From assembly GCA_021777845.1 (NCBI GenBank), contig JAJYDB010000006.1, positions 1 to 43,389 on the forward strand: DNA of 43,389 nt, given 5' to 3'. Below the pieces are notes generated by a model that ran no database searches, was not told the DNA's origin, and saw only the letters and a list, made by a program, of their open reading frames with translations. Position 1 is the first letter of the stretch. Each line of letters begins with the position of its first letter. Positions 1 through 43,389 of this stretch are shown piece by piece. The position numbers and the translations under genes are program-made. Source of the DNA: Planctomycetota bacterium. Its GTDB lineage: Bacteria; Planctomycetota; Planctomycetia; Isosphaerales; Isosphaeraceae.

Positions 1-1242
1 GTCGCGAGCGACGCGCCGTCGGCGTTCGACATGGTCGGACTCGACTGCGCGATCATCATGAATCCGAAAGTTTGGGAGGCGTCGGGCCACGTCGGCGGCT
101 TTTCGGACCCGATGGTGGATTGCAAGACCGACGGCTGCAAAGGTCGATTTCGGTCGGATCACCTCGCGACCTCGGCGTGCCCGCTGAAGCCTTCGAAGGC
201 TCCGGGCGAATTTGAAAAATGCGAACTCACCGAGGCGCGCGCCTTCAACTTGATGTTCGAGACGAACATCGGCGCGGTGGTTGAGGACGCGTCGAAGGCT
301 TATTTGCGACCCGAGACCGCGCAGGGGATTTTCGTCAATTTCAAGAACGTCTGCGACACCGGCCGCGTCAAGCTGCCGTTCGGGATCGGGCAGGTCGGCA
401 AGAGTTTCCGCAACGAAATCACGCCGCGGAACTTCATCTTTCGGTCGCGCGAATTCGAGCAGATGGAGATCGAATTCTTCTGCCGGCCCGAGGAAGCCTC
501 GGCGTGGTACGCGTTCTGGCGGAAGCGGCGTTTTCAGTGGTATATCGACCACGGGCTCCGCGGCGACCGCCTCGTTTTGCGCGATCACGACCCCGAGGAG
601 CTCGCGTTTTACTCGACGGCCACCGCCGATATCGAATACGCGTTCCCGTTCGGCGTCAGCGAGCTCGAAGGGATCGCGCATCGCGGCGACTACGACTTGA
701 ATCAGCATATCAAGTTCAGCGGCAAGGATTTGTCGTACTTTGACGAAGAGCGCAAGCAGCGCTTTATTCCGCACGTGATCGAGCCTTCGGCGGGGGCGGA
801 CCGCGCGACGCTGGCGTTTCTCTGCGAGGCGTACGTCGAGGACGAAGTCGGCGGCGAAACGCGGACGGTGATGAAGCTGCATCCGCGGCTGGCGCCGATC
901 AAGGCGGCGATTTTCCCGCTCGTGAAGAAAGACGGCATGCCCGAGCGGGCGCTCGCGGTGTATCGCGACCTGAAGCGGCATTTCAACGTGTTCTATGATG
1001 AAAAGGGGGCGATCGGACGCCGCTATCGACGTCAGGACGAGGCGGGCACGCCGTTTTGCGTCACGATCGACGGGCAGACCGCGACCGACGGCACGCTCAC
1101 GATCCGCGACCGCGACAGTTGCCGGCAGTGGCGGAGTCCGGCGGCGCGCGTGGTCGAGACGCTCCGCGACTTGATCGAGGGGCGCGTTGCGGCGGGCGGC
1201 GAGGCGCCGCAATCCGACCACGCATCCACGAACGCAGACTAA
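1..1242 (+). CDS. glyS: Glycine--tRNA ligase, class II dimeric type (5' end missing)
   Basis: Charges tRNA-Gly with glycine in the cytoplasm. The reading frame is already open at base 1 and reads into a typical GlyRS segment (IIMNPKVWEASGHV, GFSDPMVDCK), so about the first 100 residues or more lie outside the window and the ATG at 31 is internal. Class II motif 2 is visible as FRNEITPRNFIFRSREFEQME and motif 3 as EPSAGADRATLAF. The C-terminal anticodon-binding domain follows (LHPRLAPIKAAIFPL to the end). This is the single-chain alpha2 enzyme found in archaea, eukaryotes and many bacteria, not the GlyQ/GlyS heterotetramer. The next gene starts 76 bases downstream on the same strand. Identity is very secure. 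The gene name varies between databases (glyS or glyQS). Confidence 0.96.
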   Translation, partial: VASDAPSAFDMVGLDCAIIMNPKVWEASGHVGGFSDPMVDCKTDGCKGRFRSDHLATSACPLKPSKAPGEFEKCELTEARAFNLMFETNIGAVVEDASKAYLRPETAQGIFVNFKNVCDTGRVKLPFGIGQVGKSFRNEITPRNFIFRSREFEQMEIEFFCRPEEASAWYAFWRKRRFQWYIDHGLRGDRLVLRDHDPEELAFYSTATADIEYAFPFGVSELEGIAHRGDYDLNQHIKFSGKDLSYFDEERKQRFIPHVIEPSAGADRATLAFLCEAYVEDEVGGETRTVMKLHPRLAPIKAAIFPLVKKDGMPERALAVYRDLKRHFNVFYDEKGAIGRRYRRQDEAGTPFCVTIDGQTATDGTLTIRDRDSCRQWRSPAARVVETLRDLIEGRVAAGGEAPQSDHASTNAD

Positions 1243-1318
1243 TTCATCTTGACGCGCGAGCATTTAAGCGCGCAAACTTTCGCACGCGATTGAATCCAGG
1301 CGTCCTTCGAGGTCCGCG

Positions 1319-2161
1319 ATGAAGCCCTGCATCAGCCAGGCGACGACGATGAGCACGGGGTTCGAGGCCGACCTCGAGGCGTACGCGCGCGGCGGATTCG
1401 GCGCGGTCGAGATCTGGCTGACGAAGCTCGAGACATATCTCGCGACGCACGCGCTCGACGACGCGCGGCGTTTGTTCGAGACGCACAAGATCGCGCCGGT
1501 CGCGGCGGCGTCGCAGGGGGGGCTGTTGCTCTCGCGCGGCGAGGAGCGGGCCGCGCACTGGTCGTTGTTTGAGCGGCGGTTGGAGTTGTTGCAGGCGCTT
1601 GGCGTGCCGGTTTTGGTGGTCGTCGCGGATTTTTTGCACGAACCGGCGGGCGAGGACTTCGGGCGCGCGGCGCGGTCGTTGGCCGATGCGGGGGCGCGTG
1701 CCGGCGAGCGCGGCGTACGGCTCGCGCTCGAGTTTCAGAAGTCGTCGAAATTCTGCGCGTCGCTCGATACGACGCTCGCGTTCGCGGCGCAGTCGGCGGC
1801 GGAAAACGTCGGCATCTGCCTTGACTTTTTTCATTATTACACGGGGCCGAGCAAGTTCGAGGACTTCGCGTACTTGACCGCCGATCAGCTCGCCTGGGTC
1901 CAAATCTCCGACCTCAGCGGGACGCCGCGCGAGCTCGCCGGCGACGCCGACCGCATCCTCCCCGGCGACGGCGACTTTCAGATCGACGCAATTCTCGACC
2001 AACTGCAAGGTATCGGTTACAATGGCTATGTTTCGCTTGAAGTGCTGAACCCGCAATTATGGCAGGTGGCCGCCGACCGCGTCGCCGACTTTGGATTTCA
2101 GTCGGTGTCGCGGGCGCTCGGTTCGCGAGCGAGCGCGGACGCCGCGCGGGGAGGGCTGTAA
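1319..2161 (+). CDS. Sugar phosphate isomerase/epimerase-like TIM-barrel protein
   Basis: A 280-residue protein of the xylose-isomerase-like / AP-endonuclease-2 TIM-barrel superfamily, which isomerises or epimerises sugars using a divalent metal. Visible barrel elements include GGFGAVEIWLTK near the start, RLALEFQ, GICLDFFHYY, WVQISDL and the C-terminal YVSLEVLNP. The Glu in LALEF, the Asp in CLDFFH, the His after it and the Glu in SLEV sit where the family places its metal ligands. There is no signal peptide, so it should be cytoplasmic. It stops two bases before the GTG of the following membrane protein, so the two are probably co-transcribed. The exact substrate cannot be read from sequence; 2-keto-myo-inositol or hydroxypyruvate isomerase-like roles are possible. 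Confidence 0.85.
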   Translation: MKPCISQATTMSTGFEADLEAYARGGFGAVEIWLTKLETYLATHALDDARRLFETHKIAPVAAASQGGLLLSRGEERAAHWSLFERRLELLQALGVPVLVVVADFLHEPAGEDFGRAARSLADAGARAGERGVRLALEFQKSSKFCASLDTTLAFAAQSAAENVGICLDFFHYYTGPSKFEDFAYLTADQLAWVQISDLSGTPRELAGDADRILPGDGDFQIDAILDQLQGIGYNGYVSLEVLNPQLWQVAADRVADFGFQSVSRALGSRASADAARGGL

Positions 2162-2163
2162 CC

Positions 2164-2697
2164 GTGTCCGCCGCCGCGCTCCGCCCCTCGTCGGCCGTCT
2201 ACCGCGAGGAGCAAAACTTCGATTGGCGCGTTTATGCGACGCTCTCGGCGCTGAGCATCTCGACGCTCGTCGTCTTCGCGATCGTGCGCAACCACGTCCC
2301 GGCGCTCGACGCCGCGGGGCACTCGGCGGTCTACGCGTGGCCGTTCGCGATCGGCGTCAGCGTCGTCGCGCCGATCAACCTGGTTTTCTGGATCCTGCGG
2401 ATGACGACCGAGGTCGCGCCCGGCGAGATCCGCGTCTGGTTCGGACGCGTGCCGACCTTCCGACGATCGATCTGCACCGCGGCGATCACCCGCGTCGAGG
2501 TCGTCCGCTTCAGGCCGATCCGCGACCACGCCGGCTGGGGCATCCGCCATGCCCGCGACGGCTCGCTCGTCTTCTCCGCGCGCGGCGACCGCGGCGTCCG
2601 CCTCGAATTCGTCGACGGCGCGACGGTCATCCTCGGCAGCCAAACGCCTGACCTCCTCGCCGCGGCCATCGAACACGAAGTCAACCCGTGCGGATGA
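2164..2697 (+). CDS. Small membrane protein with PH-like C-terminal domain
   Basis: I choose the GTG at 2164, two bases after the previous stop. An in-frame extension back to 2059 would overlap the upstream gene and is arginine-rich without any recognisable domain. The 177-residue product has two hydrophobic segments (about residues 18-40 and 56-79). A beta-rich soluble domain follows, with an IRVWFGRVPTFRR stretch and a GWGIRHARDGSLVF motif. The GWGIR motif is typical of bacterial PH-like membrane domains (the DUF6141 type), so I infer that fold. No enzymatic residue is evident and the function is unknown. Close spacing suggests co-expression with the sugar isomerase-like gene. Confidence 0.72.
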   Translation: MSAAALRPSSAVYREEQNFDWRVYATLSALSISTLVVFAIVRNHVPALDAAGHSAVYAWPFAIGVSVVAPINLVFWILRMTTEVAPGEIRVWFGRVPTFRRSICTAAITRVEVVRFRPIRDHAGWGIRHARDGSLVFSARGDRGVRLEFVDGATVILGSQTPDLLAAAIEHEVNPCG

Positions 2698-2744
2698 CCC
2701 GCGCTCGGTCGCGATGAACCGAAACACGGGCCGCCGGCGCACGC

Positions 2745-4421
2745 TCATTTCGCCGCTTCCTTCAACAGCGGCGAGTCTTTGTATTTCGCCTCGATCGCCT
2801 TCAGCAGGTTGACGCGGTTGCTCCACATCGCGACGTAATTCTTCATCGAATTAAGCCGAGCACCGTACGCCGCCAGCGCCGCCCGAGCCGAGGACACGTG
2901 ATCTTCCTCCTCGCTGAGCATGATGTCCGGGACCGCTTTTCGCTCAACCAACTCCTTGATCCGCTGATATTGCTTCTCACGGTAGGCCGCGGCGGATTTG
3001 GCCGCGAGCAAATCCGACTCCCGCTCCTGGACCAAGCCAAGCAGGCCGTCGCGGTGTCCCTCCGCTTCGTCGATCTCGTCGAGCAACATCGCGTAGAGCA
3101 GTTGGAATTCGCCGGATGTTTCGAGATACAACTCTCTGGGAATCGCTTTATTCGCGTACAATTGTTCTCGTGCAAGCCCGCGCCGCGCAGCGTTGCGAAG
3201 CTGCACTTCAAGCTGCCTCGGCGCGCCCCGATCGGCGCGCGGGATGCTGATCGCGACCTCGTTCGAATCGCGCTGATTTGCCTTGCTCGTGCCGAGGTTG
3301 AAGGACGACAGGGAGCGGTTTTGAGTCGGCGGCGCGGGCGCGGCCTTCGTTTGAGCGGAGGCGGGCGGCTGCGCGGTTGTCGGCTTTGCCGTCGGATCGA
3401 CCGGAGGCTGCGGCGCGGCGTCTCCTTCGGGTAGTTTCACGCGCCCGGCACTCGTGGCCCCGGTTGCATCATCGACGCCCGCGGCTCCGCCGGGGATCAG
3501 ACCAGAAGAGGCGCCCGAGCCTGCTTTTTGCGAGGACCAGGCCGCCACCCGCGACCCCGTCCAGACCGTTCCAACCGCCGCGCAAACCGTGACGGCGGCG
3601 AAAACTTTGACATGTGACCAAAACATAGCGTGAAGCACCTTGTGAGCGAGCGCCGACGCCGCGGTCGAGAACGTCCCGACCGCGGTTCCGCGCGTGGTCA
3701 TGAGGGCGGCGAGGGTTGTGGCCGCGACGAGCGCCGGACTGAGCGCGGATGCCGACGCGTGCGCGGTCGCTTCGGTTGCCGCGAGCGCCGCCGAAGCCGC
3801 GAAGCCTCGACGCGCCAGCCGCGACCGCAACAACGCCCGACCGCGCGCCAGACGGCTCCGAACCGTGCCGACCGGTCGATCCAGCACCAGCGCGGCCTCG
3901 TCGTGCGAACGCCCTTCCAGCAGGCAGAGCACGACCGCCGCGCGATAAAACGCGGGCAATCGCGCCACCTCCTCGTCGAGCGCGGCAACCAGCTCGCGAT
4001 GTTCAATCGCGTCAAACGCGGATTTGGACACATCATGTGCACGCGTGCTCAGATCACATGTCGTCGAGATTCGCGACGATCGTTGCGCCCGCATCTTGCG
4101 CGCTCGCAGTGCGACTTTGCGCGCGACGCCGTGCAGCCACGAGGCCAGCCGCTCGGGCCGAGCGATCGACCCCGCGCGCCGCGCCAAGACGAGAAACGTC
4201 GCTTGAAACGCGTCGTCGGCGTCGGTCGGATCCGCCAAGAGTCGCCGGCAGACCCCCATCACCATCGGCCCGTGCCGCGCGACCAACGTCTCGAACGCGG
4301 ATTCGTCGCGACTGCGCGCGAACCGGTCGAGCAGCTCCGTCTCCGACAGACCCGACGTCGTGCCGAACTCGAACAGACGCCGCAGGTCGTGCGCGACCGT
4401 CCCCCCGCGACCAAACGCCAT
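2745..4421 (-). CDS. ECF RNA polymerase sigma factor with transmembrane and coiled-coil C-terminal extension
   Basis: The N-terminal ~200 residues are an ECF sigma factor that would direct RNA polymerase to target promoters. Region 2 shows DADDAFQATFLVLARRAGS and then RLASWLHGVARKVALRARK. Region 4 shows LPAFYRAAVVLCLLEGRSHD and PVGTVRSRLARGRALL. The rest is far longer than a standard ECF (558 against about 190 residues). It has an Ala-rich linker, a transmembrane helix near residues 266-290 (SHVKVFAAVTVCAAVGTVW), a Pro/Ala/Thr-rich segment, and a C-terminal helical region around residues 400-555 with a RIKELVERKAVPDIMLSEEE pattern like a helical hairpin. Such ECFs with C-terminal extensions are known from planctomycetes. 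The membrane segment may tether the sigma factor or let the outer part sense the envelope; no separate anti-sigma gene is adjacent. Start is an ATG. Confidence 0.9.
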   Translation of the reverse strand: MAFGRGGTVAHDLRRLFEFGTTSGLSETELLDRFARSRDESAFETLVARHGPMVMGVCRRLLADPTDADDAFQATFLVLARRAGSIARPERLASWLHGVARKVALRARKMRAQRSSRISTTCDLSTRAHDVSKSAFDAIEHRELVAALDEEVARLPAFYRAAVVLCLLEGRSHDEAALVLDRPVGTVRSRLARGRALLRSRLARRGFAASAALAATEATAHASASALSPALVAATTLAALMTTRGTAVGTFSTAASALAHKVLHAMFWSHVKVFAAVTVCAAVGTVWTGSRVAAWSSQKAGSGASSGLIPGGAAGVDDATGATSAGRVKLPEGDAAPQPPVDPTAKPTTAQPPASAQTKAAPAPPTQNRSLSSFNLGTSKANQRDSNEVAISIPRADRGAPRQLEVQLRNAARRGLAREQLYANKAIPRELYLETSGEFQLLYAMLLDEIDEAEGHRDGLLGLVQERESDLLAAKSAAAYREKQYQRIKELVERKAVPDIMLSEEEDHVSSARAALAAYGARLNSMKNYVAMWSNRVNLLKAIEAKYKDSPLLKEAAK

Positions 4422-4509
4422 CGCAAACCTCCCGCCCCGCTCGCAGCGGCCAAAAACCTCCCACCCTCCAAGGAATTACTGCCTGCCCAACGCCGCGCAA
4501 TCCCGGTTT

Positions 4510-4540
4510 CTCGGAATTTTTTTTGTAATTCAATTCTCGG
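4510..4540. other. AT-rich island between apt and the sigma-factor gene
   Basis: In the 144-base gap upstream of the sigma-factor gene there is an eight-base T run flanked by GAATT and AATTC. This is strongly AT-rich compared with the surrounding DNA. On the minus strand it becomes an A-tract upstream of the sigma gene and could be part of its promoter region (an UP-like element). I see no convincing -35/-10 pair, so the regulatory role is a guess. Confidence 0.3.
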
Positions 4541-4565
4541 GTCGACCGCTCGACTCGCCTTCGAC

Positions 4566-5096
4566 TCAATAGGTGATCACGCTGAGCACGTCGATATTTT
4601 TGAGTTTCGCATCGCCCGCGAGGAATTTGAGCTCGATCAGGAACGCGCACGCGACGACGTGCGCGCCCGAGCGTTCGACAAGCTCGACGCACGCGGCCAT
4701 CGTGCCGCCGGTCGCGAGCACGTCGTCGAGCAGCAGGACGCGCTGGCCGGGCCGCAAGGCGTCGTTGTGAATTTCGAGACGGTCGGTGCCGTATTCGAGG
4801 TCGTACTCGACCGCGAGCGTGTGCGAAGGCAGCTTGCCCGGCTTGCGGATCGGCACGAAACCCGCGTTCAACTTCAGCGCGAGCGGCCCTCCAAAAATGA
4901 ACCCGCGCGCCTCCGCCGCCGCGACGACGTCGATCTTGCGCCCCGCGCAGAGGTCCGCCAAAGCGTCGATCGACGCGCCGAACGCGACCGGGTCGGCGAG
5001 CAGGGGGGTGATGTCGCGAAACAAAATGCCCGGCTGCGGGAAGTCGGGGACGTCGCGAATCCAACGGCGCAAGTCAACGGCGGACGTCAAGCTCAT
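4566..5096 (-). CDS. apt: Adenine phosphoribosyltransferase
   Basis: Makes AMP from adenine and PRPP for purine salvage in the cytoplasm. The 176-residue length is normal for Apt. Visible landmarks are the N-terminal IRDVPDFPQPGILFRDITPL, the AAAEARGFIFGGPLA segment, PIRKPGKLP, and the PRPP-binding loop VLLLDDVLATGGT at about residues 120-132. The ATG start is preceded by a GGAGA ribosome-binding site about nine bases upstream. The sigma-factor gene follows on the same strand after 144 bases, so co-transcription is possible but not shown. Confidence 0.96.
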   Translation of the reverse strand: MSLTSAVDLRRWIRDVPDFPQPGILFRDITPLLADPVAFGASIDALADLCAGRKIDVVAAAEARGFIFGGPLALKLNAGFVPIRKPGKLPSHTLAVEYDLEYGTDRLEIHNDALRPGQRVLLLDDVLATGGTMAACVELVERSGAHVVACAFLIELKFLAGDAKLKNIDVLSVITY

Positions 5097-5536
5097 GCGA
5101 GCCGATCTCCATGCGAACGACGATTACATACGTGCCCATGTTCCGGTCGCGTTTTAAGCGCACGCGCACGCAACGCGGCCGCGGGTCGTATTATCGCAGG
5201 GTCCGCGGCGCGGGCAAAGAGGGGACGAGGCCGGACCGCTCGCGAGGTCGCGGCCGTCGCGAGATCATTCGCAAGGTCGATCAACGACAACCGATGCGAT
5301 CGCGTGATCGACTCGTACGCCGACGAACATTTACCGCATTGTGACGTGCGGATATCCCAAGTCGATGGACGAGTATCTGATTCGCGACCGCGAGACGCCG
5401 CCGTTTTTCATCCCGTTGCGAGCGCTCGCGAACCGGGGTCGCGAGGAATATCGACACATCCGCGAACCGCAGGCAAAAGTGCGCGCAAGCACGCCGATCG
5501 ATTGGACCATCGACGGCACCGCATATCCCCGCGCAA
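5097..5536. other. Region without a convincing gene, upstream of apt
   Basis: About 440 bases between apt and the small TGA-interrupted gene. Short open frames exist, for example 5341-5547 on the plus strand (68 codons) and 5093-5290 on the minus strand, whose stop overlaps the apt start. Their products are arginine-rich or show no recognisable domain, and none has a clear ribosome-binding site. An inverted repeat CTCGCGA/TCGCGAG spans 5239-5263. The apt promoter should lie here, but I cannot point to it. Confidence 0.4.
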
Positions 5537-5551
5537 GCGCTCGGTGAGCGC
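5537..5551 (-). terminator. Perfect hairpin just after the small gene's distal stop
   Basis: GCGCTC, a three-base loop and GAGCGC form a perfect six-base-pair stem. It begins four bases after the distal stop codon of the small gene at 5555. There is no U-tract, so it is not a classic intrinsic terminator. It may still protect or end that transcript, and its position agrees with 5555 being a real gene end. Confidence 0.35.
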
Positions 5552-5554
5552 CGT

Positions 5555-5803
5555 TCACTTTTTCGGAGGGACCGGGGCGGGGGTCTTGCCGGCGCTGAAC
5601 GGGATGCCGCCGTCGAGGTCGACCGGCACATAAGGATCGGCCGAACCGGCCGACGACGGGGTGTCGAGGCGCGACGACGTCGCGCAACCCGTCGACATTC
5701 AGGTCGCGACGCCCATGCGCGGCAGGATCCAGCGGTTCAGAGCGATCCACCCGCCCATCACCGCCGCGAACAACACTAATTCTTTCATCGAAACCGACCT
5801 CAT
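5555..5803 (-). CDS. Small membrane-anchored protein, interrupted by an in-frame TGA
   Basis: A short gene missed by simple gene calling. It starts at ATG 5803 with a good GGAGG ribosome-binding site eight bases upstream. It encodes a single membrane helix with MKELVLFAAVMGGWIALNRW and then ILPRMGVAT, followed by TGA at 5699-5701. The same frame continues immediately with ATG and 47 codons (MSTGCATSS, then ADPYVPVDLDGGIPF, then a Pro-rich KTPAPVPPKK end), stopping at 5555. As I recall them, related small planctomycete membrane proteins read through this point with a Cys ('GV-T-C-M-S-G' pattern), so TGA may stand for TGC. The options are a 34-residue protein plus a coupled second ORF, a nonsense or sequencing change, or recoding of UGA (selenocysteine). 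I cannot decide between these from sequence; the gene itself looks real. Confidence 0.6.
5654..5694 (-). other. Strong two-part hairpin right after the in-frame TGA
   Basis: Starting four bases after the TGA there is an outer stem of seven pairs (CGACGGG with CCCGTCG) and an inner stem of six pairs (GCGCGA with TCGCGC) around a five-base CGTCG loop. Bacterial SECIS elements are hairpins of about 40 bases directly following a UGA, so position and size fit. However, GC-rich DNA forms hairpins easily and the sequence is also coding-compatible, so this is only suggestive. Confidence 0.35.
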
Positions 5804-5902
5804 TGGATAAGCCTCCACGCGCGGTTACCACCTTAACTATACGTCACGCGGCAAGAGTCGGGCAGGGGGTGCGTGCCGCGGGCCGCCGGTCGCGTTTTAT
5901 CC

Positions 5903-8902
5903 TTAATAGGTCGCGCCCACGCTGAAGTTGAAGAACTGCTTGACGTCGCCCTGGGCGCTCGAGACCGGGAAGGCGAGGTCGACGGCGATCGGCATCGGCA
6001 TGAACGGCAGCGTGATCCGCAGCCCGGTGCCGACCGAGACGCGCATGTTGTGGAAGTCGTAATTTTGCTCGACGGTACCGAAATCGCAGAAGGCGACCTG
6101 ATAAATGGTGTCGCGCGCGTTCAGCGGGAAGCGGTATTCGACCGAACCGAGCGCCTCAAAGATACCGCCCGCGTTCGAGCCGAATTGGAAAGGGCCGACG
6201 CCGTAGTATTGGAAGCCGCGCAACGAGCCGAAGTTGCCCGCGAAGAAGCGCTCGTAGACCGGCGTGGCGCGTCCGGCCGCACCCAAGAAGCCGCGGACTT
6301 CGAGGACGCGCGGGCCGCTGCCGTCGGGCCTCGAAAAGAGCGTCCAATAGCTCCGCCCCTCGACCTCGACCTTCGGAAAAGTGAACGACCCCCAACCTTG
6401 TTGGAACGCGAGTTGAAGGTAACGTCCGCGTGACGCCATAAATGGCGAGTTGCGGGTGTCGTAGCGAATCGAAGGCCGCAGCGAAAACAGGCTGGTGTTG
6501 CCGGTCGCGGCGAGATAGTCGGCGGGCGCGGGGTATCGATAGCCGAAGAAGTTGACGTTCTCGGCGCTCATGCCGACGTCGGCGAAAAGTGTCGGCGAGA
6601 GCAAACGACCGAGCGCGATCTGCGTGCCGCCGCGGCTCAAGGTCCAGTTCGGATAGAAGCGATAGTTGAAATAACCCGTGGTGCTGAACGTGATCGGCTG
6701 CTCGAAGAGATAGGGCTCGACAAATTTAAGCTGCGCGCTGTTGAGCACGGTGCCGGGCATGAGCGTCAAAATAAGCTGCTGCCCGCCGCCTCGGAAGGAC
6801 TTGCCTTGAAGGATGTCGTCCCACGTGCGCGGCGGGTTCCAGATGTTGAAATTCTTTTCCGCGACCGTGAGCATCCCGTACAGCCCCTGGAAGCTGCTGG
6901 CGCCAAAGGCGAGGCTGAAGTTGCCGGTGGGCGACTCTTCGACCGACGTCAAGACGTCGGCGAACGAGCGGTTGCGGAACGGGTCGTTGCGGTCGGGACC
7001 GACGTCGTTGACGTTCATGCCGGGGACGTTCGGAAAGCCCCCCGGCGGCTCGCCGGTGCCGATCGGATTGAGACGCGGGTTGGTTACCCCACCGGGCGGA
7101 AGCGGGGGCAAACCGCCGCCGTTCGGCAGCGCGGGGGGCAAACCGCCGCCGTCGGGCGTACCGACGTCCGGCACCGTGTCGGGAGGCGGGCTGAAGGTGC
7201 CGCCGCCGCTCGGAGGCGGAGTCACGTCGATCGACGGCAACGAGGGGTCGTCCTGCTGCGCCAGCCGGGCCCGCGGCGAGGCGGAACTCGAATCTTCAAC
7301 TGGACTTGCGGCGGATCCTGACGCGCCGTCGAGGTTCGACGCGACCGGCGCGGGCGAACTCGCGGGCGGCAGGTCCTGGCCAAGCTGCAAGCGGTTGGGA
7401 CGGGTGGAGTTGCGACGCGCGCGACTGCCCGTCAAGGGCGGCACGACGACCTCGGTGCCCGGCCCGGGATCCTGACCGCGCGTGCCCGTGAGCGTGACGC
7501 CCGCGTCGAAGCTCGGCAAAATCCCGTCGCCGTAAGGCTTGCTGCCGTCGCGCTCGTTGATGATCGTGATTTCAATCGGCTTGTGGTTCGGGTCGCCGGG
7601 CGCGCCCGAGAAATACCCCAGCTGGTTTAATCGCTTCTGAAACATATCAAAGCGGTTTTTGTCGAGCACCTTGCCCGGCAGCAAACCGGCCATGTTCGCT
7701 TCGCGGCGGATGACCTTGTCGAGCGTGTGGTCGTTCCCCTTGATTTTCAGCTCGGCCATCAAGAAAGCCGGTCCCTCGTTAATCTTATAAAGCTGGTCGA
7801 CGACGCCGGGCTCCTCGGTGGCGCGGTAGTCGGCGGCGACTTCCGCCTTAATACAACCGAGCGCGTAATATTTCGCGAGCAGGCGTTTTTTGTCGGCCTC
7901 GACGAGCGTGAGTTGATAGGGAGCGCCTTTTTTCACGAGCAACCCGTCGCGGAGATCCTTCGCCGCGAGCTTCTCGTTGCCCTCGATCACGACCTCGCGG
8001 ACCTTGTATCGCGGGCCTTCCTTGATGTCGAACTCGATGCGAATGTCGCCCAAACTCGCACCGGTGCGGGTGACCGGCGAGACTTCGACGTTGAAGAACC
8101 CCAGCCCTTCGTAATATTCGATGAGCTTCTTGCGGTCCTCAACGAGGTTATCAACCTGATAATTGCCGCCGATCAGGCCCAGGATCGGCGTCCGACTGGT
8201 GATTTTCGTCCGCAGCGTCGAGTCGGGGATCTCGGTGTTGCCGAAGAACTCGATCTTGCCGACCTTGAGCACGGGACCTTCAAAAATCCGAAACACCACC
8301 TTGCGGTCGGTCGGCTTTTGACCCGAGACGATCTCCACTTCGGCGAGGCCGTAGCCTTTTTCGGCGTAAAGCCGACTAATTTTGCCGACCGCGGCCTTGG
8401 CGAGCGTCGCGTCGGCCCGCGCCCCTTTCTTGAGGCCCGTCGCCTCTTCGAGATCCTTGACTTTGACCTTCTTCGCGCCTTGAAACTCGACCGACGTCAA
8501 AATCGGCAGCTCTTCGACGACGAACACCAGCATGATGCCGCCGGGCACGGCGGGGTCGGGCGGGTCGTCGACGTGGACGTCCTTGAACCACTTCGTCGCG
8601 TGCAAGGTCTTGAGGTCGACGTCGACCCGGCGCTCGTCGAGCTCCTGCCCAACCTTCGAGAGCAGCTTCGCGCGGATTTGCTGCTCGGTGATCGAGCTGT
8701 TCCCTTTGATCACGATCTGCGTGATTTTGCGCTTCACTTCCTCGGCGCACGCGGGACGGGCGCTGAACGGCGTCGCGACCAGGCATCCGAGCGCGAACAC
8801 GGTCGCAAGCACGCCCGCGAAACGCAGTTGGTGCGGCAAGCGCGCGCCGTAGACGGCGATCGCGTCGGAACACAAGGGCAACGCGGTCTTTCCGAGTCTC
8901 AT
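5903..8902 (-). CDS. bamA: Outer membrane protein assembly factor BamA (Omp85 family)
   Basis: Inserts beta-barrel proteins into the outer membrane. The 999-residue product has an N-terminal export signal (hydrophobic stretch about residues 27-50, ending near PACAEE). Five POTRA-like repeats cover about residues 56-450, each opening with patterns such as QIVIKGNSSITEQQI, GKIEFFGNTEIPDSTL and REVVIEGNEKLAAKDL. About residues 452-650 are an unusual Pro/Gly/Ser-rich insert (GGGLPPALPNGGGLPPLPPG). The C-terminal barrel follows (NFSLAFGASSFQGLYG to the end) with the conserved loop motif GSLRGFQYYG. The chain ends in Tyr. Standard BamA is about 800 residues, so the extra length is the insert. The divergent small gene starts about 400 bases upstream. 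Confidence 0.93.
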   Translation of the reverse strand: MRLGKTALPLCSDAIAVYGARLPHQLRFAGVLATVFALGCLVATPFSARPACAEEVKRKITQIVIKGNSSITEQQIRAKLLSKVGQELDERRVDVDLKTLHATKWFKDVHVDDPPDPAVPGGIMLVFVVEELPILTSVEFQGAKKVKVKDLEEATGLKKGARADATLAKAAVGKISRLYAEKGYGLAEVEIVSGQKPTDRKVVFRIFEGPVLKVGKIEFFGNTEIPDSTLRTKITSRTPILGLIGGNYQVDNLVEDRKKLIEYYEGLGFFNVEVSPVTRTGASLGDIRIEFDIKEGPRYKVREVVIEGNEKLAAKDLRDGLLVKKGAPYQLTLVEADKKRLLAKYYALGCIKAEVAADYRATEEPGVVDQLYKINEGPAFLMAELKIKGNDHTLDKVIRREANMAGLLPGKVLDKNRFDMFQKRLNQLGYFSGAPGDPNHKPIEITIINERDGSKPYGDGILPSFDAGVTLTGTRGQDPGPGTEVVVPPLTGSRARRNSTRPNRLQLGQDLPPASSPAPVASNLDGASGSAASPVEDSSSASPRARLAQQDDPSLPSIDVTPPPSGGGTFSPPPDTVPDVGTPDGGGLPPALPNGGGLPPLPPGGVTNPRLNPIGTGEPPGGFPNVPGMNVNDVGPDRNDPFRNRSFADVLTSVEESPTGNFSLAFGASSFQGLYGMLTVAEKNFNIWNPPRTWDDILQGKSFRGGGQQLILTLMPGTVLNSAQLKFVEPYLFEQPITFSTTGYFNYRFYPNWTLSRGGTQIALGRLLSPTLFADVGMSAENVNFFGYRYPAPADYLAATGNTSLFSLRPSIRYDTRNSPFMASRGRYLQLAFQQGWGSFTFPKVEVEGRSYWTLFSRPDGSGPRVLEVRGFLGAAGRATPVYERFFAGNFGSLRGFQYYGVGPFQFGSNAGGIFEALGSVEYRFPLNARDTIYQVAFCDFGTVEQNYDFHNMRVSVGTGLRITLPFMPMPIAVDLAFPVSSAQGDVKQFFNFSVGATY

Positions 8903-9305
8903 CGTGCGCAGGGTTTCCCGTCCTCAATCCTTTGAGAGGGCGCTCCCGCCGTGAACAGGGGAGCGTCGCGGGCGCGTCGAAGGCCGGTCATTGGAAATGC
9001 CGCGCCGCGAGCCGCAGGCACTGACGGAATCGTCTGCGCCGCGGCCGTTTTCTACCTTAGACAATGGGAAGCCGCAACCCCGGAAGTTCCCGCGAACAGC
9101 CCTGCATGCAAGCCACCGGAACTCAAACGGACGAGCGAATCGCAAAGCATGCTCGGGCCGGCAATCACTTGTGGAGTCCGTTTTGGTGCTCTTGTAAGAT
9201 GTGATTCGAGGTCGTTCCCGTCTGAATGAGCCCGCTCGGTCGGTCGAATTCGTCGCCGTGGGCGGGCTGCGCCTGATCGACGCAACTCCGCTGAGGGATG
9301 CCGGC
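8903..9305. other. Intergenic region between bamA and the small hypothetical gene
   Basis: About 400 bases separating divergent genes, so both promoters should be here. I see no convincing coding frame. The visible structure is the inverted repeat described separately. A TGTAAGAT element near 9194 resembles an extended -10, but no matching -35 is present at usual spacing. Confidence 0.4.
8941..8965. repeat. Inverted repeat 40 bases upstream of bamA
   Basis: CGCTCCC at 8941-8947 pairs with GGGAGCG at 8959-8965 around an 11-base spacer. It lies in the probable 5' untranslated region or promoter of bamA. It could be an operator or an mRNA hairpin; no U-tract follows. Such repeats can arise by chance in GC-rich DNA. 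Confidence 0.3.
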
Positions 9306-9737
9306 GTGTCACAATCCATCAAATCGCTGCGGATTGTTGGGCTTCATCCGGTCGTGCCGACGGAGGATCAGTTCCGCGAGGCCGCGGCGATTCAGTGGGG
9401 GAGTCGCGGCGACCTCACCGGTGCCGAGCTCACGGAAGCCGAAACGCAGGTGAGCGCGCACTTCGCAAATCTCTGCCTGATCGAGGTTCAGGTCGACCCG
9501 CCGGACGCCGCGATCGACTGGTCGGCCCTCACCCAGCCGATCGACGACGAGCCGGTCTCGAATTGGCAGGCGCCCTTCGACGAAAGGCCTTCGGGAGAGG
9601 AGAGCGGTCGTTGGACCTTCTTCTTTCACGTTCATGACCTGAATCGGCCGCTTCGGTCCGAGATCGGCGACCGGACGCTGCCCGCGCCGACGCCCCTTCC
9701 TGACCACTTGCAGTCGGTTGTTTACGAGGTTCCGTAA
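9306..9737 (+). CDS. Hypothetical protein, acidic, no known domain
   Basis: I do not recognise this family. The frame is open from a GTG at 9201. I prefer the GTG at 9306, which has a GAGGG ribosome-binding site about ten bases upstream, giving 143 residues; GTG 9258 is an alternative. The protein is soluble and acidic, with SLRIVGLHPVVPTEDQF near its start, a middle rich in Asp/Glu and Trp, and a WTFFFHVHDLNRPL segment. It ends in QSVVYEVP. Amino-acid composition is natural, unlike the arginine-rich shadow frames around it. No membrane segment or signal peptide is seen. It lies tail to tail with the DUF2617 gene and head to head with bamA; neither suggests a role. Confidence 0.6.
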   Translation: MSQSIKSLRIVGLHPVVPTEDQFREAAAIQWGSRGDLTGAELTEAETQVSAHFANLCLIEVQVDPPDAAIDWSALTQPIDDEPVSNWQAPFDERPSGEESGRWTFFFHVHDLNRPLRSEIGDRTLPAPTPLPDHLQSVVYEVP

Positions 9738-9831
9738 GCGGCATGACCCGGCGGGTCGCGTCGGAATCACCCGCGTCGGAAGACTTGAGCCGAACACAAC
9801 GTTTATTTTCGCGAGCGCGTCGCGGCGGCGC

Positions 9832-10395
9832 TCACCGCGCCGGCTGCGGGACGCGCATCTCGAAGAGGGAGACGACGCGGACGACCGCGAGATCCTCCGG
9901 GAACGTGTGGAACGCCTGCACCGAGAGCCCGCGCGCGAGCGACTCGACTCGGATGTGGCTGATGGCCGCGGGGGCCATGCGGTTCGACGGCGAAAAGCGT
10001 TGAAACAGGCCGGTGCGGTCGGCGTCGAGGGTAACTTCCTCGGTCAGGTGCGCGAACAGCTCGCGGTCGACGCGCTCGACCTCGAAGCACGTTTGATATT
10101 CGAAGCCGGGCCCGGGTCGAAGCGTGGTCGAGCGCTCGTGACGCACGGGGGCGTGAAACAGCAGGCCGGGCTCGGGGAGCTCGGTCGCGGAGGTGCACAT
10201 CACCTCGGTCATGCGGGTTTCGCCGTGTCGAAAAATGACGGCGTGGCCGCCTTCGATAATCCGCACGTCGGCCTCCCAAGGGTCGGCGAGCAGCCGGAGG
10301 TGGCGTCGCACGCGGAACCACTCGGGGTGGAGCGAGCGTGCGAAGATTTGAAAGGATAGGTCGCCGATGTGTGTATGTCCGGAGTCGACTGCCAT
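9832..10395 (-). CDS. DUF2617 family protein
   Basis: The true start is probably the ATG at 10395 (MAVDSGHTHIGDLSFQIF), with GAGGACGG upstream. The frame extends to 10650, but that extension lacks natural composition. The 187-residue product carries the LSFQIFARSLHPEWF opening, a central IIEGGHAVIFRHG, and GFEYQTCFEVERVDRELF, all typical of DUF2617, a family of unknown function found mainly in planctomycetes and actinobacteria. The protein has no signal or membrane helix. It stands alone between convergent and divergent neighbours. Confidence 0.78.
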   Translation of the reverse strand: MAVDSGHTHIGDLSFQIFARSLHPEWFRVRRHLRLLADPWEADVRIIEGGHAVIFRHGETRMTEVMCTSATELPEPGLLFHAPVRHERSTTLRPGPGFEYQTCFEVERVDRELFAHLTEEVTLDADRTGLFQRFSPSNRMAPAAISHIRVESLARGLSVQAFHTFPEDLAVVRVVSLFEMRVPQPAR

Positions 10396-10734
10396 GTTTA
10401 CCGTCCTCAACACCAACACCCGACGTCGCCCGAGCGACCTAGGCTTGAGTGGATCAATCCGTAATTCGCGGTTCGCTCGGAGTGGTTGCGATACCGAATT
10501 ATAAGAGGCCGCCGAAATCACGCAAACCGAACTCGCACGATTCGAACCCACGTGTTGTCGAGGTGCCACATCCGCGCCGCTCCTGGGCAACAGACCGGCT
10601 TGACCGTTTCGTCGAGGTGTCGTAAGCTCCCGCCGCGCGGCGCTCGACACAACCTGACCGCGGCTCGGTCGGGATCGGCACGAGGTCGAACCGAATCGAC
10701 GTCTCCTTCGACTGGCGGCGCGTACGCGTCACGG
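10396..10734. other. Intergenic region between divergent DUF2617 and methyltransferase genes
   Basis: About 340 bases with no convincing gene. The methyltransferase frame is open from 10486, but that stretch looks non-coding (Arg/Ser-rich with no domain). It should contain both promoters; a candidate for the minus strand is listed separately. Confidence 0.4.
10498..10525 (-). promoter_or_regulatory. Candidate sigma-70-type promoter for the DUF2617 gene
   Basis: On the minus strand a perfect TATAAT (10498-10503) lies 16 bases downstream of TTGCGT (10520-10525). A perfect -10 is rare in this GC-rich DNA. The -35 match is weak. The leader to the ATG at 10395 would be roughly 95 bases. Confidence 0.35.
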
Positions 10735-11517
10735 ATGCGCGGCATGATCGCAAACCCTCACGGCATGGTTGAACCCTCGGCGCCCGCCATGCACCCGTGC
10801 GCGCCGACTTCGACGCGCGCCTGGCGCGCCTGGCGCGCTTTGCGGACGCGCGGAGCCCGCTACGTCTGGCACAAGACGCTCCGACGCCTGCCCGGCCTGG
10901 ATCCGTTGCGGCGTCGACAGTGGCTTTACGCCGACCCCCGCGCGTATTGGACGCTCCGCGGCGGCGATGAATATTTTTCGGAACAAGAGGGCCAGCCGGC
11001 GCGCACCGACCGCATCATTTGGATCGCCGACCGCATCGCGAGCCGGCAGCCGCGCTCTGTGCTCGAGGTCGGCTGCGGATACGGCAAAGTCCTGCGTTTA
11101 TTGCGCGAGCGTCTCGGACCCGACGTGCCGCTCGTCGGCGTCGACTTCAGCGCGTCGCAGCTTGAGGTCGCGCGGCGGCACCTCGCCGGCCTCTCGGGGA
11201 TCACGCTGGCGCACGCCTCGGGCGCGCGGCTTCCTTTCCCCGACGACGCCTTCGACCTCGTCCTGACCTCGGCGGTGATTCTGCACAATCCGCCGGTCGT
11301 CGCCGACGCGATTCGTCGCGAAGTCGTCCGCGTTTCGAGCCGCCTCGCCGCGCACAACGAAGACACCGACGTCAGCTACAACCGCTTCGGTTACGACACC
11401 GCCGCGTGGTATCGCGACCGCGCGCTGCCCGTCCTCGAAAGCGGGCCGATCCCTTGCGGCGACGCCGCCGCGCGCGCCGCCTCCCAGTTTTGCGTGGCCG
11501 GCCCGTGGCGGGCCTGA
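10735..11517 (+). CDS. Class I SAM-dependent methyltransferase
   Basis: A Rossmann-fold methyltransferase with motif I VLEVGCGYGKVL at about residue 109, the acidic loop after strand 2 (LVGVDFSASQLEVARRHL), and FPDDAFDLVLTSAVILHNPP as motif IV. The N-terminal part has Arg/Trp-rich segments (RAWRAWRALRTRGARYVW). Start is uncertain: ATGs at 10735, 10744, 10765 and 10789 are all possible and none has a strong ribosome-binding site. The stop overlaps the GTG start of the flippase-like gene, so the two are translationally coupled. Position at the head of a glycan/lipid cluster suggests it methylates a sugar, a lipid head group or a glycan intermediate; the substrate is inference only. Confidence 0.82.
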   Translation: MRGMIANPHGMVEPSAPAMHPCAPTSTRAWRAWRALRTRGARYVWHKTLRRLPGLDPLRRRQWLYADPRAYWTLRGGDEYFSEQEGQPARTDRIIWIADRIASRQPRSVLEVGCGYGKVLRLLRERLGPDVPLVGVDFSASQLEVARRHLAGLSGITLAHASGARLPFPDDAFDLVLTSAVILHNPPVVADAIRREVVRVSSRLAAHNEDTDVSYNRFGYDTAAWYRDRALPVLESGPIPCGDAAARAASQFCVAGPWRA

Positions 11518-13028
11518 CGCCGATCGCAACTCCGTCTTGGCAGAGACGCGCCGTCGCGACGGCCGCGCCTTCGCAAGCTCGAGCGCGCGTCGCGCGCGAC
11601 AGCGTCTTGGTCGCGCTCGTCGGACAAATCGAACGCGCCGTCGGAATCGCGACCGCGCTCGCGTTGCGATGGGGACTCGACGCGACCACGCTCGGCGTTT
11701 ACACCGCGCTGCGGCTCTTTCTCGACAACACCAACCGCGCGAGCCTCGGCGTCGGCCACGGCGCGGCCCGCGAGATCCCGCTCCTGATCGCCCAAGGTCG
11801 CGAAGCCGAAGCCGCCCGGGTCGCCAACGTCGCGCACACCTTCAACACGATCGCCTGCGTCGTCTATGCGCTCGCGCTCGCCGGCTGGGCCGGGATCCGC
11901 GCGCACACGCGCGTCGAGGACCCCGTCGCGCTCGAGTGGACCGGCGGTCTCCTCGCCGTCGCCGGCCTCGCCCTCCTGAAACGTCACGAGAGCTTCCTGA
12001 TCGTCCTGCTCCGCGCGCGCGACCGCTTCGCGCTCACCGCCGAACTCGACCTCTTCGAAGCCGTCGTCTCGGTCGTCGCCTTTGGCCTCGGACTGCGTCT
12101 CGCCGGGATTTGGGGCCTTTGGATCGCCGTCGGCGCGATCACGATCAGTAAAATCATTTATATCCAAGCGCGACATCCCATTCACCTGGCCTGGACGTTC
12201 GACCCCGTCGCGACGTGGGGCTTGATGCGCGTCGGCCTGCCGATTCTCGCGAACGTCGCGGTCTTCGGCGCAGTCGTCGCGATCGACCGCGCGGTCATTC
12301 TCGCGAGGCTCCCCGATTCGTCGCGAATGCTCGGGCTGTATACCGTCGCGATCCTCGGCACGAATTGGAGCCTCGACGTCGCCGGACGCGTCGTGCTCGT
12401 GCTCTACAACTCGTTTCTGGCCACCCTCGGCCGCACCCGAGACGTCGTCGCCGTCGCGCGCGACGCCGCCCGCGCGATTGAGGCCCAAGCCCCCTGGACG
12501 GCAGCCTGCGGCGCGGCGGTGTACGTCGTCGGACCGGCGTTGCTCGGACGACTTTTCCCACGATATCTCGAGGGTTTACCCGCGCTCCGCGCACTGATTC
12601 CCGGCGCGGTCGTGATCGGTCTGGCCTCGGCGCCTCGACAGCTCTTGATCGCGCTGGGCCGGCCGTTGCGGCTCTTCCTCGCCACGATCGCCGCGCTCGC
12701 CGTCGCCGCGCTCGCCGCGACCCTCGGCGCGCGACACGCCGGCCTCGTCGGCGTCGCCGTCGGCACCTCGATCGGCTACGCTTTCGTCTGGGTCGCGACC
12801 GATGCCGTCGCCTTCGTGCCCGCGCTCGGGATCCGCGGCTGGCTCGCGCACCTCGCCCGCACGCTCGCGACGCTCGCGTACTGCGCCGTCGCCGCCGCGC
12901 TCGCAAACATCGCGCCGCTGCCCGTCCCCGCCCGAGGCGCAGTCGTCGCCGCGATCGTCGCGCCGCTTTTGATTCCGCCGCTCGTGCGCCATCACAAATC
13001 GACGTCGGATCAGGCCGGTACGTCATGA
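11505..13028 (+). CDS. Polysaccharide/lipid-linked glycan flippase-like membrane protein
   Basis: About 507 residues from GTG 11505, which overlaps the methyltransferase stop. Many hydrophobic segments are spread over the whole length (for example IACVVYALALAGWAGI, LFEAVVSVVAFGLGL, VGLPILANVAVFGAVVAIDR, PLRLFLATIAALAVAALAA). The GLPILANVAVFGAVVAIDR stretch and the overall pattern resemble Wzx/MurJ-type MATE-fold exporters, which move lipid-linked sugars across the inner membrane. The upstream in-frame extension to 11406 is Arg-rich and unlikely to be translated. Its stop overlaps the start of the GT-C gene by four bases (ATGATG/TGA), a coupled pair. Direction and substrate are unknown. Confidence 0.78.
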   Translation: MAGLTPIATPSWQRRAVATAAPSQARARVARDSVLVALVGQIERAVGIATALALRWGLDATTLGVYTALRLFLDNTNRASLGVGHGAAREIPLLIAQGREAEAARVANVAHTFNTIACVVYALALAGWAGIRAHTRVEDPVALEWTGGLLAVAGLALLKRHESFLIVLLRARDRFALTAELDLFEAVVSVVAFGLGLRLAGIWGLWIAVGAITISKIIYIQARHPIHLAWTFDPVATWGLMRVGLPILANVAVFGAVVAIDRAVILARLPDSSRMLGLYTVAILGTNWSLDVAGRVVLVLYNSFLATLGRTRDVVAVARDAARAIEAQAPWTAACGAAVYVVGPALLGRLFPRYLEGLPALRALIPGAVVIGLASAPRQLLIALGRPLRLFLATIAALAVAALAATLGARHAGLVGVAVGTSIGYAFVWVATDAVAFVPALGIRGWLAHLARTLATLAYCAVAAALANIAPLPVPARGAVVAAIVAPLLIPPLVRHHKSTSDQAGTS

Positions 13029-14923
13029 TGCTCGACATGTTCTTCATCATTGTGTTCACATGTTTGACCGCGGGCGTCGGTCTGGCCGTGGTCGCGAAGC
13101 TCGACCGCGAGCTGCGCTTCGAGCCGCTCGCGCGGCTTGCGCTCGGATTTGCGCTCGGCCTCGGCCTCACGAGCCTCGCGCTGCTCGCGCTCGGTGAAAT
13201 CGGCCGGCTCGACCGCGTCGGCGTGCTCGCCGTCGCCGCGCTCGCCGCGCCGTTCGCCGCGATCGGTTGGAGGCGATCCGAGCGGCCCGCGCTCGCCGAT
13301 TTATGCTCGGATCGATTCTGCGCCGGCTTGATCGCGGTCGCGCTGGCCTCGACGTTCGCGGTCGCGCTCACGCCCGTCACCGACGGCGACGCGCTCTGTT
13401 ACCACCTCCAAGTCCCGAAGGTTTTCGTGTCGCAAGCGGCCGTCGGATTCGACCCCGACCTGCACGAAACGGTCTACCCGCTCGGCACGGAGATGCTGTT
13501 CGCGGCCGGGCTCGAATTTCGAGGCGCAGCGGCCTGCAAGCTGATCGCGTGGCTGCACGGGGTCGCGCTGTTTCTCTGCGTGACGGCAACGGCGCGCCCG
13601 TTTCTCGGCCGCCGCGCCGCCTGGGCCGGAGTCGTCGCGATGCTCGTCCCCGCGGTCACCAACGGCATGGGCGCGGCGCTCAACGACGTCGCGCTCGCCG
13701 CCTTCGGCAACGCCGCGATCCTCGCCTGGTCCCGCCTCGAAGACCGCCTCGACGCCCGCGCCGCCGCGCTGCTCGGGCTCACCCTCGGTCTTGCCCTCGG
13801 CGTCAAGTTTCCCGCGCTCGTCTTGGCCGGATTGGTCGCGATCGCGCTCGTGATCCGCGCGGCGATCGACCTGTTTCGATCGCGATCGACCGAGACTCAC
13901 GTTGTCTCATTCAATACGTCGACGCGCCATCTTGCACTTGTCTTGATCATAGCGGTGTTGGTTGGATCTCCTTGGTATGCGCGCGCTTGGCGTCACACCG
14001 GCAACCCGGTACACCCGTTTTTTCGGTCGACGTTCGGCGGCAGCGGGCTCGACGAGGTGCTTGACCCGATCAAGCGGCCGCTCGCGACGACGCCGCTCAA
14101 CTTGATCGCGGCGCTAGGTCCGCTCACGCTCGACCCCGCGCGGTTCGACAGTTTTTCACATCAATTCGGGCCGATCTTTTTGCTGTGCGCGCTCGGTTTT
14201 CTGCTCGAGCGCCCGCGCGGCAAGCTGCTCGCGATCGTCGCGCTCGGATATGCATTCGTCGTCGCCTGTATGACGCAGCGTCAGAGCATGCGGTTCTTGT
14301 TGATCGCGGTCGGCCCGCTGGCGATCGCATCGGCGTGGACCCTCGACCGTTTGCGCGCGCGGACGTCGACGCCGGCGCGCGCGGCGCGGGTTGTGCTCGC
14401 GCTGGCGTTGCTGTTCGAGGCCGGGCTGGCGTTGTCGCGAACGCGGCACGCCGCGCGGTTCGTCCTTGGACTCGAATCGGCCGAGAGCTACCTCGCCGCC
14501 CGCGAACCGACGTTCGTTGTGGGACGTTGGATCGAGGCCGAGCTGCCGCGCGCCGCCCGCGTGATCGGTCAGGACCACCGCGGCTTTTACATCCCGCGAC
14601 CGTACACGATGGAGCTGGCGCGACGCCGACGGACCGGGCTCGGCACGCGCGGCGAGTCTCCGGACGAGATCGTAGACGCACTCGTGAAATCCGGCTATAC
14701 GCACATTCTGTTTTGTCCGCCCGCGACGGCAAACGCGGTCGAGTTCGACCCCGCGCTGTCGATCCGGCTGGCGTCGTGGCGGTCGTCGCGCGAGCCGCTT
14801 TATAAGGCTGATCTGGTCGACGGCGACGGCGTGACGCGTTGTTACGAGATTTTTGCGCTCAACGACCGGGGTCGCGAAGCAGTTTCGGAGCGCGCGGATG
14901 CCGCGGCGAGGGTGACACGATGA
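13025..14923 (+). CDS. GT-C-type membrane glycosyltransferase (dolichol-phosphate-mannose-like)
   Basis: A 632-residue integral membrane protein with about ten or more hydrophobic helices. The first large loop contains TPVTDGDALCYHLQVPKVF, with acidic residues where GT-C enzymes keep their catalytic Asp. The loop continues as LHETVYPLGTEMLFAAGLEF. A soluble C-terminal part (about residues 480-632) holds FYIPRPYTMELARRR and ILFCPPATANAVEF. GT-C enzymes use a lipid-phosphate sugar donor and work on the outer face of the inner membrane. The gene overlaps the preceding flippase stop by four bases and the following gene's start by four bases (ATGA), so it is part of a tight operon. Donor and acceptor cannot be read. 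Confidence 0.82.
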   Translation: MMLDMFFIIVFTCLTAGVGLAVVAKLDRELRFEPLARLALGFALGLGLTSLALLALGEIGRLDRVGVLAVAALAAPFAAIGWRRSERPALADLCSDRFCAGLIAVALASTFAVALTPVTDGDALCYHLQVPKVFVSQAAVGFDPDLHETVYPLGTEMLFAAGLEFRGAAACKLIAWLHGVALFLCVTATARPFLGRRAAWAGVVAMLVPAVTNGMGAALNDVALAAFGNAAILAWSRLEDRLDARAAALLGLTLGLALGVKFPALVLAGLVAIALVIRAAIDLFRSRSTETHVVSFNTSTRHLALVLIIAVLVGSPWYARAWRHTGNPVHPFFRSTFGGSGLDEVLDPIKRPLATTPLNLIAALGPLTLDPARFDSFSHQFGPIFLLCALGFLLERPRGKLLAIVALGYAFVVACMTQRQSMRFLLIAVGPLAIASAWTLDRLRARTSTPARAARVVLALALLFEAGLALSRTRHAARFVLGLESAESYLAAREPTFVVGRWIEAELPRAARVIGQDHRGFYIPRPYTMELARRRRTGLGTRGESPDEIVDALVKSGYTHILFCPPATANAVEFDPALSIRLASWRSSREPLYKADLVDGDGVTRCYEIFALNDRGREAVSERADAAARVTR

Positions 14924-15798
14924 ATCGCAACGACTCCGGCCACGACCTTCGACGTCCCAGCCTGGCGACGATCCGCGCGCGGGCGCAGAAGGGTCGTTAT
15001 CGCGAGGTTGGCAGTTGGCCGGCGCGGCATTGGGCGCGACCGACGGCGGTTTACGGCACGTGGGTCGCGGTCCGATTGAGACTCTCCGCGCATCAGGTGA
15101 CCTTGCTCGCGTTGATCGCGGGGCTGGCGGCGGCGGGAGGGATCGCGACCGGCACGCGCGTCGGCTTTTGCGCCGGGGTCGTGCTCGTCTGGCTGATGTA
15201 CTGGCTCGACCACGTCGACGGACAGGTCGCGCGGCTGCTCGGCACGGCGAGCCTCGAAGGCGTCTATCTCGACTATCTTCTCCACCACGCGACAACCTTG
15301 GCGCTCGGCTTCGCGATGGGCCACGGCCTCGCCGTCCGGACCGGACGACCGGGGTGGTCGCTTGCGGGTGCGGCGATCGCGACGGGCTGGACCTTGATCT
15401 CGCTCCACAATGATTGCAAGTACAAGACGTTCTTCCAAGTGCTGAAGCGCACCCACGGCTCGTACCTCGTCGAGGGGGGCTCAGGTGGTCGTCCCGAACC
15501 GCCACCGCCGCGCCCCAAACAAGGCTGGCCGGCACTCGCCTGGCCCTTCTTTAAAATCTGTGAAATCCATGTTCTACTTTTCCAATGGCTGGGACTGGGC
15601 GTGATGTCGTTGGTCGGGCCGGCCTTGTTCACGATCACTTGGCAAGGCTGGACCGTCATCATGGCCGTCGTCGCCCCTGTCCTCGGGCTGGGACGCATCG
15701 TGCGCGCGATTCGTTCGGAGCGTGTGTCGAATGAATTCTCGATTTGGTTTAAACCAATCTCGGGGAACCGCACACCGGCTTCATTAAAAGTTGATTAG
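14920..15798 (+). CDS. CDP-alcohol phosphatidyltransferase-like membrane protein with altered active site
   Basis: Start ATG 14920 (MNRNDSGHDLRR) overlaps the previous stop by four bases; the longer frame from 14839 lies inside the previous gene. About 292 residues, with several hydrophobic helices. The family motif D-x2-D-G-x2-A-R-x8-G-x3-D-x3-D is present as LDHVDGQVAR, then eight residues, G, VYLD, YLLH. The last Asp, proposed to be the catalytic base, is His here. These enzymes transfer an alcohol phosphate from a CDP-alcohol donor or use CDP-diacylglycerol to make phospholipid or glycolipid head groups. A Pro-rich cytosolic loop (GGRPEPPPPRPKQGW) sits mid-protein. It is the last gene of the overlapping run. 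Confidence 0.82.
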   Translation: MNRNDSGHDLRRPSLATIRARAQKGRYREVGSWPARHWARPTAVYGTWVAVRLRLSAHQVTLLALIAGLAAAGGIATGTRVGFCAGVVLVWLMYWLDHVDGQVARLLGTASLEGVYLDYLLHHATTLALGFAMGHGLAVRTGRPGWSLAGAAIATGWTLISLHNDCKYKTFFQVLKRTHGSYLVEGGSGGRPEPPPPRPKQGWPALAWPFFKICEIHVLLFQWLGLGVMSLVGPALFTITWQGWTVIMAVVAPVLGLGRIVRAIRSERVSNEFSIWFKPISGNRTPASLKVD

Positions 15799-15811
15799 TT
15801 TCGAACTTTTA

Positions 15812-15840
15812 TTGATTTGCGCGAGCTCGCGACATAGGTT
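15812..15840 (+). promoter_or_regulatory. Candidate promoter with a 12-base palindrome in the spacer, upstream of the Gfo/Idh gene
   Basis: TTGATT (15812-15817) and TAGGTT (15835-15840) are 17 bases apart. The spacer holds the perfect palindrome CGCGAGCTCGCG (15820-15831), a possible operator. The promoter match is moderate (four and three of six positions). The gene's ATG follows at 15889, with an AAAGGA ribosome-binding site. Confidence 0.35.
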
Positions 15841-15888
15841 AGAGGTGTGTAGGTCAAAACGACGCTGTTCTGACCAAAGGATATATTC

Positions 15889-17028
15889 ATGAGTTCGACC
15901 TCCGATCCTTGGAACCTCGGGTTCCGAGTCCCACTCCCGGTGCGCGGCGACTTGGGAATCGGCATTATCGGCGCGGGCTTTATTGTCTGCGACTGCCACT
16001 TGCCGGCTTACCGAGACGCGGGACTGCGCGTGGTCGGGCTGACGTCGCGCACGACGGCGGTGGCGCGCGAGGTCGCGGGTTTGCGGGGCGTGCCGAAGGT
16101 GGCGCGATCGGTCGAGGCGTTGCTCGACGACCCGGCGGTCGAACTCGTCGACGTGGCGGTGCCGCCGCGGGAGCAGGGGGGGATCATCGACCGGATCCTC
16201 GCGCATCCGCGCCGCGTGCGGGGGATTCTGGCGCAAAAGCCGCTGGCGATGTCGCTTGTCGAAGCGCGTCGGATCGTCTCGACGTGCGCCGCTGCCGGAA
16301 TCGTTCTGCAAGTCAATCAAAACATGCGGTACGACCCGTCGGTGCGCGCCCTCCGCACGCTGATCGACCGCGGCATACTCGGCGAATCCGTGCTCGCGAC
16401 GATCGACATGCGCGCCGTCCCGCACTGGATGTCGTGGGCCGAAGGGCTGGGGTCGCTCACGACCTTCCTCATGAGCATCCACCACATCGATACTTTTCGA
16501 TTTTGGCTCGGCGAACCGAAATACGTCATGGCGAGCACCCGGCCCGACCCTCGCACCAAATTCGCGCACGACGACGGCATCAACCTCTACATTTTCGAGT
16601 ACGAGAACGGCGCCCGAGCTTCGTCGTGGGACGATGTCTGGAACGGTCCGTCGTGTGAGGGCGCGGCGTCCGAGCTTGCGGTGCGCTGGCGTTTCGACGG
16701 CACGTCGGGGACGGCGCTCGGGACGGTCGGCTGGCCGGCGTGGCCGCGTCGCGAGCCGAGCACGATCGCGTATTCCTCGGGAGCGGACCTCGGCGCTTGG
16801 CACCGTCCGCACTGGCCCGACACCTGGTTCCCCGACGCCTTCGCCGGACCAATGATCGGCCTGATCAACGCCGTCGAGACCGGCGCGACGCCCGACATCG
16901 GCGGACTAGACAACCTGCGCACGATCGCGCTCTGCGAGGCCGTCCGAACGGCCGCGCGCGAGCATCGCGTCGTTGATTTTCCCCGCGAATACCCCGCCGA
17001 GGCGTTCGAAGCGACACCCGCCACCTGA
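15889..17028 (+). CDS. Gfo/Idh/MocA family oxidoreductase
   Basis: A 379-residue NAD(P)-dependent sugar or polyol oxidoreductase. The N-terminal Rossmann fold shows IGIIGAGFIVCDCHLPAY; the second landmark is ILAQKPLAMSLVEA, where many relatives read EKP and the Lys is kept. The C-terminal alpha/beta domain has NQNMRYDPSVRALRTLI and MSIHHIDTFRFWLGEP, whose HHID histidines are in the usual catalytic position. ATG start has a good AAAGGA site seven bases upstream. There is no export signal; the protein should be cytoplasmic. It lies 90 bases after the CDP-alcohol gene with its own candidate promoter, so it may belong to the same glycan pathway, perhaps making or interconverting a sugar precursor, or it may act separately. 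Substrate unknown. Confidence 0.88.
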   Translation: MSSTSDPWNLGFRVPLPVRGDLGIGIIGAGFIVCDCHLPAYRDAGLRVVGLTSRTTAVAREVAGLRGVPKVARSVEALLDDPAVELVDVAVPPREQGGIIDRILAHPRRVRGILAQKPLAMSLVEARRIVSTCAAAGIVLQVNQNMRYDPSVRALRTLIDRGILGESVLATIDMRAVPHWMSWAEGLGSLTTFLMSIHHIDTFRFWLGEPKYVMASTRPDPRTKFAHDDGINLYIFEYENGARASSWDDVWNGPSCEGAASELAVRWRFDGTSGTALGTVGWPAWPRREPSTIAYSSGADLGAWHRPHWPDTWFPDAFAGPMIGLINAVETGATPDIGGLDNLRTIALCEAVRTAAREHRVVDFPREYPAEAFEATPAT

Positions 17029-17066
17029 GCGCGAACGTCGCCGACCGCGCCGCCGCCTCGTCTCGA

Positions 17067-20000
17067 TTAGCGCCCCGCGGCCGGTTTCTTCGTCTCCTGA
17101 CGCAGCGTCTCGAGATACGCGATCAGGTCGGCGAAGTCGCGCGGCGTCAATCCTTCGGCGAGACCGTTCGGCATGATCGACACGTCGCCGCGCTTGCGTT
17201 CTTCGATGTCCTGCTTCGCCACCTTCACCCGTTTCAGCTCGGACGTCTCCACCTCGACCTCGGCCGCGGTTTCCGCCTTCACGATCCCCGTCACCACCCG
17301 CCCGTCGCTCAAAGCCAACACCGCGGGCTCATATCCCGACGCGATTTTCGACGACGGATACAGCACCGCCGCGATCAACTCGGCGCGCGGATACTTCGCG
17401 CCGACGCTCGAAAGCTCCGGACCCACCGCACCGCCTTGCCCCGCGACGTTGTGACACTTCACGCACGCCAGACCCTTCAAATCGTGGAATAAACCGCGGC
17501 CGCGCTCGGGCAGCCCCTTCGTTTTCATCGCGTAGGCGCGATACTTCTCGGGGTCGAACTTCTCGCCCGCGGGACCTTTCAAGAACGCGTAGCTCGAAGG
17601 CCGCGACACCGCGACCGCGAAGCCCCACGGACCCGAAAAGTTGCCGCAACGAATCAAAATACGATTCGTCCCTTTCGCGAGCTTGACCTGAAAACGACCC
17701 TCGTCGGGCCGGAACGCGCGGTGATCGTCGAATTTGTACGCCTCGCGACCGTTCACCCAGACCGTCAAGGTATCGTCCGAGCCGACCACGAACCGCGCTT
17801 CGCGCTCGGCGTCGCTCGTCAACTCGGCGTAGCCGTAGGCGGCGAAGTCGGCGTCGCCGCCGTACAAACGCTCAAGGTCGACGTGACCGCGCGCGTCGAT
17901 CGCGGGGGCGTCGCGCCACGACACCGGCTTGCCCTTCGCCCCGGGCCGCGGCGTCGCGAAGTCGATCGACGCCTCGGGCGCGAACGGTGCCGCCTCCTTC
18001 ATCTTGAACGGTCCGATCAGCTTCCAACGCATGATCGGACTCACGCCCGTGTAGATTCTTGACAGTTCGGGAAGCACCGACGACGGCAGTTCGCGGCGTG
18101 CGGCGAGCGCTTCGAGCACAGGGACGGCTTGGTCGCGAATGCTCGCGATCGCGGCCGCCGAGGCCTTACGCAACGCGGGACTTTTGTCGGCGAGGCCCGC
18201 GAGATAGACCTGCAACACTTTTGGATCGTTGAGCGCGCAGAGCGCGATCATCGCCTCGTAGCGGGTGTCGGGCGCGTCGACGGCCTTCAACAACGCGGGG
18301 AGCGACTCTTTGTCGCGAAGCGATCCGAGCGCCGCGATCGCAGCGCGACGGCTCGCGACCGAAGCATCGCCGAGCAACGGCCGGAGCGGCGCGACGACTC
18401 CCTCCGAAACGCCGATTTCGCCGAGCGCCGACGCCGCGGCGGCACGCACCTCAGGGGAGCGGCTCTTGAGCGCGTCGACCAGAATCTTCACCGCGGGTTT
18501 CGACTTCGCCTGACCGAGCGCCACCATCACGCGCACGCGGCGCGCGTCGGGCAGACCGGTCGAACGCAGCGTCTCGATGAGGGCGTTCTGCGCGCGGACG
18601 CCGCCGATCGACTCGATCGCGACGAGCACGGCGTCGCGGACGCCGTCGGGCGTCTGCGGATCGCGCAGCGCGGAGATCAACGCGGCAAGCGACTTCTCGT
18701 CGTCGAGCGCACCCAACGTGCGCGCCGTCTCGACCTGCACCGCGGCGTCGCGCTCGCGGGGAAACCGCGACCGCAAGACGTCGAGCGCGTCCTTCTCGCC
18801 GGTCGTCCGGACCGCTTTCGCAGCCGCGATGCGTAAGACCGGCAACGGGTCGCCGATCGCCGCGATCAGCGCCTTCACCACCGCAGGAGTGCCTGCCCAG
18901 GCAATCGTTTTTTCAGGCGGTTTGCCCCGCGCGGGCTGGGTCCCCCACCAGTTGCCGTCCCAGGGAGCCGCCTTGCGGTTCACCTCCGCCAAGAACGACA
19001 ACGCCTCGGCGCGCTCCGCCGCGGGCCGCGACGAATCCAACGCGTAGCGCGCCAAAATCCCGGCCGCGGTCGTATCGTACACGCGGTCGAGCGTCTCGAG
19101 GATCCCCGCCCGCTGCCGGGCGTCCGACGTCTCCAACCCGCGCTCAACCTCGTTCCACGCGCCGATCCGTCGCAACGCCACCCGCGCGCCGAACGAGACG
19201 TAGAGGTCGGCGTCGGTCAGCAACACCGTCAACGCCGGCACGGCGCGCCCCTCGCCGACTCGCCCCAGCGCGATCGCCGCCTGAAGCCTCACGCTCGGCT
19301 CGCCGTCGCTCAAAAGCGAGATCAACGCATCCGTCGATCCCCGCGCGCCGCGCTCGCCCAGCGCCCGCGCCGCCTGAGCGCGCACGTCGGGCACGTTGGA
19401 TTTCAAGACCCTCGACAGCGTCGCAACCTCGTCCGCCGAACCCGCTTCGATCGCGTCCACAACCCAGACCAAATGCCGCTGCGCCACGGCGCCGGTCGCG
19501 GCGTCGTTCAGTGCCGCCTTGACCGCGACGAGCGCCTTCGAGCCCAGCCGCGTCAGCGCCCGTTGCGCCCGCACCCGCTCGTTGTACGACGGATGCGCGA
19601 GCGCCGCGATCTGACTCGCAACCGGGTCGGAGTCGGACCCGCGCGGCCGCGCCGAGGTCTTCCCCGTATACGTCACCGCATAAACACGTCCGAGCTTCTC
19701 GTCTTTGTTCGCCCAGCCTCCCAGGCTCCAGTCGGCAATGTAAAGCGTGCGCCCGTCGTACGAGAGCGCGACGTCGACCGGCCGAAAACTGCTCACATCG
19801 CCCGGCTCGACGAGATCAACGACGTCCTTCACCTTGAACGTTCCGCCGCTCGGCTCGAACCGAAACGCGCTCACTTTGCGCTTGCCCCACTCGGCCCAAA
19901 TCACCCGGCCGCGGAACGTCTCCGGCCACGCGTCCTCGCGATAAACCACCCCGCCGCACGGCGATCCCCCGCCGTATTCGGCGATCCTCGGCAACATCGC

Positions 20001-20783
20001 GTCCGTCCGTTCGTGATAATCGAACGGATAACCGAAATAACCGCCGTCAATGTGATGCGTCACCCGCGTCCACCATCCCAACCCGTCGTCGGTATTGTCG
20101 TACGTGAACAAATTATCGCGATCGTCGAGATTCGGCTCGAGGTGGTTCCGCGTGCCGCTCGAGTAGATCTCGAGCCCCGTGCCGTCGGGACGGCAGCGCA
20201 AGACCCCGCCGCCTTTCAAAGTCGCCGTGCGGCCGTCGGGACCCGTCGCCTTCGGTACCCCCTTGTCTCCCACCGCGATATACAGATATCCATCGATGCC
20301 GAACTGCAAACCCGAGACGATGTGATCGTTGAAGTTGTTGGGGAACCCCGCCGCGACGCCGAGGTTGGTGAAAATCTCTTTGCGTTCGTCGGCGCGGCCG
20401 TCGCCGTTGGTGTCGCGCAACATCGTCAGATGCGGCATGTTCATCACGTAGAGCGCGCCGTCGCGCCAGGCCATGCCGAAAATCGCGTTCAGCTTGTCGG
20501 CAAAGACGACCGGCTCTTGCCCTTCGCGAAACAACAGAATGCGGTCGATCGGTTTGTCCGCCGGGCCGACCTGGTCCATCGGATCCTCGCCCACGAACAA
20601 CGCACCGCCGGGCGCGGTGCAGACTTGGCTCGGATACTGAACCGCCGGCACGCCCGCGACGAGCCTGATCTGAAATCCTTCGGCAACCTTCGGCAGGCCC
20701 TCGCCGCGCGCCGCCGCAACCCACGATAAAGCCGCGAGCGACGCGCACACCAGACGCGTCGTCATCGTTCGCATTGCGATCAT
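17067..20783 (-). CDS. PVC-type haem-binding CxxCH protein with beta-propeller and HEAT repeats
   Basis: About 1238 residues from ATG 20783 (MIAMRTMTTRLVC). The frame is open to a TTG at 20831, but this ATG begins a clear signal peptide (LVCASLAALSWVAAARG). The N-terminal domain is a 'putative membrane-bound dehydrogenase' beta-propeller (FGMAWRDGALYVMNMPHL, GLQFGIDGYLYIAVGD, GRTLYIADWSLGGW). The middle (roughly residues 390-900) is HEAT repeats. A carbohydrate-binding-like beta domain follows (MRWKLIGPFKM, GSDDTLTVWVNGREAY). The C-terminus holds a c-type haem site CVKCH near residue 1107. This architecture is characteristic of Planctomycetes and their relatives. It is exported and probably links electron transfer to oxidation of a sugar or other substrate, but the actual reaction is unknown. 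Confidence 0.92.
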   Translation of the reverse strand: MIAMRTMTTRLVCASLAALSWVAAARGEGLPKVAEGFQIRLVAGVPAVQYPSQVCTAPGGALFVGEDPMDQVGPADKPIDRILLFREGQEPVVFADKLNAIFGMAWRDGALYVMNMPHLTMLRDTNGDGRADERKEIFTNLGVAAGFPNNFNDHIVSGLQFGIDGYLYIAVGDKGVPKATGPDGRTATLKGGGVLRCRPDGTGLEIYSSGTRNHLEPNLDDRDNLFTYDNTDDGLGWWTRVTHHIDGGYFGYPFDYHERTDAMLPRIAEYGGGSPCGGVVYREDAWPETFRGRVIWAEWGKRKVSAFRFEPSGGTFKVKDVVDLVEPGDVSSFRPVDVALSYDGRTLYIADWSLGGWANKDEKLGRVYAVTYTGKTSARPRGSDSDPVASQIAALAHPSYNERVRAQRALTRLGSKALVAVKAALNDAATGAVAQRHLVWVVDAIEAGSADEVATLSRVLKSNVPDVRAQAARALGERGARGSTDALISLLSDGEPSVRLQAAIALGRVGEGRAVPALTVLLTDADLYVSFGARVALRRIGAWNEVERGLETSDARQRAGILETLDRVYDTTAAGILARYALDSSRPAAERAEALSFLAEVNRKAAPWDGNWWGTQPARGKPPEKTIAWAGTPAVVKALIAAIGDPLPVLRIAAAKAVRTTGEKDALDVLRSRFPRERDAAVQVETARTLGALDDEKSLAALISALRDPQTPDGVRDAVLVAIESIGGVRAQNALIETLRSTGLPDARRVRVMVALGQAKSKPAVKILVDALKSRSPEVRAAAASALGEIGVSEGVVAPLRPLLGDASVASRRAAIAALGSLRDKESLPALLKAVDAPDTRYEAMIALCALNDPKVLQVYLAGLADKSPALRKASAAAIASIRDQAVPVLEALAARRELPSSVLPELSRIYTGVSPIMRWKLIGPFKMKEAAPFAPEASIDFATPRPGAKGKPVSWRDAPAIDARGHVDLERLYGGDADFAAYGYAELTSDAEREARFVVGSDDTLTVWVNGREAYKFDDHRAFRPDEGRFQVKLAKGTNRILIRCGNFSGPWGFAVAVSRPSSYAFLKGPAGEKFDPEKYRAYAMKTKGLPERGRGLFHDLKGLACVKCHNVAGQGGAVGPELSSVGAKYPRAELIAAVLYPSSKIASGYEPAVLALSDGRVVTGIVKAETAAEVEVETSELKRVKVAKQDIEERKRGDVSIMPNGLAEGLTPRDFADLIAYLETLRQETKKPAAGR

Positions 20784-20931
20784 GAGCGATTGGACCTCGA
20801 GCGGGTTGGTTGCAATATTTTCGACCGACAAGCAGGGCGGGAGACCGAGCGGGACGCCGGTGCGACGGCGTTTGCCTCACATTTCACTGGAGATCATAAC
20901 GTCCACGTCGGCTTGATTTCAATCGCGGCGA

Positions 20932-22176
20932 TCACTGAGCGACGTTCCGCTCCGCGCGGATGCGCAGCGCGACCAGCGCCGCCAGCAAGAACATGAACAC
21001 TGCGAAGCCGATCAAGAGGGTCCCTTTGCGCTCGTCGGTCAGCTCGACGTGGCGCTTCGTGATCAGCCCCAGCAGTTCGGCGTGCGACGACTCCCCTTCG
21101 GTAGTCGGCAACGTCAGCCCCTTCGCCTCCAAACGCTCCCGGATTCCGCGCAACGTCAGCCCTTCCCCGCTCGGCTCAACCTCGATTTTCCCGCCCGGCG
21201 CTTCCAGAATCGCCGCGCCGTCGATCGGCCCGACCCGAATCTCGCGCCGCCGCGAAGTGATCGTCGACGCCTTAAAATAGCCGAGCAGGATCTCTCCGTC
21301 GGGCACGAAATCCGACGCGAGCTCGAACTCGCGCATGTCGTTCGGCGCACATGTCACGTTGTATTCGCACGTCACCCATTCGCTCGGCACGAAGCCGCCT
21401 TTGTCGCAGAGAGCGGCATCGAACAGGACGTATTCGCAGACCTTCGCCGCGCGAGGACCGCGCGTAACCTTCAAAATCCTGCGCGGCAAATAGCCCCAGC
21501 TCGGCGCGTAATCCACTTCAAGCCGCATCCAGTCGCCTTCCACGCCGCGCCGACGCGTTTCGTGCTCGACGATCTCATCGCCCTCGAGGCGTTTTGAGTA
21601 TTCGGGGTCGTCGACGGCGAACGCCCGCGCGATCATCCCGTCGAGCCGGACGCACCAATCGATCACGGTGAACGGCGACACGATTTGACTGTAAACGTCG
21701 TCAAGGGGCCGAGTCCGCACTTGCAGAGTGTTCCCGTCGGCGAGCCGCCTGAACACGTAACTCCGCGAGTCGGCGACGAGCTCAACCTCCTCCAGCAACC
21801 TCGCGTTCTCGCTCACCTCCGGCACATGATCGAAGCCGGTCTGTGTGGAACGGCGTCGCCTCGTCGCCGCAGCGCCGAAGTCGCTTGGTTTCAAACCCGG
21901 CTCGTCGCCCTCGTGCTCGGGATGCTGCACGATCCGCCACTCGTCGCCGTCGCTCGCCCACGTGCCCTCGACGACCTCAAACGGCTTAAGATCGCGCAGA
22001 TAACGCTTCATGACCGCAGGTGACATCTCGAACTCGGCGCGACCGTTCGCCGGGATCGCGTACCGCGCGAACGAGAAGTCGACCTCGCCGGCAGCGCGAG
22101 CGACGTTCGCCTGGTAACGCGCCGACGGACCGCCGGTCGACTGCGCGACGAGAGCGAGCGCGAGTATCGCAATCAT
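20932..22176 (-). CDS. Exported, C-terminally membrane-anchored protein of unknown function
   Basis: I choose ATG 22176, which has an AGGAGGGG ribosome-binding site; the in-frame extension to 22419 is Arg-rich and overlaps trmB. The 414-residue product begins with a short signal sequence (MIAILALALVAQSTGG). Its large exported domain contains FEVVEGTWASDGDEWRIVQ, IVSPFTVIDWCVRLDGMI and WGYLPRRILKVTRG. It ends with one transmembrane helix (TLLIGFAVFMFLLAALVALR) and a basic tail. The core layout reminds me of outer-membrane lipoprotein-sorting or hypothetical planctomycete proteins, but I cannot name a family. It starts 41 bases after trmB and ends 148 bases before the cytochrome/HEAT gene, all on one strand, so an operon is possible. 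Confidence 0.72.
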   Translation of the reverse strand: MIAILALALVAQSTGGPSARYQANVARAAGEVDFSFARYAIPANGRAEFEMSPAVMKRYLRDLKPFEVVEGTWASDGDEWRIVQHPEHEGDEPGLKPSDFGAAATRRRRSTQTGFDHVPEVSENARLLEEVELVADSRSYVFRRLADGNTLQVRTRPLDDVYSQIVSPFTVIDWCVRLDGMIARAFAVDDPEYSKRLEGDEIVEHETRRRGVEGDWMRLEVDYAPSWGYLPRRILKVTRGPRAAKVCEYVLFDAALCDKGGFVPSEWVTCEYNVTCAPNDMREFELASDFVPDGEILLGYFKASTITSRRREIRVGPIDGAAILEAPGGKIEVEPSGEGLTLRGIRERLEAKGLTLPTTEGESSHAELLGLITKRHVELTDERKGTLLIGFAVFMFLLAALVALRIRAERNVAQ

Positions 22177-22217
22177 GGGCGGCAATCCCCTCCTGACACG
22201 ATCGAGAGCCCGCGAAC

Positions 22218-22991
22218 TCAACCATCGCGCTCGAGCGCGTCGAGCTCGCGCTCCGGACCGCGCGGACGAATCCGCGGCGGCGCGGGTTGATCGGCGCGCC
22301 GGATCGCCTCGTCGAGAACGATGTCGTCGCGACGCACGCCGACGCCTCGAAATACTCGGAGCCCGCGCGACCTCGCCAAAATCTCGCGTCGAGAACGCCC
22401 CTCGGGCGCGTCCGGCCAAGGCTCGTCGCGCACCTCAAAAGCGAAGAATTCCGGCATGATCCGCCGAATGTAACGCCAATAATCGGCGTTGTCGGTCTGG
22501 ATCACGAACAGGCCGCCCGGCGTCAAAGCCCGGTGCACGTCGGCCAAAAATCGAGGCGTCATCAGCCGGCGTCCCCGCTCGCGCGGGTCGTGGTAAGGCT
22601 GCGGATGATAGAGGTGGACCTCGGCCGCCGACCCCGCGCCCAGATACTTCGCGACAAACGTCTCTGCGTCCTTCACAGCGAACCGGACGTTCGACAATCC
22701 ACGCTGATTCCCGCGACGCGTCGCGTATCGAATCACGACCGGCAACAGGTCCACCGCGATGTGGTCGCACGCCGGCCTCTGAATCGCGCTCAACAACGTG
22801 TACCTGCCGTTGCCGCAGCCCAGTTCGACGATCAACGGAGCGACGCGTCCGAAAATCGACTCGAAATCGAGCGGACCGGCAAGCGGCAAACGCTTCAGCC
22901 CCGTCCGCGCCCAGAGCGACTCGTCGACGATCGCGCCGGGGATCGGCACCCCGAACTCGCTCTCGATCATGACCTGATCGTGTGTTGACAT
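22218..22991 (-). CDS. trmB: tRNA (guanine-N7-)-methyltransferase TrmB-like
   Basis: Methylates G46 of tRNA using SAM, in the cytoplasm. The true start is ATG 22991 (MSTHDQVMIESEFGVPI); the frame runs to 23501, but that region lies opposite hisE. The 257-residue protein has SAM motif I as LIVELGCGNGRYTL and the acidic strand DHIAVDLLPVVIRY. The motif after strand 4 reads VHLYHPQPYHDP, where standard TrmB has a FPDPWPK-type segment. It then has ALTPGGLFVIQTDNADYWRY, typical of the family. The variant PQPYHDP motif is the main deviation. The gene is divergent from hisE, with a 201-base gap, and upstream of the exported protein. Confidence 0.85.
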   Translation of the reverse strand: MSTHDQVMIESEFGVPIPGAIVDESLWARTGLKRLPLAGPLDFESIFGRVAPLIVELGCGNGRYTLLSAIQRPACDHIAVDLLPVVIRYATRRGNQRGLSNVRFAVKDAETFVAKYLGAGSAAEVHLYHPQPYHDPRERGRRLMTPRFLADVHRALTPGGLFVIQTDNADYWRYIRRIMPEFFAFEVRDEPWPDAPEGRSRREILARSRGLRVFRGVGVRRDDIVLDEAIRRADQPAPPRIRPRGPERELDALERDG

Positions 22992-23192
22992 CGTGATCCG
23001 CTCTGCCTTCCGACCGCGAGAATTTGACGCTCGACTCCCGACAATCATCGCCGCGCGGCCTCCCGCGGTCAAACGAGAAACCCGCGCGGCGCGGCCCGCG
23101 ACGAACGATTGCCGATTCTCACGCGAATGTGTAGCCTTAATTTTGCTTTCGAAATCCGACCGAACCTCCAACGCGATCGTGAACAGACCTCG

Positions 23193-23561
23193 ATGGAACA
23201 CGCGACGATTTGGACCGCGCTTGAACAAGTGATCGCCGACCGCAAGGCCGCCGCGGAAACCCGGAAATCGTACGTCGCGACGTTGCTCGCCGGCGGCGTG
23301 ACCTCGATCGGCGCGAAGGTGGTCGAGGAGGCCGACGAAGTCGTCGAAGCCGCGGCCGAACACGGCGCGAACGGCCGCGCGCACCTCGTCCGCGAAGCCG
23401 CCGACCTCGCTTTTCACACGCTCGTCCTGCTCGCGTATCGCGAGGTCCGCTGGGCCGAGGTCGAGGCCGAGCTCGCGCGGCGCTTCGGCGTCGGCGGACA
23501 CGTCGAAAAAGCCGCGCGCACACTTCCCGACGCTTCAATGCCGCACGGAGACGAATCGTGA
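23193..23561 (+). CDS. hisE: Phosphoribosyl-ATP pyrophosphatase
   Basis: Second step of histidine synthesis: hydrolyses phosphoribosyl-ATP to phosphoribosyl-AMP. ATG 23193 (MEHATIWTALEQVI) gives 122 residues, normal for HisE; the frame extends to 23109 without a good start. The diagnostic helix-loop-helix AGGVTSIGAKVVEEADEVVE carries the Glu/Asp metal-binding cluster, followed by LVREAADLAFHTLVLL. No other his gene is in the window, so the pathway is scattered. The stop TGA overlaps the GTG start of the protease gene. Confidence 0.93.
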   Translation: MEHATIWTALEQVIADRKAAAETRKSYVATLLAGGVTSIGAKVVEEADEVVEAAAEHGANGRAHLVREAADLAFHTLVLLAYREVRWAEVEAELARRFGVGGHVEKAARTLPDASMPHGDES

Positions 23562-24343
23562 ACCGACGCAACGCCTGCCGCGCCATCGCCGCCATGCTCG
23601 CGGCCCCGCTCGTCGCGCACGCACGTCAAACGCAGACCCTCCCCGCGCCGACGTCGCCGTTCAAGCCCGCCGACTACATCACTATCCCGCTGCGTCTGCA
23701 CATGCTCAAATCCGACGCGTTCAAGGATCTCGATTGCCGCTTAACCAAAGCCGACCTGCACCGCATCCTCGGCAAAGTGAACACGATTTGGCGACAGGCG
23801 GGCGTGCACTGGGGCCTCGAGTCGATCCTCCGCGAGACCGCCGCGAACGAGGACAGGCTGCGCGAGACCCGCGACGAGTCGGGCGTGATCGCACTTCGCT
23901 CCTACCGCTTGATTCGCCCCGAAGCCTCGCGCAAATTCGATGGGCTGCACGTCTATTATTTGCACAAATTCCCGGTGAACGGAGTCTACTACGGCGACCA
24001 CACCGCGCTCGTGCAGGACGCCGCGCGCTTGCGGCCCGTCCCCGGCGGGATCGACGAGCCGATCCCGCGCGTGACCGCGCACGAACTCGGCCACGCGCTC
24101 GGCCTGCCGCACCGGCAGGATCACACGAATCTGCTTGCGTCCGGCACAACCGGGACCTCGCTGAACGCCGAGGAAGTCGCGAAGGCGCGCAGCTACGCAC
24201 TCAAAATGCCGGGCGCGCTCGCGTTCGAAACGCTGCGCGCGCAACTTCGAAGCGTCGAGCGAGACGGGAACGCCGACCAATCGAAACACCTGCGCCGCTG
24301 GGTCACCGAGATCGAAGCCGTCTCGGCCGCGCCGAACTCGTGA
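23558..24343 (+). CDS. Secreted zinc metalloprotease of metzincin type
   Basis: Starts at GTG 23558, which overlaps the hisE stop by four bases. The 261-residue protein has an N-terminal export signal (RAIAAMLAAPLVAHA). The catalytic site is HELGHALGLPH with His175, Glu176, His179 and His185, the HExxHxxGxxH signature of metzincins. A downstream NLLASG stretch sits near the place of the Met-turn but lacks a Met, which is a notable departure. A long N-terminal half has WRQAGVHWGLESIL and a FDGLHVYYLHKFPVNGVYYG strand. No pro-domain or haemopexin repeats are visible. Probably an exported peptidase acting in the periplasm or outside; substrate unknown. The reason for sitting in tandem with hisE is not obvious. 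Confidence 0.75.
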   Translation: MNRRNACRAIAAMLAAPLVAHARQTQTLPAPTSPFKPADYITIPLRLHMLKSDAFKDLDCRLTKADLHRILGKVNTIWRQAGVHWGLESILRETAANEDRLRETRDESGVIALRSYRLIRPEASRKFDGLHVYYLHKFPVNGVYYGDHTALVQDAARLRPVPGGIDEPIPRVTAHELGHALGLPHRQDHTNLLASGTTGTSLNAEEVAKARSYALKMPGALAFETLRAQLRSVERDGNADQSKHLRRWVTEIEAVSAAPNS

Positions 24344-24350
24344 TCCAAAC

Positions 24351-26330
24351 TCATTTCGCGACGGGCGGCAGCAGCCTGAACTCGTTGATCGTGGGTTCTT
24401 TGGCGTCGAGAATCGCGAGTCGAACGACGCGCGCGGTCACGGGTTCGAACTCGACCAGGCATCCGGCGCCGATCGTCGAGCCCTTGTGGATCGTCCTCCA
24501 AGTCTCGCCGTCCTTCACTTCGATCTCGTAAGCTTGCACGCGTTTGCCGCCGGGGGCCCACTCGTCGATCCACGCGGCGTCGAACGTCGAGGGCACGCCG
24601 AGGTCCACCTCGAGCCACGCACTCCGCGCGCTCCCGCTCGCCCAACGCGTATCGAGCGCGCCGTCGACGGCCTTGTCCGCGGTCGAGCCGGCCTCGTTTT
24701 TGTAGACGTCGGACGCGCGCGCCGGCTTGCCGAACGTCAGCGAGCCGGAGAGCGTCCGCGCGGGGTCGACGCCGCTGATTTTGAAGGCGTAAGCGTGGTC
24801 GCACGGCGGCTTCGCGGGCAGTTCGATCGTCAGTCCGTCGCCGTCCCGCGACCACTTCAACGGCGCGTCGCACCCGAGCAAACGGACCTCGCGAATCGGC
24901 CTCGTCGAGAACTTCGACCCCTCCCCAAGCGACCTGATCGTCGCCTTGCCGCCCTCGGGCCACGCGAGCGCCGTCGCGTACAAGACGTCGCCCTTCGCAT
25001 TGAAGCGGAAGTCGCGACCGCTGTACGCCGCCCGCTTCGTGTCGTTAAACGAGCCGCCCACCGATTCCGTTGGACCTTCGCCAAACACTTTCCAAGGACG
25101 CGTCCCGTAAATCGCCTCGCCGTTCACGGCAAGCCAACGACCGATTTCGAGCAGCATCGCCTCCTCGGGCGCCGGAATCGTGCCGTCGGGCTTCGGCCCG
25201 ATGTTCAGCAAAAGCGCGCCGTTCTTGCTCGCGATGTCGACCAGGTCGTCGATGATCGAGTCCACTGTTTTGTAATCCTGATGCGCCGTGTAACCCCACG
25301 AATTCTTCTGCACCGCCGTGTCGGTCTGCCAAAACTCGGGCCTGAGCCCGCCCAAAACCCCGCGCTCGATGTCGAGCACCGCCGCGCGGTCCGGAAACGC
25401 GTGGATTTTGTAGTTGATCGCCACGCCTCGATTCCACTCCACTCCGCGATTGTAGTAGAACGACGCGAATTTTTGGAGATACGGCTGAAACGACGGCTGC
25501 TCGATCCACCAGTCGAACCACACTAATTCGGGTTGATACTTGTCGACGAGTTCGCAAGTGCGCGCCAGCCAGTCGTCGAGATATTCCGCGCTCGGCTGCC
25601 GCTTCTCGGGCATCGCGGGTCCGTAGAGCGACGCGAACTTCGGGTCGCTGACGTCCGAATCGAACGCGCGGCCGCCGTTCATGAACCACCAGTGCTCGGC
25701 CCGGTGAGACGACACGCCGAAATGCATACCCCGCGCCCGCACCGACCTCGACAACTCGCCCACGACGTCGCGCTTCGGCCCCATTTTCAACGCGTTCCAG
25801 TCGGAAAAGCCGCAGTCGTACATCGCAAAGCCGTCGTGATGCTCCGCAACGGGCACCACGAATTTCGCCCCCGACCGCGCGAACACGTCCGCCCAATGCG
25901 CCGCGTCGAACTTCTCCGCTCGAAATTGCGGAATGAAGTCTTTGTATCCGAATTTTGACTGAGCACCGTATGTTTTCAGATGATGCTTAAATTCGTTCGA
26001 ACCCTGGATATACATGTTGCGAGGATACCACTCGTTGCCGAATCCCGGGACCGAGTATACGCCCCAGTGGATAAAGATTCCGAACTTCGCGTCTTGATAC
26101 CAATCGGGCACAGTGTAGCGTTCGAGCGAGTCCCACGCGGCGCGGTAAGGCCCGCGCGCGACGACCTCGCCGACCTTCGCGAGTTCTTGCTGCACCGCGA
26201 CGCGGGTCGCCGCTTGCTCGTCGCCGCGCGCGACCAATCCAACGGCCGCCGGCAGCAGGCACGTCGTCGCGACCGCGGCGAGTGGAGAGCGGAGCAACAC
26301 CCGACGCGCGATGGAGTGGAGTAACCTCAC
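24351..26330 (-). CDS. Alpha-L-fucosidase (GH29) with C-terminal discoidin-like domain
   Basis: Removes alpha-linked L-fucose from glycans. Starts at GTG 26330 after a strong AAGGAGA site. The 659-residue product has a signal peptide (RSPLAAVATTCLLPAAVG), so it is exported. The catalytic TIM barrel shows WYQDAKFGIFIHWGVYSVPG, FAMYDCGFSDWNALKMGPKR and the nucleophile motif PELVWFDWWIEQ (Asp273). The late barrel element NGALLLNIGPKPDGTIP is typical of GH29. The last ~140 residues form a F5/8-type C (discoidin) sugar-binding domain (KAVDGALDTRWASGS, WLEVDLG). The gene points away from the esterase gene and probably has its own promoter in the 343-base gap. Confidence 0.95.
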   Translation of the reverse strand: MRLLHSIARRVLLRSPLAAVATTCLLPAAVGLVARGDEQAATRVAVQQELAKVGEVVARGPYRAAWDSLERYTVPDWYQDAKFGIFIHWGVYSVPGFGNEWYPRNMYIQGSNEFKHHLKTYGAQSKFGYKDFIPQFRAEKFDAAHWADVFARSGAKFVVPVAEHHDGFAMYDCGFSDWNALKMGPKRDVVGELSRSVRARGMHFGVSSHRAEHWWFMNGGRAFDSDVSDPKFASLYGPAMPEKRQPSAEYLDDWLARTCELVDKYQPELVWFDWWIEQPSFQPYLQKFASFYYNRGVEWNRGVAINYKIHAFPDRAAVLDIERGVLGGLRPEFWQTDTAVQKNSWGYTAHQDYKTVDSIIDDLVDIASKNGALLLNIGPKPDGTIPAPEEAMLLEIGRWLAVNGEAIYGTRPWKVFGEGPTESVGGSFNDTKRAAYSGRDFRFNAKGDVLYATALAWPEGGKATIRSLGEGSKFSTRPIREVRLLGCDAPLKWSRDGDGLTIELPAKPPCDHAYAFKISGVDPARTLSGSLTFGKPARASDVYKNEAGSTADKAVDGALDTRWASGSARSAWLEVDLGVPSTFDAAWIDEWAPGGKRVQAYEIEVKDGETWRTIHKGSTIGAGCLVEFEPVTARVVRLAILDAKEPTINEFRLLPPVAK

Positions 26331-26673
26331 GATCGAATCTCCTTTTTTGGCGGAGTGGACTTCGACGCGCGACGAAGCGCGAAAAGCTTCGACGAAGTTG
26401 CGGGAAGTCGCGCCGCCGACGAGCCTCGGGCGTCTCTGAGGGAGCGCCGCCTTGCCCCGGCGTCCCCGACATTTTGAAATTTAGAGCTGCGAGAGGTCGT
26501 CCGCAAGAGGTGCGGGGTCGACGGCGGTCGGTTTCGATCGGCGGCGGCTTGCCGTTCCGGGCCGCGCGGATTAGGCTCACGATTTCGGCTGCGTTGAGAT
26601 CGAGACTCCGAGTTCGGGCTTCGGTCCGAACGACCGAGCTCGACGTCCTCCACCACCCACGCGAGACCCGAAC
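26331..26673. other. Divergent intergenic region between fucosidase and esterase genes
   Basis: About 340 bases with no convincing gene; the fucosidase ribosome-binding site lies at its left edge. A hairpin CGAAGC-GCGAAAA-GCTTCG (26373-26391) is in the fucosidase leader and could be regulatory. I see no clear promoter. Confidence 0.4.
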
Positions 26674-27735
26674 ATGCCCGCTGGTGAATCCCCCGCGAGC
26701 GACCACTTTGACTCGTTGGCGTACTCGCTCGCGCGTTACGACGGCAACGCGCGTCGGCTCGCGTTTCCGAGCGGCGACGCGAGCGCGGCGGCGCGCGCGG
26801 CCTGGCGGAAACAGGCCCGTGCGCAGCTTGCGGAGCTCCTTGGACCGATGCCCGCCGAGCGCGTCGCGGCGACGCCTCGTTTGGGAAGGGCGGTTGAGCG
26901 CAAGGGGTACACGCGGATCCCGTTGACGTTCGAGACGCGTCGCGACTTGACGGCGTTCGGCTACTTCTTGATCCCTGAGAAGGCCGCCGCGAACAAGAAG
27001 TCGCCCGCGGTTTTGTGCTTGCCGGGTCACGGATACGGGGTTGACGACCTCGTCGGGATTGGTCCCGACGGCCGCGAACACGAGCACGCGGAAGGTTATC
27101 AATATCGTTTCGCGGTACAGTGCGTCGAGCGCGGCTACGTTGTCTTCGCTCTGGAAATGCTTGGCTTTGGGCGTCGTCGCGATCCGGCGGCGCGGCGCGG
27201 AGGGCCGTCGCACAGCAGTTGCCAGCCCGCGGCGGGAGCGGCGCTGCTGTTCGGCGAGACGATGGCGGGCTGGCGGGTTTGGGACGCGCAACGCGCCCTC
27301 GACTTGCTCGCCGATCGCCCCGAGGTTGACGCGTCGAGGCTCGGCGTGATGGGCATCTCGGGCGGCGGAACGGTTGCGTTCTACGCGTCGGCGCTCGACG
27401 AGCGGATCAAAGCGACGGTGATGTCGGGCTCATTTTGCACGTTTCGCGACTCGATCCTCAGCGTCGGGCACTGCATGGACAACTATGTCCCAGGCGTCTT
27501 GCGCTGGTTCGAGGTCGCCGACATCGCCGGTCTGATCGCGCCCCGCGCTTTGTTCTGCGAGTGCGGCACGGACGACAACATCTTCCCCGCACGCGGCGTG
27601 CGGGCCGCGCTCCGCGACGCCGAACGCATCTACGAGGCGGAGGGGGTGCGCGGGCAACTCGGTCACGCTTTTTTCAACGGTCCGCATGAATTCAACGGCC
27701 GCGCGGCCTTCCCTTGGCTCGCCGAGCATCTTTGA
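26674..27735 (+). CDS. Alpha/beta-hydrolase, acetyl-xylan-esterase/dienelactone-hydrolase-like
   Basis: A 353-residue esterase. Catalytic Ser229 lies in the nucleophile elbow GISGGG; an acidic residue (Asp300 or 301) in GTDDNIFP and His338 in GPHEFNG complete a credible triad. The family pattern includes AVLCLPGHGYGVDD (oxyanion strand) and WDAQRALDLLADRPEVD before the elbow. Such large hydrolases remove acetyl or other ester groups from plant or algal polysaccharides. No signal peptide is visible (the start is MPAGESPASDHF), so it may act in the cytoplasm. It lies next to the unsaturated uronyl hydrolase gene, which supports a role in glycan side-chain removal. Confidence 0.82.
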   Translation: MPAGESPASDHFDSLAYSLARYDGNARRLAFPSGDASAAARAAWRKQARAQLAELLGPMPAERVAATPRLGRAVERKGYTRIPLTFETRRDLTAFGYFLIPEKAAANKKSPAVLCLPGHGYGVDDLVGIGPDGREHEHAEGYQYRFAVQCVERGYVVFALEMLGFGRRRDPAARRGGPSHSSCQPAAGAALLFGETMAGWRVWDAQRALDLLADRPEVDASRLGVMGISGGGTVAFYASALDERIKATVMSGSFCTFRDSILSVGHCMDNYVPGVLRWFEVADIAGLIAPRALFCECGTDDNIFPARGVRAALRDAERIYEAEGVRGQLGHAFFNGPHEFNGRAAFPWLAEHL

Positions 27736-27821
27736 GGCATGACTATTTGTCCGCGCAACATCGCTCGGCACAGCGGACTCCGGAGTTGCATCATCGCGCG
27801 CTCGATTGGGGATCCAAGACC

Positions 27822-28943
27822 GTGAATTCGGCTGTTCCAATTGACTTGACGCCGCGGCTCGAGCGTGTCTTCGACGTTGCCGAACGTCAAACGCGCGCGA
27901 CGATCGCTCGCGCGCCCGACTTCTTTCCGATGTACACCGAGCAGGGGCGCTGGACACGTCGCGGCGAGTTGTGGACCGACTGGTGCGGCGGCTTCTTCGA
28001 CGGAATCATGTGGCTGCTCTACGAGCGGACCGGCGACGCCTGGCTGCGCGACCGCGCCGAACATTACGCCCGTCTGCTTGCGCCGCGGCGCTTCGACCGC
28101 GAGGTCCACGACCTCGGCTTTATTTTTCTCAACTCGTACGCGCCGTGGTTCCGGCACACGGGCGACGCCGCGTTCCGCCACGCCATGATCGATGCCGGAC
28201 GCACGCTTGCGCTGCGGTTTCAGCCGCGCGGGCGGTATTTGTGCTCGTTCATCGGACGCGACAGCCTGTTCATCGACATCATGATGAACGTGCCGATCAT
28301 TTATTACGCCGCGCGCGAAACCGGCGACGCCGCGCTCCGCGAGGTTGCCGACACACACTGCCGGACGACCGAGCGGGTGCTCGTGCGCGCGAACGGAGGA
28401 ACGGCGCACGAGGGGCTATTCGACACCGCGACGGGCGAATTTTTGCGGCAATCGACGCATCAGGGGTGGAGCGCGGACTCGGACTGGTCGCGCGGCTTGG
28501 CCTGGTCGTTGTACGGCTTCACAACGGTCTACGGTTATACGTCGGATCCCGCCGACCTCGCGGTCGCGCGGCGGAACGCCGAGCATTGGCTGACGCGTTG
28601 CGGAGGCGACCCCGTCCCGCCTTGGGATTTCGACGCGCCCGCCGGTCCGTTGCGGATCAAGGACAGTTCGGCGGGAGCGATCGCGGCGTCGGGGCTTCTG
28701 GAGTTGGCGCGGACTCTCGAAAAGCTGGACGCCGAAGGCGCCGCGCGCTATCGCGCAGCGGCGTTTAAACTGCTGGCGGCCTTGTGCGGCGACGACTATC
28801 TCGCGGACCCGGCCACGGGTTGGGAGGGCGTGCTGCGGCACGGGGTGTATCACTATCATAAAGGCTTGGGCGTCGACGAGTCGGTAATGTGGGGCGATTA
28901 TTTCCTGCTGGAGGCCGTCGCGAAAGCTCTCGGCTTACGGTAA
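27822..28943 (+). CDS. Unsaturated glucuronyl hydrolase-like protein (GH88 family)
   Basis: Releases unsaturated uronic acid from oligosaccharides made by polysaccharide lyases. I choose GTG 27822; the frame is open from 27714, overlapping the esterase end. About 373 residues of an alpha/alpha-barrel, with WTDWCGGFFDGIMWLLYE near the start. Conserved VHDLGF (Asp near residue 97) and DSLFIDIMMNVPIIYYA (Asp near residue 147) match the two acidic residues of Bacillus UGL (Asp88, Asp149). Later segments STHQGWSADSDWSRGLAW and ADPATGWEGVL also fit GH88. No export signal, so it probably acts on imported oligosaccharides. The next gene is a uronate-dehydrogenase-like SDR, which fits use of the released sugar acid. 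Confidence 0.88.
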   Translation: MNSAVPIDLTPRLERVFDVAERQTRATIARAPDFFPMYTEQGRWTRRGELWTDWCGGFFDGIMWLLYERTGDAWLRDRAEHYARLLAPRRFDREVHDLGFIFLNSYAPWFRHTGDAAFRHAMIDAGRTLALRFQPRGRYLCSFIGRDSLFIDIMMNVPIIYYAARETGDAALREVADTHCRTTERVLVRANGGTAHEGLFDTATGEFLRQSTHQGWSADSDWSRGLAWSLYGFTTVYGYTSDPADLAVARRNAEHWLTRCGGDPVPPWDFDAPAGPLRIKDSSAGAIAASGLLELARTLEKLDAEGAARYRAAAFKLLAALCGDDYLADPATGWEGVLRHGVYHYHKGLGVDESVMWGDYFLLEAVAKALGLR

Positions 28944-29015
28944 AGTGGCGGGTCGCACAGTGTCGGACTCGTTCCCGCAGGGAACGGAGCGGCGCGTGTC
29001 TTGGAGTTCGGCAAA

Positions 29016-29957
29016 ATGTCCCGCGACACTCGTTCCCGATCACGTTCGCAGCCCGATCCCACCTCGATTTCGTCGAGCGCCGAGACCGGGCCGCCCAATG
29101 CGCCCGACGAAATGGATCCCGTTGCCGCGCGGCCTCTGCTCGAGGTGATTCAGCCCGATGATCCTGAGTTCGACGACGCGGATGATCCGGCGCCGGACGA
29201 GGAATTCGACGACGGGGCGACCGAGTTTCCGCGGACCGTGATGATCACCGGCGCGAGCGGGAACATCGGTCGTAAGTTACGCGCGGCATGGGTCGGGATG
29301 TACGACCTGGTTTTGATCGACTCGGCCGCCGACGCCGACGATCCCGAGGTGCTGCCGATCGACCTCGCCGAGATGACCGAGGATTTGGTCGACGCCTTCG
29401 CCGGGGTCGACACCGTGGTTCATCTCGCGGGGAATCCGAACGAATTCGCATCGTGGGAGGAGCTCGAGCGTCCGAATCTCGACGCACTCTCGAACGTCTT
29501 TCTCGCGGCGATGCTGGCGGGAGTCGAGCGCGTGATTTTCGCGAGCTCGAACCACGCGATGGGGGGCTATCGCGAGTTGGGCGACATGCTCATCGGGGTC
29601 GAGCTGCCGCCGCGTCCCGACAGCCCTTACGGCGCGACGAAGTTGATGGGCGAACGGCTGGGGCGAGGGCTCTCGGCCGCATTCGAGATGACCTTCATCG
29701 CGCTGCGGCTCGGCTGGGTCCAGTCGGGTGAGAATCGACCCGACACCTTGCCCGACGAGTGGGCGCGCGCGATGTGGCTCTCGAACCGCGACGTCGTGCA
29801 GCTTTTCGAGTGCGCGATCGAGGCTGAACTTGACGACCCGGCATTCGTGATCGCGAACGGGATGTCGAACAACCGCGGCATGCGTTGGGATCTGACCGAG
29901 ACGATCGAGCTGCTCGGCTACGAACCCGAGGACGACGCCTACGCCGAGGAGCTTTGA
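29016..29957 (+). CDS. NAD-dependent epimerase/dehydratase, uronate-dehydrogenase-like
   Basis: Start ATG 29016 has a TTGGAG site; a TTG at 29001 is less likely. The 313-residue SDR has an acidic N-terminal extension (about 60 residues, DDADDPAPDEEFDDG) before the Rossmann motif MITGASGNIGRKL. The active-site region reads FASSNHAMGGYREL, with Ser in the usual position, and SPYGATKLMGERLGR carries the catalytic Tyr and Lys. SSNH and the PYGATK pattern resemble uronate dehydrogenases, which oxidise uronic acid to aldarate. This would be consistent with the upstream uronyl hydrolase, but substrate assignment is inference; a nucleotide-sugar epimerase is the alternative. Confidence 0.82.
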   Translation: MSRDTRSRSRSQPDPTSISSSAETGPPNAPDEMDPVAARPLLEVIQPDDPEFDDADDPAPDEEFDDGATEFPRTVMITGASGNIGRKLRAAWVGMYDLVLIDSAADADDPEVLPIDLAEMTEDLVDAFAGVDTVVHLAGNPNEFASWEELERPNLDALSNVFLAAMLAGVERVIFASSNHAMGGYRELGDMLIGVELPPRPDSPYGATKLMGERLGRGLSAAFEMTFIALRLGWVQSGENRPDTLPDEWARAMWLSNRDVVQLFECAIEAELDDPAFVIANGMSNNRGMRWDLTETIELLGYEPEDDAYAEEL

Positions 29958-30502
29958 GCCGACTGTGCCGGGGGGTTCGGAACGGTTCGACTCGCTTCAA
30001 CCTGGTCGAGTCCGGGCAGGTTGAGCGAGGAAGGCGACAGCCCGGTCAGAAAGCGGCCGGGCGGGATCGAATCGAGCAGCGCTTGCATGCGGCTTTCGAG
30101 GTCGTGCGTTAAGGTCGCGACCGCCGCGCGCGGTCGCGGCCACGGCGACGCCCCTTCGCGATCGACGGGGAAAACCCCGATGCGCGGCAGAATCCAGCGA
30201 TTCTTGCCCCCGAAAAACTGGACCGCGGCCATGTAGTTAAACGTCGTGCCGATCTGCTTGCTCATGTGAAATATGACATAGCAGTCGGCATGGTCGCAAT
30301 GATTCGGCGTGAGCCGCACGCCGTCGCCGTTGCTCGGCACAGGTTCGATGCGTTCCAGACCCGAGGCGTCGACTTCCTCGACTTTGTGCTTGTCGCGCAT
30401 CATCGAGTCGACAAATCGGCGTCCAAGTGCAATCGACAACCGATTGTGACGCGGCGACTCGAAGCGATACGGCAATTGTTCGGCGAGAGGAAGCGTTTGC
30501 AT
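29939..30502 (-). pseudogene. PlsC-type acyltransferase remnant with an internal deletion
   Basis: The 187-codon frame begins like a lysophospholipid acyltransferase (RLTPNHCDHADCYVIFHMS with the NHxDHxD block, then GKNRWILPRIGVFPVDREG). After DREG, where such proteins continue with the FPEGE and substrate-binding parts, the sequence jumps directly to a C-terminal-like end (VATLTHDLESRMQALLDSI). As I recall them, full-length planctomycete relatives are several hundred residues longer, so an in-frame deletion of the middle is likely. The acyl-transfer motif III is missing, so it should not work as an acyltransferase. The start has a GAAGAG site seven bases upstream, so the shortened protein could still be made. 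Confidence 0.7.
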
Positions 30503-30619
30503 CGAACGACTCTTCTTCGTTGAGTCCGCGGCCCGATAGCTTGCTGATGGTCATTGTTTCGCACGCCCGCGGCCTCGATCGGCCTCCTCGCTGAGGCACG
30601 CGGGATCGCGTGGGCCTGC

Positions 30620-30958
30620 TCAGCGTCCGCCGCGACGCGCCAGGACGATCACGGCTAGGACCGCGATGATCCCCGCGGATGTCGCTTGCGTCGTGTCCTG
30701 GTCAAGCAGCGAGAAAAGAAAGAAAATCACCGCGGCGAACAGCACGATCACCGCGATCAGGCGGACGACGTCGAGCCGCGCCGCGCTTTCGTCATCGGCG
30801 ACGACCGCCTCCTCGAGGAAGGCCTCGTGCGCCGCGAGCACAGGCGCGGGCGACTGGCCGGGTCGGCCGCAACGCGGACAGCGCGCCCAAATCGACCGTC
30901 CGACTTCCTCGACCCGCAACGTCGCGTTACAGCGCTGACATTGATAAGGGAGGCTCAT
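30620..30958 (-). CDS. Zinc-ribbon membrane protein
   Basis: Start ATG 30958 (MSLPYQCQRCNATLRV); the longer frame up to 31228 overlaps the ABC gene. The 112-residue product has a CxxC...CxxC zinc ribbon (YQCQRCNATLRVEE then WARCPRCGRPG), a linker with an Ala/Glu-rich stretch, and two hydrophobic helices near the C-terminus (VRLIAVIVLFAAVIFFLFSL and SAGIIAVLAVIVLA). Similar small zinc-ribbon membrane proteins are frequent in planctomycetes; their function is not known. It faces away from the ABC ATPase gene across a 254-base gap that shows no other gene. Confidence 0.72.
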   Translation of the reverse strand: MSLPYQCQRCNATLRVEEVGRSIWARCPRCGRPGQSPAPVLAAHEAFLEEAVVADDESAARLDVVRLIAVIVLFAAVIFFLFSLLDQDTTQATSAGIIAVLAVIVLARRGGR

Positions 30959-31212
30959 TGTGCTCGGACTCGCCATTGCGTCGCTCGCTTTCAGGCTCGC
31001 TCGGGATGGATGCGCACCGCGCCGCCGTCGCCTGCGCGGCTTGCGTCCGACGGCCTGCTCGGTCAATTGTCCCATCGTACCGCGCCGGGCGCGTCCGCGA
31101 CGACAGGCTGCCCACTTTCGTCCGCACGTCGCGATGATTACGATCTTGGCCTGAGGATTTCGGCTCGCGGTCGGGCCCGATCCAACCTTTCCCAAACAGG
31201 CTGCCGCGCGCC

Positions 31213-32781
31213 ATGAGCGAGACGTCAATCGAGCAAGATCGAGCCGCCGCGCCGCGCTTGCGGATGCAGGCGATCACCAAGCACTTCGGCGGCGTGCACG
31301 CGCTCCGCGAAGTCGACTTCGAGGCGCGCGCCGGCGAGGTCCATGCGCTTTGCGGCGAAAATGGAGCCGGCAAAAGCACGCTCATGAAGATTCTCGCCGG
31401 GGTGATCGGCGACTACGAAGGCCGGATCGCGCTCGACGGCCGCGTCGTCGCCTTCAACGGTCCCCGCGACGCCGAGGAAGCCGGCATTCGCATTATTCAC
31501 CAGGAGCTGAATCTCGTCCCTGACCTGAGCGTCGCCGCGAACATGTTCCTCGGCCGCGAGCTGACCCGGGGGTTCGGATTGCTGGGCGAGCGCGCCATGG
31601 CCGCGCGGGCGCGGGAGATGTTCGAGCGTCTGGGCGCGCCCATCGCCCCATCGGCGCGCGTCGGCGACCTCCGTATCGGCGACCAGCAGATGGTCGAAAT
31701 CGCCAAGTCGCTGCTCTTCGAGGCTTCGATCGTGATCATGGACGAGCCGACGTCCGCGCTTTCGGACGCCGAGGTCGCGCGGCTCTTCCGTGTGATCGAC
31801 GACCTTCGCCGCGCGGGCACGACCGTCCTCTACATCTCGCACAAGATGAACGAGGTGTTCACGCTCGCCGACCGCGTCACCGTCCTGCGCGACGGACGTT
31901 TTGTCGCGACCGAGGAACGTCGACGGATCGATCCGACGCAGGTTGTCCGCTGGATGGTCGGCCGCGAGATCGCCGAGCTGCGTCTCGATCACCAGGCCCA
32001 CGCGCGCGAGGTCGCGTTGCGCGTGGAAGGGCTCGCGCTGCCCGCGACCGCCGGCAGCGGCCGGCCCTCGCTCAGCGATATTTCGTTCACGTTGCGCAAG
32101 GGCGAAGTGCTCGGCGTCGCGGGACTGCTCGGAGCGGGACGGACCGAGCTGCTCGAAGCTCTCTTCGGAGCCGCCCCGCGTCCGCCGCGCGGGACGATCG
32201 AAGTCGAAGGCCGCCCCGGGCGGTTCCGACGTCCCGCCGAGGCCATCGACGCCGGCGTCGCGCTCGTCACCGAGGATCGCAAAACGCTCGGACTCTTCGA
32301 CCGCATGACCGTCGCCGAAAACATCACGATCCGACGCCTCGACCGACTCACGCTTGGCCCCGTCGTCGACCGCCGCGCCGAGTCGCGCGCCGTCGAGGAA
32401 TCGATCGAACGCCTCGCGATCAAAACCGCCGGCGGCCGCGCCGCGGTCACCAGCCTCTCCGGCGGGAATCAGCAAAAGTGCATCCTCGCCCGCTGGCTGC
32501 TCATCGAGCCAAAAGTCCTGCTGCTCGACGAGCCGACGCGCGGCATCGACGTCGGCGCCAAGGCTGAAATCTATCTGCTCATCCGCCGCCTCGCCGCCGA
32601 GGGCATGGCGATCCTGATGACCTCGAGCGAACTACCCGAGCTGCTCGCCGTCTCCGACCGCGTCATGGTCCTGTGCGAAGGCCGCAAGACCGCCGAATTG
32701 ACTCGATCCGAAGCCACCGAAGAGTCGATCATGCACGCCGCGACGCAGTTTCTTGATCGCACCGCGGCAAGAGCCTCGTAG
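31213..32781 (+). CDS. Sugar ABC transporter ATP-binding protein (two-domain, RbsA/MglA type)
   Basis: A 522-residue ATPase with two fused nucleotide-binding domains, typical of monosaccharide importers. N-domain: Walker A GENGAGKST near residue 47, LRIGDQQMVEIAKS as the signature and IMDEPTSAL as Walker B. C-domain: the degenerate GLLGAGRTELLEAL replaces Walker A, LSGGNQQKCILARW is the signature and LLLDEPTRGIDVGAK is Walker B; this asymmetry is normal for the family. No permease or periplasmic binding protein is next to it here: the following genes are unrelated, so partners must be elsewhere or on the other side of a rearrangement. The likely substrate is a pentose or hexose. Confidence 0.94.
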   Translation: MSETSIEQDRAAAPRLRMQAITKHFGGVHALREVDFEARAGEVHALCGENGAGKSTLMKILAGVIGDYEGRIALDGRVVAFNGPRDAEEAGIRIIHQELNLVPDLSVAANMFLGRELTRGFGLLGERAMAARAREMFERLGAPIAPSARVGDLRIGDQQMVEIAKSLLFEASIVIMDEPTSALSDAEVARLFRVIDDLRRAGTTVLYISHKMNEVFTLADRVTVLRDGRFVATEERRRIDPTQVVRWMVGREIAELRLDHQAHAREVALRVEGLALPATAGSGRPSLSDISFTLRKGEVLGVAGLLGAGRTELLEALFGAAPRPPRGTIEVEGRPGRFRRPAEAIDAGVALVTEDRKTLGLFDRMTVAENITIRRLDRLTLGPVVDRRAESRAVEESIERLAIKTAGGRAAVTSLSGGNQQKCILARWLLIEPKVLLLDEPTRGIDVGAKAEIYLLIRRLAAEGMAILMTSSELPELLAVSDRVMVLCEGRKTAELTRSEATEESIMHAATQFLDRTAARAS

Positions 32782-32829
32782 TCAAGACATCGAAGCGCCG
32801 CGCGCCCGCAACGCCGGAACAACAATTCT

Positions 32830-33175
32830 TTGGCCAAGAAAAAACAGGGCGAGTCGCCGCAACGCAAGCAGAAACAAGACGCTCCGCCGCGGATCGACGC
32901 GGCATCCGCGGACGTACCCGATCGCCGCGTGATCGAAGACGCAATGCGGCAGCATTTGCGCGGCCTCGGTGATGCTCCCCCAGAAGCCGCGCTCAACCGA
33001 GCACAAGACCTGATCGACCAAGCGATCGACGCGAGCGACCTCGCCGTCGACATGCTTCGGCTCAACCCGAACGACAACCAAGGCGTACGCAATCTCGTGG
33101 CTGAAGGGATCGAAACCGGCATCGAAACAAGGCAGGCGTTCGAAAGTCAAATCGCGAGTGCCGCTGCCGCTCGTC
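32830..33175 (+). pseudogene. N-terminal fragment of a TPR/DUF6930-like protein, broken
   Basis: A TTG-initiated frame with a Lys-rich opening (AKKKQGESPQRKQKQ), then EAALNRAQDLIDQAIDASD and LAVDMLRLNPNDNQGVRNLV. The RLNPNDNQG part is a hallmark of a planctomycete TPR protein family, but the repeats that normally lie between these two segments are absent. After about codon 110 the frame turns into Arg/Ser-rich nonsense. The continuation is in the next frame (33176 onward). I interpret it as a gene reduced by internal deletion and a frameshift; a sequencing error could also explain the shift. Confidence 0.5.
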
Positions 33176-34444
33176 ATGAAACGTCTCCAAAAGCTGCCGC
33201 GCACCTCCGAGATGTGGGAGGCCGACCTCTTTCAGTTCGACGTTCAATTGGAACACGAGGGCGAACTCGTCAACCCTTGGATGACGCTCGTCGCCAATCG
33301 ATCCAACGGCTTCATCCTCACGCAGAATTATCTCCCCGTGCACCCCGACGCCGATTTTGTCTGGGATCAATTCGCCTCGGCAATGCAAACGCCAATGAAT
33401 TCCGAACCCGCGCGTCCGAACGAGTTGCACGTCAGGCCTCTCGAACACTGGAACGCGCTTCCACCCCACCTTGCGGAACTCGGGGTTAAGCTCGTGACAA
33501 CCGATCGACCGGCGATGGTTGACACGATTTTCGATTTCATGAGCGAGAGCATGCAAGGCCCTGAGCGTCCGGGAATGATCGACGCGCCGGATCTGCAGCC
33601 TGGTCAATTGTCGCGCTACTACGAAGCGGCCGCGCGGTTTTTTGAAGCCGCCCTGTGGTCGAGAATTAACGACGGCATCGTGATCAAAATCAGTAGCGAC
33701 GCCGGCGAGCGGTGCGCGATCGTGATGGGACACGGCGGCATCACATTCGGACTTTCATTGTATTACGACCGCGACTTGCTCCGCCGCGTGTCCTCAGGGC
33801 AATTGGGCGACGAAGAGTGTGCCGCTGAAACCGTGGCCCTGACCGTAATCGACGAGGTTCCCAAATCCGACCTCGCCGCTATCGAGGACCACGGCTTCGA
33901 GATCGTGGGGCCGGAGGCTTATCCGTCCGCGTTTTTTAAGGATGAAGAGTTCCAAATGCGGCTGCCGACGTCGTCTGAATTGCGCGAGTTGGAGGTTGGT
34001 CTGCGCGCGATCCCGACTCTCCTCAAGGAACAGCTCACGGACGCCTCGGTGTTTCGGACCGCCGTGCCGACCGACCTAGGCATCGTCGACGTCGAACTGA
34101 CTTGGATTAAAGTAGAGAGCGGCGACGCGTCCGAAGGCGATGTCGTCGCCGACCTCAACTCGCGACGCGGCCCGGCAGCATCGACTCGACCGCGACGACG
34201 TCGCCCGCCTCCCAAGGTCCCGAGCCCGCGGGCAAGAGGATCCACGCGTCGGCCGCGGCGAAGGCCGCAAGGTCGTCACAACCGCGAGACGCAATCGGAT
34301 TCGCGCAAAGTCGCCCGTCCAACGCAACCTCGAGTCGCGCAGGCCAGGCGCAATCAACCTCGCCCGTCGCCGGCGGCGGCGAGGTCAACGAGGCAAGCAC
34401 GATCTCGACGACGCCCGACCCCGCGCCGTGAAGGCGGTCGATGA
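33176..34444 (+). CDS. DUF7309/DUF6930-like protein, 5' frameshifted and with an aberrant 3' end
   Basis: Begins at ATG 33176 (GTG 33158 is alternative) and reads MKRLQKLPRTSEMWEADLFQ, VNPWMTLVANRSNGFIL, HVRPLEHWNAL and RFFEAALWSRINDGIVIKIS, which I recall as the DUF7309/DUF6930-type domain order in planctomycete proteins. Up to about residue 330 (IVDVELTWIKVESGDAS) composition is natural. After about 34150 the frame is Arg/Pro-rich and simply runs antisense through the end of moeA for 290 bases, so the native stop was probably lost. Upstream, the matching N-terminal TPR part is in another frame. Function unknown; the gene may be decaying. Confidence 0.6.
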   Translation: MKRLQKLPRTSEMWEADLFQFDVQLEHEGELVNPWMTLVANRSNGFILTQNYLPVHPDADFVWDQFASAMQTPMNSEPARPNELHVRPLEHWNALPPHLAELGVKLVTTDRPAMVDTIFDFMSESMQGPERPGMIDAPDLQPGQLSRYYEAAARFFEAALWSRINDGIVIKISSDAGERCAIVMGHGGITFGLSLYYDRDLLRRVSSGQLGDEECAAETVALTVIDEVPKSDLAAIEDHGFEIVGPEAYPSAFFKDEEFQMRLPTSSELRELEVGLRAIPTLLKEQLTDASVFRTAVPTDLGIVDVELTWIKVESGDASEGDVVADLNSRRGPAASTRPRRRRPPPKVPSPRARGSTRRPRRRPQGRHNRETQSDSRKVARPTQPRVAQARRNQPRPSPAAARSTRQARSRRRPTPRREGGR

Positions 34445-35471
34445 GCGGACCGATCACCAACGTCGCAAGCGCGGTCGCCGCGATCGGCGCGTCGGAGGCT
34501 TGAAAGACGTGATTCGTCGCGATCCCCGACTCGTCGCGGACAACCCCGTAGCGGACTTGGCCGCCGCCGGGCTCGAACGCCAGTCCCGTGATCATCGGCT
34601 CCACGCCGAGCCGCTCGAGCGCCTCTTCGAAGTCTTCGCGCGCCGGGCCGAGAATCACGACGACCGACGCCGCCAGTGCCCGACTGAACGCCGCGTCCAC
34701 CTCCGAAGTCGCGACCACGCCCAGGTCGTGCGCCGTCGCCCCCCGCGCCAGACACGCGGTGACCACCGCCGTTCCCGACGCGTTCCGACGTCGATCGAGG
34801 ATCGGCGCCTCGCCCGGACCTACGAGGTCGTCGCCGACCGCCAGCACCGCCACCCGCGCCCGCTTCCGACACAACGGATGCACCGCCCCTTGCGAGGCAA
34901 GTAACCCCATCATCGACAACTGCACCCGCGATCCCGCCCGCGCCACTTCGTCGCCCGCCCGCAGATGAAAGCCGCGCGGCGTTACGTTCCACCCCGACGT
35001 CACCTCACGTCCGACCCGAATCAGACGCGGCCGTCCCACCTCGCCAAATCCCGCCTCCGACCCTTCACAAACAATGAAGTCATTCTCGCCTAAAATGGCG
35101 TCTGTCCCCAACGGCAAGCAACCACCGCGTTCGACGCGAACAGTCTCGTCAGGGCCTAATTCGATTTCAGGACTATAGTTGTGATCGCCCGCTCCGAAAT
35201 CCGCAGGCTCGCCGGGAACCTCGTCGACGACGTGCAAGCTCGTTCCGGGAACCGTCGTCCCGGACCGCACCGCGTATCCCGCGCAAGCCGCCGCGGCGCA
35301 CGTCGGCTGATCGACATCGGCCGACACCGGCTCCGCCAGAATCAGCCCCAACGCCTCGACCAACGGCACCTCGATCGGTGCGTTTGCCGCCGCCAAACTC
35401 GCGATCAGCCCCCTCGCCGCGCTTAACGTCAACACCGACCGCGTCTGCGTCCGTGCACTCAAGTCGACCAC
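34155..35471 (-). CDS. moeA: Divergent molybdopterin molybdenumtransferase (MoeA family)
   Basis: The frame resembles MoeA over most of its length: PLVEALGLILAEPVSADVDQ, CAGYAVRSGTTVPG, LPLGTDAILGENDF, and ARVAVLAVGDDLVGPGEAPI. MoeA inserts molybdate into adenylated molybdopterin. Key spots are changed: the usual MDGYA reads CAGYA, and the GGVSVGxxD loop is reduced to ILGPAREDF, so activity is uncertain. Start is ambiguous: GTG 35471 is my choice; TTG 35462 and GTG 35579 are alternatives, with the last giving a 36-residue non-conserved extension. It converges on, and overlaps, the broken upstream-strand gene. No other molybdopterin gene lies in the window. The symbol is by family only. Confidence 0.72.
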   Translation of the reverse strand: MVDLSARTQTRSVLTLSAARGLIASLAAANAPIEVPLVEALGLILAEPVSADVDQPTCAAAACAGYAVRSGTTVPGTSLHVVDEVPGEPADFGAGDHNYSPEIELGPDETVRVERGGCLPLGTDAILGENDFIVCEGSEAGFGEVGRPRLIRVGREVTSGWNVTPRGFHLRAGDEVARAGSRVQLSMMGLLASQGAVHPLCRKRARVAVLAVGDDLVGPGEAPILDRRRNASGTAVVTACLARGATAHDLGVVATSEVDAAFSRALAASVVVILGPAREDFEEALERLGVEPMITGLAFEPGGGQVRYGVVRDESGIATNHVFQASDAPIAATALATLVIGPLIDRLHGAGSGVVEIVLASLTSPPPATGEVDCAWPARLEVALDGRLCANPIASRGCDDLAAFAAADAWILLPAGSGPWEAGDVVAVESMLPGRVAS

Positions 35472-35816
35472 CCCAATCGCACTTAAGACTTGATCTCGGT
35501 TTGAGTTGTGCTTCGAGGCAACGCTCCTCGTCGGGAGCTTCCGCCTCGTTCTCGCGGCCGCATTGTAGCGAGCCTCCACAATCGGCCAAGACCGAACGCG
35601 AGCCGGTTTTCAAAACGACCGCCGAGCCCCTTCACGCTGTTTTTTTTCAAATAGACTGTTCTCGAACGGCTCAACCGGCCGATTTCATACGCTGTGCATA
35701 GCCCCGATAATCGCGCCCGGCGCGTCAAAGGGGCGTTAGGAGTTCCACACGGTCCTGAACGCGGCTGGAATTGGCCACGCCGTCGCGAAGGCTGTATCAT
35801 CCAAGGAGGGCGACCC

Positions 35817-36278
35817 ATGCGATCCCCACGATCGGGATCACGCACGACGGCCCGCTGGAATCCTCGGCGCGCGGCGATTTGGACCGGCCTGATGGTCGGA
35901 AGCCTCATGCCGACCGTGGGCTGCCAGGTGGAATACGCGGGTATGACGCTCCCGTCGGGCAAATACATGCGCGACGACGTCCAGTACTTCCCGCCCGGTC
36001 CCGACTTCCCGTGGGCGAACACGCAGGCGGCAACGCAGCGTGCGCGGATGCGCTCCATGGGAATCGAACCGATCGGCTCGGGCGTCAACGGCCAGATGCC
36101 GCCGGTACCGTCCGACTTAAACCTCGGCGCGCCCTACGGCAACATGCCGCCCGCCGGAGGTGCAGCCGCTCCAGCCGCCGGTCAACCCATCGCGGTACCT
36201 GCTCCCGCAGCGCCCCAGGGCGCGAAGGTTCCGCCTCCGCCGCCCCCCGGCGACGCCGCCCCCGCACCGGATAATTGA
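35817..36278 (+). CDS. Small secreted/lipoprotein-like planctomycete protein with Pro-rich tail
   Basis: ATG 35817 has an ideal AAGGAGG site seven bases upstream; the frame is open from 35694 but this start is clearly better. The 153-residue product begins with a basic stretch and a hydrophobic helix (AAIWTGLMVGSLMPTVGCQ), giving a lipobox-like Cys. Then comes VEYAGMTLPSGKYMRDDVQY and FPPGPDFPWANTQAATQRAR, a block I recall as strongly conserved in planctomycetes. The last ~60 residues are low-complexity Pro/Ala (VPAPAAPQGAKVPPPPPPG). Probably anchored in the envelope; the role is unknown. It stands alone, divergent from moeA, with the intervening 345 bases containing a T-run near 35640 but no other gene. 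Confidence 0.82.
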   Translation: MRSPRSGSRTTARWNPRRAAIWTGLMVGSLMPTVGCQVEYAGMTLPSGKYMRDDVQYFPPGPDFPWANTQAATQRARMRSMGIEPIGSGVNGQMPPVPSDLNLGAPYGNMPPAGGAAAPAAGQPIAVPAPAAPQGAKVPPPPPPGDAAPAPDN

Positions 36279-36480
36279 TCGAAAGCGACGGGGGTCGCGC
36301 TACCTGACGGCGAGCACGGCGTCCACGTAACTCACGCCATGCGGTTCCGGTTGATCCCGCAAATGGATTGGCCGGGACCGCTTTTGGCGTTTCGAACCTC
36401 CTCGCGCCGTGCGCATCGAGCCCATCCTGTAAGATGGTGGCCGGTCCGCGACTCACTCCGCAGCCAAGGTAGACTCGATC

Positions 36481-37185
36481 GTGAACGACACCGGCACGCC
36501 GCCTCTGGAAAGCGACATAGAGCTTGACCCTATCACGGGTTATGACGCCTGGGCCGCGAGTTACGACGGCGACGGCAACCCGCTGACGGCCCTTGAGGGT
36601 CCCGCCGCACAGGCGTGTTTCGGCGCGATCGCCGGTTGCCGCGCGCTCGATGTCGGCTGCGGGACCGGCCGACATACCGAGGCGCTGCTCAACGCAGGAG
36701 CTCGCGTCGTCGCGGTCGAGCCGTCGCTCGCCATGCTCGACCGCGCTCGACTCAAGCTTCATGGCCGCGACGTGGACTGGATCCGCCACGCGTTCCCCGC
36801 GCCGCTCCCCCTCCGTGACGGAGTCCTCGACCTCGCGGTCCTGGGATTGGTCGCCGAGCATCTCGACGACCTCGAGGGCGCGCTCCGCGAGGTGGCCCGC
36901 GTCTGCCGGCCCAGTAGCAGGCTGATCGTCTCGGCGCTGCATCCTGACCGCACGGCCGAGGGCCAGCGCGCACGCTTCATCGACCCGGACACCGGGCTGC
37001 GCACTCCGATTCGCACACTGCATCGAGGCATCGCCGACTACCTCGAAGCCGCGCGTTACGCCGGCTGGAAGTTGATCGAGGAGCGTTCGCTGACGGTCGA
37101 CGTCGATCTCGCCGGTCGACTCCCGCGCGCCGCGCGGTACGCAGGCAAAAACCTCGGCTGGATCGGGCACTGGAGTCGAGCGTGA
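36481..37185 (+). CDS. Class I SAM-dependent methyltransferase
   Basis: Starts at GTG 36481 with AAGGTAG eight bases upstream; 234 residues. SAM-binding motif I is ALDVGCGTGRHTEALL (about residues 57-72), the acidic strand reads VVAVEPSLAMLDRARLKL, and LRDGVLDLAVLGLVAEHLDD corresponds to motif IV. It is of the broad methyltransferase type 11 group, like BioC or small-molecule methylases; there is no clear subgroup mark. Cytoplasmic, without signal or membrane segments. It is 66 bases from the convergent NIPSNAP gene and 202 bases after the secreted protein gene; neither hints at the substrate. Confidence 0.85.
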   Translation: MNDTGTPPLESDIELDPITGYDAWAASYDGDGNPLTALEGPAAQACFGAIAGCRALDVGCGTGRHTEALLNAGARVVAVEPSLAMLDRARLKLHGRDVDWIRHAFPAPLPLRDGVLDLAVLGLVAEHLDDLEGALREVARVCRPSSRLIVSALHPDRTAEGQRARFIDPDTGLRTPIRTLHRGIADYLEAARYAGWKLIEERSLTVDVDLAGRLPRAARYAGKNLGWIGHWSRA

Positions 37186-37251
37186 CCCGTCGCGCGACGA
37201 TTGCCGCCCGCGCCCGCATCACGCTCGACTCGCTCTACTCCACCGACGTCG

Positions 37252-37692
37252 TTATTGAATGGGACTGTAATCGGTGGGGTCCATGAAGACCGACTCCACT
37301 TTTGCGACGATGACGCCGTTCTTGTGGCTCTCGGCGTACACCTTTTTCCATTCCGGGTCGGCGCCGAAGTCGGCCCAGGCCTTCTTCGCAGCCTCGCGGC
37401 TGGGGAACGCGAGAATGTAGGTCATCTTGTCGCCTTTGCCGTCCTTCGCCTCTTGCGGCGTCCAGAAGCCGATCAACTCCATTCCGTGCTTCTTGAAGAT
37501 TCGGCACGTGTGGTCGCGAAACCGCTTGTGGAGATCCTCCATTTTGCCCGGGTTTGTGTAGTAAGTGCGCATCTCGAAGACGCGTTGCGGCTTGGTTTCG
37601 TCGGCAGGAGCGGGCGCGGGCTTGCTCTCGAAGCCGCGGGCGGGAACGATTACGGCGGCGATCAGCAACACCCAAGGCAGAACTCGCGACAT
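37252..37692 (-). CDS. Exported NIPSNAP-family protein
   Basis: Start ATG 37692 (MSRVLPWVLLIAAVIVPARG) has a GAGGAGA site seven bases upstream. The 146-residue product carries a signal peptide, a short Pro-rich linker (SKPAPAPADETKPQ), then the NIPSNAP dimeric alpha/beta-barrel fold: VFEMRTYYTNPGKMEDLHKRF, ELIGFWTPQE, and YILAFPSREAAKKAWADF. These proteins are common in planctomycetes as exported forms; their biochemical role is unknown. The frame extends to 37785, but this start is better supported. It follows the A2M-like gene on the same strand with a 153-base gap. Confidence 0.88.
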   Translation of the reverse strand: MSRVLPWVLLIAAVIVPARGFESKPAPAPADETKPQRVFEMRTYYTNPGKMEDLHKRFRDHTCRIFKKHGMELIGFWTPQEAKDGKGDKMTYILAFPSREAAKKAWADFGADPEWKKVYAESHKNGVIVAKVESVFMDPTDYSPIQ

Positions 37693-37845
37693 CGGTAGAT
37701 CTCCTCGCGAAACAGGTCGGGCTGCGCGGATCAATTTGAATCCGCGCGACGACCCGGTTATAGCCGCCGCGGCGCGCTGCCTCAAGAGTCGCCCCGCCTT
37801 GGACCCGGCGCGCGGCGTCGAATCAACGCGGCCCGCCCGACCCGC

Positions 37846-40800
37846 TTAACGGATATCCCCCGCCGCGGCGCCTTGTTTGTCGCTCTTTTGCTGGTAGCGC
37901 TGCTGCAGCCGGTCGATTTGTTTGGCCTGATTCATGAAGTTCCGGCCGCGGAAATTCTCTTCGAGCATCATCGAAGCATTTTGGCCCGGCTGTTTTGCGG
38001 CGTCGGTCGGCATCGCCGCGGGCGGGATGTTTTCGCTCGGCCCGAGCAGCCGTTCGCCGCGGTAAAACGCATACTCGCCGGTGCCGAGCCGCGCGACCGC
38101 GGTCGCGACGCCGTTGATGCCCTCGGCGCTGAAGACGCCGCGGAGGTCGGTTTCGCCGGTCAGGAACCTCGGGTTGCGCGAGCCGATCACTTTCACAAGC
38201 GCCTTCGGCACGAAGCGGCCGTCGCGCGCGTCGCGCACGGTCACGCGGACGCGGCTTGCCGCGGGATCCTCGATCACCGTCATTTCGAGCGGTGACACAA
38301 GCACGATGCCTGAGGCGTAGAGGTCGCCGCCCCGCGCCATCACGAGGTAAGCGCCGTCTTTAGCGAGCGCGAGGTCGAGGTCGCGCGACTTGTCCTCGAA
38401 GTCGGCGCCGGCGCCGAGTTTGATCTTTGTTTCGAGCAGCGGCGTGATGCCCGCCAAGTCGACGCCGGCGACGTCGTTGAGGTTGCGACGCGTGAGATAA
38501 AGCCGCATCAGGTCGACCGGATAAACCTTGACGTCAACCTCGGCGACGTTGCGATACTTGAGCGTGACCTTGCCGTCTTTCTTGCCCGCGTCCGCCGGGG
38601 CGTCGACGTTGCGAGGTTGCGCCTCGTCGGCACGCGCCGCCGCTTTTTGACGTACGATCGAGACCTCGGGAAGTTTCAGGTCCTTACGGGTGTACATCGT
38701 GACGGCGTCGGCCGCGTCTCGGAAGCGGTCGGCGACTTGCTTGTAATAATCGACGGCGCGCGACGGTTGTCTGCGCGCGTCGAAAATCTGACCCAAGATG
38801 TAGATCGCCTGCCACTTGTCGCGGCTCGGCTGATCGACGCCGTTTTCATCCTTGTAGGTCGCCTTCGCGATCGTCTCGGCGACTTCGATCGCGCGGTCGT
38901 ACTCGCCGAGGTGGAAGCGCCCGAGCGCCTCGGAATACTGAAAACTGTCGAGAAACACGCTCTTTGGATAGATCCTCGCGAACCTTTCGGAGAGCTTGAC
39001 GACCGACTTGTAATCCTCGAGGTCGAGGAACGCGCCGGTGAGCGCGAGACTCGCCTCGTCGGCTAGCGGTCCGCGCGGCGAACGCGCCAGGAAGCCTTGA
39101 ATGAGGCGGATCGACTGGAGCAAGAGGTCGGTGCGCGTGACCCCGGCGGCGGCAAGTTCGCGACGCGTCGAGGGATCCGCAAGCGCCCGTCCCGCCTGAC
39201 TTTCCAAGATCTGCGACATGCCGAAAAAGTCGCTCGCGATCGACGCGGTTTCGGGATAGGTCCGCCACAAGTCGATCAGGAACGCCGTCGCCTCGAGTGT
39301 CTTGCCGCGTTGCCGGAGCGCCTCGCCGAGTCGCGCGTCCTCGAGATATCCGGCCTCGATTACGCCGCGCCACACAAGATACGCGCGCTCAAATTCGTTG
39401 ATATCGCGGTACGCGCGGCCGACGACGCGGAGCGTATCAAACGAGATGAACTGATCGGGCGCTTTTTCTCTGATCACTTCAAAATATTGAACGACTTTCC
39501 GTGCTTGATAGTCGCGCACGAAGGCGTCGAGGAGCATCCGCGCGGCCTCGCGCGCGACGTCGTCGCGGAGCGTGTAGCCGGCGAAGAGCGGTTCGAGCGC
39601 CGCGGCGGCGGCGTCGAGCTTGCCGTCGGCGTAGAGCCGCTTGCCGCGCTCGAAGAGTTCGTCGGGGGTGGGTCGATAGGGGTCGGTGTTCGGCTCGCCG
39701 GGAGCAAGTACGCGCATCGATCCCGCCGGACCCAGATGCGTGCGGCCGTTGCCGTAAACTGCGCGCACCGAGGTCGGCAACGCGCGGTATGTGCCGACGA
39801 CGTCGCCGTGCACCTCGTATTCGATCGTGCCCGGCCACTGGTTCGCGTTGAAGTAAAACGTGAGCGAGCCGTCGCCGACGGTGTACGCATTCGCCTGCGA
39901 GCGGATCGAGCCTTCGACGAGCGCCGCGCCCGCGGGCAGTCGCTCCTCGACGACGAGTGCGCGGTCAAGTGCGTTCTCGGCAGGCTGCGCGCTCATGTTG
40001 CGGCCGAGTTCGACGCGCACGCGCACCCGGCCGCCGAAAGCGACCTGAGAGGCGAGATTCTCGAACGTGTCGGGGTTCACCGCGACCGAGAAACCGCCCG
40101 GCAGCGGCTTGCCGTCGAGTTCGAGCGGCGCGGGCGCGTAGACGCGCCGCCCGACCCAAAAGTTGCGCGCCGCGCGGTTTTGCTCGGGCGCGAAGTCGCG
40201 GGTGAACGCACTCAGACTCACGGTGTATCCGTACGTGCCGTCTCCATCGATATGAAAGCGCACGTGATTGGGTCCGGACGTTTGCACAAGTTTGACGGGG
40301 ACCGGGACGACGCGTCCCGCGGCCGTGCCCGCGACCTCGGTGCGGGCGACTTCGACGTTGTTGACCGTCACGACGAGACGATAGCGCGCGTCGGCGTCGC
40401 GCGACGGCCCGTGAAAGGTCGCCAGCGCCGCGAGCCCGACGCCGCGCCCCGGTCGCGACGGAAACGCGAACGCGCCGCGATGCGCCGTCAGCCACGCGAC
40501 GGCCCCCGCGAGCTCGGTGCTCCGAGGGCGAGCCCGCGTGTAGGCGAGCGCGACGAGAGCCGTCGTCTCGTAAGCTCCGGCGTCGGCGTCGGTCCAGAAG
40601 AGTTGTCGGGGTGAGCCGGGGGCGACCGGCTCGGACTGGGCGCGCGGCGTCAGGATGTCGAGCAGCTCGCCCGCGATCTCTTTGCGATCCAGATTTGCGA
40701 ACGTGAGCGCAAGATAGGCGAGGGTCGCGTTCGGCAGTGATTGCCGATCGCGCGCGAGTGCGTTCGCGTTCTCGAACGTCGCGCGGCGATGCAGGCTCAA

Positions 40801-43389
40801 GGCGTGCAGCGCCGCGGCCCGCAGGTATCGCGGCGTTCCCGCGCCCGTGCCGACCGACGCGTGGCCCGCCAACCAGTTTGCGCCGCGATCGAGCGAACCG
40901 GGGTCGCTCAAGAGTGCGTGCGGAACCGTTGCGGCGAGTGCCCAAACGACCCGCGCGGTCGTCGACACGTCGCTTCCCGCGGGTACCGCGATTCCGATCT
41001 GACCGCGACCGCGCGTCACCCAGGGCCAGCCGCCGTCGTCGTTTTGGGTCGCGACAAGTTCGGCGACCAGCGCTTGAATTCGCGAGGTCAATTGCTCGAC
41101 CTCGCCCGCCGCGCCGGCTGCTCCGAGGGTCTTCACGTAGGCCAAGACGGCGGTCGAACCAATGAGCGCGTCGGCCTTGTCCGCGACCGTCGGCGCGGGA
41201 ATCGGCGGGTGGATACGAGCGTGTTTGTCGGTTCTCAAGAGCGGACGAGGGAAGTGGTTTCCGAGCGCCTCGGCGATCAGCATCCAGCGAATGCTCGGCG
41301 AGATCACGATCGACATTTCGGCTTGTTCATACGCGCGGCCCGCGGGCAGCTCGACGGCGACGCTCGCGTCGTCGCGGCTTGATCCGGAGGCGTTCGCGTA
41401 GACCTCGACCCCCCACGGACGAATCGGCGCTTCGACGACGATCTCATCGAATCGATCGCCCGCCGAGGCGCTCAGTGATGCACGCACGACGTCGCCTTCG
41501 GGAACCTCGAAAGCGTCGAACAGCACATCGGCGACGCCGTCGCCCTTCACCTCGATCGTCTTCGGATAGACCTGCTCGCGACCCCCCGCGTACAGCTTCA
41601 GCCGCAGCGCGATCGGCCCGACCACGCCGATGTGATGCACCCGTGCCGAGAGTCGCATCGAGTCGCCTTGCGTGAGCGTGCTCGGCAGCCTCAAATCGAC
41701 GAAAAAGCTCTTCCGGACCGTCACGGTTGAGGTTGATTGCCCGACGAGCGTGTCGCTTGCCGAGACGCCCCGCGCCATCAGCCGATACTCCGAAATCGAC
41801 CCCGGCGCGCGAAACTTCACGACCGTCTTGCCGTCGGCGCCGGTCACCACCTTCGGATTCCAATACGCGGTCTCGGCGAACCGTTGCCGGGGAGTCGGTG
41901 CCGTCCGGCTCTTGGTCATCACCCCGCTCGCGTTGCGCAGTTGGAGTTCCGGTACGCCTTGGCCGGCGCCGGCTTTCTCCTCCTCCAGGTATTCGAGGTT
42001 TGATTTCATCGAATCGAAGATGCGGCCGGCGGCCGGCCCTTCGATCCCCCTCGACCTGTCGAACCCTTTGCGTCTGCCGTCTTGAACGGCCCTTCCGAAG
42101 CCCATGCCGCCCATCATCATCGCCGCTGCCGCCGGTCTGTTTCCGGACTCGCGCTTCATCGACTCCGACCCCGGTTGAGTCGGCGGCGCGGCCGCCAAAG
42201 CGGCGGCTTGATTCAGCTTCGAGTTGCGCTCGGCGATGTCGCCTCGCTCGGCGGCGGCGCGTTCGTCCTCGTCGACCAGCGCATCCTCGACAGGCTGCGT
42301 GTGCGCCTTGTCCGAATATCCGTTCGTGGCGACCGTCGCGAACGCACCCACACGCGTTTGATTGTAGAAATACTCCTCAATGGCGGGGAGGCGGTCTTGG
42401 AACAACCGCAGGAGTGCGCGGTCGACCATCGCCAGCGAGAGCTCGGCGGAGACCGGTCGATCAAGTTGGTCGCGAGTCTCGACGTCGATCTCGATTTCGT
42501 CGCCGGGTCCGACGGCGGGCTTGCGCGGCGAGACGACAACCTTGAGGTCGCGCTCGATATGCAGGTCGATCTCGGCCTTGTCGAAGCCGGCGCCGCGCAT
42601 CCGCGCCGCGGTGAGCGTGAAATTAGGGAACTGGTCGATCTCGACGGGCCACGACAACGCGTTGTCGCCCTCGTTGATCGCGACGATTTTGAACTTGAGA
42701 ATGCGGTCGGCTTCCCAGCAGACGAGCGCGGTGCCGGCCTTGGCGCGGCTGTGCAGGTTGACTTTCGCCTCGACGCCGACTTTGAACGACGTGACGTCGG
42801 AGAGGATGCGCAGCGTCTCGGGGTCGTCGCGGCCCGAAATCTGGACGACGCGCTCGCTCATCACGGGGTTGCCGAAGCGGTCGACGCCGCGGGCGCGGAT
42901 CACATACGCGCCGCCGCGTTCGTCGTCGACGCGCAGGACAACCTCGCCGCGACCCGTCTTCGCGTCGGTCGCGAGCGGCTTGCGCGCCACCTCGCGCTCG
43001 GAAACGACGCCTTCTTTCTCGATGCGCTTCAGGACCGCGACCTCGAGTTTTTGGCCGGTCGGATCGCCCGCGGGCTCGCGCGTCGACGCCTCGAGCGTGA
43101 ACGACTCGCCGTCGAGATAGACGTCGCGCTTGCTTGTCAATTCAATCTCGAACGCGCGCGCCGCGATCGAAACCAAGGCCGCGCCGCTCACATTGTCTTG
43201 AGGCAGTCGCGCGACCAACCGCAGCGTTTGCTCCTCGGCGAAACCATCCGTGGAAAGCGTGACGCGATATCGACCCGACGCATCAGTCATACCGTGCAGA
43301 ATGCGACCGTCGGGCAAGTCGACGACGATCGGACGGCCCGCGAGCGGCGCGCCGTATTGGTACTTCCCGACGACGTCGGCCTCGATCGT
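37846..43389 (-). CDS. Alpha-2-macroglobulin-like protein with TPR region (5' end beyond window)
   Basis: At least 1847 residues; the frame is open to the window's end (IEADVVGKYQYGAPLAG reads like an MG3 domain), so the N-terminus is missing. Landmarks in order: MG-type beta domains, SLAMVDRALLRLFQDR, a Gly/Met/Ala-rich bait-like stretch, then AETAYWNPKVVTGADGKTVV and FRAPGSISEYRLMARGVS (A2M core), a long helical domain (GSTAVLAYVKTLGAAG onward), further beta domains, TPR-like repeats (ERGKRLYADGKLDAAAAAL) and a C-terminal segment resembling MG1/MG2 (LKYRNVAEVDVKVYPVDL). I find only one Cys (ALVCWEAD) and no CxEQ thioester motif. The protein is presumably exported and may trap proteases or act in envelope maintenance. 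Confidence 0.88.
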   Translation of the reverse strand, partial: TIEADVVGKYQYGAPLAGRPIVVDLPDGRILHGMTDASGRYRVTLSTDGFAEEQTLRLVARLPQDNVSGAALVSIAARAFEIELTSKRDVYLDGESFTLEASTREPAGDPTGQKLEVAVLKRIEKEGVVSEREVARKPLATDAKTGRGEVVLRVDDERGGAYVIRARGVDRFGNPVMSERVVQISGRDDPETLRILSDVTSFKVGVEAKVNLHSRAKAGTALVCWEADRILKFKIVAINEGDNALSWPVEIDQFPNFTLTAARMRGAGFDKAEIDLHIERDLKVVVSPRKPAVGPGDEIEIDVETRDQLDRPVSAELSLAMVDRALLRLFQDRLPAIEEYFYNQTRVGAFATVATNGYSDKAHTQPVEDALVDEDERAAAERGDIAERNSKLNQAAALAAAPPTQPGSESMKRESGNRPAAAAMMMGGMGFGRAVQDGRRKGFDRSRGIEGPAAGRIFDSMKSNLEYLEEEKAGAGQGVPELQLRNASGVMTKSRTAPTPRQRFAETAYWNPKVVTGADGKTVVKFRAPGSISEYRLMARGVSASDTLVGQSTSTVTVRKSFFVDLRLPSTLTQGDSMRLSARVHHIGVVGPIALRLKLYAGGREQVYPKTIEVKGDGVADVLFDAFEVPEGDVVRASLSASAGDRFDEIVVEAPIRPWGVEVYANASGSSRDDASVAVELPAGRAYEQAEMSIVISPSIRWMLIAEALGNHFPRPLLRTDKHARIHPPIPAPTVADKADALIGSTAVLAYVKTLGAAGAAGEVEQLTSRIQALVAELVATQNDDGGWPWVTRGRGQIGIAVPAGSDVSTTARVVWALAATVPHALLSDPGSLDRGANWLAGHASVGTGAGTPRYLRAAALHALSLHRRATFENANALARDRQSLPNATLAYLALTFANLDRKEIAGELLDILTPRAQSEPVAPGSPRQLFWTDADAGAYETTALVALAYTRARPRSTELAGAVAWLTAHRGAFAFPSRPGRGVGLAALATFHGPSRDADARYRLVVTVNNVEVARTEVAGTAAGRVVPVPVKLVQTSGPNHVRFHIDGDGTYGYTVSLSAFTRDFAPEQNRAARNFWVGRRVYAPAPLELDGKPLPGGFSVAVNPDTFENLASQVAFGGRVRVRVELGRNMSAQPAENALDRALVVEERLPAGAALVEGSIRSQANAYTVGDGSLTFYFNANQWPGTIEYEVHGDVVGTYRALPTSVRAVYGNGRTHLGPAGSMRVLAPGEPNTDPYRPTPDELFERGKRLYADGKLDAAAAALEPLFAGYTLRDDVAREAARMLLDAFVRDYQARKVVQYFEVIREKAPDQFISFDTLRVVGRAYRDINEFERAYLVWRGVIEAGYLEDARLGEALRQRGKTLEATAFLIDLWRTYPETASIASDFFGMSQILESQAGRALADPSTRRELAAAGVTRTDLLLQSIRLIQGFLARSPRGPLADEASLALTGAFLDLEDYKSVVKLSERFARIYPKSVFLDSFQYSEALGRFHLGEYDRAIEVAETIAKATYKDENGVDQPSRDKWQAIYILGQIFDARRQPSRAVDYYKQVADRFRDAADAVTMYTRKDLKLPEVSIVRQKAAARADEAQPRNVDAPADAGKKDGKVTLKYRNVAEVDVKVYPVDLMRLYLTRRNLNDVAGVDLAGITPLLETKIKLGAGADFEDKSRDLDLALAKDGAYLVMARGGDLYASGIVLVSPLEMTVIEDPAASRVRVTVRDARDGRFVPKALVKVIGSRNPRFLTGETDLRGVFSAEGINGVATAVARLGTGEYAFYRGERLLGPSENIPPAAMPTDAAKQPGQNASMMLEENFRGRNFMNQAKQIDRLQQRYQQKSDKQGAAAGDIR

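Follow-up and report, generated by a model that had tools for sequence, protein, structure and literature searches.

A gene for a tiny membrane protein in a planctomycete genome contains an in-frame TGA that we read, with a probability of roughly 0.94 on the sequence evidence presented here, as a selenocysteine (Sec) codon. The gene is encoded on the minus strand of the 43,389-nucleotide stretch of DNA that was analysed (the window), and its features are listed in Table 1. From ATG 5803 or 5788 the frame encodes MRSVSMKELVLFAAVMGGWIALNRWILPRMGVAT, meets TGA 5701-5699, continues as MSTGCATSSRLDTPSSAGSADPYVPVDLDGGIPFSAGKTPAPVPPKK (MSTGCATSS...PPKK) and ends at a second TGA, 5557-5555; the N termini of homologues align with the second of the two starts. 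An earlier sequence-only reading of this DNA had described a tiny membrane-protein gene with a ribosome-binding site and an in-frame TGA. This description is confirmed, as the GGAGG motif, a single helix and the continuation of the frame are all present. The same reading had placed a second Cys four residues after the TGA. The Cys is there, but its codon is five positions past the Sec codon, with four residues between the two.

Table 1 Features of the selenoprotein gene and its neighbours (window coordinates)
Feature	Position	Strand	Details and basis
Selenoprotein gene (predicted)	5555..5803	-	ATG 5803 or 5788 to stop TGA 5557-5555; translation and homologues
Ribosome-binding site GGAGG	5812..5816	-	8 nt before ATG 5803; sequence
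Single membrane helix, conserved W..LN.W.LP	5714..5788	-	AlphaFold and conservation
In-frame TGA, predicted Sec codon	5699..5701	-	Aligned codons; selB/tRNA-Sec association
Cys codon TGC, +5 from Sec (U-x4-C), probable resolving Cys	5684..5686	-	Kept in 54/58 TGA forms
Predicted bacterial SECIS upper stem-loop, 7 bp, loop GUC	5669..5685	-	Covariation, synonymous-codon shuffles, bSECIS model
Whole two-part hairpin, lower stem UGUCGA/UCGACA	5662..5697	-	Predicted fold
Downstream neighbour, apt-like phosphoribosyltransferase	4566..5096	-	Pfam PF00156
Upstream neighbour, BamA/Omp85 protein	5903..8902	-	Pfam POTRA and Omp85

Of 99 planctomycete genomes searched with the protein sequence, 43 gave matches, and in most of the full-length homologues recovered an in-frame TGA occupies the same site, with Cys in the remainder. 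When 392 genomes from across the phylum were searched with a profile, matches, again mainly TGA forms, came from at least 40 of them, a lower bound with 16 candidates scored per genome. Outside the phylum, homologues are present in single genomes of Syntrophobacteraceae, Spirochaetes and Geoalkalibacter. In each of the three the codon is TGA and the genome possesses selB, so UGA homologues occur in other Sec-using organisms, including these non-planctomycetes. Among distinct sequences, the aligned codon is TGA in 58, TGC in 17, TGT in 4 and TGG in 1 (21 Cys and 1 Trp), the other codons in the tally arising from off-register alignment of loci whose motif has U or C. The in-frame UGA thus stands where homologues have Cys, and the pattern GV-T-C-M-S-G that the sequence-only reading had given for relatives proves to be right. 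Since the TGA recurs across dozens of planctomycete genera and also in other phyla, it is not an assembly error.

ATG is the codon after the TGA both here and in 45 of the 58 TGA forms, as would be expected if two translationally coupled genes were present, one terminating at the TGA and the other initiating at the ATG. This arrangement, which had been put forward as one option, is extremely improbable. The remaining 13 TGA forms have CTG, GGG, GGC, ACG, CTC, TTT, GTG or ATC as the next codon, of which only CTG and GTG are even rare possible starts; Cys homologues run through the TGA position in one continuous frame; and the identity of the codon tracks the presence of selB, as set out below.

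Several variants were seen among the homologues. Three genomes of one genus (g17) carry both Sec and Cys paralogues (L034/L021 in G030, L036/L025 in G043 and L142/L038 in G016), and the Cys paralogue in G030 and G016 adjoins SQR, ArsR and RND genes. Two Sec forms (L094 in G258 and L097 in G252) have no Cys near +5, and their Sec may work without a resolving Cys. L116, L117 and L118 form a divergent Cys-Cys subtype (G.STCC); in the latter two, the neighbouring genes encode YgaP_TM and a cytochrome-oxidase-like protein.

The sequence-only reading had proposed a search of the genome for selA, selB and selC. All three are present above cut-offs, as is selD. The selB (344 bits) and selA (489 bits) genes are adjacent on contig 290, and the tRNA-Sec scores 79.5 bits, with an anticodon judged by eye to be TCA. 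In the selD gene (350 bits; G000:C269:524-1456, L060) the active-site codon is itself an in-frame TGA (NCAG-U-AGK), and the SelD of this genome is likewise a predicted selenoprotein.

Across the family, 53 of the 57 TGA-form genomes have selB above its curated cut-off, versus 1 of 17 with only Cys or Trp forms (Fisher p = 1e-11, a value inflated by the relatedness of the genomes). The four TGA-form genomes without selB are incomplete assemblies (64-89%), and tRNA-Sec is detected in three of them; in G391 (TGA form, 80% complete) neither selB over the cut-off nor tRNA-Sec was found. The association extends to comparisons within genera. In genus g6, TGA occurs together with selB in G005 and G022, while G032 and G038 (77% and 64% complete) lack selB and have Cys. 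In genus g15, selB is absent from G044 (TGC) and G036 (TGG) and present in G014 and G028. The G036 copy (L020), with TGG (Trp) for the Sec codon in a genome without selB, partly keeps the hairpin. A protein tree requires 7 changes between U and C, with one independent pair on starred branches; at 41 columns it is too short and poorly resolved to correct the codon-selB association for relatedness.

These data also bear on the option that the TGA arose by a nonsense change, or is an assembly error, at a former Cys codon, in which case the protein would end at GVAT and the rest would be a remnant. Relatives with Cys forms do exist, and G018, in which neither selB nor tRNA-Sec was found, has a truncated TGA copy that is probably a decaying gene of just this kind. 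We nevertheless regard the option as very improbable for the window's gene, because the TGA is kept across dozens of genera in independent assemblies and tracks the presence of selB, and because the downstream peptide and hairpin are retained. Conservation of the TGA, variation of the next codon and retention of the Cys at +5 (54 of 58 TGA forms) together argue against a nonsense mutation, an assembly error and an ATG restart.

The hairpin that follows the TGA was characterized by folding, covariation and shuffling. A two-part hairpin had been noted from the sequence and is predicted by folding, although its length is 36 nt (5697-5662) and not the 41 bases originally given. The minimum free energy of the 42-nt stretch is -17.1 kcal/mol, and the upper stem begins 20 nt after the UGA. 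The fold is unremarkable relative to dinucleotide shuffles (z -1.06) because the region is GC-rich, whereas the score as a SECIS-type hairpin is exceptional relative to synonymous-codon shuffles (z 4.0, p 0.01). With its GUC loop, 7 bp, 20-nt spacing and -17.1 kcal/mol, the hairpin fits the bSECIS model of PMC13188914, as does the family hairpin, which lies about 20 nt after the TGA and has a loop opening with G[G/U]. The sequence-only reading had also pointed to a hairpin after the final stop. The hairpin sequence GCGCT-caccg-AGCGC is present, but its region folds no better than shuffles (z +0.47), and we give it no weight. In a search of the window against Rfam there was nothing at the gathering threshold and one chance match at a relaxed threshold.

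Across 23 TGA forms from the window's own family, taken without regard to pairing, 95% of cells conform to the seven pairs. Four pairs change on both sides, giving 18 double-changed cells versus 4.8 in shuffles (0 of 500 reach this number), and slid versions of the pairing give at most 1. One pair switches from U-A to C-G alongside a His-to-Arg change. In distant members the hairpin stays even though the peptide encoded under it differs. When replacement codons are drawn by codon usage, the hairpin beats synonymous-codon shuffles (p <= 0.05) in 48 of 59 TGA forms (mean z 3.05) versus 3 of 25 Cys or Trp forms (mean z 0.58; difference p = 2e-9), the 25 including a few duplicates of the L116-L118 subtype that are counted twice. 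Of the three Cys or Trp forms that pass, two belong to genus g15 (the TGC copy L005 and the TGG copy L020) and appear to be recent conversions. As judged from covariation, codon shuffles and fit to the model, the hairpin downstream of the TGA is a SECIS.

The Sec-site option is therefore the one of the original three that is borne out: the TGA is conserved, selA, selB, tRNA-Sec and selD are present, lineages lacking SelB have Cys or, in one case, Trp, and the hairpin covaries. The site is strongly supported, to the extent that sequence can support it. The gene resembles known SelB/bSECIS-dependent selenoprotein genes in its in-frame UGA, its Cys homologues, the bSECIS just downstream and a genome with selA, selB, selC and selD, and by prediction it has each defining feature of a bacterial selenoprotein gene among those that we examined. 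At UGA 5701-5699, the bSECIS hairpin (5685-5669, loop GUC) would recruit SelB and Sec-tRNA(UCA) to the ribosome, and Sec would be inserted to give ...LPRMGVAT-U-MSTGC..., replacing the Cys of relatives without Sec machinery.

The conserved core of the protein, W..LN.W.LP..G.PT-U-MSGxC, comprises one helix with the Sec and Cys directly after it. In the AlphaFold model (pTM 0.40) a single helix is confident, with a pLDDT near 92 across the first 20 residues, and the tail is of low confidence. After the helix come conserved R/K residues, which by the positive-inside rule probably place the Sec on the cytoplasmic side of the membrane. The Sec and the Cys at +5 may form a selenenylsulfide/thiol pair just past the helix.

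A 2026 review lists 119 bacterial selenoprotein families and subfamilies (PMC13188914, Table 1), and none of the descriptions there fits a one-helix protein with T-U-M-S-G-x-C. Pfam gave no match for 31 members at E 0.01, NCBIfam gave one chance match only (YidC, one member, E 0.0095) with the named selenoprotein models unmatched, and a PDB sequence search found no solved-structure relative. Among the known systems nearest to it are TsoA (NF045695, LULAXC motif) and TsoB (NF045694, rhodanese/DsbD fusion-like, UxxxxU), described in Haft & Tolstoy 2025. In these, too, the Sec is accompanied by another Cys or Sec at a distance of four to five positions, and TsoB links Sec to rhodanese. They differ in motif and, in a comparison at the level of the NCBIfam models, are unmatched. 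The YeeE/YedE thiosulfate transporter selenoprotein (PF04143, GUxSG) is also a membrane protein of sulfur metabolism with U-x-S-G, but it is a multi-helix transporter and PF04143 is unmatched. YgaP-type membrane rhodaneses (PF00581 and PF11127) share a small membrane segment, a redox Cys and sulfane-sulfur chemistry; they are frequent neighbours of the family but are encoded by a separate gene, and PF11127 is unmatched.

Planctomycete selenoproteins of strains P1 and P2 (PMC4807772) come from the same phylum and likewise from organisms with Sec machinery. The main text of that paper names other families, for example FdhA and FmdB, and its supplementary list might include the present one. No description of the family turned up in the review table, in that main text or in literature searches; it may already have been named, in that supplementary list or in Haft & Tolstoy 2025. 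The selenoprotein family is thus apparently uncatalogued, and a selenoprotein conserved across many planctomycete families appears to have been missed by catalogues so far. Standard annotation is expected to cut such genes at the UGA or to overlook them. Being small, with one membrane helix and no thioredoxin fold, the protein is unusual among known selenoproteins.

Recurrent neighbours of the relatives, with domains assigned by Pfam, include ETHE1-type metallo-beta-lactamase/rhodanese fusions, rhodaneses with a YgaP-type membrane domain, YgaP_TM alone, Pyr_redox_2 proteins that we read as SQR, and an ArsR regulator that is often divergent. At least one sulfur gene lies within 5 kb at 24 of 60 loci (18 of 48 genera) versus 0 of 79 control blocks of 10 kb, an enrichment that is partly circular because the neighbour queries came from the family's own loci. 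The ETHE1 signal recurs in seven genera besides its source genus. In family f2, a dioxygenase-rhodanese gene, the selenoprotein-family gene and an SQR gene follow one another in this order, nearly contiguously.

The recurrence of SQR, dioxygenase-rhodanese, YgaP-type rhodanese and ArsR neighbours suggests a membrane selenol/thiol relay in sulfide/persulfide handling. Through the Sec/Cys pair, electrons or sulfane sulfur would pass between SQR, which oxidizes sulfide at the membrane, and persulfide-handling enzymes, namely rhodanese and ETHE1-type persulfide dioxygenase. We place a role in sulfide/persulfide handling a little short of even odds. We put it at even odds that the Sec protein instead serves general thiol redox or a peroxide or metal/metalloid response. 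Many loci have no nearby sulfur genes. The window's own gene lies between bamA and apt with no SQR, persulfide dioxygenase or rhodanese neighbours, its genome has only a weak dioxygenase match, and most of the distant relatives are without sulfur neighbours. Some loci instead have thioredoxin, FMN reductase, desulfoferrodoxin or RND efflux neighbours (one locus each, except RND), and the ArsR and RND neighbours could indicate a metal response. Against such a general role, SQR, persulfide dioxygenase-rhodanese and YgaP-type rhodanese recur in several genera, and the sulfur genes of f2 are nearly contiguous with the family gene.

The overall picture, offered tentatively and with chances nearer one in three than one in two, is of a so far undescribed and mainly planctomycete family of one-helix membrane selenoproteins. 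Lacking a thioredoxin fold, they would serve as a membrane-anchored selenol/thiol relay, for sulfane sulfur or electrons, between SQR and rhodanese or persulfide dioxygenase, and would exchange Sec for Cys upon loss of the Sec machinery. The sulfide/persulfide neighbourhood, together with sister lineages that use Sec or Cys, makes the use of selenium in sulfur chemistry experimentally approachable.

Two other features of the window were noted. A 98-nt ARAGORN call on the plus strand (1686-1783, tRNA-Ala, anticodon cgc) looks doubtful because of its length. On the minus strand, the translation of an ORF at 2745-4421 looks by eye like an ECF-type sigma factor whose C terminus is extended by a long stretch.
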